From assembly GCF_030380815.1 (NCBI RefSeq), contig NZ_JAUDUY010000003.1, positions 1 through 64,000 on the forward strand: a stretch of 64,000 bases of DNA. The letters are read 5' to 3'. This document shows positions 1 to 64,000 of the stretch, piece after piece; within the stretch, counting starts at the first letter, position 1, and every line of letters begins with the position of its first letter. The DNA is from Robiginitalea aurantiaca. GTDB taxonomy: Bacteria > Bacteroidota > Bacteroidia > Flavobacteriales > Flavobacteriaceae. The position numbers and the translations under genes were made by a program. Under the pieces are notes generated by a model. The model saw only the letters and a program-made list of their open reading frames with translations. It was not told the origin of the DNA and ran no database searches.

Positions 1-2
1 TA

Positions 3-86
3 GCCGAAAAAGCGGGTCCTAAACGCCGGTTGATTGTGGAAGGCATTGAGAATCTCAGCCCGTATTTAAGTGATGGGAGAAGCTGA
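3..86 (+). CDS. C-terminal end of an unidentified protein (5' truncated by window edge)
   Basis: An open frame enters from the window edge and ends at TGA 84-86, giving 27 residues that finish ...NLSPYLSDGRS. The composition is protein-like and no competing gene overlaps it, so it is probably the tail of a plus-strand gene convergent with the sulfatase. Too little is present to assign a family. Confidence 0.4.
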   Translation, partial: AEKAGPKRRLIVEGIENLSPYLSDGRS

Positions 87-123
87 GCTAGAGCGTATCT
101 GGACCTAACCCTTGCGGCATCCT

Positions 124-1569
124 TCACTCCAACCCCAGCGCCTCCAACTGAAGTACACGCAGCTGCCCCTGTAGTTCCTTCACAACCGCTTTATAGGCCG
201 TGTCCTCAATCAAGTTATTGAGCTCGTAAGGATCCTTTTTTAAGTCGTACAGTTCAGCACTGTCAAACCTCAGCCATTTGATGTATTTATACTGATCCGT
301 AACCACAACCCTGTAATCCAGCTGGGCCGTCCACGGGAATGGGTTTTCATTGCTGTAATACTCTATAAGCCCTGAGGATCGTATTTCATCTTTTTCACCA
401 CTCAACAAAGGCATCAGCGATTTTCCCTGAACCGTCCCCGCATTGTTCACCCCTGCAACATCCAGGGCCGTGGCTGCAAGGTCTACAGACAGTGTCAGGC
501 CGTTAACAGTTTTCGCCGGCTTGGGTATTCCGGGATGCCGAATAATGAGCGGGGTCCTTACGGATTCCTCATAGGGCATTCTGCGCTCCAGGGAAAACCC
601 GTGTTCTCCATAGAAGTATCCATTATCGCTGGTAAAAATGACCACTGTATTCTCGCGAATTCCGAGCTTCTGGAGCTCGGCCATAATCCGCCCGAGACTT
701 TCGTCTACGGCAAGCATCATCTCCGCCCGGGTTTGAATCGTTTTTTCGGAAATACCCAGGTCCATACTGCCGGCCCACCTCGGGTCCTTTTCCAGGGCTG
801 CAGCGCGCAGTTTAAAGGCATTTTTAATCACGGGTTTCCCTTCCTCAACACGAGATGTGGGAGAATAGGAGGGACTTCTTTTGTAGGGCTTTCCCCGGTA
901 TAACCCTTCGTGCCTTTTTGCAGGAATAAATTCCTTGGGCACATCCAGGTCCGTGCTGCCGTCATCCCGCTGTACCGCTTCCGGATGCACCGCCTTATGC
1001 CCGATATACAGGAAGAAGGGCCCTTCCGCATTTTCCTGAATAAAACCAATCGCCATATCGGTGAATATGTCTGTAATGTATCCTTCGGCCACGTAGGAGG
1101 TATTGTCTTCAAAAAGAACAGGGTTGTAAGTCCTTCCCTGTCCTTCCATACACACCCAGTAATCATAGCCGGGCCGGGGAGCAGGACTGTTTCCCATATG
1201 CCATTTCCCTACATGGGCGGTTTTATAGCCCACCTCCTGCAGGTATTTCGGGAAGAGGTCGAGCATAAAACTCGCCTGATTTCGGGCCGTATTGTCAATA
1301 ATTCCATGCCTTGAGGGATATTGCCCTGTAAGGATACTCGCCCGGTTGGGGGAGCATAAGGGCACCGCGTGATAGGCCCTATTGAATTGCGTGCCCTCTT
1401 TGGCCAGCAAATCGATGGCCGGGGTCTGCAGGTACGGATGGCCCCCACCGCCCCATTCGTCGTACCTCATATCGTCCACGACGATCATCACAATATTCGG
1501 TTGGGTGGATTGACAATAAAGGTGTATGGAAGTAAAAAACAATACCAGGATAAAGACAGAGCGGAGCAT
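124..1569 (-). CDS. Secreted type I sulfatase (arylsulfatase / iduronate-2-sulfatase-like)
   Basis: Hydrolyses sulfate esters, probably on sulfated polysaccharides, in the periplasm or outside the cell. The 481-residue protein begins with a hydrophobic signal peptide ending near SIHLYCQ. D32-D33 (IVMIVVDDMR) supplies metal ligands. C72-S-P-N-R76 is the formylglycine signature C-x-P-x-R in its cysteine form, so an anaerobic-type or FGE maturase is needed elsewhere in the genome. A later TSDNGYFYGEHG motif provides the Asp/Asn metal ligands. The length is normal for the family. It is preceded by its own promoter-like sequence and is not obviously in an operon. The exact substrate cannot be told from sequence. 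Confidence 0.93.
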   Translation of the reverse strand: MLRSVFILVLFFTSIHLYCQSTQPNIVMIVVDDMRYDEWGGGGHPYLQTPAIDLLAKEGTQFNRAYHAVPLCSPNRASILTGQYPSRHGIIDNTARNQASFMLDLFPKYLQEVGYKTAHVGKWHMGNSPAPRPGYDYWVCMEGQGRTYNPVLFEDNTSYVAEGYITDIFTDMAIGFIQENAEGPFFLYIGHKAVHPEAVQRDDGSTDLDVPKEFIPAKRHEGLYRGKPYKRSPSYSPTSRVEEGKPVIKNAFKLRAAALEKDPRWAGSMDLGISEKTIQTRAEMMLAVDESLGRIMAELQKLGIRENTVVIFTSDNGYFYGEHGFSLERRMPYEESVRTPLIIRHPGIPKPAKTVNGLTLSVDLAATALDVAGVNNAGTVQGKSLMPLLSGEKDEIRSSGLIEYYSNENPFPWTAQLDYRVVVTDQYKYIKWLRFDSAELYDLKKDPYELNNLIEDTAYKAVVKELQGQLRVLQLEALGLE

Positions 1570-1589
1570 GGGTTGCGGATATTACCCTT

Positions 1590-1621
1590 TGAAATTACAT
1601 AAATTCCGCGTTGATTGACAA
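1590..1621 (-). promoter_or_regulatory. Putative promoter of the sulfatase gene
   Basis: On the minus strand a TTG (1619-1621) lies 21 nt before TAATTTCA (1590-1597), a degenerate match to the Bacteroidota pattern TTG-N19..21-TAnnTTTG. The box ends 20 nt before the ATG. The match is partial. Confidence 0.4.
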
Positions 1622-1679
1622 GGCCTAAATTATAATCAAAAATTTGGGCCTTGTGTTCTTAATTCGAAAGTAGAATTCT

Positions 1680-1811
1680 TTAGTATTCTATATAGTCTCT
1701 TCCTTCCGGGATGTAGCCGGGGAAATCAGGGCGTTGGATTATCAGGGAGACCCTCCCGGCTCTTCTTTCTTCAGTAAGTCCAATATCTGGCAGTTGGAGT
1801 TCTATTTCCAT
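1680..1811 (-). pseudogene. Possible C-terminal gene remnant (43 codons)
   Basis: The minus strand encodes a 43-residue string starting MEIELQLPDIGLTEE and ending PEGRDYIEY before TAA 1680-1682. Residue use is protein-like, and upstream in the same frame there are stop codons and no domain. It could be the tail of a decayed gene or a chance frame. I do not recognise it. Confidence 0.25.
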
Positions 1812-1943
1812 TTCAGCCAAATGAACTGGGCTGAGGTGATCGTTGGAGGAAAGACTATGGAATCAATTTCGCTTCAACCTTTATTGGTCAGGTCTTTTGG
1901 GTTTCCGTGGATTTGATGAACACTTGCCAAGTGACGGCCGTCA

Positions 1944-1974
1944 TTGCCATTTGACCGAGCACAGAGTACCTTGG
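1944..1974 (+). promoter_or_regulatory. Promoter of the CBM-like secreted protein gene
   Basis: TTG (1944-1946), a 20-nt spacer and TACCTTGG (1967-1974) match the Bacteroidota sigma pattern TTG-N19..21-TAnnTTTG closely. The box ends 20 nt before the ATG at 1995, which also supports that start over the upstream in-frame codon at 1944. Confidence 0.5.
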
Positions 1975-1994
1975 GGATAGATAAAAATTACATC

Positions 1995-3152
1995 ATGAAA
2001 GCATATGGCTTCTATTCCCTGTTTTTTGGCATTTTTCTATTGGCCTTTTCCACTGTTCATTCTCAAAATATAATAACCGACGGAGGCTTTAGTTTAACCA
2101 CTGAAATACTTTCAGATTTTGAAGGGCCTCCTCCCGCTAATATCTGGTGGACATGGCAAGATCAGAATGTAATCGCCAATGCATCGATTGTAAATGAGCA
2201 ATTGCATTACCAGATACGCAGTTCTGGAAATCAAACCTTTGCGGTGCAGATGATACAGTTGGGGTTCCCTTTGGAGCCTGGGCATTCATATAGACTTTCA
2301 TTTGATGTTAAGGCAGATTCAAATCGCACTTTTGGTGTTTTTCTTGGTGAGAATTGGGGAAATTGGACAAGCCTGATAGGCTCCAACAACTACATCCAAA
2401 ATGCCACTACTGAATGGCGGAAGATTAATATAGAGTTTGATGTCTATACGGTATTTCCAGAGCACAAACTAAGTTTTGACTTTGGAACGATAAATACCAA
2501 TGTGTACTTAGACAATGTATCACTCATTGACCTCGGGGTAATTAAAGAAGCCCCCTTTGCGGAATTGAGTTCCTCTAACAAGGATGTAAAAAACCCAGGT
2601 TTCCGGCCCGAATCAATGCTTGATCAGGAATTTATAGATTCGTACAAAGAATCGAAATTTATCATTTACCCCACCATTATCAGGACACCAGGCACTACAA
2701 CCTGGTCTAAATCACTTTCAAATGAATTCACCCAAAATTTGAATAGTGTGGAGAATTTAAATTTAGCTCTAAGGAAAGAAAAGCTCGATCCGGGAGAATT
2801 AAAGGGACAGGCTCAATATCAATTCTTTCAAAATGATATGGAAAGGCTTGGAAGCGGGATTAAGGAGAAAAAGGAGAATATAGATTATTACATCATACCA
2901 GAGATTCTATTTGAACCACAAAGAGAAGGGACTCATTTCGTATTTGGTATTCATCTTTTTATCCTTAATAATGAGGGTGAGAACGCATTTTCTTTCTTGC
3001 TAAATTCTCATCACCCTTTATTTGTTGAGGCAAAATTATATGCCTACAAGCCGGATGAAAATGATATTGAAGCACTGAAACAAAGGAGTTTGGAAGTTGC
3101 AGCACAAGCGTTTTTATTAATGGTTGAACAATATGATGCGCAACTCAACTAA
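1995..3152 (+). CDS. Secreted protein with a CBM4/9-like carbohydrate-binding domain and an unknown C-terminal domain
   Basis: The protein has 385 residues from the ATG at 1995, chosen because it gives a clean signal peptide (MKAYGFYSLFF...STVHSQ) and sits behind a good promoter. Residues about 25-190 have the look of a CBM4/9-type beta sandwich: an opening DGGFS, repeated aromatic residues (IWWTWQDQ), a GHSYRLSFDVKAD stretch and a closing VYLDNVSLID strand typical of these modules. Residues about 190-385 form a second region that I do not recognise, rich in Lys and Glu with alternating strand-like segments. No catalytic motif is visible. It may bind polysaccharide at the cell surface, but the C-terminal function is unknown. 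It appears monocistronic. Confidence 0.75.
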   Translation: MKAYGFYSLFFGIFLLAFSTVHSQNIITDGGFSLTTEILSDFEGPPPANIWWTWQDQNVIANASIVNEQLHYQIRSSGNQTFAVQMIQLGFPLEPGHSYRLSFDVKADSNRTFGVFLGENWGNWTSLIGSNNYIQNATTEWRKINIEFDVYTVFPEHKLSFDFGTINTNVYLDNVSLIDLGVIKEAPFAELSSSNKDVKNPGFRPESMLDQEFIDSYKESKFIIYPTIIRTPGTTTWSKSLSNEFTQNLNSVENLNLALRKEKLDPGELKGQAQYQFFQNDMERLGSGIKEKKENIDYYIIPEILFEPQREGTHFVFGIHLFILNNEGENAFSFLLNSHHPLFVEAKLYAYKPDENDIEALKQRSLEVAAQAFLLMVEQYDAQLN

Positions 3153-3281
3153 CTTATAGGAGGGCACCCGGGCGGAATGATTCAATATAAGGCACCCCTC
3201 CGCCATCAAAAGAAATAGGGCTTTAACCAAATCGATCTTTCATTATTTTCCGAAGTGCCAGTGGATGAACTGTCACCTTAC

Positions 3282-4871
3282 TTAAGGTTTCGGTTTTCTC
3301 AATACCATCCCGGCCTTTAAATGTTGAAACTCCCCGTTCTCAAAGGAAACCTGTCCATTGACGATCACGAGGGGAATGCCTTCAGGATACTGGTGGGGGG
3401 ATTCAAAGGTGGCTTTGTCAGTGACGGTTGCGGGGTCGAAAAGGACGATATCAGCCTTCATCCCTTCCCTGAGCAGTCCCCGGTCTGTCAGGCCCATCAC
3501 AGCGGCTGGCAGGGCGGTCATTTTATGTACGGCTTCGGACAGAGAAAGGACCTGCTTTTCACGCACGTAACGGCCCAGGACCCTGGGGAATGTCCCGTAC
3601 CACCTGGGGTGGGGGTGGCCCATTCCGGGAGCGACCAGCCTGCCGTCTGAAGCGATCATGGTTTGGGGATGTTTCAGGATACGCTCCACATCCCCTTCGT
3701 CCATGGCATGGAAGACACAGGAGGCCCCACCCTTAAGTTGGGCTTCGATGACAAGGTCTGCACCGTTTTCCATGGTGGGTTCCAGCCCTTTTTGGTCACA
3801 CCAGTATTCCAGGGTCTTTCCCTCCAGCTCGGGCATCCAGGCTACTTTGGCAAACTGAACCCTTTTGAGGTCGGCCCCGCCCCGGTCATTGATCAGATTA
3901 AAAATGATTCCAGCACTGATGCTGTCCCTGAGCCGGGGGTTAGAAACCCGTTCCCGAAACGCGTCATTTCCCCCGGCCCTCGCCCAGCCGGGGATCAGTA
4001 TCGAGATGCTGGTATAACTTCGATCGTAGGGATACTGGTCTATCCGGATGTCCAGCCCTTTGGCCCTTGCGGAATCGACCATGGCCAGGGTTTTTTTGCT
4101 CTTGCCCCACATGGGCTTGCCGACTACTTTGTGATGGGTTAGGACCACGGGGATATCGGCCTTTTCGGAAATTATGATGGCTTCTTCGACCGATTCCAGC
4201 AGCCCCAGGCCTTCTTCCCTTAAATGGGAGGTATAGATGCCGCCTTCGACCGACGCAACTTTCGACAAGGCAATGACCTCGTTAACTTCGGAGAAGGTGC
4301 CGGGCAGGTATTTCAGTCCGGTGGAAATCCCAAAGGCACCCTCCTTCATGGCCTGTGAGACCTGTGCTTCCATCTGTTCGAGCTCCTGTCCGGTCGGAGC
4401 CCTGTTATCGAGTCCCATCACATTCCTTCTGACGGTATTGTGCCCGATGAGGTAGCCCACATTCATGCCCACGCCAATTTGTTCCAGGGTGTCCAGATAC
4501 ATGCCAAAAGGCCATGGACTGGATCCATCCGGACCTCCCAGGGCCGTTGTCACCCCCTGCCGGATGTGACTTTCGCATTCCGGCAGTTCGAGAATCGGGT
4601 CCAGGTGGGTATGGATGTCTATAAACCCCGGAGCCACCACCAGACCACTGGCATTGATCTCCCGCCTCCCGACAGCATCGGAAAGATCGCCCATGGCGAC
4701 GATACGATCTGCATTGATGCCGATATCCCCTACATAGGACTCCCTTCCGGAACCGTCCAGGATTTGTCCGTTCTTAATCAGGATATCATAGTTTTCCTGT
4801 GTGGCACATCCCGCCAGCAAAAGAGCTGAGAAAAGGAGACAAAGCGCTGTATTCTCAAATTTAAAAATCAC
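3282..4871 (-). CDS. Lipoprotein N-acyl-D-amino-acid deacylase family amidohydrolase
   Basis: A member of the D-aminoacylase branch of the amidohydrolase superfamily, which hydrolyses N-acyl-D-amino acids or related amides at a metal site. The 529 residues begin with a lipoprotein signal (LLLAGC, lipidated Cys22), so it is anchored at the membrane. H87-x-H89 (HTHLDP) and Cys99 (LPECE) correspond to the HxH and bridging-Cys ligands of D-aminoacylase. Later THLREEG, THHK and IASDG motifs supply the other His and Asp ligands. The start codon is GTG and no nearby ATG gives the signal peptide. The first codons overlap the remnant of a DUF6090 gene upstream. Substrate specificity is unknown. Confidence 0.9.
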   Translation of the reverse strand: MIFKFENTALCLLFSALLLAGCATQENYDILIKNGQILDGSGRESYVGDIGINADRIVAMGDLSDAVGRREINASGLVVAPGFIDIHTHLDPILELPECESHIRQGVTTALGGPDGSSPWPFGMYLDTLEQIGVGMNVGYLIGHNTVRRNVMGLDNRAPTGQELEQMEAQVSQAMKEGAFGISTGLKYLPGTFSEVNEVIALSKVASVEGGIYTSHLREEGLGLLESVEEAIIISEKADIPVVLTHHKVVGKPMWGKSKKTLAMVDSARAKGLDIRIDQYPYDRSYTSISILIPGWARAGGNDAFRERVSNPRLRDSISAGIIFNLINDRGGADLKRVQFAKVAWMPELEGKTLEYWCDQKGLEPTMENGADLVIEAQLKGGASCVFHAMDEGDVERILKHPQTMIASDGRLVAPGMGHPHPRWYGTFPRVLGRYVREKQVLSLSEAVHKMTALPAAVMGLTDRGLLREGMKADIVLFDPATVTDKATFESPHQYPEGIPLVIVNGQVSFENGEFQHLKAGMVLRKPKP

Positions 4872-5217
4872 GATAATAGGTTATGAGGTCAAGTAGCTCA
4901 TCGCCCCCTTGGTTTTTGTAGTCCTCAGGGGTTAATGTATTATTGAGAACCAAATACGTTAATGAATCTTACAGTTTATAACTTGAAATAATGGTTTCAA
5001 AATTTGCAATTTCCTTTAATAAATCCGTCTGAACTTCTTTATAGAATGAAAGGATTTTCGCGTCGTTATTTCGGTGCTCATTCCAGGTGTTGATTTGAAG
5101 GGCAATCAAGATCCCGAGGACCACCAAAACGATTTCCCCAACAGCATACAATATGTATTTGCCCAGGGTATTATCAGAGAGTAAATTTCGACGAATCTTT
5201 CGGAAGAATCGGAGCAT
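4861..5217 (-). pseudogene. Truncated DUF6090-family membrane protein gene with an in-frame stop
   Basis: From the ATG at 5217 the frame reads the family's conserved N-terminus (MLRFFRKIRR, then a membrane segment with GEIVLVVLGILIALQ) and stops at TAA 4969-4971 after 82 residues. Reading on in the same frame past that stop gives a protein-like stretch (DSLTYLVLNN, LTPEDYKN, LLDLITYYRDF) before a second TAA at 4861-4863. That stretch aligns in style with the YRMQDSVV...SLTAADYEN region of the paralogue at 12098-13168. Full relatives have about 246-356 residues, so the rest of the C-terminal half is missing. I interpret it as a gene inactivated by a nonsense change and a 3' deletion, with the amidohydrolase start now overlapping its end. 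A short functional peptide cannot be excluded. Confidence 0.7.
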
Positions 5218-5277
5218 GGGTTTGTGGTTACACCAATCAGGCAACAAAGATTACCCGCTTGAAGTAACCTTACCGGA

Positions 5278-5775
5278 TTAGTCCATGCGCTTCAGTACTT
5301 CAATTCGGGTTCCATTTTCAAAGGTTCTTGTAAAATAAATCGAGTCCTTTTCGATGGTAAGGAGTTTTGAACTGCGGGGCGCGTCATTCATATAATTTGG
5401 GGACTTGGCCACGATGGCATACTGAATTAGCGAATCACCTACCACTTCATAAGTGCCCGAATTCGAGATCAAGCCGCTATAGGCGTTCCTGATATCCTCA
5501 TCACTTCTTTCTTCCCCTTCCTTCAGGGACGGCCAGGACGGCCTGTCTTCAGTAGCCACCTCCATGCTGTAATGCTTGTCTGTGAATATAAAAATGCTTT
5601 TGTAGGGCTTCGTATATATTGTAGTATCCGGGGATTGCCAAATCATCTGGCTCACTTCCCAGGCCCCCTCCAGGGTGGGCTCCTCTATTATTTCAATTTC
5701 GGCCGGGGCTTCTTTTTTTTCCGCGCAGGCAGCGATTACAAATAGCATGAGCAAAGTAAGTAGAAGGTTTTTCAT
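5278..5775 (-). CDS. Small lipoprotein, lipocalin-like
   Basis: The protein has 165 residues with a lipoprotein signal and lipobox (VIAAC, Cys17), so it is probably anchored in a membrane facing the periplasm. After an acidic linker, the sequence TLEGAWEVSQMIW opens a run of short beta strands (YKSIFIFTDKHYSMEV, SGTYEVVGDSLIQYAI, KDSIYFTRTFENG). This layout resembles lipocalin-like or DUF4488-type domains common in Bacteroidota. No catalytic residues stand out. It has its own TATCTT promoter box and is followed by the DUF6090 remnant. Function unknown. Confidence 0.75.
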   Translation of the reverse strand: MKNLLLTLLMLFVIAACAEKKEAPAEIEIIEEPTLEGAWEVSQMIWQSPDTTIYTKPYKSIFIFTDKHYSMEVATEDRPSWPSLKEGEERSDEDIRNAYSGLISNSGTYEVVGDSLIQYAIVAKSPNYMNDAPRSSKLLTIEKDSIYFTRTFENGTRIEVLKRMD

Positions 5776-5802
5776 AACGTGTGGTTGATTTTGTGGTTTC
5801 TT

Positions 5803-5810
5803 TGAAGATA
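5803..5810 (-). promoter_or_regulatory. TATCTT promoter box of the small lipoprotein gene
   Basis: TATCTTCA on the minus strand lies 27 nt before the ATG at 5775. The same core at nearly the same distance precedes several other genes in the window. No clear TTG is seen at the expected -33 position. Confidence 0.4.
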
Positions 5811-5906
5811 CAACATTTAAATTTGATGTCTTTTTGGGCGTATTATGGACGAATGATGCTTAAAGAGGGATGCTATTGAGCAATATCGGATCACCCAATA
5901 TTCGGG

Positions 5907-5945
5907 ATAAAAAACCCCCCGGAATTTTTGGTTCCGAGGGGGGTT
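5907..5945 (-). terminator. Rho-independent terminator after the FAD oxidoreductase gene
   Basis: A G/C-rich stem pairs AACCCCCC plus GGAA (5913-5924) with TTCC plus GGGGGGTT (5932-5945), with a two-base bulge. It is followed on the minus strand by a T run (GGGGGGTTTTTTAT). It begins 5 bases past the stop codon of the oxidoreductase. Confidence 0.85.
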
Positions 5946-5949
5946 ATGA

Positions 5950-7347
5950 TTAGTTGGCGGGAAGGATGTTCTGATTCACCCGGAAGAAGTTCTCGGGATC
6001 ATATGCCTTCTTGATTTGAGCAAGCCTTTCGTAGTTCCCTTTATAACTTGCCTTGATCCGTTCCTGACCTTCGTCCATAATAAAATTCAGGTAGGCGCCG
6101 CCGGTGGAATAAGGATGCAATGCATCCCAGTATTCCTTGCACCAATCTGTGATTTTTTCTGCGTTTGCAGGATCCGGATCCACGCCGACAATAACACCAG
6201 CGTATTTGGCATCCCTATTTGCCCAGGGCGTATCTTCCTTTCCAACCCTGCTGGCCGCACCACTAATGGGGTAGAGGTGCATTTGCGAAAGCGGGGTTGG
6301 AATTTTAGATCCGTACTCTAAATGTCCGGAGCGCACTTCAGGCCCGAGCTCTTTAAAATAGTCGGCCCTCCAGTACCACTGCAACCCATGCGGGAGCATG
6401 CCATCGAACAGCGTTTGAATGGATGGATAGGGCATTTCTCCTACATGCGCAAAAATGGGATTCATGGCATGAACGGGAGCAAAAATTTCGTCCATTTTCT
6501 CTGGGTCCCCTACGTAGGCCCAAACAATTCCGCAGAACTTTTTGTTATGCAATTCTTCCGGGAATGGAGCTCCGGGGATTACCATTGTGGCTATGAAGCC
6601 GTTAAGTTCATCTGGGGCATTATTGATAAAGGTATGATACCACTCCATCACCTCCTCAACCCGTTCAATGGGCCACAGCGTGGGACCGCCGATAATATTC
6701 TTAACCGGATGTGCCTGGAATTTGAAAGAAGTGACTATGCCAAAGTTTCCGCCCCCGCCACGGATGGCCCAGAATAAATCAGCATTCCGCTCGGCATTTA
6801 CGGTTACTATGGACCCGTCTGCCAGCACCATGTCGGCCTCGAGTAGGTTGTCTATAGTAAGGCCGTACTTTCTGGAAAGATGTCCGACCCCTCCGCCTAA
6901 TGTAAGGCCGCCAACGCCGGTGGTTGAAATGATTCCAGCCGGAACGGCCAGCCCAAAGGGATGTGTTGCATGATCCACCTCTCCCCATAAATTCCCTCCG
7001 CCAACACGGACAGTACTGTTTTCGACATCCACATGGACGAATTTTATACCGGACAAGTCTATGACCATGCCTTCATCGCAGAGTCCAAGCCCGCCCCCGT
7101 TGTGTCCTCCGCCTCTCACGGCCACTAAGAGATTATTCTCCCGCGCAAAGTTCACAGCGTACTTTACATCGGCAGCATCTACACACATCACAAACATTCC
7201 CGGGCGCTTGTCGATCATTCCATTGTACACCTTCCGCGTTTCGTTGTACTGCGCATCATTGGGGAAAATAATTTCTCCCCTCACCTGAGCTTTCAGAGCG
7301 TCAAAAGCAGACGCCTCTAATTCCTTAACTTTTGTTTTTGCTGACAT
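5950..7347 (-). CDS. FAD-linked oxidoreductase, berberine-bridge (BBE) family
   Basis: A flavin-dependent oxidase/dehydrogenase of 465 residues without a signal peptide. The N-terminal FAD_binding_4 (PCMH) domain spans about residues 40-215. It contains RGGGHNGGG with His82 at the position that covalently binds FAD in BBE-like enzymes, and a glycine-rich stretch (TTGVGGLTLGGG). The second covalent residue, a Cys in the latter stretch, is absent, so a single 8-alpha-histidyl link is expected. The C-terminus (YDPENFFRVNQNI) is the BBE motif. Such enzymes oxidise alcohols or sugars with O2 or another acceptor; the substrate here is unknown. It lies 84 bp downstream of the ferredoxin-cyclase-globin gene on the same strand and may be co-transcribed with it. 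A strong terminator follows. Confidence 0.9.
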   Translation of the reverse strand: MSAKTKVKELEASAFDALKAQVRGEIIFPNDAQYNETRKVYNGMIDKRPGMFVMCVDAADVKYAVNFARENNLLVAVRGGGHNGGGLGLCDEGMVIDLSGIKFVHVDVENSTVRVGGGNLWGEVDHATHPFGLAVPAGIISTTGVGGLTLGGGVGHLSRKYGLTIDNLLEADMVLADGSIVTVNAERNADLFWAIRGGGGNFGIVTSFKFQAHPVKNIIGGPTLWPIERVEEVMEWYHTFINNAPDELNGFIATMVIPGAPFPEELHNKKFCGIVWAYVGDPEKMDEIFAPVHAMNPIFAHVGEMPYPSIQTLFDGMLPHGLQWYWRADYFKELGPEVRSGHLEYGSKIPTPLSQMHLYPISGAASRVGKEDTPWANRDAKYAGVIVGVDPDPANAEKITDWCKEYWDALHPYSTGGAYLNFIMDEGQERIKASYKGNYERLAQIKKAYDPENFFRVNQNILPAN

Positions 7348-7406
7348 TGTTGTTGTTTTAAATTAATTGGTATGTGGTTGTTTCACGGGGGTTGTTTGTG
7401 TTTTTT

Positions 7407-7431
7407 CGCCAGGCCGATTTCGGCCTTGGCG
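7407..7431 (-). other. Strong hairpin directly after the cyclase stop codon
   Basis: The segment pairs CGCCA with TGGCG and GGCCG with CGGCC around an ATTT loop, with one bulged T. On the minus strand it is followed by an A run, not a T run, so it does not look like an intrinsic terminator. It may stabilise the cyclase mRNA end or tune read-through into the oxidoreductase gene. Confidence 0.5.
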
Positions 7432-8751
7432 CTATGCATAGGCATGCCCTTTCATTGTGTCAATCACGAAATCCAGGGCAGTATTCCAGGCCTCAAGGGT
7501 TCGTTTGGTTTTGTTTTCACCCAGTACTTGCTCGATAGTTTGCATCATGGCCAGCTTTACCACCGGGTAGTACTCTGCTTTCACGCCATACTGAACATGG
7601 CTCCGGCCCAATTTTGCCAAACCCTTTTTAAGGTGTTCCGGCCTGGAAAAGGAATACACAATCCCGCCCAGCATATGGGTAAGTAGGCGTCCCTGTTCAG
7701 TCATATTGTTGCGGAAAAGTGCCCTTACCTGGGGAGCCAGAGTAAATACCTTGTTATAGAAGATGCTTGCGAATTCTTCCTCGTCATCGAGCATTGTGTT
7801 CATGGAAGATTGCAGTTCCAATTGAAGGTCCATATCCTTAAAACCAACAAGCTCATGCAGACGTAAAGGGTCGTCTTTCCCGGCCAATTTATTCAGGAAG
7901 GTTTTTCCTGTTACAACCGTGTCTGTATCAACGTTATTCAGCACGGTTTCAGATATCAGAATATCCGTATCGGTAACCTTGGTTTCGTTTTGGATTCTGC
8001 TCGCTACGTTTACCGGGTCCCCGATTACGGAGAATTGTTTATGTGTTGGATGGCCGAGATGCCCTATAAATGCCGTCCCGAAATTGATGCCGATACCCGA
8101 TTTCAATTTAACGTCGATATCCTTCAGATCAGTCCGGTTCAGGGATTCAAGCGCATATTGCATTCCCAGGGCAGCGCGTATGGCATCTTCACAATTCTTT
8201 TTTCCTGATCCGCCGGTGGTTCCAAAAACCCCGATAATCTCATCCCCGACGTATTGATAAATGATACCATTGTTCATCAGGATAGGCTCGCCCAATGCGG
8301 TATAAAACCGGTTGAGCATATAGGCGATGTCAAAGTTGAGGTTATGAGAAGAGAGGTGGGTGAAATTTCGGAGATCACAAAAGAGTATGGCTATGGGACG
8401 CTGCTCCGCGCGCCCTGTGGGGGCTAATTCCTTCTGTAAGTTGTTTACCTCGCTATTGGACCAGATCAAGCGTTGAAGTGTCACATCACCTTTCGGACGT
8501 GCCTGACATGCCAGTCGAATAGAGGGATCCCATTTTCTGGCGTGACTGCTGCTAATTTCAAAAGCGGATTTCGGGCTTAGGTTCTGAATGCCTTCCAGGA
8601 TTCGCACCCTGCACGTCGTGCATACCCCATTTCCCCCGCATTCGTGAAGGTGTGGAATTTTATTGTCTATAGAGATGTCGAGAAGGGATTTAGAATTGGA
8701 ATCCGAAGAGACTTCCTTTTGTATTGCTGCGTATGTTATCTTGTTGGTCAT
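7432..8751 (-). CDS. 2Fe-2S ferredoxin / class III nucleotide cyclase / globin fusion protein
   Basis: Three domains lie in 439 residues. Residues about 1-95 are a plant-type ferredoxin fold with cluster ligands C38, C44, C47 and C82. Residues about 117-255 are a class III adenylate/guanylate cyclase domain: metal Asp126 (ILFCDLRNFT) and Asp170 (YVGDE), plus transition-state Asn248 and Arg252 (PVNVASR). Residues about 320-434 are a flavohaemoglobin-like globin: FY at 331-332 (Tyr332 as likely B10), Phe346 (CD1), Gln353 (likely E7) and proximal His385 (RSHVQYGV). All key residues are present, so a haem- and cluster-regulated synthesis of cAMP or cGMP in the cytoplasm is the natural inference. 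At the base-selecting positions I see Gln166 and Ser241 instead of Lys/Asp, so substrate choice is uncertain. It is divergent from a two-component system and upstream of an FAD oxidase gene. Confidence 0.92.
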   Translation of the reverse strand: MTNKITYAAIQKEVSSDSNSKSLLDISIDNKIPHLHECGGNGVCTTCRVRILEGIQNLSPKSAFEISSSHARKWDPSIRLACQARPKGDVTLQRLIWSNSEVNNLQKELAPTGRAEQRPIAILFCDLRNFTHLSSHNLNFDIAYMLNRFYTALGEPILMNNGIIYQYVGDEIIGVFGTTGGSGKKNCEDAIRAALGMQYALESLNRTDLKDIDVKLKSGIGINFGTAFIGHLGHPTHKQFSVIGDPVNVASRIQNETKVTDTDILISETVLNNVDTDTVVTGKTFLNKLAGKDDPLRLHELVGFKDMDLQLELQSSMNTMLDDEEEFASIFYNKVFTLAPQVRALFRNNMTEQGRLLTHMLGGIVYSFSRPEHLKKGLAKLGRSHVQYGVKAEYYPVVKLAMMQTIEQVLGENKTKRTLEAWNTALDFVIDTMKGHAYA

Positions 8752-8801
8752 CGGAACGGTGTTTCATCAAAATGCTCGCATCCTCTCTAATCGCTTTTGG
8801 T

Positions 8802-8809
8802 CAAAGTTA
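8802..8809 (-). promoter_or_regulatory. Putative -7 box of the cyclase-globin gene
   Basis: TAACTTTG on the minus strand is a perfect TAnnTTTG match, 50 nt before the ATG at 8751. A TTG at the -33 distance is not seen, so the promoter may depend on an activator. Confidence 0.4.
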
Positions 8810-8879
8810 CTTTTGAATGTTTTGGGATTTTACACCCAAATGAGTGATTTTTAAAAATAACCTTTTTCTATGAGGCTGC

Positions 8880-8897
8880 ATCACACAATTGTGTGAT
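8880..8897. promoter_or_regulatory. Perfect 18-bp palindrome, candidate operator
   Basis: ATCACACAATTGTGTGAT is identical on both strands. It lies in the divergent intergenic region, 23 bp before the -33 element of the kinase gene promoter and about 70 bp upstream of the likely -7 box of the cyclase gene. Its position and symmetry suggest a site for a dimeric regulator serving one or both genes. The half sites face the opposite way to a CRP site (TGTGA-N6-TCACA). Confidence 0.6.
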
Positions 8898-8920
8898 ACT
8901 GATAATCATTGAATTAGGTG

Positions 8921-8950
8921 TTGACGGCGCCAAAGAATTCGATAATTTTG
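8921..8950 (+). promoter_or_regulatory. Bacteroidota-type promoter of the histidine kinase operon
   Basis: TTG (8921-8923), a 19-nt spacer and TAATTTTG (8943-8950) match TTG-N19..21-TAnnTTTG exactly. The leader to the ATG at 9035 would be about 78 nt. Confidence 0.7.
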
Positions 8951-9034
8951 ATTGCATGGGATCAGCATCCCGCAAACCTCCGAAACAAAAAGGGCCGGCA
9001 GTTGCCCAGTCAAAGCATTTTATAAAATCCGGGT

Positions 9035-10906
9035 ATGAGAACTATAAGGGTATTCATCATTCTGTTCCTGGCGGGTTTCAACTTTATGGCCAGTCAGTCA
9101 AGGGAGTTGGACAGCCTGAGTGCAGCTGTAAAATTGATGCCGGAAGACTCGTTGAAATGCGAGACCTATCTGAAGATGGCTTACCTGTTCTATTCCGGAG
9201 ATGCCTCAGAAATGTATGCCCATAAAGCACTGGACCTGGCAAAACAGTTGAACAGCCCTGGGCTCGCAGGGAAGGCCTTTCACAGATTGGCATGGTCCTA
9301 TGGGCTGGATGAAATGGATAAGAAAACAGCATATTTGGATAGTGCCGCAGCCAGCTTCACTAAAATCAATGACGCTTACGGTCTCGGCAATGTTTTTGAT
9401 ACCAAAGGGACGATCTTAATGATTTATGGCTCCATTGAAGAGTCCTTTGAATCGTATCAAAAAGCCTATGACTATTTTTCCAGCATTCCTGATGAGGAGC
9501 GTAAAGCAGGGGTTTTGAACAATTGGGCAATTGCTGAATACACAGGTGGAAATACCCAGGCTGCATTGGAAAAATACCAAACTGCCCTGGAGTACAGGCT
9601 TAAGGAAGTCCCGGTATCGCACATTGACATTGCCAGGTTATATCAGGGAATGGGAGAGTGCCATCGACTAAATGGAAATCTGGATTTGGCGGCAACCAAC
9701 TACCTGAAAGGATATGAACATCGGAGTGCAGCGGATAATATCGGCGTGGTGGAATCCATGATGAGCATCGCATCTATGATTTATGAGGCCGCTGAAAAAC
9801 AAGAGGACACTACTTCCATATTGGCCCTGTTAAACACTTATGGGTTCCAAAGTTCTCAGGACCTTATCGAAAAATCCGAAAAGACCCGTGGTGTGTCGGA
9901 TCGACCCGGACTGCAGAACGAAATCATGGATGTAAAGCGACAAAACTACCTGCTAAAGGGAGATTTTGAAGCGGCTTACGGACTGCTGGAGAAACAAAAG
10001 GAATATCAGGAACAGAATAAATTAAAAGAAAGCAGTCTGGAAGCCCTGGCCGACATGAAGGTCAGGTTTGAAAAGGATCAATTGAAGATCGAGCTGTTAG
10101 AAGAAGAAGTAATGAACCAAAAAACCCAGGAAAGCGTGAACATGTTATTATTTTCTTTAGTAGGATTATTGTTGATTTCGCTAGCCGGATTCCTCTATTT
10201 CCAGAATCGAGTCAAATCAGGTAAACTGGAGCTTAATGAAGCGCACAGGGAACAACAAATCATATCGATGCGTTCCATGCTGGAAGGTCAGGAAAAGGAG
10301 CGATCCCGAATTGCGCGCGACCTTCATGATGGTTTGGGGAACCTACTGTCAAGTCTGAAGGTAAATTTTGGGAGTCTCCAAATAAATTTTGACGATAAAA
10401 ATTCAGAAAGAATTTATGGTACTGCCAGTGAGATGATCGATGAGGCGTGTTCTGAGGTCAGAAAGATCGCCCACGAAATGATGCCGCAATCCCTAAGAAA
10501 ATTGGGACTTCGAAAGGCGGTTGAAGACCTGGTTGTGAAAATGGACGCCGTACATGAATTCAGTGCGGAGCTGCATGTTCACGGAACAGAACGGACTTTT
10601 GATGACAATACCAATGTGATGTTATTCCGGATTATTCAGGAAGCGTTGAATAACATTGTAAAATACGCCCAGGCACACGAAGTCTCCGTGCAGATGGTCT
10701 ATGGGGACGAATGGTTCGATCTCACTATAGAAGACGATGGGATCGGTTTTGATCCGCACAGCGCAGATGTGGAGAAGGGCATGGGGTTAAAGAGCATAGC
10801 TTTTAGAACGGAATTTATCGGGGGCACCTACGATTTGAACAGCAGAATAGGCGTCGGCACTTTAGTGACTATAAATATCCCGCTAAGTGAGATAAGCGAA
10901 GTCTAA
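9035..10906 (+). CDS. TPR-containing sensor histidine kinase (HisKA_3 / NarL-type)
   Basis: The kinase half of a two-component system, 623 residues. A signal peptide (about 1-20) is followed by a periplasmic TPR-rich helical region (about 40-330), a coiled coil, and a single membrane segment (about 370-390). The cytoplasmic part has a HisKA_3 dimerisation helix with phospho-acceptor His431 (RIARDLHDGLGN) and a HATPase domain with N box (EALNNIVKYA), G1 (DDGIGF) and G2 (GMGLKSI). This architecture is common in Bacteroidota. The response regulator gene follows after 16 bp. The signal is unknown; the divergent cyclase-globin gene suggests a redox or gas stimulus, but this rests on position alone. 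Confidence 0.93.
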   Translation: MRTIRVFIILFLAGFNFMASQSRELDSLSAAVKLMPEDSLKCETYLKMAYLFYSGDASEMYAHKALDLAKQLNSPGLAGKAFHRLAWSYGLDEMDKKTAYLDSAAASFTKINDAYGLGNVFDTKGTILMIYGSIEESFESYQKAYDYFSSIPDEERKAGVLNNWAIAEYTGGNTQAALEKYQTALEYRLKEVPVSHIDIARLYQGMGECHRLNGNLDLAATNYLKGYEHRSAADNIGVVESMMSIASMIYEAAEKQEDTTSILALLNTYGFQSSQDLIEKSEKTRGVSDRPGLQNEIMDVKRQNYLLKGDFEAAYGLLEKQKEYQEQNKLKESSLEALADMKVRFEKDQLKIELLEEEVMNQKTQESVNMLLFSLVGLLLISLAGFLYFQNRVKSGKLELNEAHREQQIISMRSMLEGQEKERSRIARDLHDGLGNLLSSLKVNFGSLQINFDDKNSERIYGTASEMIDEACSEVRKIAHEMMPQSLRKLGLRKAVEDLVVKMDAVHEFSAELHVHGTERTFDDNTNVMLFRIIQEALNNIVKYAQAHEVSVQMVYGDEWFDLTIEDDGIGFDPHSADVEKGMGLKSIAFRTEFIGGTYDLNSRIGVGTLVTINIPLSEISEV

Positions 10907-10922
10907 TATAAAAGGGAATCAC

Positions 10923-11564
10923 ATGGAAAAGATTAAGGTACTATTGGCAGATGATCATCAGATCATGCTCGATGGCCTGAAAGCAATCCTTACTAAAGAC
11001 AGGTCATTAGCAGTGGTGGGTACGGCCAAAAATGGACTTGAGGTCCTTGAATTCCTTAAAAAAGAACCCGTGGATGTCCTGCTACTCGACCTGCAGATGC
11101 CTGTAATGGATGGCCTGGAGACTACCATGCATGTCAAAAAGGCCTATCCGGAGGTAAAGATTATCATGCTGACCACCAATGACGAGGGTAGCATTATCAC
11201 ATCTTTGTTTAAGGTTGGGGCTAGCGGATACTTGCTGAAAAATGCGTCCAAAGAATATCTGTTAAAAGGCATTAAGGACGCTCATGAAGGTAAAAAAGTG
11301 ATCAGCTCCCATCTTGCCGAAAAGATCATTGAAAGCCTGACAGAAGACCCCAAGCCAAAAGAGGGAACGAGACCTATGATTACCAAGAGGGAAATTGAGG
11401 TTTTAAAACTAATCGCAGAGGAGTATACCACCCAGGAAATCGCAGATCAATTATTTGTAAGCACCAATACGGTGGCAACCCACAAAAGAAACCTCTTTGT
11501 AAAGATGGACGTCAAAAATTCCGTGGGTATGATCAAAAAAGCGGTAGACTGGGGACTCATTTGA
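10923..11564 (+). CDS. NarL/LuxR-family response regulator
   Basis: The protein has 213 residues and is the partner of the preceding kinase. The receiver domain (1-120) has the acidic pair D10-D11, phospho-acceptor Asp56 (LLLDLQMP), Thr in IIMLTTNDE and Lys in YLLKNAS. The C-terminal LuxR-type helix-turn-helix (about 145-210: MITKREIEVLKLIAEEYTTQ, then VATHKRNLFVKM) binds DNA. Phosphorylation should promote dimerisation and promoter binding. The 18-bp palindrome upstream of the kinase gene is a possible target, which would make the system self-regulating. It is convergent with the DUF302 gene 10 bp away. Confidence 0.95.
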   Translation: MEKIKVLLADDHQIMLDGLKAILTKDRSLAVVGTAKNGLEVLEFLKKEPVDVLLLDLQMPVMDGLETTMHVKKAYPEVKIIMLTTNDEGSIITSLFKVGASGYLLKNASKEYLLKGIKDAHEGKKVISSHLAEKIIESLTEDPKPKEGTRPMITKREIEVLKLIAEEYTTQEIADQLFVSTNTVATHKRNLFVKMDVKNSVGMIKKAVDWGLI

Positions 11565-11574
11565 TTCTGCCCGA

Positions 11575-11961
11575 TCAGAGACTGGCAATCATCCGTTTGA
11601 GTTTTTCAGTGACCTCTTCAGCAAGGACGCCAAGTTCGGGGTTTTGGACAGCCTGCATGGAAGCCATGGGATTAACAGCAGAGACCTCGACCTTACCCTC
11701 ACCAATATCCTGAACAATCACATTACAGGGGAGCATGGTGCCTATTTTGTTCTCTGCTTGCAAAGCCCTGTAAGCGTATTGAGGGTTGCACGCACCTAGG
11801 ATCTTGTAAGGTGGCAGATCCACATCCAGTTTCTTTTTCATGGTCTGTGCAATGTCGATTTCGGTCAGGACACCAAAGCCTTCTTCCTTTAATGCAGCCG
11901 TAGCTACTTCAATGGCCTTGTCAAAGTCCATGGTGAGTGTAGTATTAAAATAGTAGTTCAT
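11575..11961 (-). CDS. DUF302 domain protein
   Basis: The protein has 128 residues and matches the DUF302 fold through most of its length: DKAIEVATAALKEEGFGVLT near the start, then a GACNPQYAYRAL segment and LPCNVIVQDIGEGKVEV. The Cys residues in GACNP and LPCNV are conserved in many family members. The biochemical function of DUF302 is not established; members often occur near redox or metal genes. There is no signal peptide. It is transcribed alone, convergent with the response regulator, and a TAATTTTA box lies 45 nt before the ATG. Confidence 0.88.
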   Translation of the reverse strand: MNYYFNTTLTMDFDKAIEVATAALKEEGFGVLTEIDIAQTMKKKLDVDLPPYKILGACNPQYAYRALQAENKIGTMLPCNVIVQDIGEGKVEVSAVNPMASMQAVQNPELGVLAEEVTEKLKRMIASL

Positions 11962-12097
11962 AGCATGAGGTGTTTGTTGGAAAAACCGAGCACATTTTCT
12001 TCACTCTAAAATTACGCAAAATGAGGGTAGGCGCGAAAAACAAATCAGAACCTTTTACAGGTATAAATTTGAACTTAAAGAAATCGGAAAAACACCA

Positions 12098-13168
12098 TCA
12101 CCGATCACTTTCGGTAATCATAAGAAACCCATTTTCAAAAGCGCCGTAGGTACCTATACAATTTCCCGTCTCATCCGAGACCCGGGCAAGGGTGGTATTA
12201 TCCCCTTCCAGTCCGAAATAATCGTTGCCGGGGATCGTGGTGAAGGTGTTCGGGGGAACGGCAAATTCCGTAACGCCCTGTCCTTCATTATTGGTCAGTT
12301 TAAAGTGTACGGTTTCCGGGGTGAGGTTGGCATAAAGCTCGCTGGATCTTAGGGCTTTCAAAGGTTGGAGCTCCGATCTGGTAACCCCACAGCGGTACTC
12401 TGCAAAGGGCGTCATCCCAATTTTTTGAAATAACCTTTGGATTTCAACTGCGCTGTAATTGTCCTTGAGCTGTTTCAATATGGCCAGGGTGGCGATGGTT
12501 TGGGCCCTGTAGCGGGTAATTTTATCGTAATAATTCTGGGTTTGAACCCAATACCGAAAAACGGTGGTCTGATATTCTTCCTCGTAGAGGAAAAACGCTA
12601 TGCGTTTGGCTGTGGAAAGCGAATCCTTTTTCACAAACCAGTTAAAACTCGTTAAGAACTTTGTGTTCTCGTCAATATTTGCATCCAGGTTAGACCAGGC
12701 ATCGTTCAGGACAGAGCTGAAATTCTGAAGCTTCTTAAGGCCGTCAACGATCGGTTTATAGACCGCGGGCACGAGTTTTTCAGATTCCACAAATTGATTG
12801 ATGTTCTTTTCGGCAGGCAGGTAATATTCCCAGTTACTAACCAAATAGTCAAGCCTGGAGTTGTTTTCATAATCCGCTGCGGTCAGGCTATTGTTGGCAA
12901 TGCGTTTAACAACCGAATCCTGCATTCTGTAGAAATCCAATGCCTGGTCTGCCAACTCATAATTCAAAAGGAGGTCCTGTTCGATATCGAGCAACAATTG
13001 GGAGATTTCCCGCTGCTTTTTGCGTTCTTCATTCCAGTTATCTACCTGAAGGGCAATCAAAATCCCTATCACTACAAGCAGGATTTCCCCGATGGCGTAC
13101 AAGAGGTATCTGCTGAACTTGTTTTCAGTGATCAGCCGTTGGCGTATGGTGCGAAAGAAGCGGAGCAT
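12098..13168 (-). CDS. DUF6090-family membrane protein (long form)
   Basis: The protein has 356 residues. The first 45 match the window's other family members: a basic start (MLRFFRTIRQ), then a single membrane helix (GEILLVVIGILIALQ) and DNWNEERKK. A helical soluble region follows to about residue 250. This copy carries about 100 further residues (LTNNEGQGVTEFAVPP, DYFGLEGDNT) with a small beta-domain look that the other copies lack. Family function is unknown. It is divergent from the TPR gene at 13282. Confidence 0.8.
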   Translation of the reverse strand: MLRFFRTIRQRLITENKFSRYLLYAIGEILLVVIGILIALQVDNWNEERKKQREISQLLLDIEQDLLLNYELADQALDFYRMQDSVVKRIANNSLTAADYENNSRLDYLVSNWEYYLPAEKNINQFVESEKLVPAVYKPIVDGLKKLQNFSSVLNDAWSNLDANIDENTKFLTSFNWFVKKDSLSTAKRIAFFLYEEEYQTTVFRYWVQTQNYYDKITRYRAQTIATLAILKQLKDNYSAVEIQRLFQKIGMTPFAEYRCGVTRSELQPLKALRSSELYANLTPETVHFKLTNNEGQGVTEFAVPPNTFTTIPGNDYFGLEGDNTTLARVSDETGNCIGTYGAFENGFLMITESDR

Positions 13169-13212
13169 AGGTATCTGGAATTTCTTTATTCAGTCTTTTT
13201 GTTCAGTTATAG

Positions 13213-13220
13213 TATCTTAG
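13213..13220 (+). promoter_or_regulatory. TATCTT box upstream of the TPR protein gene
   Basis: TATCTTAG lies 61 nt before the ATG at 13282 in the divergent intergenic region. The same core recurs before other genes in the window, but the distance here is longer and no TTG sits at the -33 distance. Confidence 0.25.
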
Positions 13221-13281
13221 AGCATATAAAACTAGTTTATAGGGGGGACTTCTCAGCTAACAGCGAGAATATTTAAAATAC

Positions 13282-15465
13282 ATGGCAACACCTGAATCTG
13301 AGAAAAGTAACTATAAAAGATGGAAGCAGGTCGCGCAGATTTTTGCGGCTTATTTGGTGGGCGCATGGACCTTTCTGGAATTCCTGGACTGGATTCTCAG
13401 TCGCTACTCCCTTTCCCCTTACTGGGTGGAGCTTCTTTTATGGGTTTTTATTGGGATCATACCTTCTCTGCTGATTTATCTCTTTCACCATGAACGCATC
13501 AATCAAAAGTCCTTACGCTTAAGAGAAAAGATAATCTTTCCCCTTAATATTCTCGTACTGGCCGTTGGTCTGTACTTCGGGTTTGGCACTACGGATTTAG
13601 GTGCGACTACAAAGGCTATTGAGTACACGACTGAATCCGGCGAAAAAAGGACTGCCTTAATTACCAAAGAAGAGTTCCGGACAGGCTTCTACATTTACAA
13701 TTTTGAACCCAAAGTCGCCGACAGTACGACGGCCTGGCTTGAGTTTGGCATTCCCGTATTACTCAATGAGGACTTGCTGCAAAACAAAAACCTGAAACCG
13801 GATGCTGTGTTTATAGATAATACGGCGGAGAAGGTAAAGGAGGCCAGTTATTTTTATGACTTTTATATCGACGGGGATTATGAAGTGACAGATAGTTTGA
13901 TTACCCTGAACACCTATATCCGGAAAGCCAAAAATGCCAAGGTGATCATGGAGAAAACCTTTAAGGGAAACGATATTCTGGACCTGATCGACGATGCGAC
14001 AGTATTTATCACACAATCATTGGATTCCGATGAATTCAACAACCCCAGTTACCTCGATTTGCCCATTAAGGAAATTACGAGCAGCAACCTCAAAGCCCTT
14101 GAGTATTTCCGATACGGCGATTATGAAAATGCGGTAAAAGAAGACAGCACCTTTGCCCTGGCGTATCTTTTTGACGGAAGGCGGAATGTCATCTATAGCC
14201 GGAGCAAAACACAGGAGCAAAGTCTGGCGGATAAGGCCTATGAATACCGGCAAAGGATGCCTCTGCAAAGACAAAGCGAAGCCCTGGTCCTCAGATACCT
14301 GGCCTATGACCAGTTTGAGGAAGCCGAGAAACTCGTGAAAATCCAGTTGGAAGTCGACCCCACTAGCGACATTTATAACAATACCCTGAAAAACATTTAC
14401 GGGAGAACCAAAAACCTGAAGGCATACACCCAAATGGCCATGGATGCCTGGGATAATCAAAAGGATCGTGAAAGCGGCTTATCGATGATCGAAGCGGGAC
14501 TTATTCAGGAAGAGTATGACGCTGTCATAAATCAAATTGATGCGTTCTCTCTGCTTCAGCCCAACGACGATGTCTTATTTGCATTCAAATTAATGCCGGA
14601 ACTTTTGAAAGGTGACATTGAAGCGGCTCGTGAAACACATGAACGAATTAAACTGTTATATCCGGACTTACAAAATAAAACCAGGGTATACGACTCCGTA
14701 CTGGCGTATTTGGAAGAAAATCCCGCAGAAGGGGAGGACTTACAAAAGTTCGAGGGGGAGTATCGGAGTGAGAGCAGTGAACAAACGTTCACCTTTTGGC
14801 CAAAAGGGAATACTGTTCTGAAGTATACTTCAGGCCAGCGCATCAGAGTCCTTATCAGGGCGGGTGATCATCGTTTGGTTTCAGGGCATCCGCTAATTGA
14901 AGCCACTCAAAACTATGATTTTTTATGGGATGATAAGGGACAGTACTACGGGGTTAAATTCGATCAGATTCAGGCCGATGTGACAGATACCTTCTGGTAC
15001 TGGAAGCAGGATGAAACAATTAAAAAAGCAGAATCTTTGCTGCAGCAAAGACAGTTGGACGAGGCCAAATCGGCCTATGAAAATGCCATAAAGGCGAATC
15101 CGAGACATTATTACCTGAAAACAGCATTGGAGCATATAGACTATGTGCTGGGTATGGATTCAACGGCACTGATCACCCAGCTTAAGGGGGTATCAGGCAC
15201 CTACAGTATAGATGGAAATGAAAGTGTTCGAAAATTCTGGATTGAGGATGGCCGGTTGATGTATAAGCGAGATGGCCTGCCAGGGAAGGAACTTCTGCCG
15301 ATTTCAGAAACCAGTTACATAAGTATGTCCGGGGTGCAAATCAAATATTCCTTCGAATACGAAAACGAAGCGGTAATTGCCAGCTACGTGTGGAGATTTA
15401 ATGCTGAGAATATGAGCTGGGAAGAAAACTACATGCCGGATATCAATTATTTGCCGAAGGATTAA
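13282..15465 (+). CDS. Membrane-anchored TPR protein with two beta-rich C-terminal repeats
   Basis: The protein has 727 residues. Three hydrophobic segments lie near the N-terminus (about 18-38, 48-72 and 85-100), the layout seen in membrane TPR proteins related to adenylate-cyclase-like regulators. A TPR-like helical region runs through about residues 260-485. Two similar beta domains follow: one around 490-575 (EGEYRSESSEQTFTFWPKG) and one around 635-720 (SGTYSIDGNESVRKFWIEDG), separated by a TPR pair (LLQQRQLDEAKSAYENAIKA). The beta domains resemble DUF3471-type or lipocalin-like repeats. No enzyme motif is seen. It may be a scaffold or sensor at the inner membrane. Confidence 0.7.
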   Translation: MATPESEKSNYKRWKQVAQIFAAYLVGAWTFLEFLDWILSRYSLSPYWVELLLWVFIGIIPSLLIYLFHHERINQKSLRLREKIIFPLNILVLAVGLYFGFGTTDLGATTKAIEYTTESGEKRTALITKEEFRTGFYIYNFEPKVADSTTAWLEFGIPVLLNEDLLQNKNLKPDAVFIDNTAEKVKEASYFYDFYIDGDYEVTDSLITLNTYIRKAKNAKVIMEKTFKGNDILDLIDDATVFITQSLDSDEFNNPSYLDLPIKEITSSNLKALEYFRYGDYENAVKEDSTFALAYLFDGRRNVIYSRSKTQEQSLADKAYEYRQRMPLQRQSEALVLRYLAYDQFEEAEKLVKIQLEVDPTSDIYNNTLKNIYGRTKNLKAYTQMAMDAWDNQKDRESGLSMIEAGLIQEEYDAVINQIDAFSLLQPNDDVLFAFKLMPELLKGDIEAARETHERIKLLYPDLQNKTRVYDSVLAYLEENPAEGEDLQKFEGEYRSESSEQTFTFWPKGNTVLKYTSGQRIRVLIRAGDHRLVSGHPLIEATQNYDFLWDDKGQYYGVKFDQIQADVTDTFWYWKQDETIKKAESLLQQRQLDEAKSAYENAIKANPRHYYLKTALEHIDYVLGMDSTALITQLKGVSGTYSIDGNESVRKFWIEDGRLMYKRDGLPGKELLPISETSYISMSGVQIKYSFEYENEAVIASYVWRFNAENMSWEENYMPDINYLPKD

Positions 15466-15604
15466 GAGCAAACGGACAATAAGGGCTTCTTTGCTGAGGT
15501 CGATTTACTCCCACCTATTACAGGCCAATCTCCTTACAGCAGAGGGTATTGCCAGTTGATTTTTTTTTCAGAAAAGAACCGGTAGCGGATATTTCTGAAG
15601 AAGT

Positions 15605-16372
15605 TTATCGGGGATCCAGGTAGTCTTGTATGCGATTTGATAAGGCGAGGTTGGACTCCCTGTAGGTTTTCAGGTTAGAAAAAACCAATTCGCTCTGGTG
15701 TAAAAGGTCTGCAAGGAAGTTTAACACCTCAGGCTCATGGATAAATTCCGTAAAATCGGTTTTATACGTGTCCTCAAAAGTCAACCGAAACTCGGGAATG
15801 GAAGTATAATTCGCGCCCGTTTGCAGTTTGTCAAGCGGCTGAAAATCCGGGACGTTATTAAAATCAAACGCACCGGCTTTTTGCTGATATATCTCCAGGG
15901 ACCATTCGAGGAATTGTCGGGAGTAGTAGGTTATGATTTCCTCGGAAAGCTTTTTGTCTTTTATGCCCTGAAGGATCCCGCTACTGTATAGGGTCTGGTA
16001 GTTTACGTCAATTTTGGAAAATTTTCGAAACTCAAAAGTGTTTAGAAAATACTGGCCGAGTTCTTTGTTGCTTTGGGTTGCTTTTCCCTGATGATTTAAA
16101 AGAATTTGCTGAATTCCATTTGTGATTTGGGTGTAATAGCCCGTTAGGAAATCAATTCGCTCAACCTCAAGTTTCAAATCGGCCTGTATGCCTTTCAGGA
16201 GCTGTTCCGTCACCTTTTTCTCTTTGAACTCCTCTTGTTGAATATTCACCTGCAGGGCGATCAAAATCCCGATGACCACCAGCAGGATTTCTCCGATGGC
16301 GTATAAGAGGTATTTTCCGAATCTGTTTTCTGTAAGCAAGCGTTGGCGCAGTTTACGGAGGAAATGGAGCAT
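15605..16372 (-). CDS. DUF6090-family membrane protein
   Basis: The protein has 255 residues with the family's N-terminal block (MLHFLRKLRQRLLTENRFGK) and one membrane helix (GEILLVVIGILIALQ). It differs from its relatives just after the helix (VNIQQEEFKE instead of DNWNE). The rest is predicted helical and soluble. It has a TTG-N21-TATCTTGA promoter 25 nt before the ATG, so it is probably transcribed alone. Function unknown. Confidence 0.8.
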   Translation of the reverse strand: MLHFLRKLRQRLLTENRFGKYLLYAIGEILLVVIGILIALQVNIQQEEFKEKKVTEQLLKGIQADLKLEVERIDFLTGYYTQITNGIQQILLNHQGKATQSNKELGQYFLNTFEFRKFSKIDVNYQTLYSSGILQGIKDKKLSEEIITYYSRQFLEWSLEIYQQKAGAFDFNNVPDFQPLDKLQTGANYTSIPEFRLTFEDTYKTDFTEFIHEPEVLNFLADLLHQSELVFSNLKTYRESNLALSNRIQDYLDPR

Positions 16373-16397
16373 GCGTTGTGAAAGCTATTTTCACTTT

Positions 16398-16429
16398 TCA
16401 AGATAGAGAAATATTTGGCGCACCTGCAA
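16398..16429 (-). promoter_or_regulatory. Promoter of the DUF6090 gene at 15605-16372
   Basis: On the minus strand TTG (16427-16429) is followed after 21 nt by TATCTTGA (16398-16405), which lies 25 nt before the ATG. This is the only member of the TATCTT set with a clear -33 element. Confidence 0.5.
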
Positions 16430-16472
16430 ATCCCCGGACCTTCACCGGCATAAATTCTTAATATACCACAGT

Positions 16473-17390
16473 TCAGGAGGTTTCCTGGGGCATCAAAAAA
16501 CAGATTGCTTCCGGCAGTATGCGCAGGGTTGCCGGGGCCAGTCCGATGTACTCCCCATCTGCCTCAATATGACAGGGAACATTGCTTTCAAGCAATAGCT
16601 CCTTAGCATTGTAGTAGGTGATTTGGGGGTGGTTTATCCTGACGCCTTTTTTCAGGTTGCCGAGGTTTTTCAAGTAATCCCAGACACTCAAATCCCCGAA
16701 TATTGTGACCTGAAAAAGGCCATCGGTAAGCCTGGCATCCGGGGCAACGCAGAGGGCATTGCCAAAATAACGCCCGTTGGCCACTGCCAATTGTAGCAGC
16801 CGACCCTTCCACTGCCAACCGCTGCCGGTACAACTCACCTCTTTTTTGGCATATCGGAGAAATCCCATGAAAATTTGCCTGAAGTAGTTTAACCCCGGCC
16901 CCAGTATCCCTGAGGATTGTTCCATTTTTTGAACCACTTCGCCCCCAAGCCCTGCTCCTGCAATATTGATGAAATAGCGGATTTCCCCGGTTTGCTCCAG
17001 AACGATTTGCCCGAGGTCAATTTTTTGGATTGTATGGGATTGAATGAGATTCATCAGGGAATCTATGGAATCTGAAAGATGTGCCGTTCTCGCAAAATCA
17101 TTGGCCGAACCACAAGGAATGAGCCCAATTGCCGGGTATTCAGGCATTGGAAGACTACTCTGTAAAAGGCCATTGATCACTTCGTGCAGCGTGCCATCCC
17201 CTCCGATAGCAATCATGTAATCACAACCCCTTTCAGCTGCTTCCCTGGCCAGATCGATGGCGTGCTTTTTTCGCTGGGTAGCAAGGATCTGTACGCGGCC
17301 CTGGTTCATTTGACCAAAATACCGTTCAAGCCCGGGAAGGGCTTTTCCAGCGCGCTTGTTTTTGTTATTTGCTATAAAGACAATCTTCAT
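16473..17390 (-). CDS. Diacylglycerol kinase family lipid kinase
   Basis: Phosphorylates a lipid substrate, typically diacylglycerol, with ATP at the membrane surface. From the ATG at 17390 the protein has 305 residues. That start gives the family-typical MKIVFIANNKN, while an earlier in-frame start at 17417 adds unrelated residues. The catalytic domain holds the nucleotide-binding GGDGT (63-67, followed by LHEVINGL) and the LIPCGSANDFAR motif. The C-terminal domain closes with CHIEADGEYIG. The length is typical for bacterial DgkB/YegS-type enzymes. A small membrane protein gene lies 49 bp upstream on the same strand. Confidence 0.92.
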   Translation of the reverse strand: MKIVFIANNKNKRAGKALPGLERYFGQMNQGRVQILATQRKKHAIDLAREAAERGCDYMIAIGGDGTLHEVINGLLQSSLPMPEYPAIGLIPCGSANDFARTAHLSDSIDSLMNLIQSHTIQKIDLGQIVLEQTGEIRYFINIAGAGLGGEVVQKMEQSSGILGPGLNYFRQIFMGFLRYAKKEVSCTGSGWQWKGRLLQLAVANGRYFGNALCVAPDARLTDGLFQVTIFGDLSVWDYLKNLGNLKKGVRINHPQITYYNAKELLLESNVPCHIEADGEYIGLAPATLRILPEAICFLMPQETS

Positions 17391-17439
17391 CCGGGCGTAT
17401 TGGGGATAGCAATTCACTGGCCAATGGCCCCTGGGTCAT

Positions 17440-17625
17440 TTATTCTTTCCCGGTCAGCGAGAGGTTGATCACAATGGCCATAAGGAGCCATATGATGAAG
17501 GTTTCTCCATGCGACATTTCATACACAGACCCGGCCGCCTTGGCGGCAAGTAATACCAGGTATACGACTATAGGTGATAGTAAGAGGCTGATGGCGAGTT
17601 TAAGAAGTGATTTCTTGTAGTCCAT
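17440..17625 (-). CDS. Small two-helix membrane protein
   Basis: The protein has 61 residues, with a basic start (MDYKKSLLKL), a membrane segment at about 8-30 and a second at about 42-57. I do not recognise a family. Its position just upstream of the lipid kinase gene on the same strand suggests co-transcription, and a membrane partner role is possible but unproven. Confidence 0.6.
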   Translation of the reverse strand: MDYKKSLLKLAISLLLSPIVVYLVLLAAKAAGSVYEMSHGETFIIWLLMAIVINLSLTGKE

Positions 17626-17855
17626 AATGGGTTGGGTTTAGGAATTTAAGGTAACAATTCTTTTTCCAAATTCAGGGTTTTTACGAGTAGGGCCAGCAAA
17701 ATACCAATAATGATAATATTATTACTTCCTGGACGTACCGCAGTTTTTTGGATTCGCCCTGCTCCCATTAAGTCTTACAGGACAAAACAATCATAAAACC
17801 GGCACTTTGGAACTCCTACCTTCTATTTTATACCGATCTTTGGGAAAAATCCACC

Positions 17856-18848
17856 ATGGTCAAGAAAAATATACGTCTGGAAGTAATGGAGGCTATTGAG
17901 CCCAAAGTAGACGGCTATATGAAAGAATTTCTGATTGCCCCGGAGGATATCTGGCAGCCCACGGATTTTCTTCCGGATTCCCAGAGCGAAAACTTTTATG
18001 ATCAGGTAAGCGATCTCAGGGAAGCCTCCAAAGAACTCGGATATGATTTCTGGGTTACTCTGGTGGCAGATACCATTACCGAGGAGGCCCTGCCTACTTA
18101 CGAATCCTGGTTGATGGACGTTGAAGGAATCAGTCAACAGGACGAGCCGAACAGCTGGTCGCGATGGGTGCGCGCCTGGACGGGTGAAGAAAACCGTCAT
18201 GGGGACGTGCTGAACAAATACCTGTATTTGTCGGGACGCGTGAATATGCGCGAGATCGAGATATCCACCCAGCACCTGATCAGCGATGGCTTCGACATTG
18301 GTACCGACCGGGACCCTTACAAGAACTTTGTATACACCACATTTCAGGAACTGGCCACCAACCTTTCCCATAAAAGGGTTGCACAACTGGCCCGGAAAAA
18401 GGGCAATACATTACTGGGCAAAATGTGCAACATCATCGCCGGAGATGAGATGCGCCACCATCTTGCGTATCGGGAGTTTGTCAAGGTAATCATGGACCAC
18501 GACCCCAACGGCATGGTTCTCGCCTTTACAGATATGATGAAGAAAAAGATTGTGATGCCTGCCCATTTTCTTCGGGAGTCCGGGGAATCGGCCGGAAAGG
18601 CCTTTGAAAATTTTTCCGTCTGTGCCCAGCGTTTGGGGGTTTATACGGCTACAGATTACATTGAGATACTTAAAAAGCTCAATGACTACTGGGAGATAGA
18701 CGGCCTGAGAGCGCTTTCCGATGATGCAGAAAAGGCGCGGGAATATCTGATGAAACTGCCCGCGCGCCTGGAGCGCATAGCCGAGCGCATGTCTTATCCT
18801 GAGGACGCCTACCGTTTTTCCTGGGTGACACCCAACGGGAGGTTGTAG
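17856..18848 (+). CDS. Acyl-ACP desaturase (soluble, di-iron)
   Basis: Introduces a cis double bond into acyl-ACP using O2 and ferredoxin, in the cytoplasm. The 330-residue protein matches the plant-type stearoyl-ACP desaturase family (FA_desaturase_2). The two di-iron ligand motifs are present: EENRHG at about 111-116 and DEMRHH at about 197-202. Further ligand Glu residues sit in TEEALP (about 75-80) and FQELAT (about 163-168). It is transcribed alone between minus-strand genes. The ferredoxin-like domain at 7.4-8.8 kb belongs to a cyclase, so the electron donor is elsewhere. Confidence 0.95.
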   Translation: MVKKNIRLEVMEAIEPKVDGYMKEFLIAPEDIWQPTDFLPDSQSENFYDQVSDLREASKELGYDFWVTLVADTITEEALPTYESWLMDVEGISQQDEPNSWSRWVRAWTGEENRHGDVLNKYLYLSGRVNMREIEISTQHLISDGFDIGTDRDPYKNFVYTTFQELATNLSHKRVAQLARKKGNTLLGKMCNIIAGDEMRHHLAYREFVKVIMDHDPNGMVLAFTDMMKKKIVMPAHFLRESGESAGKAFENFSVCAQRLGVYTATDYIEILKKLNDYWEIDGLRALSDDAEKAREYLMKLPARLERIAERMSYPEDAYRFSWVTPNGRL

Positions 18849-18962
18849 TTATATTCACCACATCTGGTCCATCGTACATATTGTACGGCATCTGTTCCGT
18901 GACTCGCGCAAAAGCACCTTACCGAAATGAGAGAAGTTGGCCGTGCATCAGTGCCAAAGGGG

Positions 18963-19766
18963 CTAATCGGATTTGATTTCTTCATCCAATATCGCAAGGA
19001 CCTCATCGATATAATTGAGAACGCCTTTTGACTGGGTATTTATCAGGGAAAGCCAGCTAATGGTAAACGCAAGGTAGTTTTCAAATTCGACGGCATTGAG
19101 CAGGACATCGAGTTCCACAGGCTTGTTTGAGTAGCCAATTTCAGTATTGACACTTTCTGGTGAAGCGAGTAAAATAGGGCTTATGACCTTGTTCCGGATA
19201 CGGCTGTTTATGATGTTTCTGCTATTGTAATTCTTATAGAGGAAGGGCCTGAAGTGGTTGTGGTTATAACTGTTGTACATGTTTTCATCCTCTTTGAAAT
19301 CCTCAATCATGGAAGCCCATGCCGATAGCTTGTCGTTAAGGGCTTCACTCCTCAGCAGGGTGAGTTTATCCGTTGAGGTCAACTGGTTCAATACGCCTTG
19401 TGAGGGGTCAAAGGTATAGACCGGCAGCGCAATAGCCAGTAGACTGTCTACCTGAGAGCGGGAGGCATTTTCAGTCGGGTCATCCACGATGCGGACGAGT
19501 TCCCTGGCGGATTCCAGGGCCCGCTTCCTCATCTCTATTTTCTGAAGCAGCTGATTCCGGTTATCCTGGAATTCATTTTTTAATCGCCGCATAAATACCT
19601 GAGCCTCTGCACGGTCCTGCCTTTGTGTATTCCAGTTATCTACCTGAAGAGCGATAAGAATCCCCACAATGACGATGATGATCTCGCCGATTACATAGAG
19701 AAAGTATTTCCTGAATTTGTTATCGGAAATAGAGCCCTGGCGGATTTGTCGGAAAAAGCGAAGCAT
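18963..19766 (-). CDS. DUF6090-family membrane protein
   Basis: The protein has 267 residues with the conserved N-terminus (MLRFFRQIRQGSISDNKFRK), a single membrane helix (GEIIIVIVGILIALQ) and DNWNTQRQ. The soluble part is helical. It begins 37 bp after the end of the ABC/M1 fusion gene on the same strand and lacks its own TATCTT box. It is therefore likely the third gene of the ABC operon, the only copy here with such an operon link. Function unknown. Confidence 0.8.
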   Translation of the reverse strand: MLRFFRQIRQGSISDNKFRKYFLYVIGEIIIVIVGILIALQVDNWNTQRQDRAEAQVFMRRLKNEFQDNRNQLLQKIEMRKRALESARELVRIVDDPTENASRSQVDSLLAIALPVYTFDPSQGVLNQLTSTDKLTLLRSEALNDKLSAWASMIEDFKEDENMYNSYNHNHFRPFLYKNYNSRNIINSRIRNKVISPILLASPESVNTEIGYSNKPVELDVLLNAVEFENYLAFTISWLSLINTQSKGVLNYIDEVLAILDEEIKSD

Positions 19767-19803
19767 TACCTGCCCATATTATGTTAAACTGTTTTGTATC
19801 CAA

Positions 19804-22800
19804 TCAGCTGATCTCAACATCTGTGGTATTGTCATCTGGTATACGGTCGATGAGTTTGTTATAGGGATCGATCCCGGCTTTTTCAGGAGTGCCCTTTACA
19901 CGAATGGTAATCGTGGATTCCCCGGGTTTAATCCTGTGTTTTTTCAGATATAACGCATTCACGCGATCCCGCCCGTTTTCATCCTGGTCGTCCGCAGCAA
20001 AAACACCAATATCGATATAATCGCCTTCATAGGAGGCGTCGGATTCTTTTCCGGTTTCGTCCGCATAGAGCTTTTGAGAGCGCACCTTGAGGGTGATTTC
20101 GTATTCTTCCTCCCCGAGTTTTTTGACCTCAGCGACCTCGGCCCTGTTATCGTAAAGGGTAATGCGTTCCCATGTATCTTCCAGGTAGTAGTGCAGGCTG
20201 TCTGGGGTTACCTCCTTTAGATGGCGGTATAAGTCTGTACTGCCCGGAAAAGGCGGGGTTTGTTTAAGTCCGAATTCGGCATTGAATTTATAAAGGGCCG
20301 AGTCCATGGCCTGTTCCCCAATCAAATCCCGAAGGCCATACAAGATCAGGCTGCCTTTGTTATACCACTGATACGGACGGTTACAATTGATAAATACGTT
20401 TTCTTTTTTGTTTTCATTAGATCGACCCCTGAGGTAATCGTCGAGCTCGCTTTTTAAAAACCGCTTCATATTGTCTTTACCATAACGCCTTTCGGATAGT
20501 ACAAGGGCTGAGAATTCGGCCAGGGCTTCTGAAGTCAGGTTGGAACCCCGGGTATAATTCGGGGCAATCTGATGCCCCCACCACTGGTGGGCCAATTCAT
20601 GTGCGGTTACATAATAGACATAGTCGAAGTCGTTCACATCCGAAAAGTCTGCCACCCACCCGAAACTCTCTGAAAACGGAACCGTATTGGGAAAGGACTG
20701 CGCAAATCCGGCGTAGCGGGGGAATTCCAATAGCCGCATTTGCCGGAATTGAAAATCGCCATAGGTTTCGGAAAAATACGTCAGGCCATCCTTATAAGAT
20801 TGCAGGAACCGATCCAGGTTGTATTTGTGATCAGGGTGATGGAAGATTTCAATAGCGACCTTCCGACCATCGGGCAGGGTAGCCTCATCTCGGAGCACAT
20901 CGTATTCCGCAGAGACAAAAGTGAAAAAGCATTGGATGGGTGTATCCTGTATGTAGTGAAAATACCTCCGCCCTCCTTCTTCCCACTCCTTTTGCAGGTA
21001 TCCCGGAGCCACCGCAATTTGAGAAGGGACCGTACTTACCACGGCCTCAAACTGAATAAAATCTGCATCATCCACAAAGAGCAGCGTACTTCTTCCTTTG
21101 GGATCATTATGGGGGGGGAGATCTTCGGGTTTTTCGGGCAAATCGTACTTTCGGCGGTCCTCATCAGAAGAAATCTCCGCCCCGGGGTCATAACCGATAT
21201 CGGGAATTCCCCCACTGAAAAACGAACCGTTATAGACGAGTTCCCGCTCATAGCCTGAGTTTGGAAACCCGGTATTGATCACCTCGCTTACAATTGTCAT
21301 CTGCAGGGTATCCCCGGGCATCATGGTTTTGGGCAGGGCGGTGATTTTATACCATTCGCGCTGCGGATTCTTGCCAAACACCTGAAATTTAGGAGCCTTG
21401 TAACGCAAAGGGAATCGATGTTTGAGGGTGTCTCCACTCAAAATAACTTTAAAATCCGAGAGGGCCGTCGAATTGAAGTGAATGGAATCGATAGGTGAAT
21501 TGGTTTTATTAACCAGTTCCACTTCGGCCGAAAAATAGGCGTCCCGTTCCATGGGAAACAGATCGGCCTGTATTTTGACTTTTGTGTACTTGGGTTGCGG
21601 AATGCCCTCGTATTGCTTTAACTGCTGTTCATAGGCCGCCAGCCGCATTTCCCCTTCATCCGGGGTGAGGTAATTTTTTTTATACACGACATTCTGATAA
21701 ATATAGGCTCCCGATGCCAGGGCAACCAGGAGAAAAACCAGTGAGAACTTTTGGGAAGATCCCAGAAATCTGCTTTTAGCTGTTTTCCACCTGCTTTTTA
21801 AGGTATTTTCGCTTCCCCTGCTAAAGAATGCACTGAAGAACAATACCAGAAAAACACCCCAGGCGGTCCAGTAGAGGTTAAACCAGAACAATGGTTTCGC
21901 AAAATGACCCAATCCATTCATGTCGCTCCAGGTATATCCCGGTTTGTAGCTGAAAAAGAACAGGTTGAAATTGTAATCGGCAAAGTTTCTGAGAATCAGG
22001 ATAACCAGCCAGATACCTATAGCTGCAGCATGACCCGCAAATTTGTTGTTGATCACAAGATGTACTGCAAAAACCAACATGGTCATTTGCAGGTAGTCGG
22101 GGAGGGAGATAAGAAAACTATCGGTAAAATAAACCGCGAAATCGTAGTCAAAATACCCTTTAAGCGTTTGAATGAGGACCCCAACGATAATCGGAAGGGT
22201 AGTTAACACCAGGCAAATTACCGACATGCCTATGAACTTTGAGGCGATAATAACCCAGTCGCGTACAGGGAACGTATCGTTGATGACCGAGTATCCGGTC
22301 GACTTATCCCTATGGAGGCTCTCCCCGGTAAAGAATACAATGATGATAAAGACGAAGAGGTTGTAATCAAAGGTCTTATACTCCATTAAAAAGGAAGTAG
22401 AAGGAAAATTTGGGACGCTGTAGGTGGTAAACCCGATCCAGAAATCGAGGATCAGAAAAATGAGTCCACCCAACAAAATGGACTTGAAATACACATCTTT
22501 AACCACATTTTTGACCTCGATTCGGGCCAGGGTTTTCAGGCTTGCCCACTGATATCCGGACGAAAAGTCAGCTACAGGGGTTACAGGTTCCGGGACCGTC
22601 TCGACCTCGTCCTGGGGTTTAGACTTTTCAGCTTTGCGATCGGTTTTAAAGAAATACTCGAAACTGAACCTCCAAAAGGCGGCGATGAAAAACACCAGGC
22701 CAACACCAACCCAAAGAACCCGATTCCAGAGCAGATTGCCTTCCAGGGGCAGGAAAAAGCTATTTTGTTCATAGGGCGTCAGGTATCGGGTTTGGATATC

Positions 22801-23448
22801 AAAAGAGTTCAGACCAAAAGGGTCGATGAGTTGAACGATATCTTTGTTTTCAATGTCCTGAGCCAGGAAGTTGGCCAGCAGATAACCAATAAAAATGATG
22901 ATGCCCCCGGAGTAAATGGAACGGATGTTCCGTGTAAAGATGATCAGGGCAAAGAAAAGGGCACTTGCCAACCAGAGGTTGGGGATCAATAGGGTAAACC
23001 AGGGTTGAAAATAGTTAACCAGCAGATTTGGACCATAGCGTGTGGCTTCGGTCCCAAAAGCCGGCCCGAGCAAACTGCCCAACCAAATACCTAAAAGCGT
23101 ACCTGAGGAAATAAACAACAGGGTGACAAATGACCCCCAGAAACGGCCCATAAAATACCCGGTTTTGGTAATGGGATAGCTGAACAGGTAGGTCCCTGTT
23201 TTATGTTCGAGATCCCTGTAAAGGGGGACTCCCATTACCGCAGAGGCGATTAAAATCCCGAAAATCGAAATCAGCAGCAGCAGATTGGCAATTACGATCG
23301 GGGCGTTGTGAAAGACTTTTTCGGAGGCAGGGGTATTTCCGAAACCAATAAGCAACATCGGCACAATGACCAGGATCAGAAAGTAGATCCAGGTAGCCGG
23401 TCGTCTAAAACGGTATTTGAGTTCAAAAAGGAAAATATCTTTAAACAT
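19804..23448 (-). CDS. ABC-2 type permease fused to an M1-family metallopeptidase
   Basis: A 1214-residue membrane protein. The N-terminal half (about 1-600) contains two sets of about six membrane helices typical of ABC-2 permeases. A beta-rich region follows (about 620-830) and then a gluzincin peptidase domain with zinc motif H950-E-L-A-H954 and third ligand Glu974 (NLTSEALAEF). The spacing to that Glu is 19 residues instead of the classical 18, as in related Bacteroidota fusions that I recall. The upstream ATPase gene ends 9 bp before this start, so the two form one transporter. The peptidase should face the periplasm. The transported substrate and the cleaved peptide are unknown. Confidence 0.92.
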   Translation of the reverse strand: MFKDIFLFELKYRFRRPATWIYFLILVIVPMLLIGFGNTPASEKVFHNAPIVIANLLLLISIFGILIASAVMGVPLYRDLEHKTGTYLFSYPITKTGYFMGRFWGSFVTLLFISSGTLLGIWLGSLLGPAFGTEATRYGPNLLVNYFQPWFTLLIPNLWLASALFFALIIFTRNIRSIYSGGIIIFIGYLLANFLAQDIENKDIVQLIDPFGLNSFDIQTRYLTPYEQNSFFLPLEGNLLWNRVLWVGVGLVFFIAAFWRFSFEYFFKTDRKAEKSKPQDEVETVPEPVTPVADFSSGYQWASLKTLARIEVKNVVKDVYFKSILLGGLIFLILDFWIGFTTYSVPNFPSTSFLMEYKTFDYNLFVFIIIVFFTGESLHRDKSTGYSVINDTFPVRDWVIIASKFIGMSVICLVLTTLPIIVGVLIQTLKGYFDYDFAVYFTDSFLISLPDYLQMTMLVFAVHLVINNKFAGHAAAIGIWLVILILRNFADYNFNLFFFSYKPGYTWSDMNGLGHFAKPLFWFNLYWTAWGVFLVLFFSAFFSRGSENTLKSRWKTAKSRFLGSSQKFSLVFLLVALASGAYIYQNVVYKKNYLTPDEGEMRLAAYEQQLKQYEGIPQPKYTKVKIQADLFPMERDAYFSAEVELVNKTNSPIDSIHFNSTALSDFKVILSGDTLKHRFPLRYKAPKFQVFGKNPQREWYKITALPKTMMPGDTLQMTIVSEVINTGFPNSGYERELVYNGSFFSGGIPDIGYDPGAEISSDEDRRKYDLPEKPEDLPPHNDPKGRSTLLFVDDADFIQFEAVVSTVPSQIAVAPGYLQKEWEEGGRRYFHYIQDTPIQCFFTFVSAEYDVLRDEATLPDGRKVAIEIFHHPDHKYNLDRFLQSYKDGLTYFSETYGDFQFRQMRLLEFPRYAGFAQSFPNTVPFSESFGWVADFSDVNDFDYVYYVTAHELAHQWWGHQIAPNYTRGSNLTSEALAEFSALVLSERRYGKDNMKRFLKSELDDYLRGRSNENKKENVFINCNRPYQWYNKGSLILYGLRDLIGEQAMDSALYKFNAEFGLKQTPPFPGSTDLYRHLKEVTPDSLHYYLEDTWERITLYDNRAEVAEVKKLGEEEYEITLKVRSQKLYADETGKESDASYEGDYIDIGVFAADDQDENGRDRVNALYLKKHRIKPGESTITIRVKGTPEKAGIDPYNKLIDRIPDDNTTDVEIS

Positions 23449-23457
23449 GAGGGCTGA

Positions 23458-24345
23458 TTATATGGTGATTGGATCTACTTTCTTAGAAATATAGCTGAAG
23501 TAAACATCTTCCAGTTCAGCCGGGACGGACTCAAAGCCATTCCCTGGGTTGGACTCGTTTTCGACACGCAGACTGAGTTTTCCTTCGATGAGTTTGGTAG
23601 AAATCACATTGTACTCTTCCCGATAATGCTCCAGGTCTGTTTTTTCAATGGCCTTTTGAAATATTTTACCGTTTACAAGGGCAAGACCATCGTGTGGTTT
23701 GCCTTGCATGAGTACTTCCCCCATACAAATGATGGCCATGTTGGAACAGAGCGTATTCACGTCTTCCACAATATGGGTGGACAGGATCACAATCGTGTTC
23801 TCACCGATTTCTGAAAGCAGGTTGTAAAAGCGGTTTCGCTCCGAAGGGTCCAGGCCTGCCGTAGGTTCATCAACAATGATAAGACTCGGACTTCCCACAA
23901 GGGCCTGTGCGATGCCAAATCGCTGCCGCATCCCACCGGAATAGGTGCCCAGGGCTTTCTTTCTGTCTTTATATAAATTCACTCGATTCAAAAGAAAACT
24001 CACGAGGTCTTTGCGCTCTTTTTTATTGCTAATCCCCTTCATCTGGGCAATATGATTTAACATGGTTTCGGCATTGATCCTGGGGTATAACCCAAAATCC
24101 TGAGGGAGGTACCCCAGGCATTCCCGTACTGCCTGTTTGTTGTTAAGGACATCTACGTCATCCAGGGTGATGCTTCCCGAATCGGCATCCTGCAGTGTTG
24201 CGATCGTCCGCATCAGGGTGGATTTTCCCGCGCCATTCGGGCCGAGCAGCCCGAACATTCCCTGGGGGATGGTCAAAGAAACATCCTTGAGGGCCTGCAC
24301 CCCATTGGAATAGGTTTTTGAGAGATTGTTGATCGTGAGTTCCAT
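23458..24345 (-). CDS. ABC transporter ATP-binding protein
   Basis: The protein has 295 residues and is the motor of the adjacent permease/M1 fusion. It has Walker A GPNGAGKST (about 35-43), a Q-loop in YLPQDFG, the signature YSGGMRQRFG, Walker B LIIVDEPTAGLD and the switch His in LSTHIVED. The type is that of ABC-2 exporters. The short C-terminal extension after residue 220 is typical. It is the first gene of the minus-strand operon, 9 bp ahead of the permease gene. Confidence 0.95.
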   Translation of the reverse strand: MELTINNLSKTYSNGVQALKDVSLTIPQGMFGLLGPNGAGKSTLMRTIATLQDADSGSITLDDVDVLNNKQAVRECLGYLPQDFGLYPRINAETMLNHIAQMKGISNKKERKDLVSFLLNRVNLYKDRKKALGTYSGGMRQRFGIAQALVGSPSLIIVDEPTAGLDPSERNRFYNLLSEIGENTIVILSTHIVEDVNTLCSNMAIICMGEVLMQGKPHDGLALVNGKIFQKAIEKTDLEHYREEYNVISTKLIEGKLSLRVENESNPGNGFESVPAELEDVYFSYISKKVDPITI

Positions 24346-24506
24346 GAATTAGGTGTGTTTTTTAGGGTATGGGTTATCGCTTCAAACGAAAACAGCATGT
24401 AATTTGATTATGAATATAGGAAAATGAATCTTAGGCGTGGCTGGCAGGCCAGGTTTTATGCAGGTGCCTATAAGGCATTGAGTATTCTGTTCTTTGTGTT
24501 GAAGAT

Positions 24507-25247
24507 TCAATTTTGCAACTCCACATCAATTTGTAATATCAATGTTTCCATTTCACGGATAAGTTCCCGGAGGGTATTGATATTCCACTTTCTGTTGGAT
24601 ATTATTTCGGCATTGATGCTTTTAAATTGATCATCCTGTAGCAGGGCGTTATAGTCAAAGGGTTTGGCAAGCTCGACTACCGTGTCATTTACGCTGGAAT
24701 AATATCTTCTGAAATGTTTTACGTGGTAGGGATATGAAATGTTTTGCTGCAAATTGTTGGACCACACTTCATTCTCGTTTTTTAGTATTGAGAACTCATT
24801 TTCAAAAATAAAGCTGATGCTTTTGCGCAGGCTGTCATTGGTGATCAGATCTACCCCTTTAGATTTCAGAAAGTCATACCCGCCCTTGACCGGATTGGTT
24901 GAAATGGTCCAGAAGTAGACTCCGAAAGCCCGCTCCAGTGCCTCGTCATAAGGCTTTTTATTGTCGAGATAATCGAGTATGGTTTCATTGTAAGAAAGAT
25001 ATTCGAGCTCAGTAGACAAGCTCCTGTCCAATATCCTGAGATTGCTTCCAAGGTTAGATTTCAGCTCCTGTAGCAGTTTAATTTCTACTTGCCGGGCGCG
25101 CTTTTCGTCATTTAAATTGTCCAGATATAAGGCGAGCAATATCCCGACGACTATCAGGAATACCTCCCCAACCGCATAAAGCAGATACTTACTATAATTA
25201 TTCTCAGTTAGAAGGCGTTGACGGAGTTGTCTGAAGAAGCGTAGCAT
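24507..25247 (-). CDS. DUF6090-family membrane protein
   Basis: The protein has 246 residues. The family block is present (MLRFFRQLRQRLLTENNYSK; membrane helix GEVFLIVVGILLALY), followed by a helical soluble region containing NDSLRKSISFIFENEF. A TATCTTGA box lies 24 nt before the ATG, so it is probably monocistronic. The upstream 25248-25529 gap shows no other gene. Function unknown. Confidence 0.8.
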   Translation of the reverse strand: MLRFFRQLRQRLLTENNYSKYLLYAVGEVFLIVVGILLALYLDNLNDEKRARQVEIKLLQELKSNLGSNLRILDRSLSTELEYLSYNETILDYLDNKKPYDEALERAFGVYFWTISTNPVKGGYDFLKSKGVDLITNDSLRKSISFIFENEFSILKNENEVWSNNLQQNISYPYHVKHFRRYYSSVNDTVVELAKPFDYNALLQDDQFKSINAEIISNRKWNINTLRELIREMETLILQIDVELQN

Positions 25248-25271
25248 GGATTGGAGTTGGTTTTGCCTTTA

Positions 25272-25279
25272 TCAAGATA
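25272..25279 (-). promoter_or_regulatory. TATCTT promoter box of the DUF6090 gene at 24507-25247
   Basis: TATCTTGA on the minus strand is 24 nt before the ATG. The surrounding sequence (AATATTTCACTATCTTGA) resembles that before the DUF6090 gene at 15605-16372 (AATATTTCTCTATCTTGA), which points to shared ancestry of the promoters. Confidence 0.45.
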
Positions 25280-25529
25280 GTGAAATATTGGCCCGAAGCG
25301 ACTCTGCTCATTTGAGGAGCTCACAGAAAACAAGTCGTCAGCCAAGGATGATTAAGAAAAAGACGCTTGAATTGTTTGGAGGAAGCTCAAAAGTTCAGCA
25401 GGAACCCCTGGGCATATAGATGTCAGGGCAAACAGCATTCTGAATATCAGGAACGGTTATCCAAAGGAGGAGATCTGGAATTCAGCACCAGCATGTTGAT
25501 CCATTCTCCTGTCTTTACAGCTGAGGTTT

Positions 25530-26318
25530 TCAGTCATGGATTTCGCTCCGGATTAACATCAGGATTTCTTCTATACGCTTGCGGAGTGTTTCGGATTCCA
25601 GGTTGGCTGCCGAGTTATAGGTGATGGCATAAGAAACCAGTCCCTCCAGTTCCTCGCTACGGATGATTTCCGACACGGTCGTGTTGTGGGTGGATTTCCC
25701 AATGGCCACTTTATTGAACCCCGTCGTAGGGTCGAGCTGCCATTCCAGGTCCAGGTCATTGGTAAAGTGGTTGGCCATGTCCCGGGAAAGGCCCATCCTG
25801 GTGACCACAGGCTGGTACTGCTGGTAGATTATTTTCGACCAGTCCTGCTCAATTTCGCGTACCGCCACGATGTCGGCAGACCAGGTGGAGAGCAGCCGCT
25901 TTAATTTATGGTTGGTAATCAGGCGCAGGTTCCCGGTACTGCTCATATCGTTCTCAATGGGGTCAAAGGTCGGGTCAATCAACAGGACGGTGAGGTTCGC
26001 GATAAGGCTATCCCTGGCGACCCCCTCCGGCTGATCCATGGCCTGGAGGATTCCCAGGGCGGCTTGGATAATGTTTTTCCGGATTTCAACTTTCTGATTC
26101 AATTGTTTCAGATTGGACTCGTAGTCTTCCTCGAGTTGCCTTAAAACAATTTGTTCTACCTCGCGTTCCTGACGCCACTCGTTCCAATTATCGATCTGCA
26201 ATGCGATTACAATTCCAAGCACGACAAGGACTATTTCTCCAATGGCATAGATCAGGTACCTCCCAAACAATTTATTGGCGAGAAGGTCCTTCCTGAAACG
26301 GCTTAGAAAACGTATCAT
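25530..26318 (-). CDS. DUF6090-family membrane protein
   Basis: The protein has 262 residues. The N-terminus (MIRFLSRFRKDLLANKLFGR) is somewhat diverged from the other copies, but the helix GEIVLVVLGIVIALQ and DNWNEW are kept. The soluble region contains SSTGNLRLITNHKLKRLLS, close in kind to STDKLTLLRSEALNDKLSA of the 18963-19766 copy. A TATCTTAG box lies 26 nt before the ATG. Function unknown. Confidence 0.8.
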   Translation of the reverse strand: MIRFLSRFRKDLLANKLFGRYLIYAIGEIVLVVLGIVIALQIDNWNEWRQEREVEQIVLRQLEEDYESNLKQLNQKVEIRKNIIQAALGILQAMDQPEGVARDSLIANLTVLLIDPTFDPIENDMSSTGNLRLITNHKLKRLLSTWSADIVAVREIEQDWSKIIYQQYQPVVTRMGLSRDMANHFTNDLDLEWQLDPTTGFNKVAIGKSTHNTTVSEIIRSEELEGLVSYAITYNSAANLESETLRKRIEEILMLIRSEIHD

Positions 26319-26344
26319 AATTGAAATGAAAAATACCGGTAGTC

Positions 26345-26352
26345 CTAAGATA
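26345..26352 (-). promoter_or_regulatory. TATCTT promoter box of the DUF6090 gene at 25530-26318
   Basis: TATCTTAG on the minus strand, 26 nt before the ATG. There is no clear -33 TTG. Confidence 0.4.
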
Positions 26353-26574
26353 CAGATTCCTCAGAAACAGCAGGGCTCATGGAATCAGCTGAAAGAAAGA
26401 GGAAATCTAAATACCACATGAGCGTATTGATCGTTATGGATTGGAGCCTGAAGTCTCGCGATCGAATAAGGCGCTGCAGGTGTCATTCAACTAATTTAAT
26501 GGCATTATGTCCCGTAAGTGAAATGTATCGCAATCATGGATGTTCAGGTACAGTTAATTAAAGTCACATCTAAT

Positions 26575-27144
26575 ATGAAACACATCAAATTGCAAACAAA
26601 GATGTCGCTGGCAGCATGGGGTCTATTCCTGTTGCCATTTCTTACATCGGCCCAGTGCGAACTCTTCAAAAGCGAAATCTCCGAGGTAGGTACCTATTCG
26701 GAACTCGTGAGTATTAATTCGGATAGTCTCAGGAATTATTCAGAAATCGCGGGGTATGCAGATACCTTTTCTCTGGCAAAGGAGAATGCCCGTAAGGCCA
26801 GGATTTTTGCTGGTGAGGCGCAGGCAGCTGCCGAAGAAGCGGTTTCCCTGGCGGGAGATTCTCAATATTATGCAGAGGTTTGTGGCCTTGATGCCGTCAT
26901 TACCAATGCTATAGAAGCGGAGAGCCGGGCTATTGACGCCAGGGACTTTGCAGATGTAGCAATGAATAATTCGAAAAAAGCGACGGCTGCCCGAAAACTC
27001 GGCGACGTTCAGTACTATATGCGAAAGGCATTGAATGCCGCCCGGGAGGCTCATAAATCAGCAACGGCTGCCGTATATGCAGCTTCTGATGCACATTACA
27101 GCTGCACCCACGATGATGCCTCTACCCCCGGGCAAGGCAGGTAG
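26575..27144 (+). CDS. Secreted alanine-rich helical protein, unidentified
   Basis: The protein has 189 residues from the ATG at 26575, chosen because it gives a signal peptide (MKHIKLQTKMSLAAWGLFLL, cleaved near TSAQC). The mature part is dominated by Ala, Glu, Lys and Ser in long helices (ENARKARIFAGEAQAAAEEA, MRKALNAAREAHKSATAAVY), suggesting a helical bundle or coiled coil in the periplasm. Cys residues near both ends and in the middle may form disulfides. I do not recognise a family. It is convergent with the acyl-CoA ligase gene. Confidence 0.55.
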   Translation: MKHIKLQTKMSLAAWGLFLLPFLTSAQCELFKSEISEVGTYSELVSINSDSLRNYSEIAGYADTFSLAKENARKARIFAGEAQAAAEEAVSLAGDSQYYAEVCGLDAVITNAIEAESRAIDARDFADVAMNNSKKATAARKLGDVQYYMRKALNAAREAHKSATAAVYAASDAHYSCTHDDASTPGQGR

Positions 27145-27170
27145 TTGTCTGAGCTGAAAAAGATCAGGAA

Positions 27171-28988
27171 TCACACGTAGATTTCTGCAATTTCCTGTTC
27201 GAATTTTTTGCGGATCACCCGTCTTTTGAGCTTTAAGGTTGGGGTGAGTTCCGCTTCAGACTGGTCCTCATGAACCGGTAACCACTGGGAGGGGACCAGT
27301 TTGAATTTCTTGATCTGCTCAATATGTGAGAATTGAGGATTCAGCTTATCGATGATTTTCTGGTATTTGGCAATCACCTTTTTTTGTTGAATCATCTCCG
27401 GTAAACTGCTCCATTCGATGCCCTTATGATCGCACCAGTTTTTAAGGGCTTCTTCAGCAGGGACGATAAGGGCTGAAACAAATTTTTGTTTTTCCCCCAC
27501 AACCATGATTTGCTCAATGAGAAAATCCTCCCGGAATTTATTTTCAATCGGGGCCGGAGCTACGTACTTCCCCCCTGAGGTTTTTAGGAGTTCTTTTTTA
27601 CGATCTGTAATTTTAAGGAACTGACGACCTCCCTCCCCGGGAATAAACTTTCCGATGTCCCCGGTACAAAACCATTTTTTTCCATCGATCTCTTTAAAGA
27701 CCTGGGCGGTTACTTCAGGCTTTTTGTAATACCCCTGCATCACATTAGGCCCGTGGGCGAGGATTTCTCCCTCTCCCTCTCCGTATTCCCCGGAGGCACT
27801 TTCTATTCGAAGTTCTATACCATCAACAGCGTAGCCAACAGTGCCCAACATTGTCCCGCCAGGCTCCATTCGGTTCCCGGTGAGGGTTGGGGAGGTCTCC
27901 GTAAGGCCATAGGCTTCTAGGATATTGATGCCAGCCCCAGAGAACACCCGTAGGATTTTAACAGGACACGGGGCGGCCCCAGTTACAATTACGCGTACAT
28001 TCCCGCCAAGGGCTGCGCGCCACTTGCTGAAAATCAGCCGGTCTGCTATCTTCCATTTCAGGCCTTCCACAAAGGAGCGTTTTCGCCCCGGATCGTAATC
28101 ATCGGTAAGGCTGAGGGCCCAGAAAAACAAGTTGCGTTTAACGCCTTCAAGGGCAAGGCCTTTGTTATAGATGGCTTCGTATATTTTCTCAAGTAATCTG
28201 GGCACTGTGGTGAAGGCTACCGGCTTAACGGAGGCCAGATCACCTTCAGGCCCACTGAGGTTATCCGTACCGCAATAGTACACAGAGGCCCCTTTATAGT
28301 AATAGACAAAGGAAACAGCCCGCTCGTAGATATGGCAGGTCGGCAGAAAGCTAAGTACTTTCTCCCCCTCATCCACTTTGAGAAGATGTGATGTTTCCAA
28401 TACCACAAACATGATGTTGGCATGGGTGAGCATCACCCCTTTGGGATTTCCCGTCGTCCCTGAGGTATAAATGATCGTCATCAGGTCTGTTTCCTTAATG
28501 GCATCCTTTATGGGTTGCAGGCCTGCTATTCCTTCAATGTAGAAAATGTCCTTCCAGAAAGGTCGATCCGGATGCGAATCAAAACAGTAGATATCCGTAA
28601 GGGTTGGCGTGTTTTTTTGAGCGCCCTTTAACTTGTCGTAAAGGTCCATTGCACCGCAAAAGGCCATTTTTACCTCGGCTTCATTTAAAATGTATTCGTA
28701 TTCGCCTATGCTGATCGTGGGATACAGGGGAATGCTGATAGCCCCGGACATTTGAATGGCAAAGTCCATAATCAGCCATTCCGGTCTGTTTTTATAGGCT
28801 ACAATAGCCACCTTATCCCCGGGTTTTATTCCTGTTTTTACAAGGCCCCAGGCCGCTTGCTCCGCCGCTTCCAAAACCTCTTGAGAAGTGTATGAAACCC
28901 AGTTTCCTAAAGCGTCCCGGGCACTTACAGCTTTGTCAAGGGGCAGGTTTTCCACCTGGTTGTAGAGCAGATCAAAAAGACGTGTCAT
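27171..28988 (-). CDS. Long-chain acyl-CoA synthetase (AMP-forming)
   Basis: Activates a fatty or related carboxylic acid to acyl-CoA through an acyl-adenylate. The protein has 605 residues. The P-loop IIYTSGTTGNPKGVMLTH covers about 172-189, followed by the YGLTETSP motif, the ADP-binding WFCTGDIG and the C-terminal KTSGGKYVAP hinge region. The length matches FadD15/long-chain-type synthetases. It is the last gene of the acyl-CoA block, but a TATCTTAA box 24 nt before its ATG suggests that it can be transcribed separately. Confidence 0.93.
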   Translation of the reverse strand: MTRLFDLLYNQVENLPLDKAVSARDALGNWVSYTSQEVLEAAEQAAWGLVKTGIKPGDKVAIVAYKNRPEWLIMDFAIQMSGAISIPLYPTISIGEYEYILNEAEVKMAFCGAMDLYDKLKGAQKNTPTLTDIYCFDSHPDRPFWKDIFYIEGIAGLQPIKDAIKETDLMTIIYTSGTTGNPKGVMLTHANIMFVVLETSHLLKVDEGEKVLSFLPTCHIYERAVSFVYYYKGASVYYCGTDNLSGPEGDLASVKPVAFTTVPRLLEKIYEAIYNKGLALEGVKRNLFFWALSLTDDYDPGRKRSFVEGLKWKIADRLIFSKWRAALGGNVRVIVTGAAPCPVKILRVFSGAGINILEAYGLTETSPTLTGNRMEPGGTMLGTVGYAVDGIELRIESASGEYGEGEGEILAHGPNVMQGYYKKPEVTAQVFKEIDGKKWFCTGDIGKFIPGEGGRQFLKITDRKKELLKTSGGKYVAPAPIENKFREDFLIEQIMVVGEKQKFVSALIVPAEEALKNWCDHKGIEWSSLPEMIQQKKVIAKYQKIIDKLNPQFSHIEQIKKFKLVPSQWLPVHEDQSEAELTPTLKLKRRVIRKKFEQEIAEIYV

Positions 28989-29012
28989 CGTGAAGTTGGT
29001 TTTTAGAAGTAC

Positions 29013-29020
29013 TTAAGATA
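29013..29020 (-). promoter_or_regulatory. TATCTT promoter box of the acyl-CoA synthetase gene
   Basis: TATCTTAA on the minus strand, 24 nt before the ATG at 28988, in the short gap behind the MaoC gene. Confidence 0.4.
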
Positions 29021-29041
29021 CAATTTATATGGAGAGAGTCT

Positions 29042-29503
29042 TTATTCAAACATCAGGCTGATAAATTCGGCAACACAGGCGGGTTTTGAAGCTCCTTCGA
29101 GTTCCAGCGTACATTCCCATGTGATTTTCACACCCTTCTCTGCATAGGACTCAATTGAAGCAATCCGGGTCAACAGGCGAACCCGACTTCCGGAAGGTAC
29201 CGGACTTGGGAATCGCACCTTGTTCAGGCCGTAGTTCACGCCCATCGTTGCAGACTGTACCTTCATAACATCCATGAGCCTGGATAGCAGTGAAAGGGAT
29301 AAAAACCCGTGGGCGATGGTTGTTTTAAATGGTGAAAACTTCCGTGCCTTTTCTACATCGGTATGGATCCATTGATTGTCTCCAGTCGCTTTTGCAAAGT
29401 CATCGATCATTTCCTGGGTCACCGTAAACCAATCCCCTTCCGGAAGCTGCTTGCCCTTAAGGGCTCGTAATGCGGTAAGATTATCTAATACAAGTTTGGC
29501 CAT
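29042..29503 (-). CDS. MaoC-family (R)-specific enoyl-CoA hydratase-like protein
   Basis: The protein has 153 residues from the ATG at 29503, which lies just behind the stop of the SDR gene; an upstream in-frame start would overlap that gene. The hot-dog fold signature is present, with Asp42 and His47 (TGDNQWIHTD) as the hydratase catalytic pair, followed by TTIAHGFLSLSLL. Such enzymes hydrate trans-2-enoyl-CoA to (R)-3-hydroxyacyl-CoA or run the reverse reaction. The preceding FabG-like SDR fits as its partner. Confidence 0.9.
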   Translation of the reverse strand: MAKLVLDNLTALRALKGKQLPEGDWFTVTQEMIDDFAKATGDNQWIHTDVEKARKFSPFKTTIAHGFLSLSLLSRLMDVMKVQSATMGVNYGLNKVRFPSPVPSGSRVRLLTRIASIESYAEKGVKITWECTLELEGASKPACVAEFISLMFE

Positions 29504-29507
29504 AACA

Positions 29508-30245
29508 CTATCTTGAAGTTCCACCATCAATGGTCAGACAAATACCCGAAACAAATCTGGCCTCATCAGAGGCGAGGTAGAGATAGCCATAGGCAATGTC
29601 TATCGGTTGGGCTACCGTTCCCAGTGGAATACTTTTTTTGATCGCTTCAAAATGCGCCTCCGGGATCTTCTGAACCATTTCGGTCATTGTGAAACCCGGG
29701 GCTACGGCATTGGCTGTGATTCCATGTTTCCCCAGCTCCACAGTCCAGGTCTTGGACATGGCGATGACGCCTGCCTTTGTCGCTGCATAATTCGTCTGTC
29801 CGAAGTTCCCTCTGAGGCCTACATTGGAGGCCGCGCTGACGATGCGTCCGTATTTTTGAGCTTTCATATAGGGGGCTGCAGCCTGGGTGCAGATGAACAC
29901 CCCTTTTAAATTTACGGCTACAACGGCGTCCCATTCGTCCTCACTCATTTTTTCCAGGGTGCGGTCGCGGGTGATTCCCGCATTGTTGATCAGGATATCG
30001 ATTTTCCCGTAGGTCTCATCTACGTGTTTAAACAGTGTTTCCACAGCCGGTTTGTCGGTCACGGAAACTTTGTGAAATTCGGCCTGCCCCCCTGAGGCCT
30101 TAATCGCTTCGGCAACCTGCTGACCTTCGGGTAAGAGGTCCAGTACTATTACAGTGGCGCCTTCCCTGGCGAAGAGCTCGGCAATAGCCCTGCCAATACC
30201 CCGGGCTCCCCCGGTTACAATTGCAATCCTATCTTTTAGTCTCAT
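29508..30245 (-). CDS. FabG-like short-chain dehydrogenase (3-oxoacyl reductase type)
   Basis: The protein has 245 residues. The Rossmann motif TGGARGIG (11-18), Asn-containing INNAG, and catalytic Ser140, Tyr153 and Lys157 are all present. Asp36 at the end of the second strand favours NAD(H) over NADP(H). The closing residues IDGGTSR are typical. It probably interconverts 3-hydroxyacyl- and 3-oxoacyl-CoA. The stop codon is 4 bp from the MaoC start, so the two are almost certainly co-translated. Confidence 0.9.
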   Translation of the reverse strand: MRLKDRIAIVTGGARGIGRAIAELFAREGATVIVLDLLPEGQQVAEAIKASGGQAEFHKVSVTDKPAVETLFKHVDETYGKIDILINNAGITRDRTLEKMSEDEWDAVVAVNLKGVFICTQAAAPYMKAQKYGRIVSAASNVGLRGNFGQTNYAATKAGVIAMSKTWTVELGKHGITANAVAPGFTMTEMVQKIPEAHFEAIKKSIPLGTVAQPIDIAYGYLYLASDEARFVSGICLTIDGGTSR

Positions 30246-30301
30246 TTGTTGTAAATATGAATTTAATGCTATGTGATTGTATTCCCTTTGGCCTTTAAAG
30301 G

Positions 30302-31279
30302 TTATTCCATTTGAACGACAACTTTACCCTGCACCTTGCGATGCATCAATTCCTCAATAGCCTTTGGCGCATCTTCCAGATTAAAGGTTTTATGGATATG
30401 GGGGGATAGTTTCCCCTCCGCATGCCAGGCCATAAGTTCGCGGGTATTTTGAAGGTTTTGTTTGGGTTGGCTCATTGCGAACTGTCCCCAGAAAACGCCA
30501 ACAATCGAAGCCCCTTTCAGCAACGGCAGGTTCAATGGGATTTTAGGGATCTGCCCGGCGGCAAAACCAACCACCAGAAAGCGGCCTTCCCAGGCAATTC
30601 CCCTGAAGGCGGGCTCGGAATACGACCCGCCTACCGGATCCAGAATGACATCCACGCCCCTGGACGATGTAATTTCTTTGAGGCTTGATTTCAAGTCAGC
30701 TTTAGTATAATTAAGGAGGTGATCCGCCCCGAAAGCAGCACAGCGTTCGAGTTTCTGATCTGTTGAGGCTGCAGCGATTACCGTTGCCCCCATGAGCTTA
30801 CCCAATTCCACGGCGGCTAACCCCACGCCTCCTGAGGCTCCTAAAACCAGCAAGGTTTCCCCGGGCTTAAGGGCTGCGCGATCTTTTAAGGCGTGGTATG
30901 AAGTTCCATAGGCCATCATAAATGAGGCTGCCACCGGGAAATCCATCTGCTTTGGTTTGGGGAAGCACGCTTTGGCCGGCATAATGACTTCCTCAGCCAG
31001 GCCGCCGTAAGCCACAAAGCCGATGACATGGTCCCCGGGGCCTACATGGTCTACGCCTTCCCCAACGGCTTTGACAACCCCTGCAACATCACTGCCAGGG
31101 GTAAAGGGGAGTTCCGGTTTTATTTGATAGAGTCCCTGTATGATCAGGGAATCGGGAAAGTTAATTCCGCATGCCTTAACCTGCACCAACACTTCATGCT
31201 TTTTTGGTTTCAGGTCAGGCACGGATTCCAAAACAAGATTGGAAGGAGGCCCGTAAGTATTACAGCGAATTGCTCTCAT
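30302..31279 (-). CDS. NADPH:quinone oxidoreductase-like MDR protein
   Basis: The protein has 325 residues of the zinc-free medium-chain dehydrogenase/reductase type. The GroES-like domain contains GSDVAGVVKAVGEGV and the nucleotide domain contains VLGASGGVGLAAVELGK. The structural-zinc cysteines of alcohol dehydrogenases are absent. It could reduce an enoyl-CoA or a quinone with NADPH; its place between acyl-CoA enzymes favours an enoyl reductase role. The spacing to the next MDR gene is 6 bp. Confidence 0.88.
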   Translation of the reverse strand: MRAIRCNTYGPPSNLVLESVPDLKPKKHEVLVQVKACGINFPDSLIIQGLYQIKPELPFTPGSDVAGVVKAVGEGVDHVGPGDHVIGFVAYGGLAEEVIMPAKACFPKPKQMDFPVAASFMMAYGTSYHALKDRAALKPGETLLVLGASGGVGLAAVELGKLMGATVIAAASTDQKLERCAAFGADHLLNYTKADLKSSLKEITSSRGVDVILDPVGGSYSEPAFRGIAWEGRFLVVGFAAGQIPKIPLNLPLLKGASIVGVFWGQFAMSQPKQNLQNTRELMAWHAEGKLSPHIHKTFNLEDAPKAIEELMHRKVQGKVVVQME

Positions 31280-31285
31280 GTCTTT

Positions 31286-32290
31286 TTAGTCTTCGAGCAC
31301 TTTGAGTACCAGTTTCCCCGTTTTATCGCCCGAGAATAACCTGTTGAAGGTTTGGGGGAAATTTTCAATACCCTCGTAGACAGCCTCCCGGCTTTTGAGC
31401 TTTCCGGTGGCCAGCCAGCCCCCCATAACCTGGGCAGCTTCCTGATAGCGGTCCGCCCAGTCAAAAACCACCATGCCCTGCATGGTAGCCCTGTTGACCA
31501 GGAGGGACAGGTAGTTGGATGGCCCTTTAACGGCTGTTTTGTTGTTGTACTGGGAAATGGCTCCGCAGATTACAATGCGCGCATTTCTTCTCAAACGACC
31601 CAGGGCGTAGTCCAGGATGGGCACGCCCACATTGTCGAAGTACACATCCAGGCCTTTGGGACAGGTTTCCTTCAGGCGAACCCGGACGTCCTCGTTCTTA
31701 TAATCTATGGCATGGTCAAAACCGAGTTCGTCAATCAGGTATTTACACTTTTCAGGACCTCCGGCAATACCGATGACGGTACACCCTTTTATTTTGGCGA
31801 TCTGACCGACAACACTGCCAACAGCCCCTGCCGCACCGGAAACCACAACCACATCCCCTTCCTTTAATTTTCCCACCTCGAGAATCCCAAAATAGGCAGT
31901 CATTCCCGTCATTCCAAGGGTTCCCAGGTACGTGGGGAGGGGTGCAAAAGCCGGATCTGCCTTAAACCAGCCTTTGCCATCGGTTACTGCATATTGCTGG
32001 ACCCCTCCTCCGCCGGAAACGAAATCGCCCACCTCAAATCCAGGCAGGTTTTTTACGGCTACCACTTCGCCCACGGAACCAGACCGCATAACGGAACCGA
32101 GTTCCATGGGTTCGATATAGGACTTTCCTTCGTTCATCCATCCGCGCATGGCGGGGTCCAGGGAGACATAGTGCTGGCGAACCAGCATCTGTCCGTCTGT
32201 GATTTCCGGGATTGGGTTGGTTTCCAACGACCAGGTGGAGGCATCAGCGGCTCCAACCGGGCGCTTGACAAATAGGAGTTGTTTGTTCAT
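31286..32290 (-). CDS. NADP-dependent MDR oxidoreductase (prostaglandin/leukotriene reductase-like)
   Basis: The protein has 334 residues. It starts with the family-typical KQLLFVKRPVG and SLDPAMRGWM and has the nucleotide motif VSGAAGAVGSVVGQIAK. The family (LTB4 dehydrogenase, CurA-type) reduces the double bond of alpha,beta-unsaturated ketones with NADPH. In this operon it may reduce an unsaturated side chain or detoxify enone intermediates. It lies 4 bp behind the crotonase gene and 6 bp ahead of the QOR-like gene. Confidence 0.9.
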   Translation of the reverse strand: MNKQLLFVKRPVGAADASTWSLETNPIPEITDGQMLVRQHYVSLDPAMRGWMNEGKSYIEPMELGSVMRSGSVGEVVAVKNLPGFEVGDFVSGGGGVQQYAVTDGKGWFKADPAFAPLPTYLGTLGMTGMTAYFGILEVGKLKEGDVVVVSGAAGAVGSVVGQIAKIKGCTVIGIAGGPEKCKYLIDELGFDHAIDYKNEDVRVRLKETCPKGLDVYFDNVGVPILDYALGRLRRNARIVICGAISQYNNKTAVKGPSNYLSLLVNRATMQGMVVFDWADRYQEAAQVMGGWLATGKLKSREAVYEGIENFPQTFNRLFSGDKTGKLVLKVLED

Positions 32291-32294
32291 CGTC

Positions 32295-33068
32295 TTATTG
32301 AGATTTTTTAGTTGAAAAACTGTTTACATAGGCTTCCATCTTCTGGCGGATTTCCGGTTTCCACCACAGGGTTGCAGCCTCCTTAAGGGATTGGGATGCA
32401 TCTGTGTCGAGCCGGTCCAGCCAGTGCTTTCGGACTTTCTTTTTTGTGCTGACCCATATTTCAGGATCGGCTTTCAGGTAGGTTTTCATTTTGGCTTCGG
32501 CCCGTTCCAGGACGTATTCAAGAGGAAGCAATTCATCGACCAGTCCCGAGGCATGTGCCTCAGCGCCTGAAAGCAGTTTTCCTTCAAGAATGTAACGGCT
32601 CGCCAGTCCGTCACCCATCCAAAAGGCATAGGCCTCGGTCAAATTTTGTGAAATCTGAATGTTTACGGCTACCTCATTCAATCCGATCACATATTTATCG
32701 CCCTCTGCCATGATGCGGTTGTCACTGGTTACGGCCAGGACGCATCCCCCGGCAGGGGCATGGCCCGTGATGGCAGAAATAAAAGGTTTTGGAAACCGGA
32801 CAAGTTGAAGGTACAGCGCTCCGAAGTCTTCAAAAAAACTTGAAATCTGCTTTTTGTCGTATCGGATAAGCTCGATTAAATCCAACCCGGCAGAGAAAAA
32901 ATGGGGTTGCCCGGTCAGAATCGCCCCCCGGACTTCAGGGTCGTTTTCCAGGTCCTGGAATACCTGGCGTAATTCCATCACCATTTCATGGTTGATTGCG
33001 TTTACCTTTCCCCGGTTTAACTGGAGTATGGTGTATTCTGATTTGTCAATCCGTGTGATTGTATTCAT
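32295..33068 (-). CDS. Enoyl-CoA hydratase/isomerase (crotonase) family protein
   Basis: The protein has 257 residues. The oxyanion-hole region (FFSAGLDLIE) and GHAPAGGCVLA are present. The segment GLNEVAVNIQISQN replaces the usual hydratase pattern ending in LPR. It resembles the GLNE stretch of Delta3,Delta2-enoyl-CoA isomerases with a Glu at the catalytic position, so an isomerase role is as likely as hydration. It is an operon member, 17 bp behind the preceding SDR gene and 4 bp before the MDR gene. Confidence 0.88.
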   Translation of the reverse strand: MNTITRIDKSEYTILQLNRGKVNAINHEMVMELRQVFQDLENDPEVRGAILTGQPHFFSAGLDLIELIRYDKKQISSFFEDFGALYLQLVRFPKPFISAITGHAPAGGCVLAVTSDNRIMAEGDKYVIGLNEVAVNIQISQNLTEAYAFWMGDGLASRYILEGKLLSGAEAHASGLVDELLPLEYVLERAEAKMKTYLKADPEIWVSTKKKVRKHWLDRLDTDASQSLKEAATLWWKPEIRQKMEAYVNSFSTKKSQ

Positions 33069-33085
33069 TTCTCTGATAAATTAGG

Positions 33086-33844
33086 TTATAACAGGGACGT
33101 TCCCCCGTCCAGAACAAGGGTTTGGCCCGTTATGAATTTCGCCTGATCCGAGGCCAGCCATGCAATGGCTTCTGCTATTTCATCGGCTTCTCCAAAGCGG
33201 TCCATTGGAATGAGCCGCTTTAAGGTTTCTTCCATTTCCGGCCGAAACCCCAACAGTTTCTCGAGCAGGGGGGTACGCGTATACCCCGGACACACCGCAT
33301 TGATCCGGATATTGTCCTTGCCGTATTCCAGGGCGGCCGATTTGGTCATTCCAACTACAGCGAACTTACTGGCGCTGTAGGAGAGGTTGTATCCCGAAGC
33401 CTTCAGCCCCGCCAGGGAGGCTACATTGACAATAGAACCTTGGCCTTGCACCATCATCTGTTTCAGGGCAGCCTGCATGGTGTAAAAGACCCCGGTCTGG
33501 TTTACGGCGATCACATTGTGCCAGTCCTCATGGGTGTGTTCCGCCGTCTTGTGTTGTTCTTTTCCGCCTATCCCCGCGTTGCTTACCACGATATCAATGC
33601 TGCCATAAGCTTCTACTGCCGCTTTAAAAAAAGCATCTACCTGATTAAAATCAGAAACATCTACCCGATGTGCAAAGGCAGTGCCCCCGGCATCGTTAAT
33701 TTCTGTCACTACGTTTTCGAGACGTCTGAGATTGATGTCCGAGGCTGCTATTTTAGCGCCTAAAACGCCCATGTGTCGGGCTGTAGCTGCCCCAATACCG
33801 CTTGCGGCCCCCGTGATTACGACTATTTTGTCTTTTAAGTTCAT
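33086..33844 (-). CDS. Short-chain dehydrogenase/reductase
   Basis: The protein has 252 residues from the ATG at 33844. This start shares one base with the TGA of the kinase gene (TGATG) and gives a standard SDR start (MNLKDKIVVITG). An upstream start would add a non-homologous tail inside that gene. The motif TGAASGIG (11-18), Asp36 and the catalytic Ser143, Tyr156 and Lys160 are present, so it prefers NAD(H). It may oxidise the 3-hydroxyacyl-CoA formed after removal of a 4-hydroxyl group, as LvaD does in levulinate breakdown. That is inference from context. Confidence 0.9.
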   Translation of the reverse strand: MNLKDKIVVITGAASGIGAATARHMGVLGAKIAASDINLRRLENVVTEINDAGGTAFAHRVDVSDFNQVDAFFKAAVEAYGSIDIVVSNAGIGGKEQHKTAEHTHEDWHNVIAVNQTGVFYTMQAALKQMMVQGQGSIVNVASLAGLKASGYNLSYSASKFAVVGMTKSAALEYGKDNIRINAVCPGYTRTPLLEKLLGFRPEMEETLKRLIPMDRFGEADEIAEAIAWLASDQAKFITGQTLVLDGGTSLL

Positions 33845-34923
33845 CAGTGTAAATCGTCTATTTGATTTTTTTGAATGGCGCGTAAGGCCGTATCGCAACA
33901 CAGTGCGGAAGCTTTATCGAGTTCTGAAAATCGGGGATCACTGGTATAACCATGTTTATACCGAAAGTAGATTTGCTGGGCGATTACCGCCACCTTAAAC
34001 AGCCCATAGGCGTAGTAGAAAACCAGGTTGGAGACATCGCTTCCGCTTCCGGCTGCATAGGCCCCGACAATTTCTGATCTCAAAGGGTTTCCGGGCAGCA
34101 CCGTTGGGGAAGGGAGCCCCAGTTTCATAAACTCGGGGTCTGAGGCTGTGGTCCAGTACCCGAGTGAGGTTCCCAAATCCATCAGGGGGTCTCCGAGGGT
34201 GCACATTTCCCAGTCCAGAATAGCGGCTACTTCCTGCCAGCTGTCATCTTTGAAAACCAGGTTATCGTATTTGTAATCGTTGTGAATCAGGCTGTGCTGA
34301 TAGGTTTTGGGTTGGTGGTCCTGCATCCAGGCCATGACCTTATGGGCGGAATCCACATTTTCAGTCACTGCTGCCAGGTATTGCTTGCCCCAATTGGCCA
34401 CCTGCCGTTCCACGTAGCCTTCAGGTCTTCCCAGGGCTCCAAGGCCAGCGGCATTGTAATCTACCTTGTGAAGGTCGATAAGTGTATGTAGCCAGGTGTT
34501 GGAGATCGCCTGGAATGCTTCAGGGGAAGGGTTGCGTTTATGAGCTTCCCTTGCAGAGAGAATGATCCCGTCTACTTTTTCCATGATGTAAAAGGGGGCG
34601 CCCAGCACCTCCGGATCCTCTGAGAAAACATATACCAGGGGCGTTTTATCAAAAACCTGACGGAGTTTGTGGAGGACCTCGTATTCCCGACCCATATCGT
34701 GGCCCCTTTTGGGAGCCCCAACAGGGGGCCGCCTGAGCACGTATTCTTTCTCTTCAAACCCGAGGAGGTAGGTGAGGTTTGAATATCCATTCTTAAACTG
34801 GCTGACACGAATAGGACTGTCATAACTGTCGAGCAATCCTGCACCTGTCAGGAACTTCCTGAGGTTTCCCTCCGGCAATTCCTCTCCTGGACGCACGGGC
34901 CTTGTGGCAGTTTCCTCAGTCAT
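33844..34923 (-). CDS. APH-type acyl-CoA kinase (ACAD10/11 N-terminal domain / LvaA-like)
   Basis: The protein has 359 residues of the aminoglycoside phosphotransferase fold. The Brenner motif is H214-N-D216-Y-K-Y-D-N221, and Asp237 in LDWEMCTLGDP is the metal-binding aspartate. This subgroup equals the kinase domain of ACAD10/ACAD11 and of LvaA, which phosphorylate 4-hydroxyacyl-CoA so that the phosphate can be eliminated. Its stop overlaps the next SDR start, and its start overlaps the end of the acyl-CoA dehydrogenase gene by 8 bases, mirroring the fused human proteins. The 4-hydroxyacyl-CoA role is inferred from family and neighbours. Confidence 0.85.
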   Translation of the reverse strand: MTEETATRPVRPGEELPEGNLRKFLTGAGLLDSYDSPIRVSQFKNGYSNLTYLLGFEEKEYVLRRPPVGAPKRGHDMGREYEVLHKLRQVFDKTPLVYVFSEDPEVLGAPFYIMEKVDGIILSAREAHKRNPSPEAFQAISNTWLHTLIDLHKVDYNAAGLGALGRPEGYVERQVANWGKQYLAAVTENVDSAHKVMAWMQDHQPKTYQHSLIHNDYKYDNLVFKDDSWQEVAAILDWEMCTLGDPLMDLGTSLGYWTTASDPEFMKLGLPSPTVLPGNPLRSEIVGAYAAGSGSDVSNLVFYYAYGLFKVAVIAQQIYFRYKHGYTSDPRFSELDKASALCCDTALRAIQKNQIDDLH

Positions 34924-36139
34924 TTGCCTGGCCGTATTTCCTGATGGTTGATTTTCCGAGCTGGCTCAAATGGACTTCATCCGGGCCGTCCGCCAGGCGC
35001 AAACTGCGGGCTGCAGCATAGAAATGCGCCAGGGGCGAGTCTCCGCTTACCCCTTTTCCGCCCATAATCTGAATGGCTCTGTCTATGACGTTCGCAGCCA
35101 TGGCAGGCACCACTATTTTGATCATGGAAATAAGCTCTTTTGCCGATTTGCTACCCACCCGGTCTATGCGGTCTGCGGCGGAGAGCACCAGCAGGCGTGC
35201 CTGTTCGATTTCACAGGCAGAGCGGGAAATCTCCTGCCGAATGCTCGAATAGGTGTCCAGGCTTCTGCCAAACGGACTGCGGGATGTTGCCCTTGCAGAC
35301 ATGAGTTCCAGACTCCGCTGCGCCATTCCTATCAGGCGCATGCAGTGGTGTATCCGACCCGGACCCAGACGTCCCTGGGCAATTTCAAATCCTTTTCCCT
35401 CCCCGAGGATTAAATTGGATTTGGGCACCCGGACCGATTCCAGGACGATCTCAGCATGTCCTTCGGGTGAATCCAGGTATCCAAAGACACTTAAGGGGCG
35501 AATAATTTGCAATCCGGGGGTGTCCATTGGGACGAGGATCATGCTGTGTTGCTGGTGCCTGGGCGCATCAAAATCTGTTTTTCCCATCACGATGGCAATC
35601 TTGCAATTCGGGTCCATGGCCCCTGAAGACCACCATTTTCGCCCATTGATGAGGTAATCCCCCTGATCCGGCACAATTGATGTCTCCATATTAGTGGCGT
35701 CCGAGGAAGCGACCTCCGGTTCGGTCATCAGGAAGGCCGATCTGATCTTACCTTCCAATAAAGGCTCAAGCCATTTTTTTTGCTGTTCCGGGCTTCCGTA
35801 CCGGGCCAGTACTTCCATGTTTCCAGTATCCGGAGGGCTGCAATTGAAGACTTCTGAAGCCCATCGGGTACGCCCCATAAGTTCAGCCAGGGGGGCGTAT
35901 TCCAAATTGGTCAGTCCCGGGCTGAAGTCGCCGTAATCGCGGGGCAGGAACAGATTCCACAACCCTTCTTTCCGGGCTGCGTCCTTAAGTTTTTCGAGGC
36001 CGGGCCATTTTATCCACAAGTTTGCCGGATCCCTGTCAAAGGCCTCAACCTCCTCATCTGCCGGGAGGATCTGTTTTTTGAGGAAGTCTTTCAGGCGACT
36101 CTGGAGTTCCAGGGATTTCTCAGTGTATTGAAAATTCAT
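34916..36139 (-). CDS. Acyl-CoA dehydrogenase (ACAD11 / LvaC-like)
   Basis: The protein has 407 residues with the usual N-terminal helical, middle beta and C-terminal helical domains. The FAD-contact segments AFLMTEPEVASSDATNM and INGRKWWSSGA, and the C-terminal IQIMGGKGVSGDSPL, are the standard family signatures. The form, with FNCSPPDTGNMEVL, is the ACAD10/11-type branch that pairs with APH kinases. Its end overlaps the kinase gene start by 8 bases, which implies coupled translation and joint action on one substrate. Confidence 0.9.
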   Translation of the reverse strand: MNFQYTEKSLELQSRLKDFLKKQILPADEEVEAFDRDPANLWIKWPGLEKLKDAARKEGLWNLFLPRDYGDFSPGLTNLEYAPLAELMGRTRWASEVFNCSPPDTGNMEVLARYGSPEQQKKWLEPLLEGKIRSAFLMTEPEVASSDATNMETSIVPDQGDYLINGRKWWSSGAMDPNCKIAIVMGKTDFDAPRHQQHSMILVPMDTPGLQIIRPLSVFGYLDSPEGHAEIVLESVRVPKSNLILGEGKGFEIAQGRLGPGRIHHCMRLIGMAQRSLELMSARATSRSPFGRSLDTYSSIRQEISRSACEIEQARLLVLSAADRIDRVGSKSAKELISMIKIVVPAMAANVIDRAIQIMGGKGVSGDSPLAHFYAAARSLRLADGPDEVHLSQLGKSTIRKYGQAND

Positions 36140-36167
36140 GTTTTGGTTCTTCTCGACTCATTAATAC

Positions 36168-36944
36168 CTATCCGGCAACCATATACCCGCCATCGGCTAC
36201 ATAGACACCTCCCGTCATATAAGATCCGGCATCTGAGGCCAGCAGCATGACCAGCCCGGCCATTTCATCCGGGTTCGCAATCCTTCCCAGGGGGAGGTGC
36301 TTGGTAAAGCGGCTTACCAGGGCCTCATCTGCCCACAGGCCTTCACTGAATTTTGTCTTGATGAGGCCCGGACAGATGACATTGGCGCGAACCCCGTAGC
36401 GACCCCATTCCTTGGCCTGGTTCTGAGTAAGTGTAATCAGGGCCGATTTGGTCGCACTGTACAGGCCGAGCCCAAACCCGGGACGCAGCCCTTCCACAGA
36501 GGAAATATTTATAATGCTGCCGCCTCCGGCTGCCTTCATATGCTCAAGGGCATGGTTGGAGAGTAGCCAGGGCGCCTTGACATTTACTTCCATGATCTTG
36601 TCAAAAACGCCTTCCTCTGATCCTTCCAGGGGACCGTAATAGGGGTTGATTGCCGCATTGTTCACAAGGATGTCGATTTTCCCAAAGGCCTCAATAGTTT
36701 TCGAAATCAAGCCTTCCCGCTGCCCGGCATCTCCAATATGACACTGGATTCCGATGGCCTTCAGTCCCAAATCTGAAAATTCCCTGGCGACATCGTCTAC
36801 AGCGTCCTGTTTGCGGCTGCTGACGACCACTTGTGCACCGGCTTCGGCCAGGCCTTGGGCAATAGCCTTGCCTATTCCCTTACTGGAACCGGTAACAATA
36901 GCCACTTTGCCATTAAGGTCAAATTTTGATGTAATCGTATTCAT
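36168..36944 (-). CDS. Short-chain dehydrogenase/reductase (NADP-type)
   Basis: The protein has 258 residues. It has the glycine motif TGSSKGIG (18-25) and catalytic Ser149, Tyr162 and Lys166. Arg44 (SSRK) after the second strand favours NADP(H), in contrast to the other two SDRs of this block. The C-terminus GGVYVADGGYMVAG is typical of glucose/3-oxoacyl reductase types. The substrate is unknown; its position between two acyl-CoA dehydrogenase genes suggests an acyl-CoA or alcohol intermediate. Confidence 0.88.
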   Translation of the reverse strand: MNTITSKFDLNGKVAIVTGSSKGIGKAIAQGLAEAGAQVVVSSRKQDAVDDVAREFSDLGLKAIGIQCHIGDAGQREGLISKTIEAFGKIDILVNNAAINPYYGPLEGSEEGVFDKIMEVNVKAPWLLSNHALEHMKAAGGGSIINISSVEGLRPGFGLGLYSATKSALITLTQNQAKEWGRYGVRANVICPGLIKTKFSEGLWADEALVSRFTKHLPLGRIANPDEMAGLVMLLASDAGSYMTGGVYVADGGYMVAG

Positions 36945-36977
36945 TTTCGTTCTGTGTTTTTCTTTTAATCCGGGGTG

Positions 36978-38789
36978 CTACTCAAAAAGTCCCTCATCCA
37001 CGGATACGGTGAGGTCTGAGGTGTTGAGCAGGATTGCTGCCGAGGCCTCGCTTTTGGGCAATTCATAGGTGTAATAAAATCGCATCGCGTGAATTTTGCT
37101 TTTGTAAAAGGCAGCGGAGTGCTTTGTTGCTCCATCGGAAAGGGCTTTGTTTGCATGCAGTGACATATCCAGCCATAACCATCCGATGAGAATGTTCCCG
37201 AAGAAATCCATAAAGACGGTGGCATCTGCCAGGAAACGCTCGTAATTTCCTTTTCCTGCATACCCCATGAGGTAATTCAGAACCTTTTTCATCAAATCTG
37301 TTTTTCCGGCCAGGACCCCCGCAAAGGATTTTAGGGAGTCCTCGCCCATGGCCTCTTTGATGGTTTTCCCCATTTCCCCTGCCAGATGGGTTAAGGCTAC
37401 CCCCTGATCCATGGTCACTTTCCGCCCCAGCAGATCCATGGATTGGATACCGGTAGTCCCTTCGTAGATGGAAAAAATCCGGATGTCCCTGTAGTATTGT
37501 TGCAGGATAAAATCGGAACAATAGCCGTAGCCCCCGAGAACCTGTACCCCATTGCTCACCGATTCAAGACCCTTTTCCGAGGGATATGTTTTCGCTACCG
37601 GAGTTAAAAGTTCGAGCAAATAGTGGTATTTTTTTCGCTCGGATTCCTCGGGATGGGTAAGGGACAGATCCTGGTATTTCGCTGAAAGCAGCACCAGGCT
37701 CAACGCACCTTCAACAATTACCTTTTGGGTTAGCAGCATGCGCTTGACGTCCGGGTGATTAATGATGAGGGTTTGCGCTTCAGACACATCTTTTTTTCCG
37801 GTACTGGTCAATTTTCGCCCCTGTGGGCGTTCCTTGGCGTACGCCAGGGATGCCCGGTAAGCCGCCATCGCAATTGCGGCTGCCCCGCGACCAACGGCAA
37901 TCCGGGCGCCGTTCATCATCAGGAACATGTATTTTAATCCCTGGTGGGGTTCCCCGACCAACCAGCCGCGGCACTCTTTTTTGTCGCCAAAAGACAAATG
38001 GGTGGTACAGTATCCGCGTTGCCCCATTTTTTGAAAATCACCTACGGTATTCACGTCGTTAAAGACGAGTTGCCCGTCTCCATCCGGCCTGTGCTTTGGC
38101 ACGACAAAAAGCGATATGCCCTTTGTGCCGGCCGGCGCGCCTTTGATCCGCGCCAGGACCAAATGCACCACGTTTTCAACACCCTTATAATCTCCACCCG
38201 AGATAAAAATCTTCTGACCTGAAATCAGGTAATGCTCCCCATCAGGTTCTGCCGAGGTTACAATATCCGAAAGGGAACTCCCGGCCTGGGGTTCTGTCAG
38301 GCACATGGTTCCGTTCCAGGCACCGGACAGCATGTTCGGCACATAGGTTTTTTTCAGGTGTTCATTTCCAAAATGAAGGATGAGTTCTGCAGCCCCGAAA
38401 GTCAGACCGATATACCCGGGCAAGTGGTTGTTGGCGCTCTCCTGAATATAGGCGGCTGCCGTCACGACACAATTGGGCATCTGAAGCCCTCCGACCTCGT
38501 GGTCGAAAAGGGCCGCTGCCAAACCCATTTCCCCGGCCTTTTTCATATACTGGGTTACCTGTGGGTGAACGTGCACTTCTCCATCCTCAAAATGGGCCGG
38601 ACGGGCGTCCATTTCCTGGAAATAAGGAAAGAGCTCCTTATCCGAAAAGTCAGAAACGGCATTCAGAAAAAGATCCACAGATGCGCGATCATAATCCTTA
38701 AAACGCTCCTGGGCCAAAACCCCATCCAGGTCATGCACATTGTAAAGCAGGAATTTTACGGTGTCTAAATCGAGATATCGGGAAGCCAT
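36978..38789 (-). CDS. Large acyl-CoA dehydrogenase with C-terminal extension
   Basis: The protein has 603 residues, about 200 longer than classical enzymes. It belongs to the branch with an extra C-terminal helical domain. FAD- and substrate-contact motifs MCLTEPQAGSSLSDI and YLISGQKIFISGGD are seen, followed by the conserved GVQVLGGYGYCSDFILQQYY and RDIRIFSIYEGTTGIQSMD segments. It catalyses the first dehydrogenation of an acyl-CoA, passing electrons to ETF. It is the first gene of the minus-strand acyl-CoA block, with a TATCTT box 25 nt before the ATG. Confidence 0.93.
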   Translation of the reverse strand: MASRYLDLDTVKFLLYNVHDLDGVLAQERFKDYDRASVDLFLNAVSDFSDKELFPYFQEMDARPAHFEDGEVHVHPQVTQYMKKAGEMGLAAALFDHEVGGLQMPNCVVTAAAYIQESANNHLPGYIGLTFGAAELILHFGNEHLKKTYVPNMLSGAWNGTMCLTEPQAGSSLSDIVTSAEPDGEHYLISGQKIFISGGDYKGVENVVHLVLARIKGAPAGTKGISLFVVPKHRPDGDGQLVFNDVNTVGDFQKMGQRGYCTTHLSFGDKKECRGWLVGEPHQGLKYMFLMMNGARIAVGRGAAAIAMAAYRASLAYAKERPQGRKLTSTGKKDVSEAQTLIINHPDVKRMLLTQKVIVEGALSLVLLSAKYQDLSLTHPEESERKKYHYLLELLTPVAKTYPSEKGLESVSNGVQVLGGYGYCSDFILQQYYRDIRIFSIYEGTTGIQSMDLLGRKVTMDQGVALTHLAGEMGKTIKEAMGEDSLKSFAGVLAGKTDLMKKVLNYLMGYAGKGNYERFLADATVFMDFFGNILIGWLWLDMSLHANKALSDGATKHSAAFYKSKIHAMRFYYTYELPKSEASAAILLNTSDLTVSVDEGLFE

Positions 38790-38814
38790 AAGCGTTTGTT
38801 TTAGTGCTGGCCTA

Positions 38815-38822
38815 CTAAGATA
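38815..38822 (-). promoter_or_regulatory. TATCTT promoter box of the acyl-CoA degradation block
   Basis: TATCTTAG on the minus strand, 25 nt before the ATG at 38789. Just upstream an imperfect palindrome (CAGGGAT-TGA-ATCTCTG, 38835-38851) could be an operator overlapping the promoter. That part is weak. Confidence 0.4.
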
Positions 38823-38983
38823 ACAGATAAAACGCAGGGATTGAATCTCTGTCCCAAATTTAAGCCGGACCGGTTTGCCCCAGGTTCTGACTGAAATCAG
38901 GCGGGTACTCCCCCCGGTTGCAAAGACCTTGCTTGCATGCCGTGCGATGCCGGCACAAGGTATTTTAGGTCCAGGCCACGGAC

Positions 38984-39021
38984 TTGATCCCTGAATTCCA
39001 ACTGATTATTTTATATCTTAT
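38984..39021 (+). promoter_or_regulatory. Putative promoter of the S9 peptidase gene
   Basis: TTG (38984-38986) followed after 20 nt by TATTTTAT (39007-39014) is a partial match to the Bacteroidota pattern. An overlapping TATCTTAT (39014-39021) ends 19 nt before the ATG at 39041. Either could serve. Confidence 0.35.
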
Positions 39022-39040
39022 CGGGCCTAAAAATCCAATA

Positions 39041-41083
39041 ATGCAAAACATCAGATCCCTTACCCTTTGTTTGATGGCTGTTTTTTTGAGCGGATTGCTC
39101 TCTGCCCAGAAGAAAAATCCATCCTTCGAAGAGGTGATTTCACTTCAGTCTGTTTCGAATCCGGTAATTTCGCCCGACGGGCGGCATGTCGTTTTTGAGA
39201 AATCGGCTACAGACTGGGCTGAGAATCGTTTTGACCGGGAGTTATGGCTTTCCAAAGACCAGGGAGCCCCTTTTCCACTTACCAATAACCCTTCAGCAGA
39301 TAGCCGGAACCCGAAGTGGTCACCGGACGGAAAATGGATTTCATTTGTTTCCAGGCGGGGGGATAAGAACCAGATCCATGTGATGCGATCCGGAGGGGGA
39401 GAAGCCTTCCAGCTGACAGATGCCAAAGAGGGCGTATCCAGTTATGAGTGGTCTCCGGACGGGAAACGTATCGCCTTTCTCCAGAGCGAGGACAAGGGAG
39501 ATGCGGAGGAGGCCCGGGAAAAGAAATACGGGGAATTTATGGAGGATGAAGCCGAATATGAGCTATCGTGGTTATGGGTAGTGGATTTCAAACCTGAGCG
39601 GTTTACACAAATGCCGTTGCCTCAGCAAATGGAGGATTCCCTTTTTAAGGCGGAACGAAAACCCAAAGCCCTGCTGGATAGCGTCCCTTTTACCATTAAT
39701 GAATTCCAGTGGTCTCCGGACGGCACTAAAATTGCTATAGAACACCAGCCGGACCCGTTGATCAATTCTTTTTTTAAAGCCGACATCTCGATTTACGATG
39801 TGGCAAGCGGAACCCACAAGCCGCTTATTGCCAACCCGAGTTACGACGGTCTGGTAGACTGGTCTCCCGACAGCAAATCGATCTTGTATCAGACCAACCT
39901 GAATGACAGCACCTCCAATTACTATAAGAACAATAAGCTATTCCGAATTGATATAGATGGTTCCGGGGACAAGCAGCTTGCAGCCGATTTCGACGAGAAC
40001 ATCAACAACCTGAACTGGACCCCGGAGGGGATTTACGGCACGGCCTGGCAAAAGACCAAACGCCCCATTGTAAGGATCGATCCGAAATCCGGGAAGACAA
40101 AGGTCATGACTACAACCCCGGATCAGGCGTGGAGCCTGAACTTTGATAAAGACGGAAAGAACATGGTATTTGGCGGTCGGAACTATGATAGCCTGGGAGA
40201 GATTTGGACCACCGGGACGGACTTCAGGCAGGTAAAACAGATCACGGAGAACAGTTCGCAGATCTCCGGTTGGGCCACTTCCCAGAGCGAAGTAATTCAA
40301 TGGAAAAGTGAGGATGGCGCCCAGATTGAAGGGGTTTTGCACAAGCCCGCGGACTACGACCCTTCAAAAAAGTATCCGCTACTTGTTGTTATTCACGGTG
40401 GGCCCACAGGGATTTCTACCCCCCAGCCCGTGCCTGCTTATGTGTACCCCATCCTTCAATGGCTTAATAAGGGTGCCCTGGTGTTGATGCCGAACTACAG
40501 GGGTTCCGCAGGGTATGGGGAGGAATTCCGTTCGCTCAATGTTCAAAACCTCGGCGTCGGGGATGCCTGGGATGTGCTCTCAGGCGTTGCACATATGGAA
40601 AAACAGGGGCTTATTGACCCAACCCGCATGGGTTCCATGGGATGGAGCCAGGGTGGGTATATCTCAGCTTTTCTCACCACAAACTCCGATCGCTTCAAGG
40701 CGATTTCCGTAGGGGCGGGAATTTCCAATTGGGTTACGTATTACGTGAACACTGACATCCACCCCTTTACCCGCCAGTACCTCAAAGCTACCCCCTGGGA
40801 GGATATGGAAGTCTATGAGCGCACCTCGCCCATGACAAACATTTCAAAGGCATCCACCCCGACATTGATTCAACACGGGGAAAATGACCGAAGGGTGCCC
40901 ATAGCCAACGCTTATGAACTCGTACAGGGATTAAGGGATCAGGGCGTGGACTCCAAACTGATCGTTTACAAAGGCTTTGGACATGGGATCACCAAACCGA
41001 AAGAACGCCTTGCAGCCACCTGGCACAACTGGCAGTGGTTTGGGAAGTATATATGGGGAGAGGAGATTGAGATGGGGGAGTAG
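39041..41083 (+). CDS. S9-family prolyl oligopeptidase (DPP/acylaminoacyl-peptidase-like), secreted
   Basis: A serine peptidase for peptides, 680 residues from the ATG at 39041. That start gives a signal peptide ending SGLLSAQ and follows promoter-like sequence; the in-frame start at 38984 adds residues that spoil it. Residues about 25-420 form a beta-propeller with repeated WSPDGK motifs (TolB/PD40-like). The C-terminal alpha/beta hydrolase domain has catalytic Ser536 (GWSQGG), Asp616 (HGENDRRVP) and His648 (GFGHGI). The enzyme should act in the periplasm. It is transcribed alone, divergent from the acyl-CoA block. Confidence 0.94.
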   Translation: MQNIRSLTLCLMAVFLSGLLSAQKKNPSFEEVISLQSVSNPVISPDGRHVVFEKSATDWAENRFDRELWLSKDQGAPFPLTNNPSADSRNPKWSPDGKWISFVSRRGDKNQIHVMRSGGGEAFQLTDAKEGVSSYEWSPDGKRIAFLQSEDKGDAEEAREKKYGEFMEDEAEYELSWLWVVDFKPERFTQMPLPQQMEDSLFKAERKPKALLDSVPFTINEFQWSPDGTKIAIEHQPDPLINSFFKADISIYDVASGTHKPLIANPSYDGLVDWSPDSKSILYQTNLNDSTSNYYKNNKLFRIDIDGSGDKQLAADFDENINNLNWTPEGIYGTAWQKTKRPIVRIDPKSGKTKVMTTTPDQAWSLNFDKDGKNMVFGGRNYDSLGEIWTTGTDFRQVKQITENSSQISGWATSQSEVIQWKSEDGAQIEGVLHKPADYDPSKKYPLLVVIHGGPTGISTPQPVPAYVYPILQWLNKGALVLMPNYRGSAGYGEEFRSLNVQNLGVGDAWDVLSGVAHMEKQGLIDPTRMGSMGWSQGGYISAFLTTNSDRFKAISVGAGISNWVTYYVNTDIHPFTRQYLKATPWEDMEVYERTSPMTNISKASTPTLIQHGENDRRVPIANAYELVQGLRDQGVDSKLIVYKGFGHGITKPKERLAATWHNWQWFGKYIWGEEIEMGE

Positions 41084-41086
41084 GTT

Positions 41087-41242
41087 GTAGCACCTAAATT
41101 CGCGAACCTTAAAATAAATCTCCACTTTACCACCCTGCAGTGTAGGGAGAAAGGGTATTGGAAGGACTAGCTCAAAATCGTAGGGGGTATTGCCACAGGA
41201 AAGCCTAAAGGATAAGCTATTTATTACAGGCATTATTCCCAA
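41087..41242 (-). repeat. Possible interspersed intergenic element
   Basis: Between the convergent S9 and Wzi genes the minus strand reads as a smooth but meaningless-looking protein string (TLQGGKVEIYFKVREFRCY) and the plus strand holds a TTCGCGAA palindrome. From memory, similar strings turn up as small hypothetical proteins in other flavobacteria, which would fit a dispersed element. I cannot verify this here and there is no second copy in the window. Confidence 0.2.
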
Positions 41243-41339
41243 ATTGGCTTTGAGCTTGAGCTCCAGCCCTGTTTAAAAGTTTTATTGCGGAGCATTGAAA
41301 TTTCTAGCTCTAAACTGCACGGACAAGCAATCGGGAAGA

Positions 41340-42716
41340 TCAATACATCCGGTAAGACTCCCCAATGGCATACCGGACGGAAAAGCCAGCACCCAGGTTT
41401 TCACCATTCACATCAGAGAGGTCGGCCCCGAGTTGGAGGCCTAGTTGCAGATGCTCCCAAAGTGTATATTCTGCAAACAACTGGATATACATTACATTTT
41501 TAAAAGGAGTGTAAGGTTTTGTGGAAAGGCCTCTATTTGTAGCATAACTTCCCATAAGTTTCAGGTTGAGATTTGAGACAGAGGCTTTTACTCCTATATG
41601 ATGTGCAGTCACCCTGTTATTGATAATTCCGGGAGAATCAGTGTCAGGGGTTAAATAGGGCGCTCCGATGACTCGGTTGAAATAGGTCCAGCCGGATTGA
41701 TAAACGCGGCTATTAAAATAATCTTCTCCTCCATCATTGCCATTCTTTTGAGGTCCGGTAGTATGAGTGTATTCATAGACAATGCCCCTGATGATACTGT
41801 TTTCGGGGAGTTCCCAAAATCCACCCCAAACCCCATCCGGAAAATTGTTGAAGAGAAGCCCATCTGTATTTTCAAAAAGATTTTGGAAATAAACGGATAA
41901 GGAACCGGCACGCAATTCATATTGGTAGTGAAACCTCCATGAGCCCATTTGGTTAGCCAGGGCAACCGAGGGTCCTCCAGCACCGGTATCAATACTTTCT
42001 TTCCCGAAGAAAACGTTTACAAAGTCACCGAAGCTATTCGGCATCTGCCCCCTCTCCGGGCTAATTCCACCCCATTGTGCGTAATGGTGCAAGGCGAATT
42101 TGAATAAAGAACGCTCGGAGAGTTGAAAATTCAGTGCTCCGAATTTATAGTGTATATAGGGGTTTTCAACGAACCTCTCGTCATTGAGCCAGTAATGCGA
42201 CATCCCACCCTCAATACCTAACCAATTTGTAACCCAGAACGGTGCAGAGGTGTACACTTCAACACCCGGGATGGCTCTTGCGTTATTACTCCAAAGGATA
42301 TCCCCATTAACAGAAGAAAGGCCAAGGAATTGTTTCGGACGTCCACGCGCACCTGCGGTAAAACGAAGGACATTCCATCCGAGCGTCGCGTAGTATTCAT
42401 TAGCCCTAACCGCATTTTCACCACCTTCATAATAGTCAATGAATAAGGAACTTCCTGCCTCCACCTCAAAACGTTCACCCAGATATTGACGGTAATGACC
42501 ATCCAGCAATCCCAGGCCCTGAGTTTCCTGTGAAACCATTCCCAGTTGATTTGAGTAGAACCAGAACGGGTTTTGGCCATTGTTAAAATACCCGCCCGCC
42601 TTCAGGCCTACTTCGTATTCATATTGAGTGAAAGCATGCAAGGGCAACCCGAATAGCATCATGTATAAAATGACATTGACATAGAAGCCAGGAAGATGGT
42701 TAATTGGGTTTTTCAA
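41340..42716 (-). CDS. Capsule assembly protein of the Wzi family (copy 2)
   Basis: An outer-membrane beta-barrel protein that in the Wzi family anchors or organises capsule at the surface. The protein has 458 residues with a signal peptide ending LPLHAFTQ, repeated aromatic-rich strands and the same blocks as its neighbour: GYFNNGQNPFWFYSNQLGMV near the N-terminus and LSSVNGDILWSNNARAIPG. The start codon appears to be TTG at 42716, and the nearest ATG would remove the basic part of the signal peptide. It is separated from copy 1 by a strong terminator, so it is probably transcribed from its own promoter. Confidence 0.85.
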   Translation of the reverse strand: MKNPINHLPGFYVNVILYMMLFGLPLHAFTQYEYEVGLKAGGYFNNGQNPFWFYSNQLGMVSQETQGLGLLDGHYRQYLGERFEVEAGSSLFIDYYEGGENAVRANEYYATLGWNVLRFTAGARGRPKQFLGLSSVNGDILWSNNARAIPGVEVYTSAPFWVTNWLGIEGGMSHYWLNDERFVENPYIHYKFGALNFQLSERSLFKFALHHYAQWGGISPERGQMPNSFGDFVNVFFGKESIDTGAGGPSVALANQMGSWRFHYQYELRAGSLSVYFQNLFENTDGLLFNNFPDGVWGGFWELPENSIIRGIVYEYTHTTGPQKNGNDGGEDYFNSRVYQSGWTYFNRVIGAPYLTPDTDSPGIINNRVTAHHIGVKASVSNLNLKLMGSYATNRGLSTKPYTPFKNVMYIQLFAEYTLWEHLQLGLQLGADLSDVNGENLGAGFSVRYAIGESYRMY

Positions 42717-42861
42717 TGAAGTTCTCTAAGTCTCGAAAGCCTATAAGATATTTAAAAATATGATTATCAGTATAATTGGAATTATTAGAGATGAAAATAA
42801 ATGGCGATCTATTAAATTCATTTCCCAGAAATGCAGTCATCCCCTTAGAGGTGAAATAGCA

Positions 42862-42897
42862 TTAAAAAAGGGGATTGTTATTAAAACAATCCCCTTT
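42862..42897 (-). terminator. Rho-independent terminator between the two Wzi genes
   Basis: A perfect 13-bp stem (AAAGGGGATTGTT at 42867-42879 with its complement at 42885-42897) closes an ATTAA loop. On the minus strand it ends CCCCTTTTTTAAT, giving a T run. It lies 29 bp after the stop of Wzi copy 1 and so should end the main polysaccharide transcript. Confidence 0.88.
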
Positions 42898-42925
42898 AGA
42901 CTAACTAATAAAGTGAAACGGTTAG

Positions 42926-44329
42926 TTATTGCCCGTCAAACACATCCATTCTAAACCGTTCTCCAATCATATATCTGAAAGAGAGGCCAATGCCGAAATT
43001 ATCCTGTTTAACACTGGAAACATCCGTACCGATGGAAAATCCAAGCTGCATGGTCTCACGCAGGGCATAAAAAACACGGGCATGGGCGTAAAATACATTT
43101 TCTTCAGGGTTAAAGGGGGCGTCATATCGCCCTTTATTGATAGTGTAGCTCCCCATCAATCGCAAATCCCACTTTTCATCAAAACTTTGAATACGCGCGC
43201 CAAGATGGTGGGCAATTATCCGTGTGTTAATTATAGGTGGCAAACCATCGGCAGTCGTGAAATAAGGGAGTCCCACCACACGATCTTTGTACGTCCATCC
43301 GGAACGGTACACATTATGGTTAAAATAATCATCATTTCCGTTTGTAATGCCTTGAGGCCCGCTCTGGTATGTAGTCTGAACGTATTCATAAACAAGGCCT
43401 CTCAAAGCACTGTAATCTGGGAGTTCCCAGAACACACCAAAAACCCCATCTGCAAGGTTCTGCAAACTCACCCCGGACACGTCGTCCCAAATCGTTTGTA
43501 TATAACCCGTTAAAGATCCGTTATTCAACTCATGGGAGTATTCTAATTGGTAAGAGCCAACATGATTTCCAATAGCTATCACGTCTTCTTGGGTCCCTTC
43601 ATCTCCGCGTAAACCAAAGAATACCTTCCAATAATCTCCAAATCCTGCAGATTGCGAACCACTTTCAGGGCTTATCCCTCCCCATTGGGCAAAGTGCTCA
43701 ATTCCCGCCCTTAAGGTTGAAACATCAGAAAGGGTAAAATTTAGGGTTAAATTTTTGTAGTGTACATAGGCGCCCGTTACATATCTGTCATTATTTAACC
43801 AAAAATGTGCCAAATTTCCCTCTAAACCTAACCAAGGAAATACTTGTAGAGGTTCAAGAGTTTGAATTTCCACACCGGGCATTGGACGTGCATTATTACT
43901 CCAAACAATGTTTCCATTTACCGAGGAGATGCCCATATAGCGTTCCGGCCTTGCCCGAGCTCCTCCGGTGATCCGAAAGGTTTCCCAAATGAACGAGGCA
44001 TAATATTCATTGCCACTTACCTTATTATTCCCTCCACTATAGAGATCTGTGAATAAAGATGCTCCAATCTCTATTTCAGTAGTCTGGCTCAGATATCTGC
44101 GATAATAGCCATTGGCCATTGCCAAAACTTCGGTATCTTCTGAAACCATCCCCAAGGTATTTGAATACTCCCAAAAAGGATTACTTCCATTATTTATAAA
44201 CCCCTTAAGATAGAGGTCGGCCTGCAACTCATACTGGGCGGATAATCCAGTTGTAGATATAAGAATTAAGAAACAAAACCCCGAAAAGAGGGTTGAAACC
44301 GAATTAAACTTATTATGAGTTTTTAACAT
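42926..44329 (-). CDS. Capsule assembly protein of the Wzi family (copy 1)
   Basis: The protein has 467 residues from the ATG at 44329. The signal peptide ends GLSAQ. The sequence parallels the next gene: FINNGSNPFWEYSNTLGMV near the start, ISSVNGNIVWSNNARPMPG in the middle, and a C-terminal FRYMIGERFRMD strand suited to outer-membrane insertion. It follows the tyrosine kinase/Wzz gene by 25 bp and is the last gene before the terminator, as expected for the outer-membrane end of a capsule pathway. Confidence 0.87.
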   Translation of the reverse strand: MLKTHNKFNSVSTLFSGFCFLILISTTGLSAQYELQADLYLKGFINNGSNPFWEYSNTLGMVSEDTEVLAMANGYYRRYLSQTTEIEIGASLFTDLYSGGNNKVSGNEYYASFIWETFRITGGARARPERYMGISSVNGNIVWSNNARPMPGVEIQTLEPLQVFPWLGLEGNLAHFWLNNDRYVTGAYVHYKNLTLNFTLSDVSTLRAGIEHFAQWGGISPESGSQSAGFGDYWKVFFGLRGDEGTQEDVIAIGNHVGSYQLEYSHELNNGSLTGYIQTIWDDVSGVSLQNLADGVFGVFWELPDYSALRGLVYEYVQTTYQSGPQGITNGNDDYFNHNVYRSGWTYKDRVVGLPYFTTADGLPPIINTRIIAHHLGARIQSFDEKWDLRLMGSYTINKGRYDAPFNPEENVFYAHARVFYALRETMQLGFSIGTDVSSVKQDNFGIGLSFRYMIGERFRMDVFDGQ

Positions 44330-44354
44330 AACCTTCAAGATAATGATTTTTCAT

Positions 44355-46712
44355 TTAACCTCCTTTGCCAAAAACACTTTTGTACCAGGGGGTCTTCTTT
44401 TTTTGGTCGGAGTAGCCGTAGCCGTAGCCATAATTATAGCCTTTCGCATGGGTTCTCTTCACATCATTCAGAAGTAATGCCATATGTTGCATTTTGCCTG
44501 ATTTTTGTAGGTTCTTGATGTGTTCAGTAAGTTGCTTTTCCGTATGACCGGAGCGCACTACATAAAGCACCAGATCAAGGGGGTCATCCATAATTAGACT
44601 GTCGGTAACCAGAACGGTTGGAGCTGTGTCCAAGATCACAACATCGAACAGGTCACGTGATTCCCGTAGGAATTGCAAGTAGCGTTCCCCCGAAAGCAAC
44701 TGTGGAGCATTTGGAGGTATTGGCCCACTGAAGCAAATACTCAGGTAGGGGAATTTACGGTCTGGATTTTGAAGGCAGTCTTTTAATCTAAGATCTGGTT
44801 CGGAGAGGTAATTTGAGAATCCTACAACGTTTTTATCGCTTCCGAAAAATTCATGGAGTCTTGGATTTCGCAGGTCCCCTCCGACTAATAAAACCTTTTG
44901 GTTTAAACTGGAATATGCACGCGCTAATTCTATGGCTATTAGGGTTTTCCCTTCACCTTTTACTGATGACGTGACCATTCCTACTTTTCCTTTTTCAGAG
45001 GATTTAGTTTTTAGCAGGAACTTAATATTAGTGACGAGGATCCGAAAACTCTCAGCCAGTTCGGAACGTTCATGAGTTTTACTTGGGTCACGAGGGATAT
45101 GTGGGATTTCCCCAGCAATTGGCAGGTCGGGTAGTGCTTTTTCCAATTCTTTACGATGGTACAGCTTGTTGTCAAGGGTAAACAATATAAATAAAATAGC
45201 AAATGGCACTAGAAAACCGACAAATGCACAAATCCCGTAAACAGAGATCTTTTTAGGGGCTATTGGTCCGGAACTTAGAGCGTAGTCAATTACCTTAATA
45301 GACGGGGCTGTAACGGCCCGTTTGATGCCTGCTTCCTCCCGTTTTTGAAGGAGAACCAGGAACAAATTTTCCTTAAGATTCTGTTGGCGCTCAATGGCCC
45401 GAAGCATGCGTTCCTCTTCAGGAAGTTGCGCATAGACTGCATCGAAGGTTGCTTGATCCTCCTGCAGGCGGGTAAGAGATGTTAATAAATGGGCTTCATA
45501 AATATCAAGGGAATTCAGGATATTTTTTTTTCTACGTTCAAGTTGCTTGTCAATTGCATGCAAGGTTGGATTATCTTCTCCCATGTTTGGCGATAACATA
45601 TCCCGCCTCAGAATGAGCTCGTTGTATCCTAACACCAAAGTATTTAAATTCAGGTTTTCGAGACCAATGTCCCCGGGGAGAAGGCTGTCAGTATTCTGGG
45701 CCTCGAGATTTTCTTTGAGCATTTTGGCAAGAGAAAGCTGGGTTTCCAAATTGGAAGTTCTAAGCTCTGTCTCAGATTTCTGTTGCAGAGCTAAACTTGC
45801 ATCGGCCTCAATATAAGTGAGTTCATAGGCTTCCTTAAATGATTGTTTTCTGGTTTCAATTGAGTCGAGCTCCTTAGAAAGATATATAAACCGACGATTG
45901 ATAAAATCAATAGTGCGCTGAGTGACCTCTTGACGGTCTATCATGCCATCTTGGTTGAATTTTTCCACTACGGCATTTAAGATGGCTTCAGAGCGATCCC
46001 GACTTTGACCGAACAAAGCTAGTGACAGAATTTCACTGCCATCTTCTGTTGGCCAGACCTCAATTGACTGAGAAAGAGCTAGAGCAACTTTGCTTGGTTC
46101 ACTGAAGACAATCTTATAAGGATATGGGCTGGAAGGAAGCTTCTTAAATGGATCTGAAAGTTTAATAGTAAATGGTAAAGCAATCTGAAGGCTGTCAGGA
46201 GTATTAAATGCTATTTTTTGAGGAGTCTCTTCTTCTCGGGATATTAAGAATCCATCATCCTCAAATTGAATTAAATATATCCCCGATCCAAGCGCCTTGT
46301 CTTCAAATCGCTTTCTTTCTATAATGAAAGGTACATTCCAGACCTGTGTGTCTCTTACATCTCCCATCAGGTAATAATCGATGTCTAGATGTAGAAGTTC
46401 AACTACCTGTTTCAATAGACGGTAGGACTTGATGACTAAAACTTCATTATGGAGATTTAATTGTGAATTACCTAAAACAGCAGCCCCTCCAAGATCTAGG
46501 ACGTTTTTGTCGTCCTCTTTTAAGATTTTGATCTTCGCCTCTGAATAATAGGTTTGCGGAGTATAGCGCAGGTATAAATAGCCTATTAAAAGCGCAAATA
46601 GGAGTCCAAACAGGAACAAATACCAAAAATTCAGGTACTTTAACAGGAATCCTTTTAGATCAAAGTCCTCCTCCCTTGAATCTATAAAGGTGTCGAAAGG
46701 ATTCTCTTGCAT
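44355..46712 (-). CDS. Polysaccharide copolymerase / tyrosine autokinase (Wzc-like)
   Basis: An inner-membrane protein that controls chain length and export. The ATG at 46712 gives 785 residues; a TTG 39 bases upstream is also possible. The N-terminal Wzz domain has a membrane helix at about 25-48 and a second near 480-500, around a long coiled-coil region. The cytoplasmic BY-kinase domain has Walker A (SSVKGEGKT), a Walker A' that reads LLVGGDLRNP with Gly611 where an Asp is usual, and Walker B (VVILDTAP). The C-terminal tail holds a Tyr cluster (YNYGYGYGY) for autophosphorylation. It precedes Wzi copy 1 in the operon. Confidence 0.93.
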   Translation of the reverse strand: MQENPFDTFIDSREEDFDLKGFLLKYLNFWYLFLFGLLFALLIGYLYLRYTPQTYYSEAKIKILKEDDKNVLDLGGAAVLGNSQLNLHNEVLVIKSYRLLKQVVELLHLDIDYYLMGDVRDTQVWNVPFIIERKRFEDKALGSGIYLIQFEDDGFLISREEETPQKIAFNTPDSLQIALPFTIKLSDPFKKLPSSPYPYKIVFSEPSKVALALSQSIEVWPTEDGSEILSLALFGQSRDRSEAILNAVVEKFNQDGMIDRQEVTQRTIDFINRRFIYLSKELDSIETRKQSFKEAYELTYIEADASLALQQKSETELRTSNLETQLSLAKMLKENLEAQNTDSLLPGDIGLENLNLNTLVLGYNELILRRDMLSPNMGEDNPTLHAIDKQLERRKKNILNSLDIYEAHLLTSLTRLQEDQATFDAVYAQLPEEERMLRAIERQQNLKENLFLVLLQKREEAGIKRAVTAPSIKVIDYALSSGPIAPKKISVYGICAFVGFLVPFAILFILFTLDNKLYHRKELEKALPDLPIAGEIPHIPRDPSKTHERSELAESFRILVTNIKFLLKTKSSEKGKVGMVTSSVKGEGKTLIAIELARAYSSLNQKVLLVGGDLRNPRLHEFFGSDKNVVGFSNYLSEPDLRLKDCLQNPDRKFPYLSICFSGPIPPNAPQLLSGERYLQFLRESRDLFDVVILDTAPTVLVTDSLIMDDPLDLVLYVVRSGHTEKQLTEHIKNLQKSGKMQHMALLLNDVKRTHAKGYNYGYGYGYSDQKKKTPWYKSVFGKGG

Positions 46713-46828
46713 GTGTTCGGAAGTTTTTAAAACCTCTTTTGTTAATTTCAAAAGCTCGCGCGGGTGTTTCCCCTTTTTAATAGGATGAAATTAACATAAT
46801 CCGCGGGGAATGCCTAAAATTGAATCCA

Positions 46829-48037
46829 TTAAATGGATTTTAAGAAGATTAACATTTTTCGGGCGATATCCTTACGACCAAACTTCAGCGAAAGAGCATT
46901 AGTCCCGATTTTTGCTTTGCTATATTTTTCAGGCCTTCTGATCTCCTCCAAGGCATTTAAAAATGACATCTTATCTTCAGGCATATAGCATACTCCTGCG
47001 CCAAAAAATTCGACTATTTCCCTAGCTTCACCTTCCAAACCCAAAAGGATGGGTTTTTCCATTGCTGCTGCCTCAAAGATCTTAGAAGGTATCACTGCTT
47101 TGAAGGTTTCACTTTTCCTCAGGTTGACTAAAGCTACGTCTTGAAGGCTCAGGTACCTGTGTACCTCTGCTTTCGAGACAGAATCCAAGAAAAGGGCATT
47201 GGAAATCCCTAATTTTTGTGCTTGCAACAGCAATTTTTGTTTCTCTGCACCATCCCCAATGAACAAAAACAACAGCTCTGGGTGGCTGGTCCGCAGTTCT
47301 ATAATGGCATTCAAAATAAAGTTGAGACCATGTGCCATACCTAAGGTGCCAATATATCCGACAACAAACTTGCCTTTAAGGCCCAGCCTCTCAACAAGTT
47401 CTTCATCCTTCACTCTCGGCCTGAAATTTATAAGAGACACTCCATTTTTAAAGACGGCGACTTTTCCCGGGTCAATGCCTCGGGCCACTATTTTCTCTTT
47501 AAAGGTATCAGTTACTACGACGATCCGGTCTGCTGATTGGTACAGCCGTTTCTCTAGCCATTCGAGGATACGTAGGGTTGAACCATTATTCATGGCACCA
47601 ACAGCAACAATAGATTCTGGCCAAAGATCACGTACTTCCATCACCCATTTTTTACCCCTAAAAAATGCTAACCAATGCCCAGCGACAGCTGTGAAGAACT
47701 GGGGGGAGGTGGCAATGATGAGGTCAGTTTTAATTCGAAGACCGCTCAGAAAGGCCATAAAGGCGAAACTTAGATAATCTAAAATGCGCTTTAGGAAGCC
47801 TTCATTTGCTGCGATTATGGTCCAAATTCGGACCACCCGAATCCCTTCAATGTACTCCTCTTGGTAGAGGCGATTACTATACCCGGAAAATACCCTGCCT
47901 TTTGGGAAATTGGGCACCCCGGTAATTACGGTCACCTCCACCCCTTCTTTAACCCATTCCCTGCAATGCTCGAAGGTGCGGTTGGCCGGGGCATTGACTT
48001 CAGGGGGAAAATTATCAGTTAGGAACAGGATTTTCAA
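46829..48037 (-). CDS. Glycosyltransferase family 4 (WcaI-like)
   Basis: The protein has 402 residues of GT-B fold. The N-terminus KILFLTDNFPPEVNAPA is typical of the WcaI-like branch, and TTG at 48037 is the only start that keeps it. The C-terminal domain has VGYIGTLGMAHGLN and the nucleotide-sugar-binding EAAAMEKPILLG. It should transfer a sugar from a nucleotide donor to a lipid-linked growing chain at the inner face of the membrane. It lies 34 bp behind the heparinase-like gene. Confidence 0.92.
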   Translation of the reverse strand: MKILFLTDNFPPEVNAPANRTFEHCREWVKEGVEVTVITGVPNFPKGRVFSGYSNRLYQEEYIEGIRVVRIWTIIAANEGFLKRILDYLSFAFMAFLSGLRIKTDLIIATSPQFFTAVAGHWLAFFRGKKWVMEVRDLWPESIVAVGAMNNGSTLRILEWLEKRLYQSADRIVVVTDTFKEKIVARGIDPGKVAVFKNGVSLINFRPRVKDEELVERLGLKGKFVVGYIGTLGMAHGLNFILNAIIELRTSHPELLFLFIGDGAEKQKLLLQAQKLGISNALFLDSVSKAEVHRYLSLQDVALVNLRKSETFKAVIPSKIFEAAAMEKPILLGLEGEAREIVEFFGAGVCYMPEDKMSFLNALEEIRRPEKYSKAKIGTNALSLKFGRKDIARKMLIFLKSI

Positions 48038-48071
48038 AGAAGCGACGGTTTAGTTCGGAAAGAAGATGGTT

Positions 48072-49640
48072 TTAGCCTTTAACGGGTCGAATCTGAATTT
48101 CACAAGGTGTTTTGAATTTATAGGAAATTTTCCACGCATTTTCCAGTTTGTTAAATTCCCTTGCAAATAAATATTTCGAAAGATCCAGTGATTCGATAGC
48201 TGTAAATTCAAAGGATAAGCCTCCGGCCCGAATCGAATTTCCGATTTTCACAGGGGTGATTCCCGGCGGGAAATGCAAGTGTCCCAAGAGTACTTTAGAT
48301 TTAAACCTTCCTTTGATTTCATCATTGATGATGATTCTTCTATGGCAAAGGGTAAGGGTCCTTCTATGGGGATGGGAATATCCATAATGCTCTGCCTTTA
48401 TCCGATACTTGTCTTCCTCAAGGATGCTCACCTCTGCACGTTTTCCCACCCGGAATCCTCCCCAAACCTGAGAGGAATTTTTGTTGTTAACCACAACCGT
48501 GTTATGCGACACAGTAGAACGCTCCAGTTGTCGGCGCCGAGTTTTTTCATAGGTGCTAGTGCCCGTATCTACGAGGATGTCACTGCCCTGATATCGCAAT
48601 AAAACCTGCAAGGTATCCGCATGGGTGTGACCAGGCTGGTAAGTCGGCAGGATGGGGCAAGCATCGAAAAGCACTTCAAAATCGCCTGAAATGTATTTGC
48701 GATACCCACTACAATTAAGACTCATGTTTTCGGCTTTCAGGCCCAACCTTTCCCCATACAATAAAAGGGGCCGGGTACCTGCAGCAATACCGGGGGCTGC
48801 GTCATTGATAAAGGGGATGCTGCCGTCCTTCCAGCTGATGGTTTGCAGCCAACCCAGCATCTTTAGTGCGGTTTTCTCCAACAGGGAATGCAGTTCCGGA
48901 AGCGCATGTGCATTGTTATTTAGAAGGTTGTAGGCATCCAGGACACGGTAAAGCATCATTTGATGGTACATGGGACTGAGTTCGCAATGAGCACCATCCT
49001 TCAAGATCTGTTCCTTAAGTTCCAGGGTTAGGATTCGTCTGGCCATATCCGCAAATTTTTCATCTCTGAAATAGAGGGCGCCAAAAAGAAGGGAAAAGCC
49101 GTTTTCAAGAAGGTGGTTACCCTGTAGGTGGTACTCAAGGTTGTCTAAGAGGCGGCAGTAATCTTTATATAATATGGCGCTCAGGCTTTCATCAGTAATA
49201 CTATGCAAGCTAAGGAATTTGATCCAGTTTATCCCCCTTACAGATGTGGGATAAGGTTCGACCCCATCTTTCCGACCCGACGCTTCCTTGAGGTACCCCA
49301 TCATCAATTCAAGCCCCGTTTCTCTGTTAATCCCATCCTGCAGTAGGAAGTCAAAATAGTTCAGGTTATAGGTCCAGAGTTTGCCGAAGCCTGAATAGTT
49401 CCAATCGACGGTCTTAAATATTTTTTGCTTGTTCAAAAAGCGAAACGTTCCAGGTCCCTTATAGGAGGTGGGTGAAGGAATTCCTTTTGCGAAAGCCAAA
49501 CTTTTTACCCCTGAAGGGTTTCCCGAGTAGGTTTTCCTGCCTAAGAGCGGCCTAACCCGGTAATAGAGTAGGTACCAGAGCTGGAGGGGCTTTAAATGTC
49601 GTAATGTATGGTAATAGCGGAAAACCTTCTCTGGAGTCAA
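48072..49640 (-). CDS. Heparinase II/III family protein
   Basis: The protein has 522 residues. An alpha-barrel region (about 80-330) is followed by a beta-sheet domain (about 350-510) with the family segment AGHTHADTLQVLLRYQGSDI, whose His residues belong to the conserved heparinase II core. I see no signal peptide. Members in polysaccharide export loci are thought to trim or modify the polymer by beta-elimination at uronic acids, as AlgL does for alginate. The start appears to be TTG at 49640, since no in-frame ATG lies between an upstream stop and the conserved region. The linkage attacked is unknown. Confidence 0.88.
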   Translation of the reverse strand: MTPEKVFRYYHTLRHLKPLQLWYLLYYRVRPLLGRKTYSGNPSGVKSLAFAKGIPSPTSYKGPGTFRFLNKQKIFKTVDWNYSGFGKLWTYNLNYFDFLLQDGINRETGLELMMGYLKEASGRKDGVEPYPTSVRGINWIKFLSLHSITDESLSAILYKDYCRLLDNLEYHLQGNHLLENGFSLLFGALYFRDEKFADMARRILTLELKEQILKDGAHCELSPMYHQMMLYRVLDAYNLLNNNAHALPELHSLLEKTALKMLGWLQTISWKDGSIPFINDAAPGIAAGTRPLLLYGERLGLKAENMSLNCSGYRKYISGDFEVLFDACPILPTYQPGHTHADTLQVLLRYQGSDILVDTGTSTYEKTRRRQLERSTVSHNTVVVNNKNSSQVWGGFRVGKRAEVSILEEDKYRIKAEHYGYSHPHRRTLTLCHRRIIINDEIKGRFKSKVLLGHLHFPPGITPVKIGNSIRAGGLSFEFTAIESLDLSKYLFAREFNKLENAWKISYKFKTPCEIQIRPVKG

Positions 49641-49691
49641 ATTCCGGATTTTGCGTATGCGTTGATCACAAGTAAACCTATTGCCCGCTTT

Positions 49692-49993
49692 TCAAGCTTT
49701 CGATGGCCGCAATCGAAGCCTTAGAGGTAGTTTAACTGATTCAAAGGGGATAATATGATGTCCCCCTTCTTTGAGAGAATCCATAAGGTTCCAAAACTGT
49801 CGTGGATGCCCTTTATCCTGAGACTTTTTCAAACGATAGAAGTCCTTGAGGCCGGAACCTTTATGCATGCGCTAATTGTCCAATAGCAAGGATCGCGTGG
49901 CTCTGATTAATATCTTGCCGGGCCTGACCAAAGCAGTAGGTACTTCTTCAAGCAACGTGTGATTTTTTTAAGATCCTGTATGAGTTGTTTCAT
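49692..49993 (-). pseudogene. Decayed gene at the cassette junction
   Basis: An ATG at 49993, 2 bp after the stop of the CapK-like gene, starts MKQLIQDLKKITRCLKK and stops after 28 residues. A different frame then reads SHAILAIGQLAHA. A third frame from the ATG at 49868 gives 58 residues (MHKGSGLKDFYRLKKSQDKG, FWNLMDSLKEGGHHIIPFES) ending at TGA 49692-49694. The segments read like the head and tail of one protein broken by frameshifts and loss of the middle. I cannot assign the family. The remnant fills an otherwise gene-free 355-base gap (49641-49995) where base composition changes. Confidence 0.5.
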
Positions 49994-49995
49994 CT

Positions 49996-51309
49996 TTAGC
50001 GGATTTCAGAGATCACAAATTTCAATTTACCAGAGTTAGGTTTGTAAATTTTATCATAATATCTAATTTTAATATCTATTTCATAACCAAGTCTTTGCCT
50101 CGTAGCATTAAGTATGATTGGTTCATGAACTTCCCTTTTATATTCGGAGGCAGGTACAATTCTAATTTCTACCTCATTTAGAGATTTCTGATAAAACTGA
50201 GCCTCTTTCACAAAGGTAGCAGTAAGGAAAATCATTGTCAGCCTGCCTATTTTAACCCCGTTCGGAAGTGTTATGTAGTCGTCATTCCTTCCCTCTATGG
50301 AAATTATTTCACCATGGTTATCTAAGAGTGCAATATCATTGGTGTCATACCTTATCAAAGGGAACGCATGGTTTGAATAATTTGTTCCAATGATTTTAAA
50401 AAGATTTGCCCCTAAATCTGACTTAATGAACTCCACAAAGGCGAAATCCTGATCTATCTGGTACTTACCACAGGGGGTTAGGCTTATGTTAGCTACACCC
50501 TCCTTAAGCCCATAGTGTTCAATGGGTTTTATTTCAAAAACTTCTTCAATTATTTTTATCTGATGAGGCAGCAGGCTTTCGGATCCGATGGAAACGTAAT
50601 CCATGGGTAAGGAAGGGAAGCCCTTTTCCCTTATCAGGGATGCCAGAAATGCCAACTGTGAAGGATAACCATGGATCCACTTCAGGTTACTGTTTCGGAG
50701 TTTATTGTAATATTCACTAATGGTTTTTGCATTTAGATGAAGTGGGCTGAACATGACCTGTCTCATAGGATGGTTGTATCGCCAATAGGGGGGTTTATTT
50801 TGATTCGAAGGAACAACACTTCTTCCTCCGAATAAGCCCATCCAATCGCCAAATGAGATGCCAAACCGTTGGCGGAACCTCCACCAAACTGCCCATTGCT
50901 TTCGTTCCATACTAGCAGTTTGAGGAAAAACCAATCCTTTGCCAGTTGTTCCGCTGGTTGCCAGATATGATGTTGGTTCTTTAAGAGGAACCTTCAGTAG
51001 TTCAAAATGCTGATCCACTTCATACCTGGTTAAGATAGGCAGTTTTTGTAATTCCGTGATAATGTCCTTTGAAACGGGATTTACTTCATACTCTTGGAAC
51101 CGCCTTTTCCAAAAAGGACTTTTTGCAGCATTTTTAACAAAGGATGTTAGCTCAGTTATATTGACTTCATTTGGATTCCCACGATTAAATGCATCCAGTA
51201 TTTCATAAAATTCACTGTTATATCTTTTTTTATGACGAAAATATTCCCTCCCGGAAATTAATAGGTTTTGAATGGGGATCGGCGAATTATTATAAATAAA
51301 GGGAATCAA
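49996..51309 (-). CDS. CapK-like adenylate-forming enzyme (phenylacetate-CoA ligase family)
   Basis: The protein has 437 residues. It has the ATP-binding stretch YLATSGTTGKGLVFPQT, then IKPIEHYGLKEG and LIRYDTNDIALL, as in PaaK-type ligases and the CapK proteins of capsule loci. It probably activates a carboxylic acid, perhaps for attachment to the sugar polymer, but no carrier protein or matching transferase is seen beside it. The start must be TTG (51309) or ATT, because the frame is closed upstream without any ATG. It is the first gene upstream of the junction remnant, within the AT-rich block. Confidence 0.87.
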   Translation of the reverse strand: MIPFIYNNSPIPIQNLLISGREYFRHKKRYNSEFYEILDAFNRGNPNEVNITELTSFVKNAAKSPFWKRRFQEYEVNPVSKDIITELQKLPILTRYEVDQHFELLKVPLKEPTSYLATSGTTGKGLVFPQTASMERKQWAVWWRFRQRFGISFGDWMGLFGGRSVVPSNQNKPPYWRYNHPMRQVMFSPLHLNAKTISEYYNKLRNSNLKWIHGYPSQLAFLASLIREKGFPSLPMDYVSIGSESLLPHQIKIIEEVFEIKPIEHYGLKEGVANISLTPCGKYQIDQDFAFVEFIKSDLGANLFKIIGTNYSNHAFPLIRYDTNDIALLDNHGEIISIEGRNDDYITLPNGVKIGRLTMIFLTATFVKEAQFYQKSLNEVEIRIVPASEYKREVHEPIILNATRQRLGYEIDIKIRYYDKIYKPNSGKLKFVISEIR

Positions 51310-51452
51310 TTGACAAGAAATAAATTAAACTTGAAGTATGAAGAATAACTCTTCTAAGCATTCGAAAACCTCAATACAATAGATGTGTTTTCCTGTATAT
51401 ACATCATAGTGGGGGCTCTTAAGTCTTATTTTTCGCATTGGAGATGGAGACA

Positions 51453-52739
51453 TCAATAATCTCTTGGCATTGTATTTTTTATCTTCGGAACCTCTGTTTT
51501 GAACTTTGAAAGGTCAATAAAAAGAAACCAATTCTTTTTTCCAAAATAGGCAAATTTTCTTTCTGAATTTAGTGCAATAATATAGGCGAACCATGGAAAG
51601 AACAGGAACTGCCCCGACGTTAAATTTCCTTCAAAAAATGGAATAATTGCAAGTGGAATAAATAATAAATCGTAACGCGAAACTCTGTTTATGATTTGCC
51701 GGATAGGCTCAAATAGCATGAAAAACATAAAAAGCGTAAACACTGGCAACCCTAAACCAAATAGAAGCTCAAAATAGGAATTGTGGTAACCAGGCATAAC
51801 CATGCTATTAGTAGAAAAGGCACCTGGGTTATAGAAACCTACCCCGGTAAGAAGTACCATAGGATTTTCTGAAACCTTACTATTAATTGCTCTAAACCTG
51901 ACTAATCTCCCTTCTATTCCTGTTTCCTTTTGGCGGACGCTACGGTCAATTACAAATGTAACGGCATCATTACCCTTGCTCGTGAGATAGGTAACTAAAA
52001 TAATTGGCGCAAACACGATCAACACCTTTTTTTTTAAGGACATTTTTTTATTGTAAATCAAATTAATGAGCAATGCAAGTCCAACAGCAAGAAGTGAGGT
52101 TCTGTTTCCGGAAACAATCAATAAATAAACAGCCAAAAAAATGAAGAAATACCAGACTAATTTGATAAATGAATTTTTTATTTTCCCTTTTGAACCATGA
52201 AGATTAGCAATCAGAAAAAGTGCGGCTGACCATCCAAAATGATTTGACACAAATACCATTTCTTCATTACGGCCATATATTGATTCACCGCTAAAATCTC
52301 CTCCAAAAATCAAGAAACTAATCATTGGTATTGCATAAATTATCATTACCATATTTGAAAATAGATCAAGAACTTTTCTTTGCCCATATCTATAGATAAG
52401 TATGCTAGTGGAAAGCCAGACGTACAAAAGTGGTAATACAAAGTTCGATGCGCGATTTAATGAACGCATTATGTCATTGGATAAAAGTGTAAACACTGGC
52501 AAAATCAAACAAAGGCCAAGGATTAGTTGAGTGTTTTTAGTAGCAATGAGAGATACTTGGCAATCTTTTTGCATTAAAAGCCAAATAGAAGAATAAATAA
52601 GTAACAGTATCTTGATTACTTTTACCACGTCAACGGAGGCACTTCCAGTAGCCACGGCCATAGCATAACCAATAATGACAATAAAAGCATTAAGAAAAAG
52701 CAAAAGATATATGCGATCTTGATTTATTAATGAAACCAT
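51453..52739 (-). CDS. O-antigen polymerase-like membrane protein (Wzy-type)
   Basis: The protein has 428 residues from the ATG at 52739, placed 1 bp after the stop of the preceding glycosyltransferase gene. About ten hydrophobic segments are evident. The longest soluble stretch (about 250-310: SVRQKETGIEGRLVRFRAIN, GYHNSYFELL) corresponds to the large periplasmic loop of Wzy/WaaL proteins, with Arg and His residues that are often functional there. It should polymerise repeat units at the periplasmic face. Primary-sequence similarity among such enzymes is low, so this rests on topology and locus. Confidence 0.82.
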   Translation of the reverse strand: MVSLINQDRIYLLLFLNAFIVIIGYAMAVATGSASVDVVKVIKILLLIYSSIWLLMQKDCQVSLIATKNTQLILGLCLILPVFTLLSNDIMRSLNRASNFVLPLLYVWLSTSILIYRYGQRKVLDLFSNMVMIIYAIPMISFLIFGGDFSGESIYGRNEEMVFVSNHFGWSAALFLIANLHGSKGKIKNSFIKLVWYFFIFLAVYLLIVSGNRTSLLAVGLALLINLIYNKKMSLKKKVLIVFAPIILVTYLTSKGNDAVTFVIDRSVRQKETGIEGRLVRFRAINSKVSENPMVLLTGVGFYNPGAFSTNSMVMPGYHNSYFELLFGLGLPVFTLFMFFMLFEPIRQIINRVSRYDLLFIPLAIIPFFEGNLTSGQFLFFPWFAYIIALNSERKFAYFGKKNWFLFIDLSKFKTEVPKIKNTMPRDY

Positions 52740-52740
52740 C

Positions 52741-53877
52741 TCAACATTTGTCAATCACAATTGGTGTTTTAGAAAGGTTCAAAATCTCAATGAAATTTTC
52801 AAGGATAATCTTGTAATCAAAACTCATACAGTGTTTTAGACCCATCTCAATTTTTTTATTTCGAAGATCATTATTTGTAATACATTCCCGAAATGCCTCA
52901 GATAATTGTTTAACGTTTCCTGGCTCGACCAACCATCCACAATCACCATATTTTAAAACCTCCGGTATGCCACCAACATTGGTCGTAATTACAGGCACTC
53001 CATAACTTATTGCCTCCAAATTCGCAACTCCTAATGCTTCCCGATATGATGGAACAGAATAAATGTGAGTTTCCAGTAATTTCTTAAATACAACTTTTTG
53101 TGATTGATAACCTAAGAACACTATAGACACATTATTCTTGCCGGCTAACATTTGTTTGATCTGATTTTCCTCAATATTCTTAGGGCCAATTATTGTCAAC
53201 TCAAACCCAAAAGGAAGCATGCCAAGGGCGGATAAAAGTAAAGGCAATCCGCCTAAATAATAGTTTGCTTTAACGAATAATACTTTTATTATTTTTGAAC
53301 AATCGATTTCTGTAGAATTGGTCTGTTTTGGAATTTCAATCCCTTTATACAAGATTTGGAATTGACTTCTTGGGATTTTGTATTTCGATGCGAGATAATT
53401 TGCTAAAAACCGTGAATTGACAATAGTTGTTTTTTGATTTTTTAGCGTGATCCACTCTAGTTGTTTAAAAATTAGATTCTTAAGATATTTATATTTGAAC
53501 TTAAAGTTACTAATGTCACGACACGCATTATTATAGTCATTTACCATTCCAATGGTTTCTGGTTTCAAAATGGTAGAATACAAACCTATCAGCGCATTAT
53601 TGTATACAAGGATATCATAGGAATAGTAGTTCGTCTTAATTTTTTGGGCTGCTCTGTGATATTGTATAATACGAAAAAGCTGACCAAAAAACCCTAAAGC
53701 TTTGGGATATTTCAGATCGAGCTTGTAGACACAGGGCCCTGATTCCGATACATCTTCTGTTAGAATCCGAATTTCGTGTTCCCTAAATTGTTCGTTAATA
53801 TCAAGAACTAGATTAGCAAATTTAGCTGGACCATTTGAAACTTCTGAGAACTTATTAGTACAAAAAAGAATTTTCAT
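52741..53877 (-). CDS. Glycosyltransferase family 4
   Basis: The protein has 378 residues from the ATG at 53877, which overlaps the stop of the upstream gene (ATGA) and gives the expected MKILFCTNKFSE start. The GT-B C-terminal domain has VLFVKANYYLGG and the family motif SYREALGVANLEAISYGVPV, with Glu residues that contact the donor. It acts at the cytoplasmic face on a lipid-linked intermediate. Sugar specificity cannot be read from the sequence. Confidence 0.92.
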   Translation of the reverse strand: MKILFCTNKFSEVSNGPAKFANLVLDINEQFREHEIRILTEDVSESGPCVYKLDLKYPKALGFFGQLFRIIQYHRAAQKIKTNYYSYDILVYNNALIGLYSTILKPETIGMVNDYNNACRDISNFKFKYKYLKNLIFKQLEWITLKNQKTTIVNSRFLANYLASKYKIPRSQFQILYKGIEIPKQTNSTEIDCSKIIKVLFVKANYYLGGLPLLLSALGMLPFGFELTIIGPKNIEENQIKQMLAGKNNVSIVFLGYQSQKVVFKKLLETHIYSVPSYREALGVANLEAISYGVPVITTNVGGIPEVLKYGDCGWLVEPGNVKQLSEAFRECITNNDLRNKKIEMGLKHCMSFDYKIILENFIEILNLSKTPIVIDKC

Positions 53878-54938
53878 AATTCGTGTGCCAATAGAAGTCT
53901 CCCCTGAACACTCTCCCATGCATACGATTTCTTTAGATCCTCTGTGAAATTATATGTGCCTAGTTTGTTTATCATTTCATTGGTGAGGGCTTTGAAACTT
54001 TCAACATGATAAGATGGAAGTACGATACCTATGTTTAAATCTTCAACTAATGAGGCAATTTTTACCTCTGGATTAATAATTAGTGGGGTTTCAGTATGAA
54101 TACTATCATAAACCTTATTGGGACTTGCATAGACTATATTCAGGTTGTTTCTAGGCTCATAGAGGCACAATATATAATCCACTTCTGAGGCGGCAATCTC
54201 TAACGCCATTTGTTGTGAAACAACGCCCCTATATTCTGCCCTGGGGTGATTGGAAAGCAGTCTGGAATCTTCATCGGCAAACCACCCCAACATGATTAGA
54301 CGTATTCGCTTATCATTTTCCAATAGACCTTTTGCAACAGCACCTCCGCGATTCATCCCAAGCCATCCAAAGAAAAGTATTCTTATGGACTTTTCATTGG
54401 AGGATTTGGATATAGGACCATGATACCGAAAAGGATAATTTGGAAGGACAATAAGTTTTTTCTGCAGGAAATCGGGCATTAGCCCCTTGCGAGCTTCGTC
54501 TGTTACAATAACTTTATCACAGGGGGCATACACAATTCTTTTTATTATGGTGTATTGCCTTTTCTTAATACCATACCTCATAAAAAACGAATCGAAAACA
54601 TCCAAAACTGTATGCTTAAAGAAAAGAAATGGCCAAAAGAAAATCATCAATTGTTCATTAACTATATGTACGCTAGAAATAGGATGCTTTAGTACTAGTT
54701 TCAAGTATGCAGTAATCTGTTTTAAAATAGTGATTAGATGATTGCGCTTGCCTTTTATTAAATGAGACTCGAAGACATAATTCTCTATAAAACTTGTTGT
54801 TTTGGCACTTTCTGAAACACCAATGAAACAGACATTATATTTTGCTGAAAGGCTACGAACTTCTTTATTGATGCGCATATCGGTGCCGTCATTCGAAGAT
54901 ATGTAGAGCAAATATTTTAGATTATCCTTTTTTTGCAA
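53874..54938 (-). CDS. Glycosyltransferase (GT-B, family 4-like)
   Basis: The protein has 354 residues. The N-terminal domain begins YLLYISSNDGTDMRINKEV and contains HIVNEQLMIFFWPFLF. The C-terminal domain has RILFFGWLGMNRGGAVAKGL and the substrate-binding region NIVYASPNKVYDSIHTETP. The motif set is less canonical than in its neighbours. The only reasonable start is TTG at 54938, since the upstream frame is open but has no ATG before a TAA. It overlaps the flippase-like gene by 17 bp and the next glycosyltransferase gene by 4 bp. Confidence 0.8.
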   Translation of the reverse strand: MQKKDNLKYLLYISSNDGTDMRINKEVRSLSAKYNVCFIGVSESAKTTSFIENYVFESHLIKGKRNHLITILKQITAYLKLVLKHPISSVHIVNEQLMIFFWPFLFFKHTVLDVFDSFFMRYGIKKRQYTIIKRIVYAPCDKVIVTDEARKGLMPDFLQKKLIVLPNYPFRYHGPISKSSNEKSIRILFFGWLGMNRGGAVAKGLLENDKRIRLIMLGWFADEDSRLLSNHPRAEYRGVVSQQMALEIAASEVDYILCLYEPRNNLNIVYASPNKVYDSIHTETPLIINPEVKIASLVEDLNIGIVLPSYHVESFKALTNEMINKLGTYNFTEDLKKSYAWESVQGRLLLAHEL

Positions 54939-55842
54939 TTGTTGAAGTGTATTTGATTGCCAAGATGGATAGTATGAAAAAAATTATGTCGCCTAGAGTG
55001 GTAATAAACCTGAAGATTAGTGCAATAATTATGCTTTTAGAATCATCAACAACAAATCCTAGTATTAAAATTAGAATTGATTCCCGCACCCCTAGCCCTG
55101 CAGGGGCTCCCGGAGTTATATATCCACCTATCCAAGAAACAGAAAATGCTGTCAATGAAATGGCCAGAACTTCAATGTTCATTACACCTGTTGCACCCAC
55201 TAACAAAACAAGGATACTGCCGATTAAAACAAAAAAAGAGAAATAGAGGAATTCTATTTTTAGTAGTTTGTAAAACAGTTTTTGATCATTTCGGACGATT
55301 GTAAAGGGCTTAAATATCTCAAATTTATTACCAAAATAGTTCAGTAAGATTAAGCCAATAATTACCGCAAGTATGGCCCAATATGCAGATGACTCAATTG
55401 CTTTTCCAATAAAAAGCCATCCAAATAAGGATAGAATTGAACTCGCCATTAAAAGCCCAATTATTTCGAAAAATGCACTTCTTACTAAATCAGAATTGGA
55501 CGTATCATCGTCATACGTCTGTAAATGTCGATTGATTATATGAAATACATTTCCAGGTATATACTTTGAAATTTGAGTCCTTCCATAAATACTCCAGTAA
55601 TAGACATTAGTATACTTTGACAAAGAGGTAAGGAAAGTGAGTTTTCTCCAGTTTTCAGCCAACAGAAGATTTCCCATAAGATACAGAAGAATGCCAATTG
55701 TAACGATGGGAATGTAATGATGAAAACTAATTCCTCCAAAAGAGGGCATATTTTTAGTAAACTGAAAGACAAAATATCCAAATCCAATGGCTGTTATTGG
55801 ATATCCTATTAGTTTGGAGTATTTTTTAATTCCTTGATTCAA
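54922..55842 (-). CDS. LPG-synthase-TM family membrane protein (flippase-like)
   Basis: The protein has 306 residues with about eight hydrophobic helices. The conserved segment YITPGAPAGLGVRE near residue 245 is the hallmark of the lysylphosphatidylglycerol synthetase membrane domain family (UPF0104/GlnH-like flippase domains). No aminoacyl-transferase domain is attached, so it probably handles lipids or lipid-linked sugars. TTG at 55842 is the only start codon in the open frame. It sits between glycosyltransferase genes, with a 17-bp overlap downstream. Confidence 0.85.
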   Translation of the reverse strand: MNQGIKKYSKLIGYPITAIGFGYFVFQFTKNMPSFGGISFHHYIPIVTIGILLYLMGNLLLAENWRKLTFLTSLSKYTNVYYWSIYGRTQISKYIPGNVFHIINRHLQTYDDDTSNSDLVRSAFFEIIGLLMASSILSLFGWLFIGKAIESSAYWAILAVIIGLILLNYFGNKFEIFKPFTIVRNDQKLFYKLLKIEFLYFSFFVLIGSILVLLVGATGVMNIEVLAISLTAFSVSWIGGYITPGAPAGLGVRESILILILGFVVDDSKSIIIALIFRFITTLGDIIFFILSILAIKYTSTIAKKG

Positions 55843-55894
55843 TTTGTAAATTTAATTTCAATCGTTCTAGAAACAGTGAGGTGCTTTGTCCGTT

Positions 55895-56860
55895 TTAAGG
55901 TTTTTTTGAAACAACTTTTTCGTCTAAATTTTCCTTCCTGATGTAATATTGTATTTCTTCCAATATCTTTCTATTTGCGCTGAATAAATCAGCCAACATG
56001 GCGAAGAGCCACAACTGAACTCCAAGAAATATAAAAATTGAGGCAACAATAAGACTAGGAACTCTTGAAAGTCCTTCGAAGAAAAATAGCCTTAAGACAA
56101 CCCAACGAAAGAGTAATAGGAGGCCAATAATTAATGAAACATTGCCTAGGGTCCCAAAAAATTTCATTGGTTTGTAAACCATGAAAATGCGAAATATTGT
56201 AATCATAGATCTTTTTACGTAAGACCAAATATTTTTTACCAATCGAGAAGGCCGAATATCTTCGTTCGTCCTTATAGGAATCGATTTGGTTGCTATATTT
56301 TTATGCCCAGCTTGAATTATAGTCTCAAGGGTATATGTATATTCATTGAAAACGTTTAGCTGCATTGCGGCATCTCTAGAGATTGCCCTGAAACCGCTAG
56401 GGGCATCAGGAATATTGGTGCCACTTATTTTTCTAACCACCCAACTCCCCAACTTTTGAAGTCCTTTTTTCAATAGAGAAAAATGACTTGTACTCGAAAT
56501 CGGTCTCTCGCCGATTACTATATCGGCCTCTTCATTTAAAATTGGCTCTACTAGTTTTAGGATGTCATTAGCTTCGTATTGGTTGTCTGCGTCAGTATTT
56601 ACAATAATATCTGCTCCCAGAGCCAAAGAGGTTTGAATTCCGGCCATAAATGCTTTAGCAAGCCCTTGATTGGTTCTGAAGTTAACAACGTGATTAACCC
56701 CACATTCTCTGGCGACCTTTACTGTGTCATCGGTACTCCCATCATTGATTATAAGCCATTCTACTTCACTGATATTTGGCAGGGTTTTTGGTAAATGAGA
56801 AAGCGTAATACCCAATGATTCAGCTTCATTAAAACACGGAATTTGTATAATAACCTTCAT
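55895..56860 (-). CDS. Glycosyltransferase family 2 (polyprenol-phosphate sugar synthase-like)
   Basis: The protein has 321 residues. The GT-A domain (about 1-225) has INDGSTDDTVKVA and the metal-binding NTDADNQY, typical of dolichyl/undecaprenyl-phosphate hexose synthases. Two C-terminal membrane helices (about 232-300) follow. It should make a polyprenyl-phosphate-linked sugar from a nucleotide sugar. The next gene downstream encodes a GT-C-type membrane transferase that uses exactly such donors, so the pair likely works together. Confidence 0.92.
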   Translation of the reverse strand: MKVIIQIPCFNEAESLGITLSHLPKTLPNISEVEWLIINDGSTDDTVKVARECGVNHVVNFRTNQGLAKAFMAGIQTSLALGADIIVNTDADNQYEANDILKLVEPILNEEADIVIGERPISSTSHFSLLKKGLQKLGSWVVRKISGTNIPDAPSGFRAISRDAAMQLNVFNEYTYTLETIIQAGHKNIATKSIPIRTNEDIRPSRLVKNIWSYVKRSMITIFRIFMVYKPMKFFGTLGNVSLIIGLLLLFRWVVLRLFFFEGLSRVPSLIVASIFIFLGVQLWLFAMLADLFSANRKILEEIQYYIRKENLDEKVVSKKP

Positions 56861-56889
56861 GATCAGTTAGTTAATTTAGGGCCTTTCAT

Positions 56890-58317
56890 TTATTTAGGCC
56901 TAAATAAATGAAATCTATCGCTTTCAAAAATCTCAAATAGAAAAACGAGGATTCCTAGTATTTGAAAAGGTATTAAAATCGTAAAATACCTTGGATTGGG
57001 ATTAGTCAATGTATGAAGTAATACATAATAAAGCATTATGCTACTGACAAGAAGAAATAAGGGATATTTCTTTCTAAACCGAATTGTGATTATTAGGGTT
57101 GAGATGAATCCAAAGAATGATATTAACATTACTAATAATCTCTCCCAGTAGGCCTTTATAACATAATCCGGATGCTTAAGTAGTATCTGAAACGGAGTTA
57201 GTTTTTCCTTATTTCCAAAATAGGAATATATACCTTTTTCTCTATATGGATTTTTATATCCGGTTTCATATGGAGCTGCGATTACGAGCGGCAGTCTCTT
57301 CATAGTGGCTTTAATGAAGAAGATAGGATTTTCTTTCACATAGCTTTTGACTTGATTCTTAAACCAGTCATTAGCTTTAAAAGTAGCCCTGTCCTTGAAT
57401 CCATTGGCCATAGCAACTTTATTTGCATAGTTATCATCTCTTATTACTCCCCAAGGATTATCGAATTCTCCAATACATTCCCATATGGTGCACCACGAAG
57501 CTGAAGAACCATAAGTCCATCTGCCCCAGTTATCATAGTTGAATTTAGCCCATGGTGTCAGTAAAAGATATGAAGATATTCCTATTATAAATGCAAATTT
57601 CAAAGATGACAGGAATCTTTTAGTCATCCAAAAAAGTCCGAATCCAATGAAAACCCATATATGAAGGGCTGTGCTTCTAAAATAGGTGCTAACCCCAATA
57701 AATATACCGCATAATAATATAGAGTAGATGGATCCATTCTTAATAGCCCTTAAAAGAAAATAGATTGCCAGCAATAAAAACCCTGTGGCAATACAGCCAG
57801 GCAAGACATTAGTACTTGGATAAATTAAAGGCGGGTATAAAGCGTAAATCCAAGTAGCAATTAAACTCAAAGAAACATTCTGCCCGGTAAGCAATATGGC
57901 AATAAGATAGAAAAGTAAAGGAAAAAAGGAACTAATTAAAGCCTGAAAAATGGACATATTTCTGACTATAGGTTCTCCAGTTAGTTTATATACAGCAAAA
58001 ATCAGCATTGGATAACCTGGCAAACGAAAATCCATGGCCTGTAAATCTAATCCACTTAAATCAGGCCTATTATTTTCATTTAAAGTTTTGCCGAAGTCCA
58101 ATAAAGAAACTGAAAAACTATTTAAAGTGTCGGCAGAATATTCCCCTACCGGCCTGCTATATCCATACCCGGAAGACATCATGTACACTGGAGAAATATA
58201 GGATTTAGTCATACCTTCATAAGAAGGATTTGTGTAGCTAACCCATATTATTCTTATACAGAAACCTATAATAAGGATAAGAATTAAGTGAAGATGAACC
58301 TTACTTATTGTGGACAT
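56890..58317 (-). CDS. GT-C membrane glycosyltransferase (ArnT/PMT-like)
   Basis: The protein has 475 residues with about ten membrane helices. The first periplasmic loop after helix 1 carries charged residues (NENNRPDLSGLDLQAMDF, then RLPGYPML) in the layout of family 39/83 enzymes. The membrane core and a C-terminal region rich in aromatic residues fit the ArnT-type fold. It probably transfers a sugar from a polyprenyl-phosphate donor, made by the adjacent GT2 enzyme, to the polymer or lipid carrier in the periplasm. The acceptor is unknown. Confidence 0.82.
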   Translation of the reverse strand: MSTISKVHLHLILILIIGFCIRIIWVSYTNPSYEGMTKSYISPVYMMSSGYGYSRPVGEYSADTLNSFSVSLLDFGKTLNENNRPDLSGLDLQAMDFRLPGYPMLIFAVYKLTGEPIVRNMSIFQALISSFFPLLFYLIAILLTGQNVSLSLIATWIYALYPPLIYPSTNVLPGCIATGFLLLAIYFLLRAIKNGSIYSILLCGIFIGVSTYFRSTALHIWVFIGFGLFWMTKRFLSSLKFAFIIGISSYLLLTPWAKFNYDNWGRWTYGSSASWCTIWECIGEFDNPWGVIRDDNYANKVAMANGFKDRATFKANDWFKNQVKSYVKENPIFFIKATMKRLPLVIAAPYETGYKNPYREKGIYSYFGNKEKLTPFQILLKHPDYVIKAYWERLLVMLISFFGFISTLIITIRFRKKYPLFLLVSSIMLYYVLLHTLTNPNPRYFTILIPFQILGILVFLFEIFESDRFHLFRPK

Positions 58318-58320
58318 AAA

Positions 58321-58944
58321 TTAGGACCGCTCCAAGTTTTCGCATAATACCATTGTCCAAGGGAATGGACTTCTAATTTCACATATTGCAAAATGAGGTT
58401 TTAAAATGTGCAAGAATGATTTTTTACTCCAATGCTGTAAATGTCCCGGGGTATTCCCTAAATCTTTCCAGTATTTTCCACGTGCTACATTAAGAATTCT
58501 CCATATTGGTTCTCTAGGAACACTTACAATTAAGTATTTTGAATTGAGTGATTTAATAATTTCTAAGGCCATATTCGGATTATCGAGGTGTTCCAACACC
58601 TCACAACAAACGATCAAATCGGGATTCGCCACATCTTTTTTGGTAAGATTATAGACACTCTGAACCTGAAAGTCAATATTCAGTTTCATGAGTTGATTAT
58701 TTTTTTTGGCTTCTTGAATGATTTCTGAGGATATATCTGATCCTTTCACTATGCCTCCATTCTCTGCCATTCTTATAGCCAGATGACCTTCTCCACAACC
58801 GATTTCATATATAGATTTGGCATTGGCTTTCTTCACCAAGTCATCAAAAGACTTTAAGAATCCGTTCATCAGAGCTTTGGCAATGGGATTGGCGGTTCCA
58901 TATTTATCATAAAAATTACCGGCAGGATTGTTTTCATTTTTCAT
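58321..58944 (-). CDS. Class I SAM-dependent methyltransferase
   Basis: The protein has 207 residues from the ATG at 58944; a TTG start 15 bases upstream is less likely. The SAM-binding motif IYEIGCGEGHLAIRMAENGG is followed by KGSDISSEI and the post-motif VCCEVLEHLDNP, as in Methyltransf_11/UbiG-like enzymes. There is no signal peptide or membrane segment. In this locus it probably methylates a sugar or the nonreducing end of the glycan, which can also terminate chain growth. Target unknown. Confidence 0.9.
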   Translation of the reverse strand: MKNENNPAGNFYDKYGTANPIAKALMNGFLKSFDDLVKKANAKSIYEIGCGEGHLAIRMAENGGIVKGSDISSEIIQEAKKNNQLMKLNIDFQVQSVYNLTKKDVANPDLIVCCEVLEHLDNPNMALEIIKSLNSKYLIVSVPREPIWRILNVARGKYWKDLGNTPGHLQHWSKKSFLHILKPHFAICEIRSPFPWTMVLCENLERS

Positions 58945-59026
58945 GAATTTTGTTTTCAAATAAGCTTAGTTATTGACATCATTCTTCTTGGCTAATATTT
59001 ATTGCTTTTTAACCTAATAAAACGCA

Positions 59027-60073
59027 TTAATCAAAACAGTTTGCAAAATCTTCCCATTTGTATTTCTTCAATTCCTCAAAATTCTTTTCACCTATTTTTT
59101 TTAATTGGTCACAATTCAGTAGAGAAGACTCATAAAAAATTTTGGTTAGCTCACCTTCCTCAAATAGGAGTTGTTTCTGTTGACTTAGCCTACTAGCCAG
59201 AACTCCTTTTCTCGGAGCAATTATTGGCTTCGAAAATCCCATCGCTAGAATTGCACTTCCTGAATTTTCAATTTTATTAAAAGGAAGGGCCACAATATCA
59301 GAGGCATTAAAGTAGTATTGTAGATCGTGATCAGAAACAAATTCTTCTTTGATCAAAACACAAGACTTTTCACTGCTTTTCTGAATAAGCTTAAAATATT
59401 GAGAATCTAATGACTTGCCAGCAATTACCAGTATTGTGTTAGTCAAGCAACTTTCTCGAAATGCTTCTAGCAATTTCAGCACCCCTTTATAGGGCTTGAT
59501 TAGCCCCAGATATAAGAAAATTCGCTTGTCCAAAGGTAAATTCAACTGATGTCTAGCTTCATCTTGAGTGACATTATTAGGGTAATAATCTACATAAGAA
59601 CCTTCTGGGACCACTCGAAACTTATCTTTTGGGACATTTAGCGCTCTGGAAGCTCTTGGAATTGTACTATTATCAAAAACTCGAATCCACTGACAATTTG
59701 CTGCAAAATATCTTCTAGCCCATTTATAAGGACCATGTATAGGACTTTCGTGAGGGAAGATGTTATGTAGTGTCCAAACCAGTTTTATTCTAAAGATATT
59801 AGTGATGATGTATATCTGTAAAACAAAAAAAGGGAATTGTACCCAAGTCATCCATGTTTCTCGCCTTAAATAGTATGAATGTAACCAATCTAGGTGTAGA
59901 TAGTCTGGGCGATATTTTAATGTAGTTTTAAGTAAACCAAAAAACTTACCAGACACGCCATGTTTTACATTATAACCAGCGAGTCTTAACCCTTGCATCA
60001 TAAGAAACTGATAGGGGTTTTCAATGCCTGCTATGGGCAAGGTAATTATGGTTGTAACTTCAGGTTTCTTCAT
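59027..60073 (-). CDS. Glycosyltransferase family 4
   Basis: The protein has 348 residues of GT-B fold. Its C-terminal domain has IFLYLGLIKPYKGVLKLLEA and the donor-binding FNKIENSGSAILAMGFSKP, equivalent to the EX7E region. The N-terminal half contains YLHLDWLHSYYLRR and VWTLHNIFPHE, typical of the WcaL/GumH-like branch. The ATG at 60073 overlaps the preceding stop by four bases (ATGA), so translation is coupled to the asparagine-synthase-like gene. It acts on the lipid-linked glycan. Specificity unknown. Confidence 0.9.
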   Translation of the reverse strand: MKKPEVTTIITLPIAGIENPYQFLMMQGLRLAGYNVKHGVSGKFFGLLKTTLKYRPDYLHLDWLHSYYLRRETWMTWVQFPFFVLQIYIITNIFRIKLVWTLHNIFPHESPIHGPYKWARRYFAANCQWIRVFDNSTIPRASRALNVPKDKFRVVPEGSYVDYYPNNVTQDEARHQLNLPLDKRIFLYLGLIKPYKGVLKLLEAFRESCLTNTILVIAGKSLDSQYFKLIQKSSEKSCVLIKEEFVSDHDLQYYFNASDIVALPFNKIENSGSAILAMGFSKPIIAPRKGVLASRLSQQKQLLFEEGELTKIFYESSLLNCDQLKKIGEKNFEELKKYKWEDFANCFD

Positions 60074-61461
60074 TTAAGAAGAAAGGAATTGATTTTCGAA
60101 TTGAGAAGTGCTTTGATTTTATCAACTTTACTGCTGGAATTAAAAGGAAAATTCAAAAGACTTGGAGCGTTTCTTCTTATAAAATCTAGATGGAACCCTT
60201 TTACAGACATCATATTTGAAGGAATACTTTTCATTAAATTAATCTGATATATCGAATTTCCTAAATTGTGGGATAGAGGTTTTGCTAAGGTAAGACTCTG
60301 TTCAATATAGCTTAGCCAACCCCCTATTCTTTGATCTAAGTAATATTTTTTATGAAAGTGGGTTCTTAAAGGATGATTACTACAATATGTAGCGTATTTT
60401 TTTGTTGCCTGAATTTGAAAGTTCCGGAAATCGGAAAGTGCGTAATTGAATATACGAGTATCTTCTTCGTTTTGAAATTTTAAGTCAGGGAGTCTTTCGT
60501 AAAGATGTGCTGAACTTTCCCCAGCCAATTCCAATATACCTCCACGCAAACAGACCTGATTTTCATTAAACGATTGCCATTGTTGATGTGAAAAGAAAAA
60601 GCGATCAGCATCCCTTGCGTGAATTCCGCTGTGCTGGTCAAATAATGTTTGAAGGTTTTTTTTGAATACTGATGGCTTAATAAACAGGTTTTCCGACGAT
60701 ATAGCCTTAGGAATTTTGTAATCAGAAATTTTCATGCTTGGGAATACATGTGTGTAGGAACGAACATCTTTTTTGACAGTTGAAGCTATTGCTAAAATAA
60801 GCCTGCTGTCATAGCCTCCAGAAAGAGCAACCAAAGGCTTTAACTTGAGCTTCAAAACTAAATAGGATACTTCATTAAGGAAACTTTCACTTAGGTCATT
60901 ATATAAATCCTCGTATGAATCAAATCTATAATTTAGTTCCAATTGTCGATACCTTATACCCCACGAATTTTTTAACCTAATTGCTTTTTCACCTGGAAAC
61001 ATTTTAAAGATATTTGAATAGGCCGTTCCAGGCACAATAAACCAATTATGATAATATTTACCTTGGAGGTCATAATCAGGACTTTTCTTATTCAATAAAG
61101 AATTTAATAATACAGGGCTCGAAGCTAAATAGGAACAAGATTTATCATATACCAAACAGATTAAATTGGAAGCATCTGAAAAGATTTGATCTTTGCCAAT
61201 TAGACACCAGCGTCCAGCCCATTTATGACTATCAGATTCTATTTCTTGGATTCCGGCATACTCATTTTTAAAATTATTCTCTAATAAAACAGGCCAACCG
61301 AGTAGGTAATAAATGTTGCCTTTACAATCATTTAGTGTTTTAACCGGTAATTTGGAACAATAAGAAATATGCAGACCGTTGCCAACAGAAATAGATCTCC
61401 ATTTTGAATTTAAATGGTGTTTTTGGGCAGAAACAACAAACTGCTTTTGATGTAATTCCAA
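60070..61461 (-). CDS. Asparagine-synthase-like protein of a polysaccharide locus
   Basis: The protein has 463 residues. The ATP-pyrophosphatase motif VALSGGYDSR (SGGYDSR at 214-220) identifies the AsnB-type synthetase domain. The N-terminal part keeps the outline of the glutaminase fold (GRWCLIG, FPGEKAIRL) but starts MELHQ, without the Cys2 nucleophile. It therefore cannot draw ammonia from glutamine in the usual way. Such proteins occur in glycan loci and may amidate uronic acids or ligate an amine. The start is TTG (61461), as the open frame has no ATG. It is followed within 4 bp by a glycosyltransferase gene. Confidence 0.85.
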   Translation of the reverse strand: MELHQKQFVVSAQKHHLNSKWRSISVGNGLHISYCSKLPVKTLNDCKGNIYYLLGWPVLLENNFKNEYAGIQEIESDSHKWAGRWCLIGKDQIFSDASNLICLVYDKSCSYLASSPVLLNSLLNKKSPDYDLQGKYYHNWFIVPGTAYSNIFKMFPGEKAIRLKNSWGIRYRQLELNYRFDSYEDLYNDLSESFLNEVSYLVLKLKLKPLVALSGGYDSRLILAIASTVKKDVRSYTHVFPSMKISDYKIPKAISSENLFIKPSVFKKNLQTLFDQHSGIHARDADRFFFSHQQWQSFNENQVCLRGGILELAGESSAHLYERLPDLKFQNEEDTRIFNYALSDFRNFQIQATKKYATYCSNHPLRTHFHKKYYLDQRIGGWLSYIEQSLTLAKPLSHNLGNSIYQINLMKSIPSNMMSVKGFHLDFIRRNAPSLLNFPFNSSSKVDKIKALLNSKINSFLLK

Positions 61462-61462
61462 A

Positions 61463-62005
61463 CTATCTAAACCAATATTTTTTAGAAGGATTATATTTTA
61501 GTTTTGATTTTCTTTTTCCAATTATTTTTGCCGGAACACCAGCCGCGATGGTCATCGGAGGGATATCTTTTGTCACAATACTGCCGGTTGCTATCACCGC
61601 ACCTTTACCAATTTTGACCCCGGGCAAAATAGTGACTCGAGAAGCAATCCAAACATAATCTTCAATTACCACATCACCTCCTTTTGTGGCGTGATTGTCA
61701 CTATTCGGATCATGCTCTAGAGTCCATATGTTTGTTTCTTGCCCTATATCAACATAATCACCAATAATTAGTTTTCCTCCACGGCCATCTAAAAGGATTC
61801 TTTGATTAAAAGAATTCCAATTCCCAATGTATATTTTTCTTGGATTCCGGATTTCTGTGTACATCCTGAAAAAATTACCTTGACCAACTTTGTTCAGTCT
61901 TTGCCTCAAAAGAAAGTAACGAATAGAATGAAAAGGAAGTCCCATTAACCAGTCGTTGAATATATAATTCCAAAATGCTAGGATTATAGTTTTAATTTTC
62001 TTCAA
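61463..62005 (-). CDS. Left-handed beta-helix O-acetyltransferase (WcaF/NodL-like)
   Basis: The protein has 180 residues. Hexapeptide repeats run through about 75-165 ([54 protein letters not shown]) and the protein closes with [11 protein letters not shown]. His residues in [11 protein letters not shown] suit the catalytic position of galactoside/maltose acetyltransferases. It should O-acetylate a sugar with acetyl-CoA. TTG at 62005 is the only start codon in the open frame. The stop lies next to the following gene's start, so the two are coupled. Confidence 0.9.
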
Positions 62006-62114
62006 GTTGAAATCTTAGAAATACTAATTATAGAACATAAATTTTAAATCAAATTACTAAGGCAGATATTTTGGTGACTAAAGTCGATTCTTAAAAGTTA
62101 TTTATATAGAAAAT

Positions 62115-63626
62115 CTAACTTTTGATAGCCATCAATAACTCCTTTTTAAAAATTGTAATAATCAGTAAGGTGTAAATAACAAACATTAATGCTCCCTTTA
62201 GAATTATAACTTCAATTAACATTAGAGAACTTTCGGGGATGAATGCTAAAACAATAACGGACAAACAAATACTTAAAATAAATAGAAGTTTTTTCCATGT
62301 TCTATTTTTTTTTAATGGAAATATATTCCCCCAATAAACACCTTGTTTCTTGGCCATTATAACGGATACTATACTTAGAACAATCATATTAAAAAGTGGG
62401 ATAAATGATAGACCCCAGACCCCAAACATTTTAACGGCAAAAAAGCTAAAAATTGCGCTGGCAAGTTGAGACAAAGTCCAAAAGAAATATAATTTTTTAG
62501 CCCCACCCAAAGCCACTGCAGATTTTCTAAAAAGAGCAGACATCATAATGAATGCTATACCAATCGTGTTTAGTATCAACATTATATAGGCTGTTTGGAA
62601 TTCTGGTTCAGTCAGCTGGTCATTCTTCCAGAGAATTTGTAAAACTGATTTACCGATAACTACTGCCAAGCATATTTGAAGTATTCCAACAAGTCCCAAA
62701 AACAATAATGGAGCTCTAAGATACGAGGCCAAATTACTCTCACCCTGAGCAACTTTCTTGGAAAATTTGGAAAAGAAAACCGTATTAATAGGGGTAAGTA
62801 TAATACTTCGCGCCCTGCTACTAAGCTGCCTGGTATAACTAAAAATCGAAAGAATTCCTTCCGGCATTAAACTCGCCATTGCCGTTAGAATCACATTAAA
62901 TAATTGAGTAGCTCCAACGTAGCCGGATGTTGTAAAAAGCACCTTAAAGAATTTATTTAAATCGAATTCATTAGTATTATAAACCAATTTATATCGAAAA
63001 CCTATTTTGTTTAAATAGTACAAACCGAGCAAAAACTCGACTATTTTTCCAATTAATAAAGCATATATAAGAATCCAAATACCAAATTTGTTGTGATATA
63101 CTAATATTAAACCCACTGAGATAATACTATTTACTAGGGCAGTAACCTCAGCTCGCCCGTAAACCTGTTCTGCATTTAAGGTAGTATTAATAAAAGATGC
63201 GATGATATTGAAAAGAATAAGAATTAACGAGGCCTGGAAAAGGGAGGTCGCGAGTTCCTGATTATTATTTACTAAGCCAGGCCCCATTATAGAAATAACC
63301 CAATATGCTCCAAAATAGAGTAATAACAAGATAAATATTAGAAATAACGTTACTCTGTTTAAGACTGCGGAAAGAAGTTTTGACGAGGACTCAATGCCGT
63401 TGCGTTCCTTTTCTTTAATATATTCAGGCAAAAAGACTTCAGCTAATTGTCCGCCTTGAGTTAAAGAGCTTACTAGGTATAAGGCTGACGTTGCCACGAA
63501 ATATGCGTCAACAGAACCGTTTGCGCCGAAGTAGCGAACCTGTAATACTGAGTAAACCAAACCGAATATTGCTCCAAATAATTTTAGGACAGTTAGCTTT
63601 CCAACGGCTTTAATAGAAGAAATCAA
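62115..63626 (-). CDS. Polysaccharide flippase (Wzx-like, MOP superfamily)
   Basis: The protein has 503 residues with about 12-14 membrane helices. It is related to the MurJ/Wzx branch of the MOP exporters: an N-terminal stretch GLVYSVLQVRYFGANGSVDAYFVA and paired helices with small-residue faces. It should flip lipid-linked repeat units to the periplasm for the Wzy-like polymerase. The start is TTG (63626), since an in-frame TAG lies two codons upstream and no ATG is available. An intergenic gap of 109 bp separates it from the acetyltransferase gene. Confidence 0.88.
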   Translation of the reverse strand: MISSIKAVGKLTVLKLFGAIFGLVYSVLQVRYFGANGSVDAYFVATSALYLVSSLTQGGQLAEVFLPEYIKEKERNGIESSSKLLSAVLNRVTLFLIFILLLLYFGAYWVISIMGPGLVNNNQELATSLFQASLILILFNIIASFINTTLNAEQVYGRAEVTALVNSIISVGLILVYHNKFGIWILIYALLIGKIVEFLLGLYYLNKIGFRYKLVYNTNEFDLNKFFKVLFTTSGYVGATQLFNVILTAMASLMPEGILSIFSYTRQLSSRARSIILTPINTVFFSKFSKKVAQGESNLASYLRAPLLFLGLVGILQICLAVVIGKSVLQILWKNDQLTEPEFQTAYIMLILNTIGIAFIMMSALFRKSAVALGGAKKLYFFWTLSQLASAIFSFFAVKMFGVWGLSFIPLFNMIVLSIVSVIMAKKQGVYWGNIFPLKKNRTWKKLLFILSICLSVIVLAFIPESSLMLIEVIILKGALMFVIYTLLIITIFKKELLMAIKS

Positions 63627-63637
63627 ATGCTTCTAGA

Positions 63638-64000
63638 CTATTTAAAAATAAAATCAGCAAAGGGTTCCTCACCGGAGATTCTTCGAATTATTTTATTGAT
63701 TGGGGCGTCTGAATCCTTTTTAAGTTCATCGTAAGAATAATATCCATAACCATTGAAAAGATTTGATTTGGTATAGCTCATTGGCATTTGATGTTGATAT
63801 TCAAACATCATCAAATAAAAGTATTTACGAGATAGATGTTTTTGATCTGGTAAAGGACTTGGTTCAGAGATCAATTTATCTATAATTTCAAAATAGTTTT
63901 TACGGTTCTGAGCATCATACGTAAAACCTTTTCCCCTATAATGTGTGTCAGAGATTAGAATGACAGGTTTTTCAGCGATAGCCATTTCCAAACCGACTGT
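63638..64000 (-). CDS. C-terminal part of a capsule polysaccharide glycosyltransferase (KpsS/LpsZ-like), cut by window edge
   Basis: The frame enters from the right edge and ends at TAG 63638-63640, giving about 120 residues. The pattern TVGLEMAIAEKPVILISDTHYRGKGFT appears, split here as TVGLEMAIAEKPVIL and SDTHYRGKGFTYD. It matches the C-terminal donor-binding region of the Capsule_synth family, in which a Gly-Leu-Glu segment precedes a Y-x-G-x-GFT motif. The remaining tail is hydrophilic. The N-terminal portion lies outside the window, so the assignment is limited. The gene ends 11 bp before the Wzx start on the same strand. Confidence 0.7.
   Translation of the reverse strand, partial: TVGLEMAIAEKPVILISDTHYRGKGFTYDAQNRKNYFEIIDKLISEPSPLPDQKHLSRKYFYLMMFEYQHQMPMSYTKSNLFNGYGYYSYDELKKDSDAPINKIIRRISGEEPFADFIFK

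What the first reader, a model, noticed from the sequence alone, without database searches (positions are those of the whole stretch)
7432..8751. Ferredoxin-nucleotide cyclase-globin fusion protein
One 439-residue polypeptide carries a 2Fe-2S domain (C38, C44, C47, C82), a class III cyclase with both metal Asp residues and the Asn/Arg pair, and a globin with proximal His385 and a flavohaemoglobin-like pocket (Tyr332, Gln353). All three seem intact. Established knowledge: globin-coupled and ferredoxin-coupled cyclases each exist, but I do not recall a characterised protein with all three. Inference: second-messenger synthesis gated by cluster redox state and by O2 or NO at the haem.
Basis: partly seen in the sequence, partly recalled or inferred. 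Interest (0 to 1): 0.82.

Follow-up and report, generated by a model that had tools for sequence, protein, structure and literature searches.

The report
Ferredoxin-cyclase-globin sensor enzyme
A bacterium of the phylum Bacteroidota carries one protein that joins an iron-sulphur domain, a cyclic-nucleotide-making enzyme and a haemoglobin-like domain; it is real and well conserved, and probably turns redox and gas conditions into a cyclic-nucleotide signal, although I found no test of that.

Summary
The minus-strand ORF 7432-8751 (439 aa) has Fer2, class III cyclase and globin domains, each over Pfam's cut-off. It is not a chance or assembly fusion: all 42 proteins scanned (window plus 41 relatives) have all three, and in 52 aligned rows the four cluster cysteines, both metal aspartates, Asn248, His385, Tyr332 and Gln353 are invariant. 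Relatives found are Bacteroidota, including one of another class at 38% identity. It most likely works as a soluble cyclase with two metal-cofactor inputs; this is inferred, nothing was measured.

Refinements: the usual purine-specifying lysine is an invariant Gln166, so cAMP versus cGMP is undecided. Haem plus Fe-S plus cyclase has a parallel in S. meliloti CyaC, which binds two haems in a membrane domain and, as I recall, a cluster.

New: in 17 loci the gene lies head-to-head with a sensor-kinase gene over a promoter with a conserved palindrome (exact in 15, 1-2 mismatches in 2; at best 5-8 mismatches upstream of 33 other loci). Verdict: new variant of a known kind, interest 0.55.

The parts
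7432..8751 (-). Three-domain protein, 439 aa: Fer2 / class III nucleotide cyclase / globin
8491..8718 (-). Fer2 [2Fe-2S] domain (residues 12-87), ligands C38, C44, C47, C82
   Evidence: Pfam PF00111 E 2.8e-9; four Cys invariant in 52 of 52 rows
8428..8457 (-). Helix between Fer2 and cyclase (residues 99-108), possible signal linker
   Evidence: helix in the model; E101, L105, Q106, E108 invariant in 52 rows; role inferred
7927..8400 (-). Class III cyclase domain (residues 118-275): D126, D170 metal; N248, R252 transition state; Q166 at the purine-specifying Lys/Glu position
   Evidence: Pfam PF00211 E 3.7e-15; Foldseek match to Spirulina CyaC 1wc3, TM 0.86 over the target; alignment to 2w01 and 6fht
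7453..7761 (-). F-type globin domain (residues 331-433): Y332 (B10), Q353 (E7), H385 (F8), Y395 (G5); helix labels recalled
   Evidence: Pfam PF00042 E 1.9e-12; best solved relative 3wfw E 1.8e-18, same residues aligned; only PF00042 match in its own genome
8880..8897 (.). Perfect 18-base palindrome ATCACACAATTGTGTGAT in the divergent promoter, likely regulator site
   Evidence: 16-base core exact in 15 of 17 cassette loci, 1 and 2 mismatches in the other 2, 5-8 at best in 33 other loci; single exact copy in the genome
8802..8849 (-). Cyclase promoter block AATCAC-N7-GGTGT-N22-TAACTTTG (last part like the Bacteroidota -7 element, recalled)
   Evidence: strict pattern in 14 of 17 cassette loci, 0 of 33 others
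8904..8950 (+). Mirror-image block toward the kinase gene, AATCAT-N7-GGTGT-N21-TAATTTTG
   Evidence: strict pattern in 5 of 17, loose in 9 of 17 cassette loci, 0 of 33 others
9035..10906 (+). Divergent TPR sensor histidine kinase (HisKA_3)
   Evidence: Pfam; kept beside the cyclase
10923..11564 (+). NarL/LuxR-type response regulator
   Evidence: Pfam; directly behind the kinase in 15 of the 17 cassette loci
5950..7347 (-). FAD-binding oxidoreductase (FAD_binding_4 + BBE) 84 bases downstream, probably co-transcribed
   Evidence: Pfam; downstream on the same strand in 16 of 52 loci

Best explanation
It is a soluble, probably homodimeric class III nucleotide cyclase with two metal-cofactor inputs in one chain. 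The N-terminal [2Fe-2S] domain reads redox state and passes it to the cyclase through a short conserved helix. The C-terminal globin (Tyr B10, Gln E7, His F8) binds O2 or NO and changes cyclase output from the other end. The product is a cyclic purine nucleotide, cAMP more likely than cGMP, read by the cell's own cNMP-binding proteins. In the window's lineage, expression is set together with a neighbouring two-component system through a shared divergent promoter. Shown: the domains, their ligands, their co-conservation, the locus and the promoter footprint. Inferred: cofactor binding, dimerisation, product, direction of gating, and identity of the regulator.
For: Three domains over cut-off, in all 42 proteins scanned and in a 38%-identical relative from another class of the phylum, L085. 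Cofactor and catalytic residues invariant in 52 rows, R252 excepted. Low dN/dS in all three domains in the one pair usable throughout. Predicted model at mean pLDDT 83.5, cyclase closest to CyaC and Cya2. Six cNMP-binding matches in the same genome, though such proteins are common: 10 of 14 control genomes have them. Fer2 directly before a class III cyclase is a recurrent module without globin: four proteins of 301-308 aa in Bacteroidota and two rhizobial-group plasmid proteins of about 580 aa. Redox control of S. meliloti CyaC is described in PMC10463352 (passages seen). In globin-coupled sensors, ligand or redox state of the haem alters output activity (PMC12805357, passages seen).
Against: I found no biochemistry for it. 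The globin lies after the cyclase, an unusual order for a sensor (recalled). Q166 is neither the Lys of 6fht nor the Glu of Cya2. The cyclase-globin joint (276-308) is the least conserved part, mean pairwise identity 0.40, which is odd for a signal path. pTM is 0.68, so domain placement is uncertain, and the 50 Foldseek rows shown are all cyclases, so the fold search lends nothing to the Fer2 and globin parts. The kinase and FAD gene are kept only in part of the family; elsewhere only groups of two or three loci share a neighbour.
Confidence: 0.6

Rival explanations
1. Internal electron transfer: the [2Fe-2S] domain mainly re-reduces the globin haem, making a ferredoxin-fed NO dioxygenase or a self-resetting gas sensor; the cyclase reports haem turnover.
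For: The globin has Tyr, Gln, His and Tyr at positions that I label B10, E7, F8 and G5 from recall, as flavohaemoglobins do; they align with the same residues in 3wfw. It matches the flavohaemoglobin model at E 1.4e-12, far below its cut-off. A review names ferredoxin reductases as likely donors for single-domain globins (PMC3820574, passages seen). It is the only PF00042 match in its genome.
Against: No FAD/NAD(P)H reductase domain in the chain; the two domains are separated in sequence by the cyclase; Fer2-cyclases without any globin exist, so Fer2 has a use independent of the globin. Cluster-haem distance could not be measured.
Confidence: 0.2
2. Only one cofactor is a true input; the other is structural or stabilising, for instance the globin as a dimer clamp or the cluster as a rigid fold element.
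For: Fer2-cyclases persist without globin; globin dN/dS is somewhat higher, 0.072 against 0.036-0.042, in one pair.
Against: Ligand residues of both domains are invariant in 52 rows, including the pocket residues Tyr332 and Gln353 that a purely structural globin would hardly need.
Confidence: 0.15
3. A pyrimidine cyclase of an anti-phage Pycsar system.
For: PADLOC PycC models match at up to E 2.8e-18, better than the Pfam cyclase model.
Against: The same models match the five Fer2-cyclases used as controls with best E-values from 2.6e-26 to 1.1e-19, so they do not discriminate; no TIR or cyclic-nucleotide effector domain among ten neighbouring ORFs scanned with Pfam; four residues before the second metal Asp, CTP-type EaPycC has Arg142 (PMC11224242, passages seen) and here it is Gln.
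Confidence: 0.02
4. Frameshift, assembly or gene-calling artefact joining separate genes.
For: None found.
Against: Same architecture as an open frame in independent genomes.
Confidence: 0.01

Closest known systems
Sinorhizobium meliloti CyaC and rhizobial-group Fer2-cyclases
   Same: CyaC: haem and class III cyclase in one chain, redox-sensitive (PMC10463352 passages); its binuclear Fe-S cluster is recalled from Wissig et al. 2019, which is not held and is not mentioned in the passages seen. Rhizobium jaguaris and Phyllobacterium plasmid proteins have Fer2 directly before the cyclase.
   Different: CyaC's haems sit in a six-helix membrane domain, no globin; here the chain is taken up by three soluble-type domains and the haem domain is a C-terminal globin.
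Stand-alone Fer2-cyclases of Bacteroidota (L014, L015, L086, L087)
   Same: Same N-terminal two-domain module, 30-33% identical.
   Different: 301-308 aa, end after the cyclase; Asp or Glu, not Gln, at the purine position.
Leishmania HemAC-Lm
   Same: Haem-based soluble adenylate cyclase, described as an O2 receptor (PMC12755159, passage seen).
   Different: Eukaryotic; that it has a globin and no Fer2 domain, and its domain order, are recalled, not tested.
Globin-coupled sensors (HemAT, BpeGReg, PccGCS)
   Same: Globin in one chain with a signalling output.
   Different: Sensor-type globin, N-terminal (recalled); outputs named in the passages seen are kinase, chemotaxis, diguanylate cyclase and STAS domains (PMC12805357, PMC3287990); an older review also names guanylate cyclases and phosphodiesterases (PMC3820574).
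Globin-Roadblock protein (3wfw) and hemoglobin-like flavoprotein (3s1i)
   Same: Closest solved relatives of the globin domain.
   Different: The molecule names show no cyclase or ferredoxin partner.

Membership tests
Class III nucleotide cyclase | Catalytic fold and two metal Asp | tested here: met
   Pfam over cut-off; D126, D170 in 52 of 52; fold match 1wc3
Class III nucleotide cyclase | Transition-state Asn and Arg | tested here: met
   N248 52 of 52; R252 51 of 52, one Lys
Adenylyl cyclase (canonical) | Lys at the purine-specifying position | tested here: not met
   Q166 in 52 of 52 rows; Lys in 6fht, Glu in the guanylyl cyclase 2w01 at this column
Guanylyl cyclase (canonical) | Glu at that position | tested here: not met
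   Gln
Plant-type [2Fe-2S] ferredoxin domain (Fer2) | Domain match and four Cys ligands | tested here: met
F-family (flavohaemoglobin-like) globin | Globin match, proximal His F8, Tyr B10 and Gln E7 (labels recalled) | tested here: met
Flavohaemoglobin NO dioxygenase | C-terminal FAD/NAD(P)H reductase domain | tested here: not met
   protein ends after the globin; NF009805 47.2 bits against a cut-off of 432, globin part only
Globin-coupled sensor | N-terminal S-family sensor globin | tested here: not met
   C-terminal globin; Protoglobin model matches only 1 of 42 members, E 5.2e-4, against 42 of 42 for Globin
S. meliloti CyaC-type redox cyclase | Six-helix di-haem membrane domain | tested here: not met
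   the chain is taken up by the three domains and the long modelled helices fall within them or their linkers; no membrane predictor was run
Pycsar pyrimidine cyclase | CTP/UTP-specific cyclase beside a cyclic-pyrimidine effector | tested here: not met
   effector not seen among ten neighbouring ORFs; models non-discriminating; nucleotide specificity itself not testable here
Any of these | Bound haem, bound cluster, product, gating | not testable with these tools
   needs purified protein

The most novel reading that the evidence does not exclude
A cytosolic coincidence detector unlike described cyclases: a [2Fe-2S] cluster sets the redox state of a C-terminal globin haem in the same dimer, so the cyclase fires only for a given combination of redox poise and O2/NO, with a nucleotide choice set by an unusual invariant Gln; a redox-gas-to-cyclic-nucleotide pathway spread through Bacteroidota that I did not find described.
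Probability: 0.25. Interest if true: 0.8.

Novelty: new variant of a known kind. Interest (0 to 1): 0.55.

Why it matters
Cyclic-nucleotide signalling in Bacteroidota is, to my knowledge, little studied. A single soluble protein that joins a redox cluster, a gas-binding haem and a cyclase, with the ligands kept in distant lineages, offers a direct handle on how these bacteria sense oxygen, NO and redox state. It also gives a natural test of whether a globin can control a cyclase from its C-terminal side, and a possible part for engineered gas sensors. The shared promoter offers a candidate regulator and binding site.

Tried and rejected
Pycsar: PADLOC PycC models matched, but five Fer2-cyclases taken as controls matched as well or better; rejected. 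Q166 as a mark of the three-domain family only: rejected, since Gln also stands there in 15 of 37 other rows, one of which is the three-domain L085. A spread into Alphaproteobacteria suggested by L074 ('Thalassovita'): the phylum sample drawn around its genome returns the same places as the window's phylum, so I take the record name to be wrong. Single origin of the fusion: the cyclase tree needs 2 changes, long branches meet, and 33% of bootstrap trees give one side of a branch; undecided. Spread on plasmids: of 555 plasmid records with a match, none covers 80% of the query. Structure-to-structure realignment was unavailable, and no coordinates were in the Python box, so cluster-haem distance was not measured. 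Presence outside Bacteroidota was not tested by profile: the species-wide scan uses exact short patterns, and the whole-genome samples were of this family and phylum. Literature: searches listed no paper on this three-domain protein in the open library held, which lacks most subscription journals; of the papers listed I saw only passages of those cited.

Full report
Observation. The ORF at 7432-8751 is on the minus strand and encodes 439 aa. Pfam finds Fer2, Guanylate_cyc and Globin in that order, all over the curated cut-off.

Is it real? In the own genome (3.46 Mb, 52 contigs) there is one copy and no other PF00042 globin match. In a sample of 199 genomes of the same family, 9 (own included) have a near full-length relative, 54-80% identical apart from the window itself. 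In a sample of 395 genomes of the phylum, 3 (own included) have one, and 2 have only the Fer2-cyclase part, at E 1e-30 or better. A scan of 84,980 species genomes gave 43 loci of 44-92% identity, all matching the query nearly end to end: among them Flagellimonas/Allomuricauda, Maribacter, Robiginitalea, Eudoraea, Robertkochia, Algoriphagus, Lewinella and other Saprospiraceae, Cytophagales and one Bacteroidales MAG. That scan uses exact short patterns and finds close relatives only, so it does not show absence elsewhere. All 42 members of alignment A1 (the window plus 41 of those 43 loci; L050 and L070 left out for in-frame stops; the eight relatives L006-L013 not included) carry all three Pfam domains. 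L085, from another class of the phylum, has them at 38% identity.

Constraint. In 52 rows, 87 positions are invariant. They include all four Cys, both metal Asp, N248, H385, Y332, Q353, F346 and Y395, but not R252 (one Lys). Mean pairwise identity of 50 rows (near-duplicates L006 and L007 dropped): Fer2 0.59, Fer2-cyclase linker 0.61, cyclase 0.68, cyclase-globin joint 0.40, globin 0.58. dN/dS could be had for all three domains only against L035 (0.036, 0.042, 0.072); the other six pairs tried were mostly saturated at silent sites.

Fold. AlphaFold2 on A1 gives mean pLDDT 83.5, pTM 0.68. Foldseek puts the cyclase next to Spirulina CyaC (1wc3, TM 0.86 over the target) and the guanylyl cyclase Cya2 (2w01); the 50 rows shown are all cyclases, so they confirm that domain only. 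Domain placement within the chain is not well fixed.

Substrate. At the column where 6fht has Lys and the guanylyl cyclase 2w01 has Glu, this family has Gln in 52 of 52 rows; the partner position is Ser 32, Ala 11, Thr 7, Cys 1, Gly 1. Among 37 other rows of the comparison (L085 included) the same column has Gln 15, Lys 14, Glu 4, Asp 4, so Gln is common among these mostly Bacteroidota cyclases and does not by itself define this family; in the seven Fer2-cyclases without globin it is Asp, Glu or Lys. A Gln at this position in mycobacterial Rv0386 is recalled, not checked. I lean to cAMP, at low confidence.

Locus. I loci the cassette: the window, L035, L036-L049 and L073. In them the gene stands head-to-head with a TPR histidine kinase gene; in L035 only a 204-aa start at the contig edge is seen, judged a kinase start by eye. 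A NarL/LuxR-type regulator lies directly behind the kinase in 15 of the 17; the contig ends in L035, and in L073 my ORF caller chose another frame there. By cluster, the kinase occurs in 20 of 52 loci (near-duplicates L006, L007 and the looser L050, L051 included) and the regulator in 17 of 52 (L050, and in L073 a more distant gene, included). An FAD-binding oxidoreductase follows on the same strand in 16 of 52. The cassette lineages are Flavobacteriaceae and Algoriphagus going by the record titles. Elsewhere only groups of two or three loci share a neighbour. So the protein's function does not depend on this neighbourhood.

Promoter. Between cyclase and kinase lies a perfect palindrome, ATCACACAATTGTGTGAT (8880-8897). 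Its 16-base core is exact in 15 of 17 cassette loci and has 1 and 2 mismatches in the other two; upstream of the 33 other loci (near-duplicates L006 and L007 not counted) the best match has 5-8 mismatches. The own genome has one exact copy and two more places with 2 mismatches; the backwards control pattern counted 1 on each strand. Toward the cyclase, AATCAY-N7-GGTGT-N20-23-TANNTTTG is found in 14 of 17 and 0 of 33; the mirror image toward the kinase in 5 of 17 (loose form 9 of 17) and 0 of 33. TANNTTTG fits the recalled Bacteroidota -7 element. The simplest reading is that one regulator, perhaps the adjacent response regulator, sets both genes together (inference). These loci are related, so the footprint shows conservation, not independent gains.

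Mechanism. Best reading: soluble homodimeric cyclase, [2Fe-2S] input in front through a conserved helix, globin input behind. Support comes from invariance of the ligands, and by analogy from S. meliloti CyaC (redox-controlled, two haems; PMC10463352 passages) and globin-coupled sensors (PMC12805357 passages). Against it: no assay, odd domain order, and a weakly conserved cyclase-globin joint. The main rival is cluster-to-haem electron transfer.

Known or new. Fer2-cyclases are common: 555 plasmid records match some part of the query, none over 80% of it, and the 30 listed places begin at residue 2-22 and end at 268-334. Haem-regulated soluble adenylate cyclase is known from Leishmania. A 2006 survey of signalling helices lists a globin domain and NMP cyclases among its contexts, but the passages seen name no ferredoxin (PMC1592074). 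Searches listed no paper on the three-domain protein, in a library that lacks most subscription journals. I rate it a new variant of a known kind.

Noticed in passing
8802-8950: Divergent promoter with a perfect 18-base palindrome and mirror-image promoter blocks, conserved with the kinase cassette; regulator unknown.
   Followed up: partly
5950-7347: FAD-binding/BBE oxidoreductase downstream of the cyclase resembles bagremycin/ferroverdin FAD-dependent oxygenases (E 4.4e-64, 216.6 bits, far below the model's cut-off of 800). Its link to the cyclase is unexplained; it is missing behind the cyclase in L038, L045 and L073, which keep the kinase.
   Followed up: no
L061:7323-7925, L072:7107-7709, L076:2431-3033: In three Lewinella/Saprospiraceae loci a TetR-type regulator gene abuts the cyclase gene on the same strand (TetR_N E 3e-7 for the L061 copy). 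S. meliloti CyaC also works with a TetR-like partner, CycR (PMC10463352 abstract passage); chance or parallel is open.
   Followed up: partly
L053, L057, L067 (Robertkochia): A cupin-domain gene on the opposite strand follows the cyclase in three Robertkochia loci (Cupin_2 E 5.9e-14 for the L053 copy).
   Followed up: no
L074: Public MAG named Thalassovita (Alphaproteobacteria) behaves as Bacteroidota: the phylum sample around it returns the same places as the window's phylum.
   Followed up: yes
PADLOC PycC models: PycC profiles match ordinary Fer2-linked class III cyclases at E down to 2.6e-26, so such hits alone do not indicate Pycsar.
   Followed up: yes
L020, L024-L027, L030-L034: Bacteroidota cyclases with 'QYLGD' (Gln instead of Lys/Glu at the purine position) form a supported group of 10 in the tree (98/100); their product is an open question.
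   Followed up: no
L102, L103: Cyclases with QFVGDE and a TGDTVNTGKRIE motif, also with Gln at the purine position.
   Followed up: no
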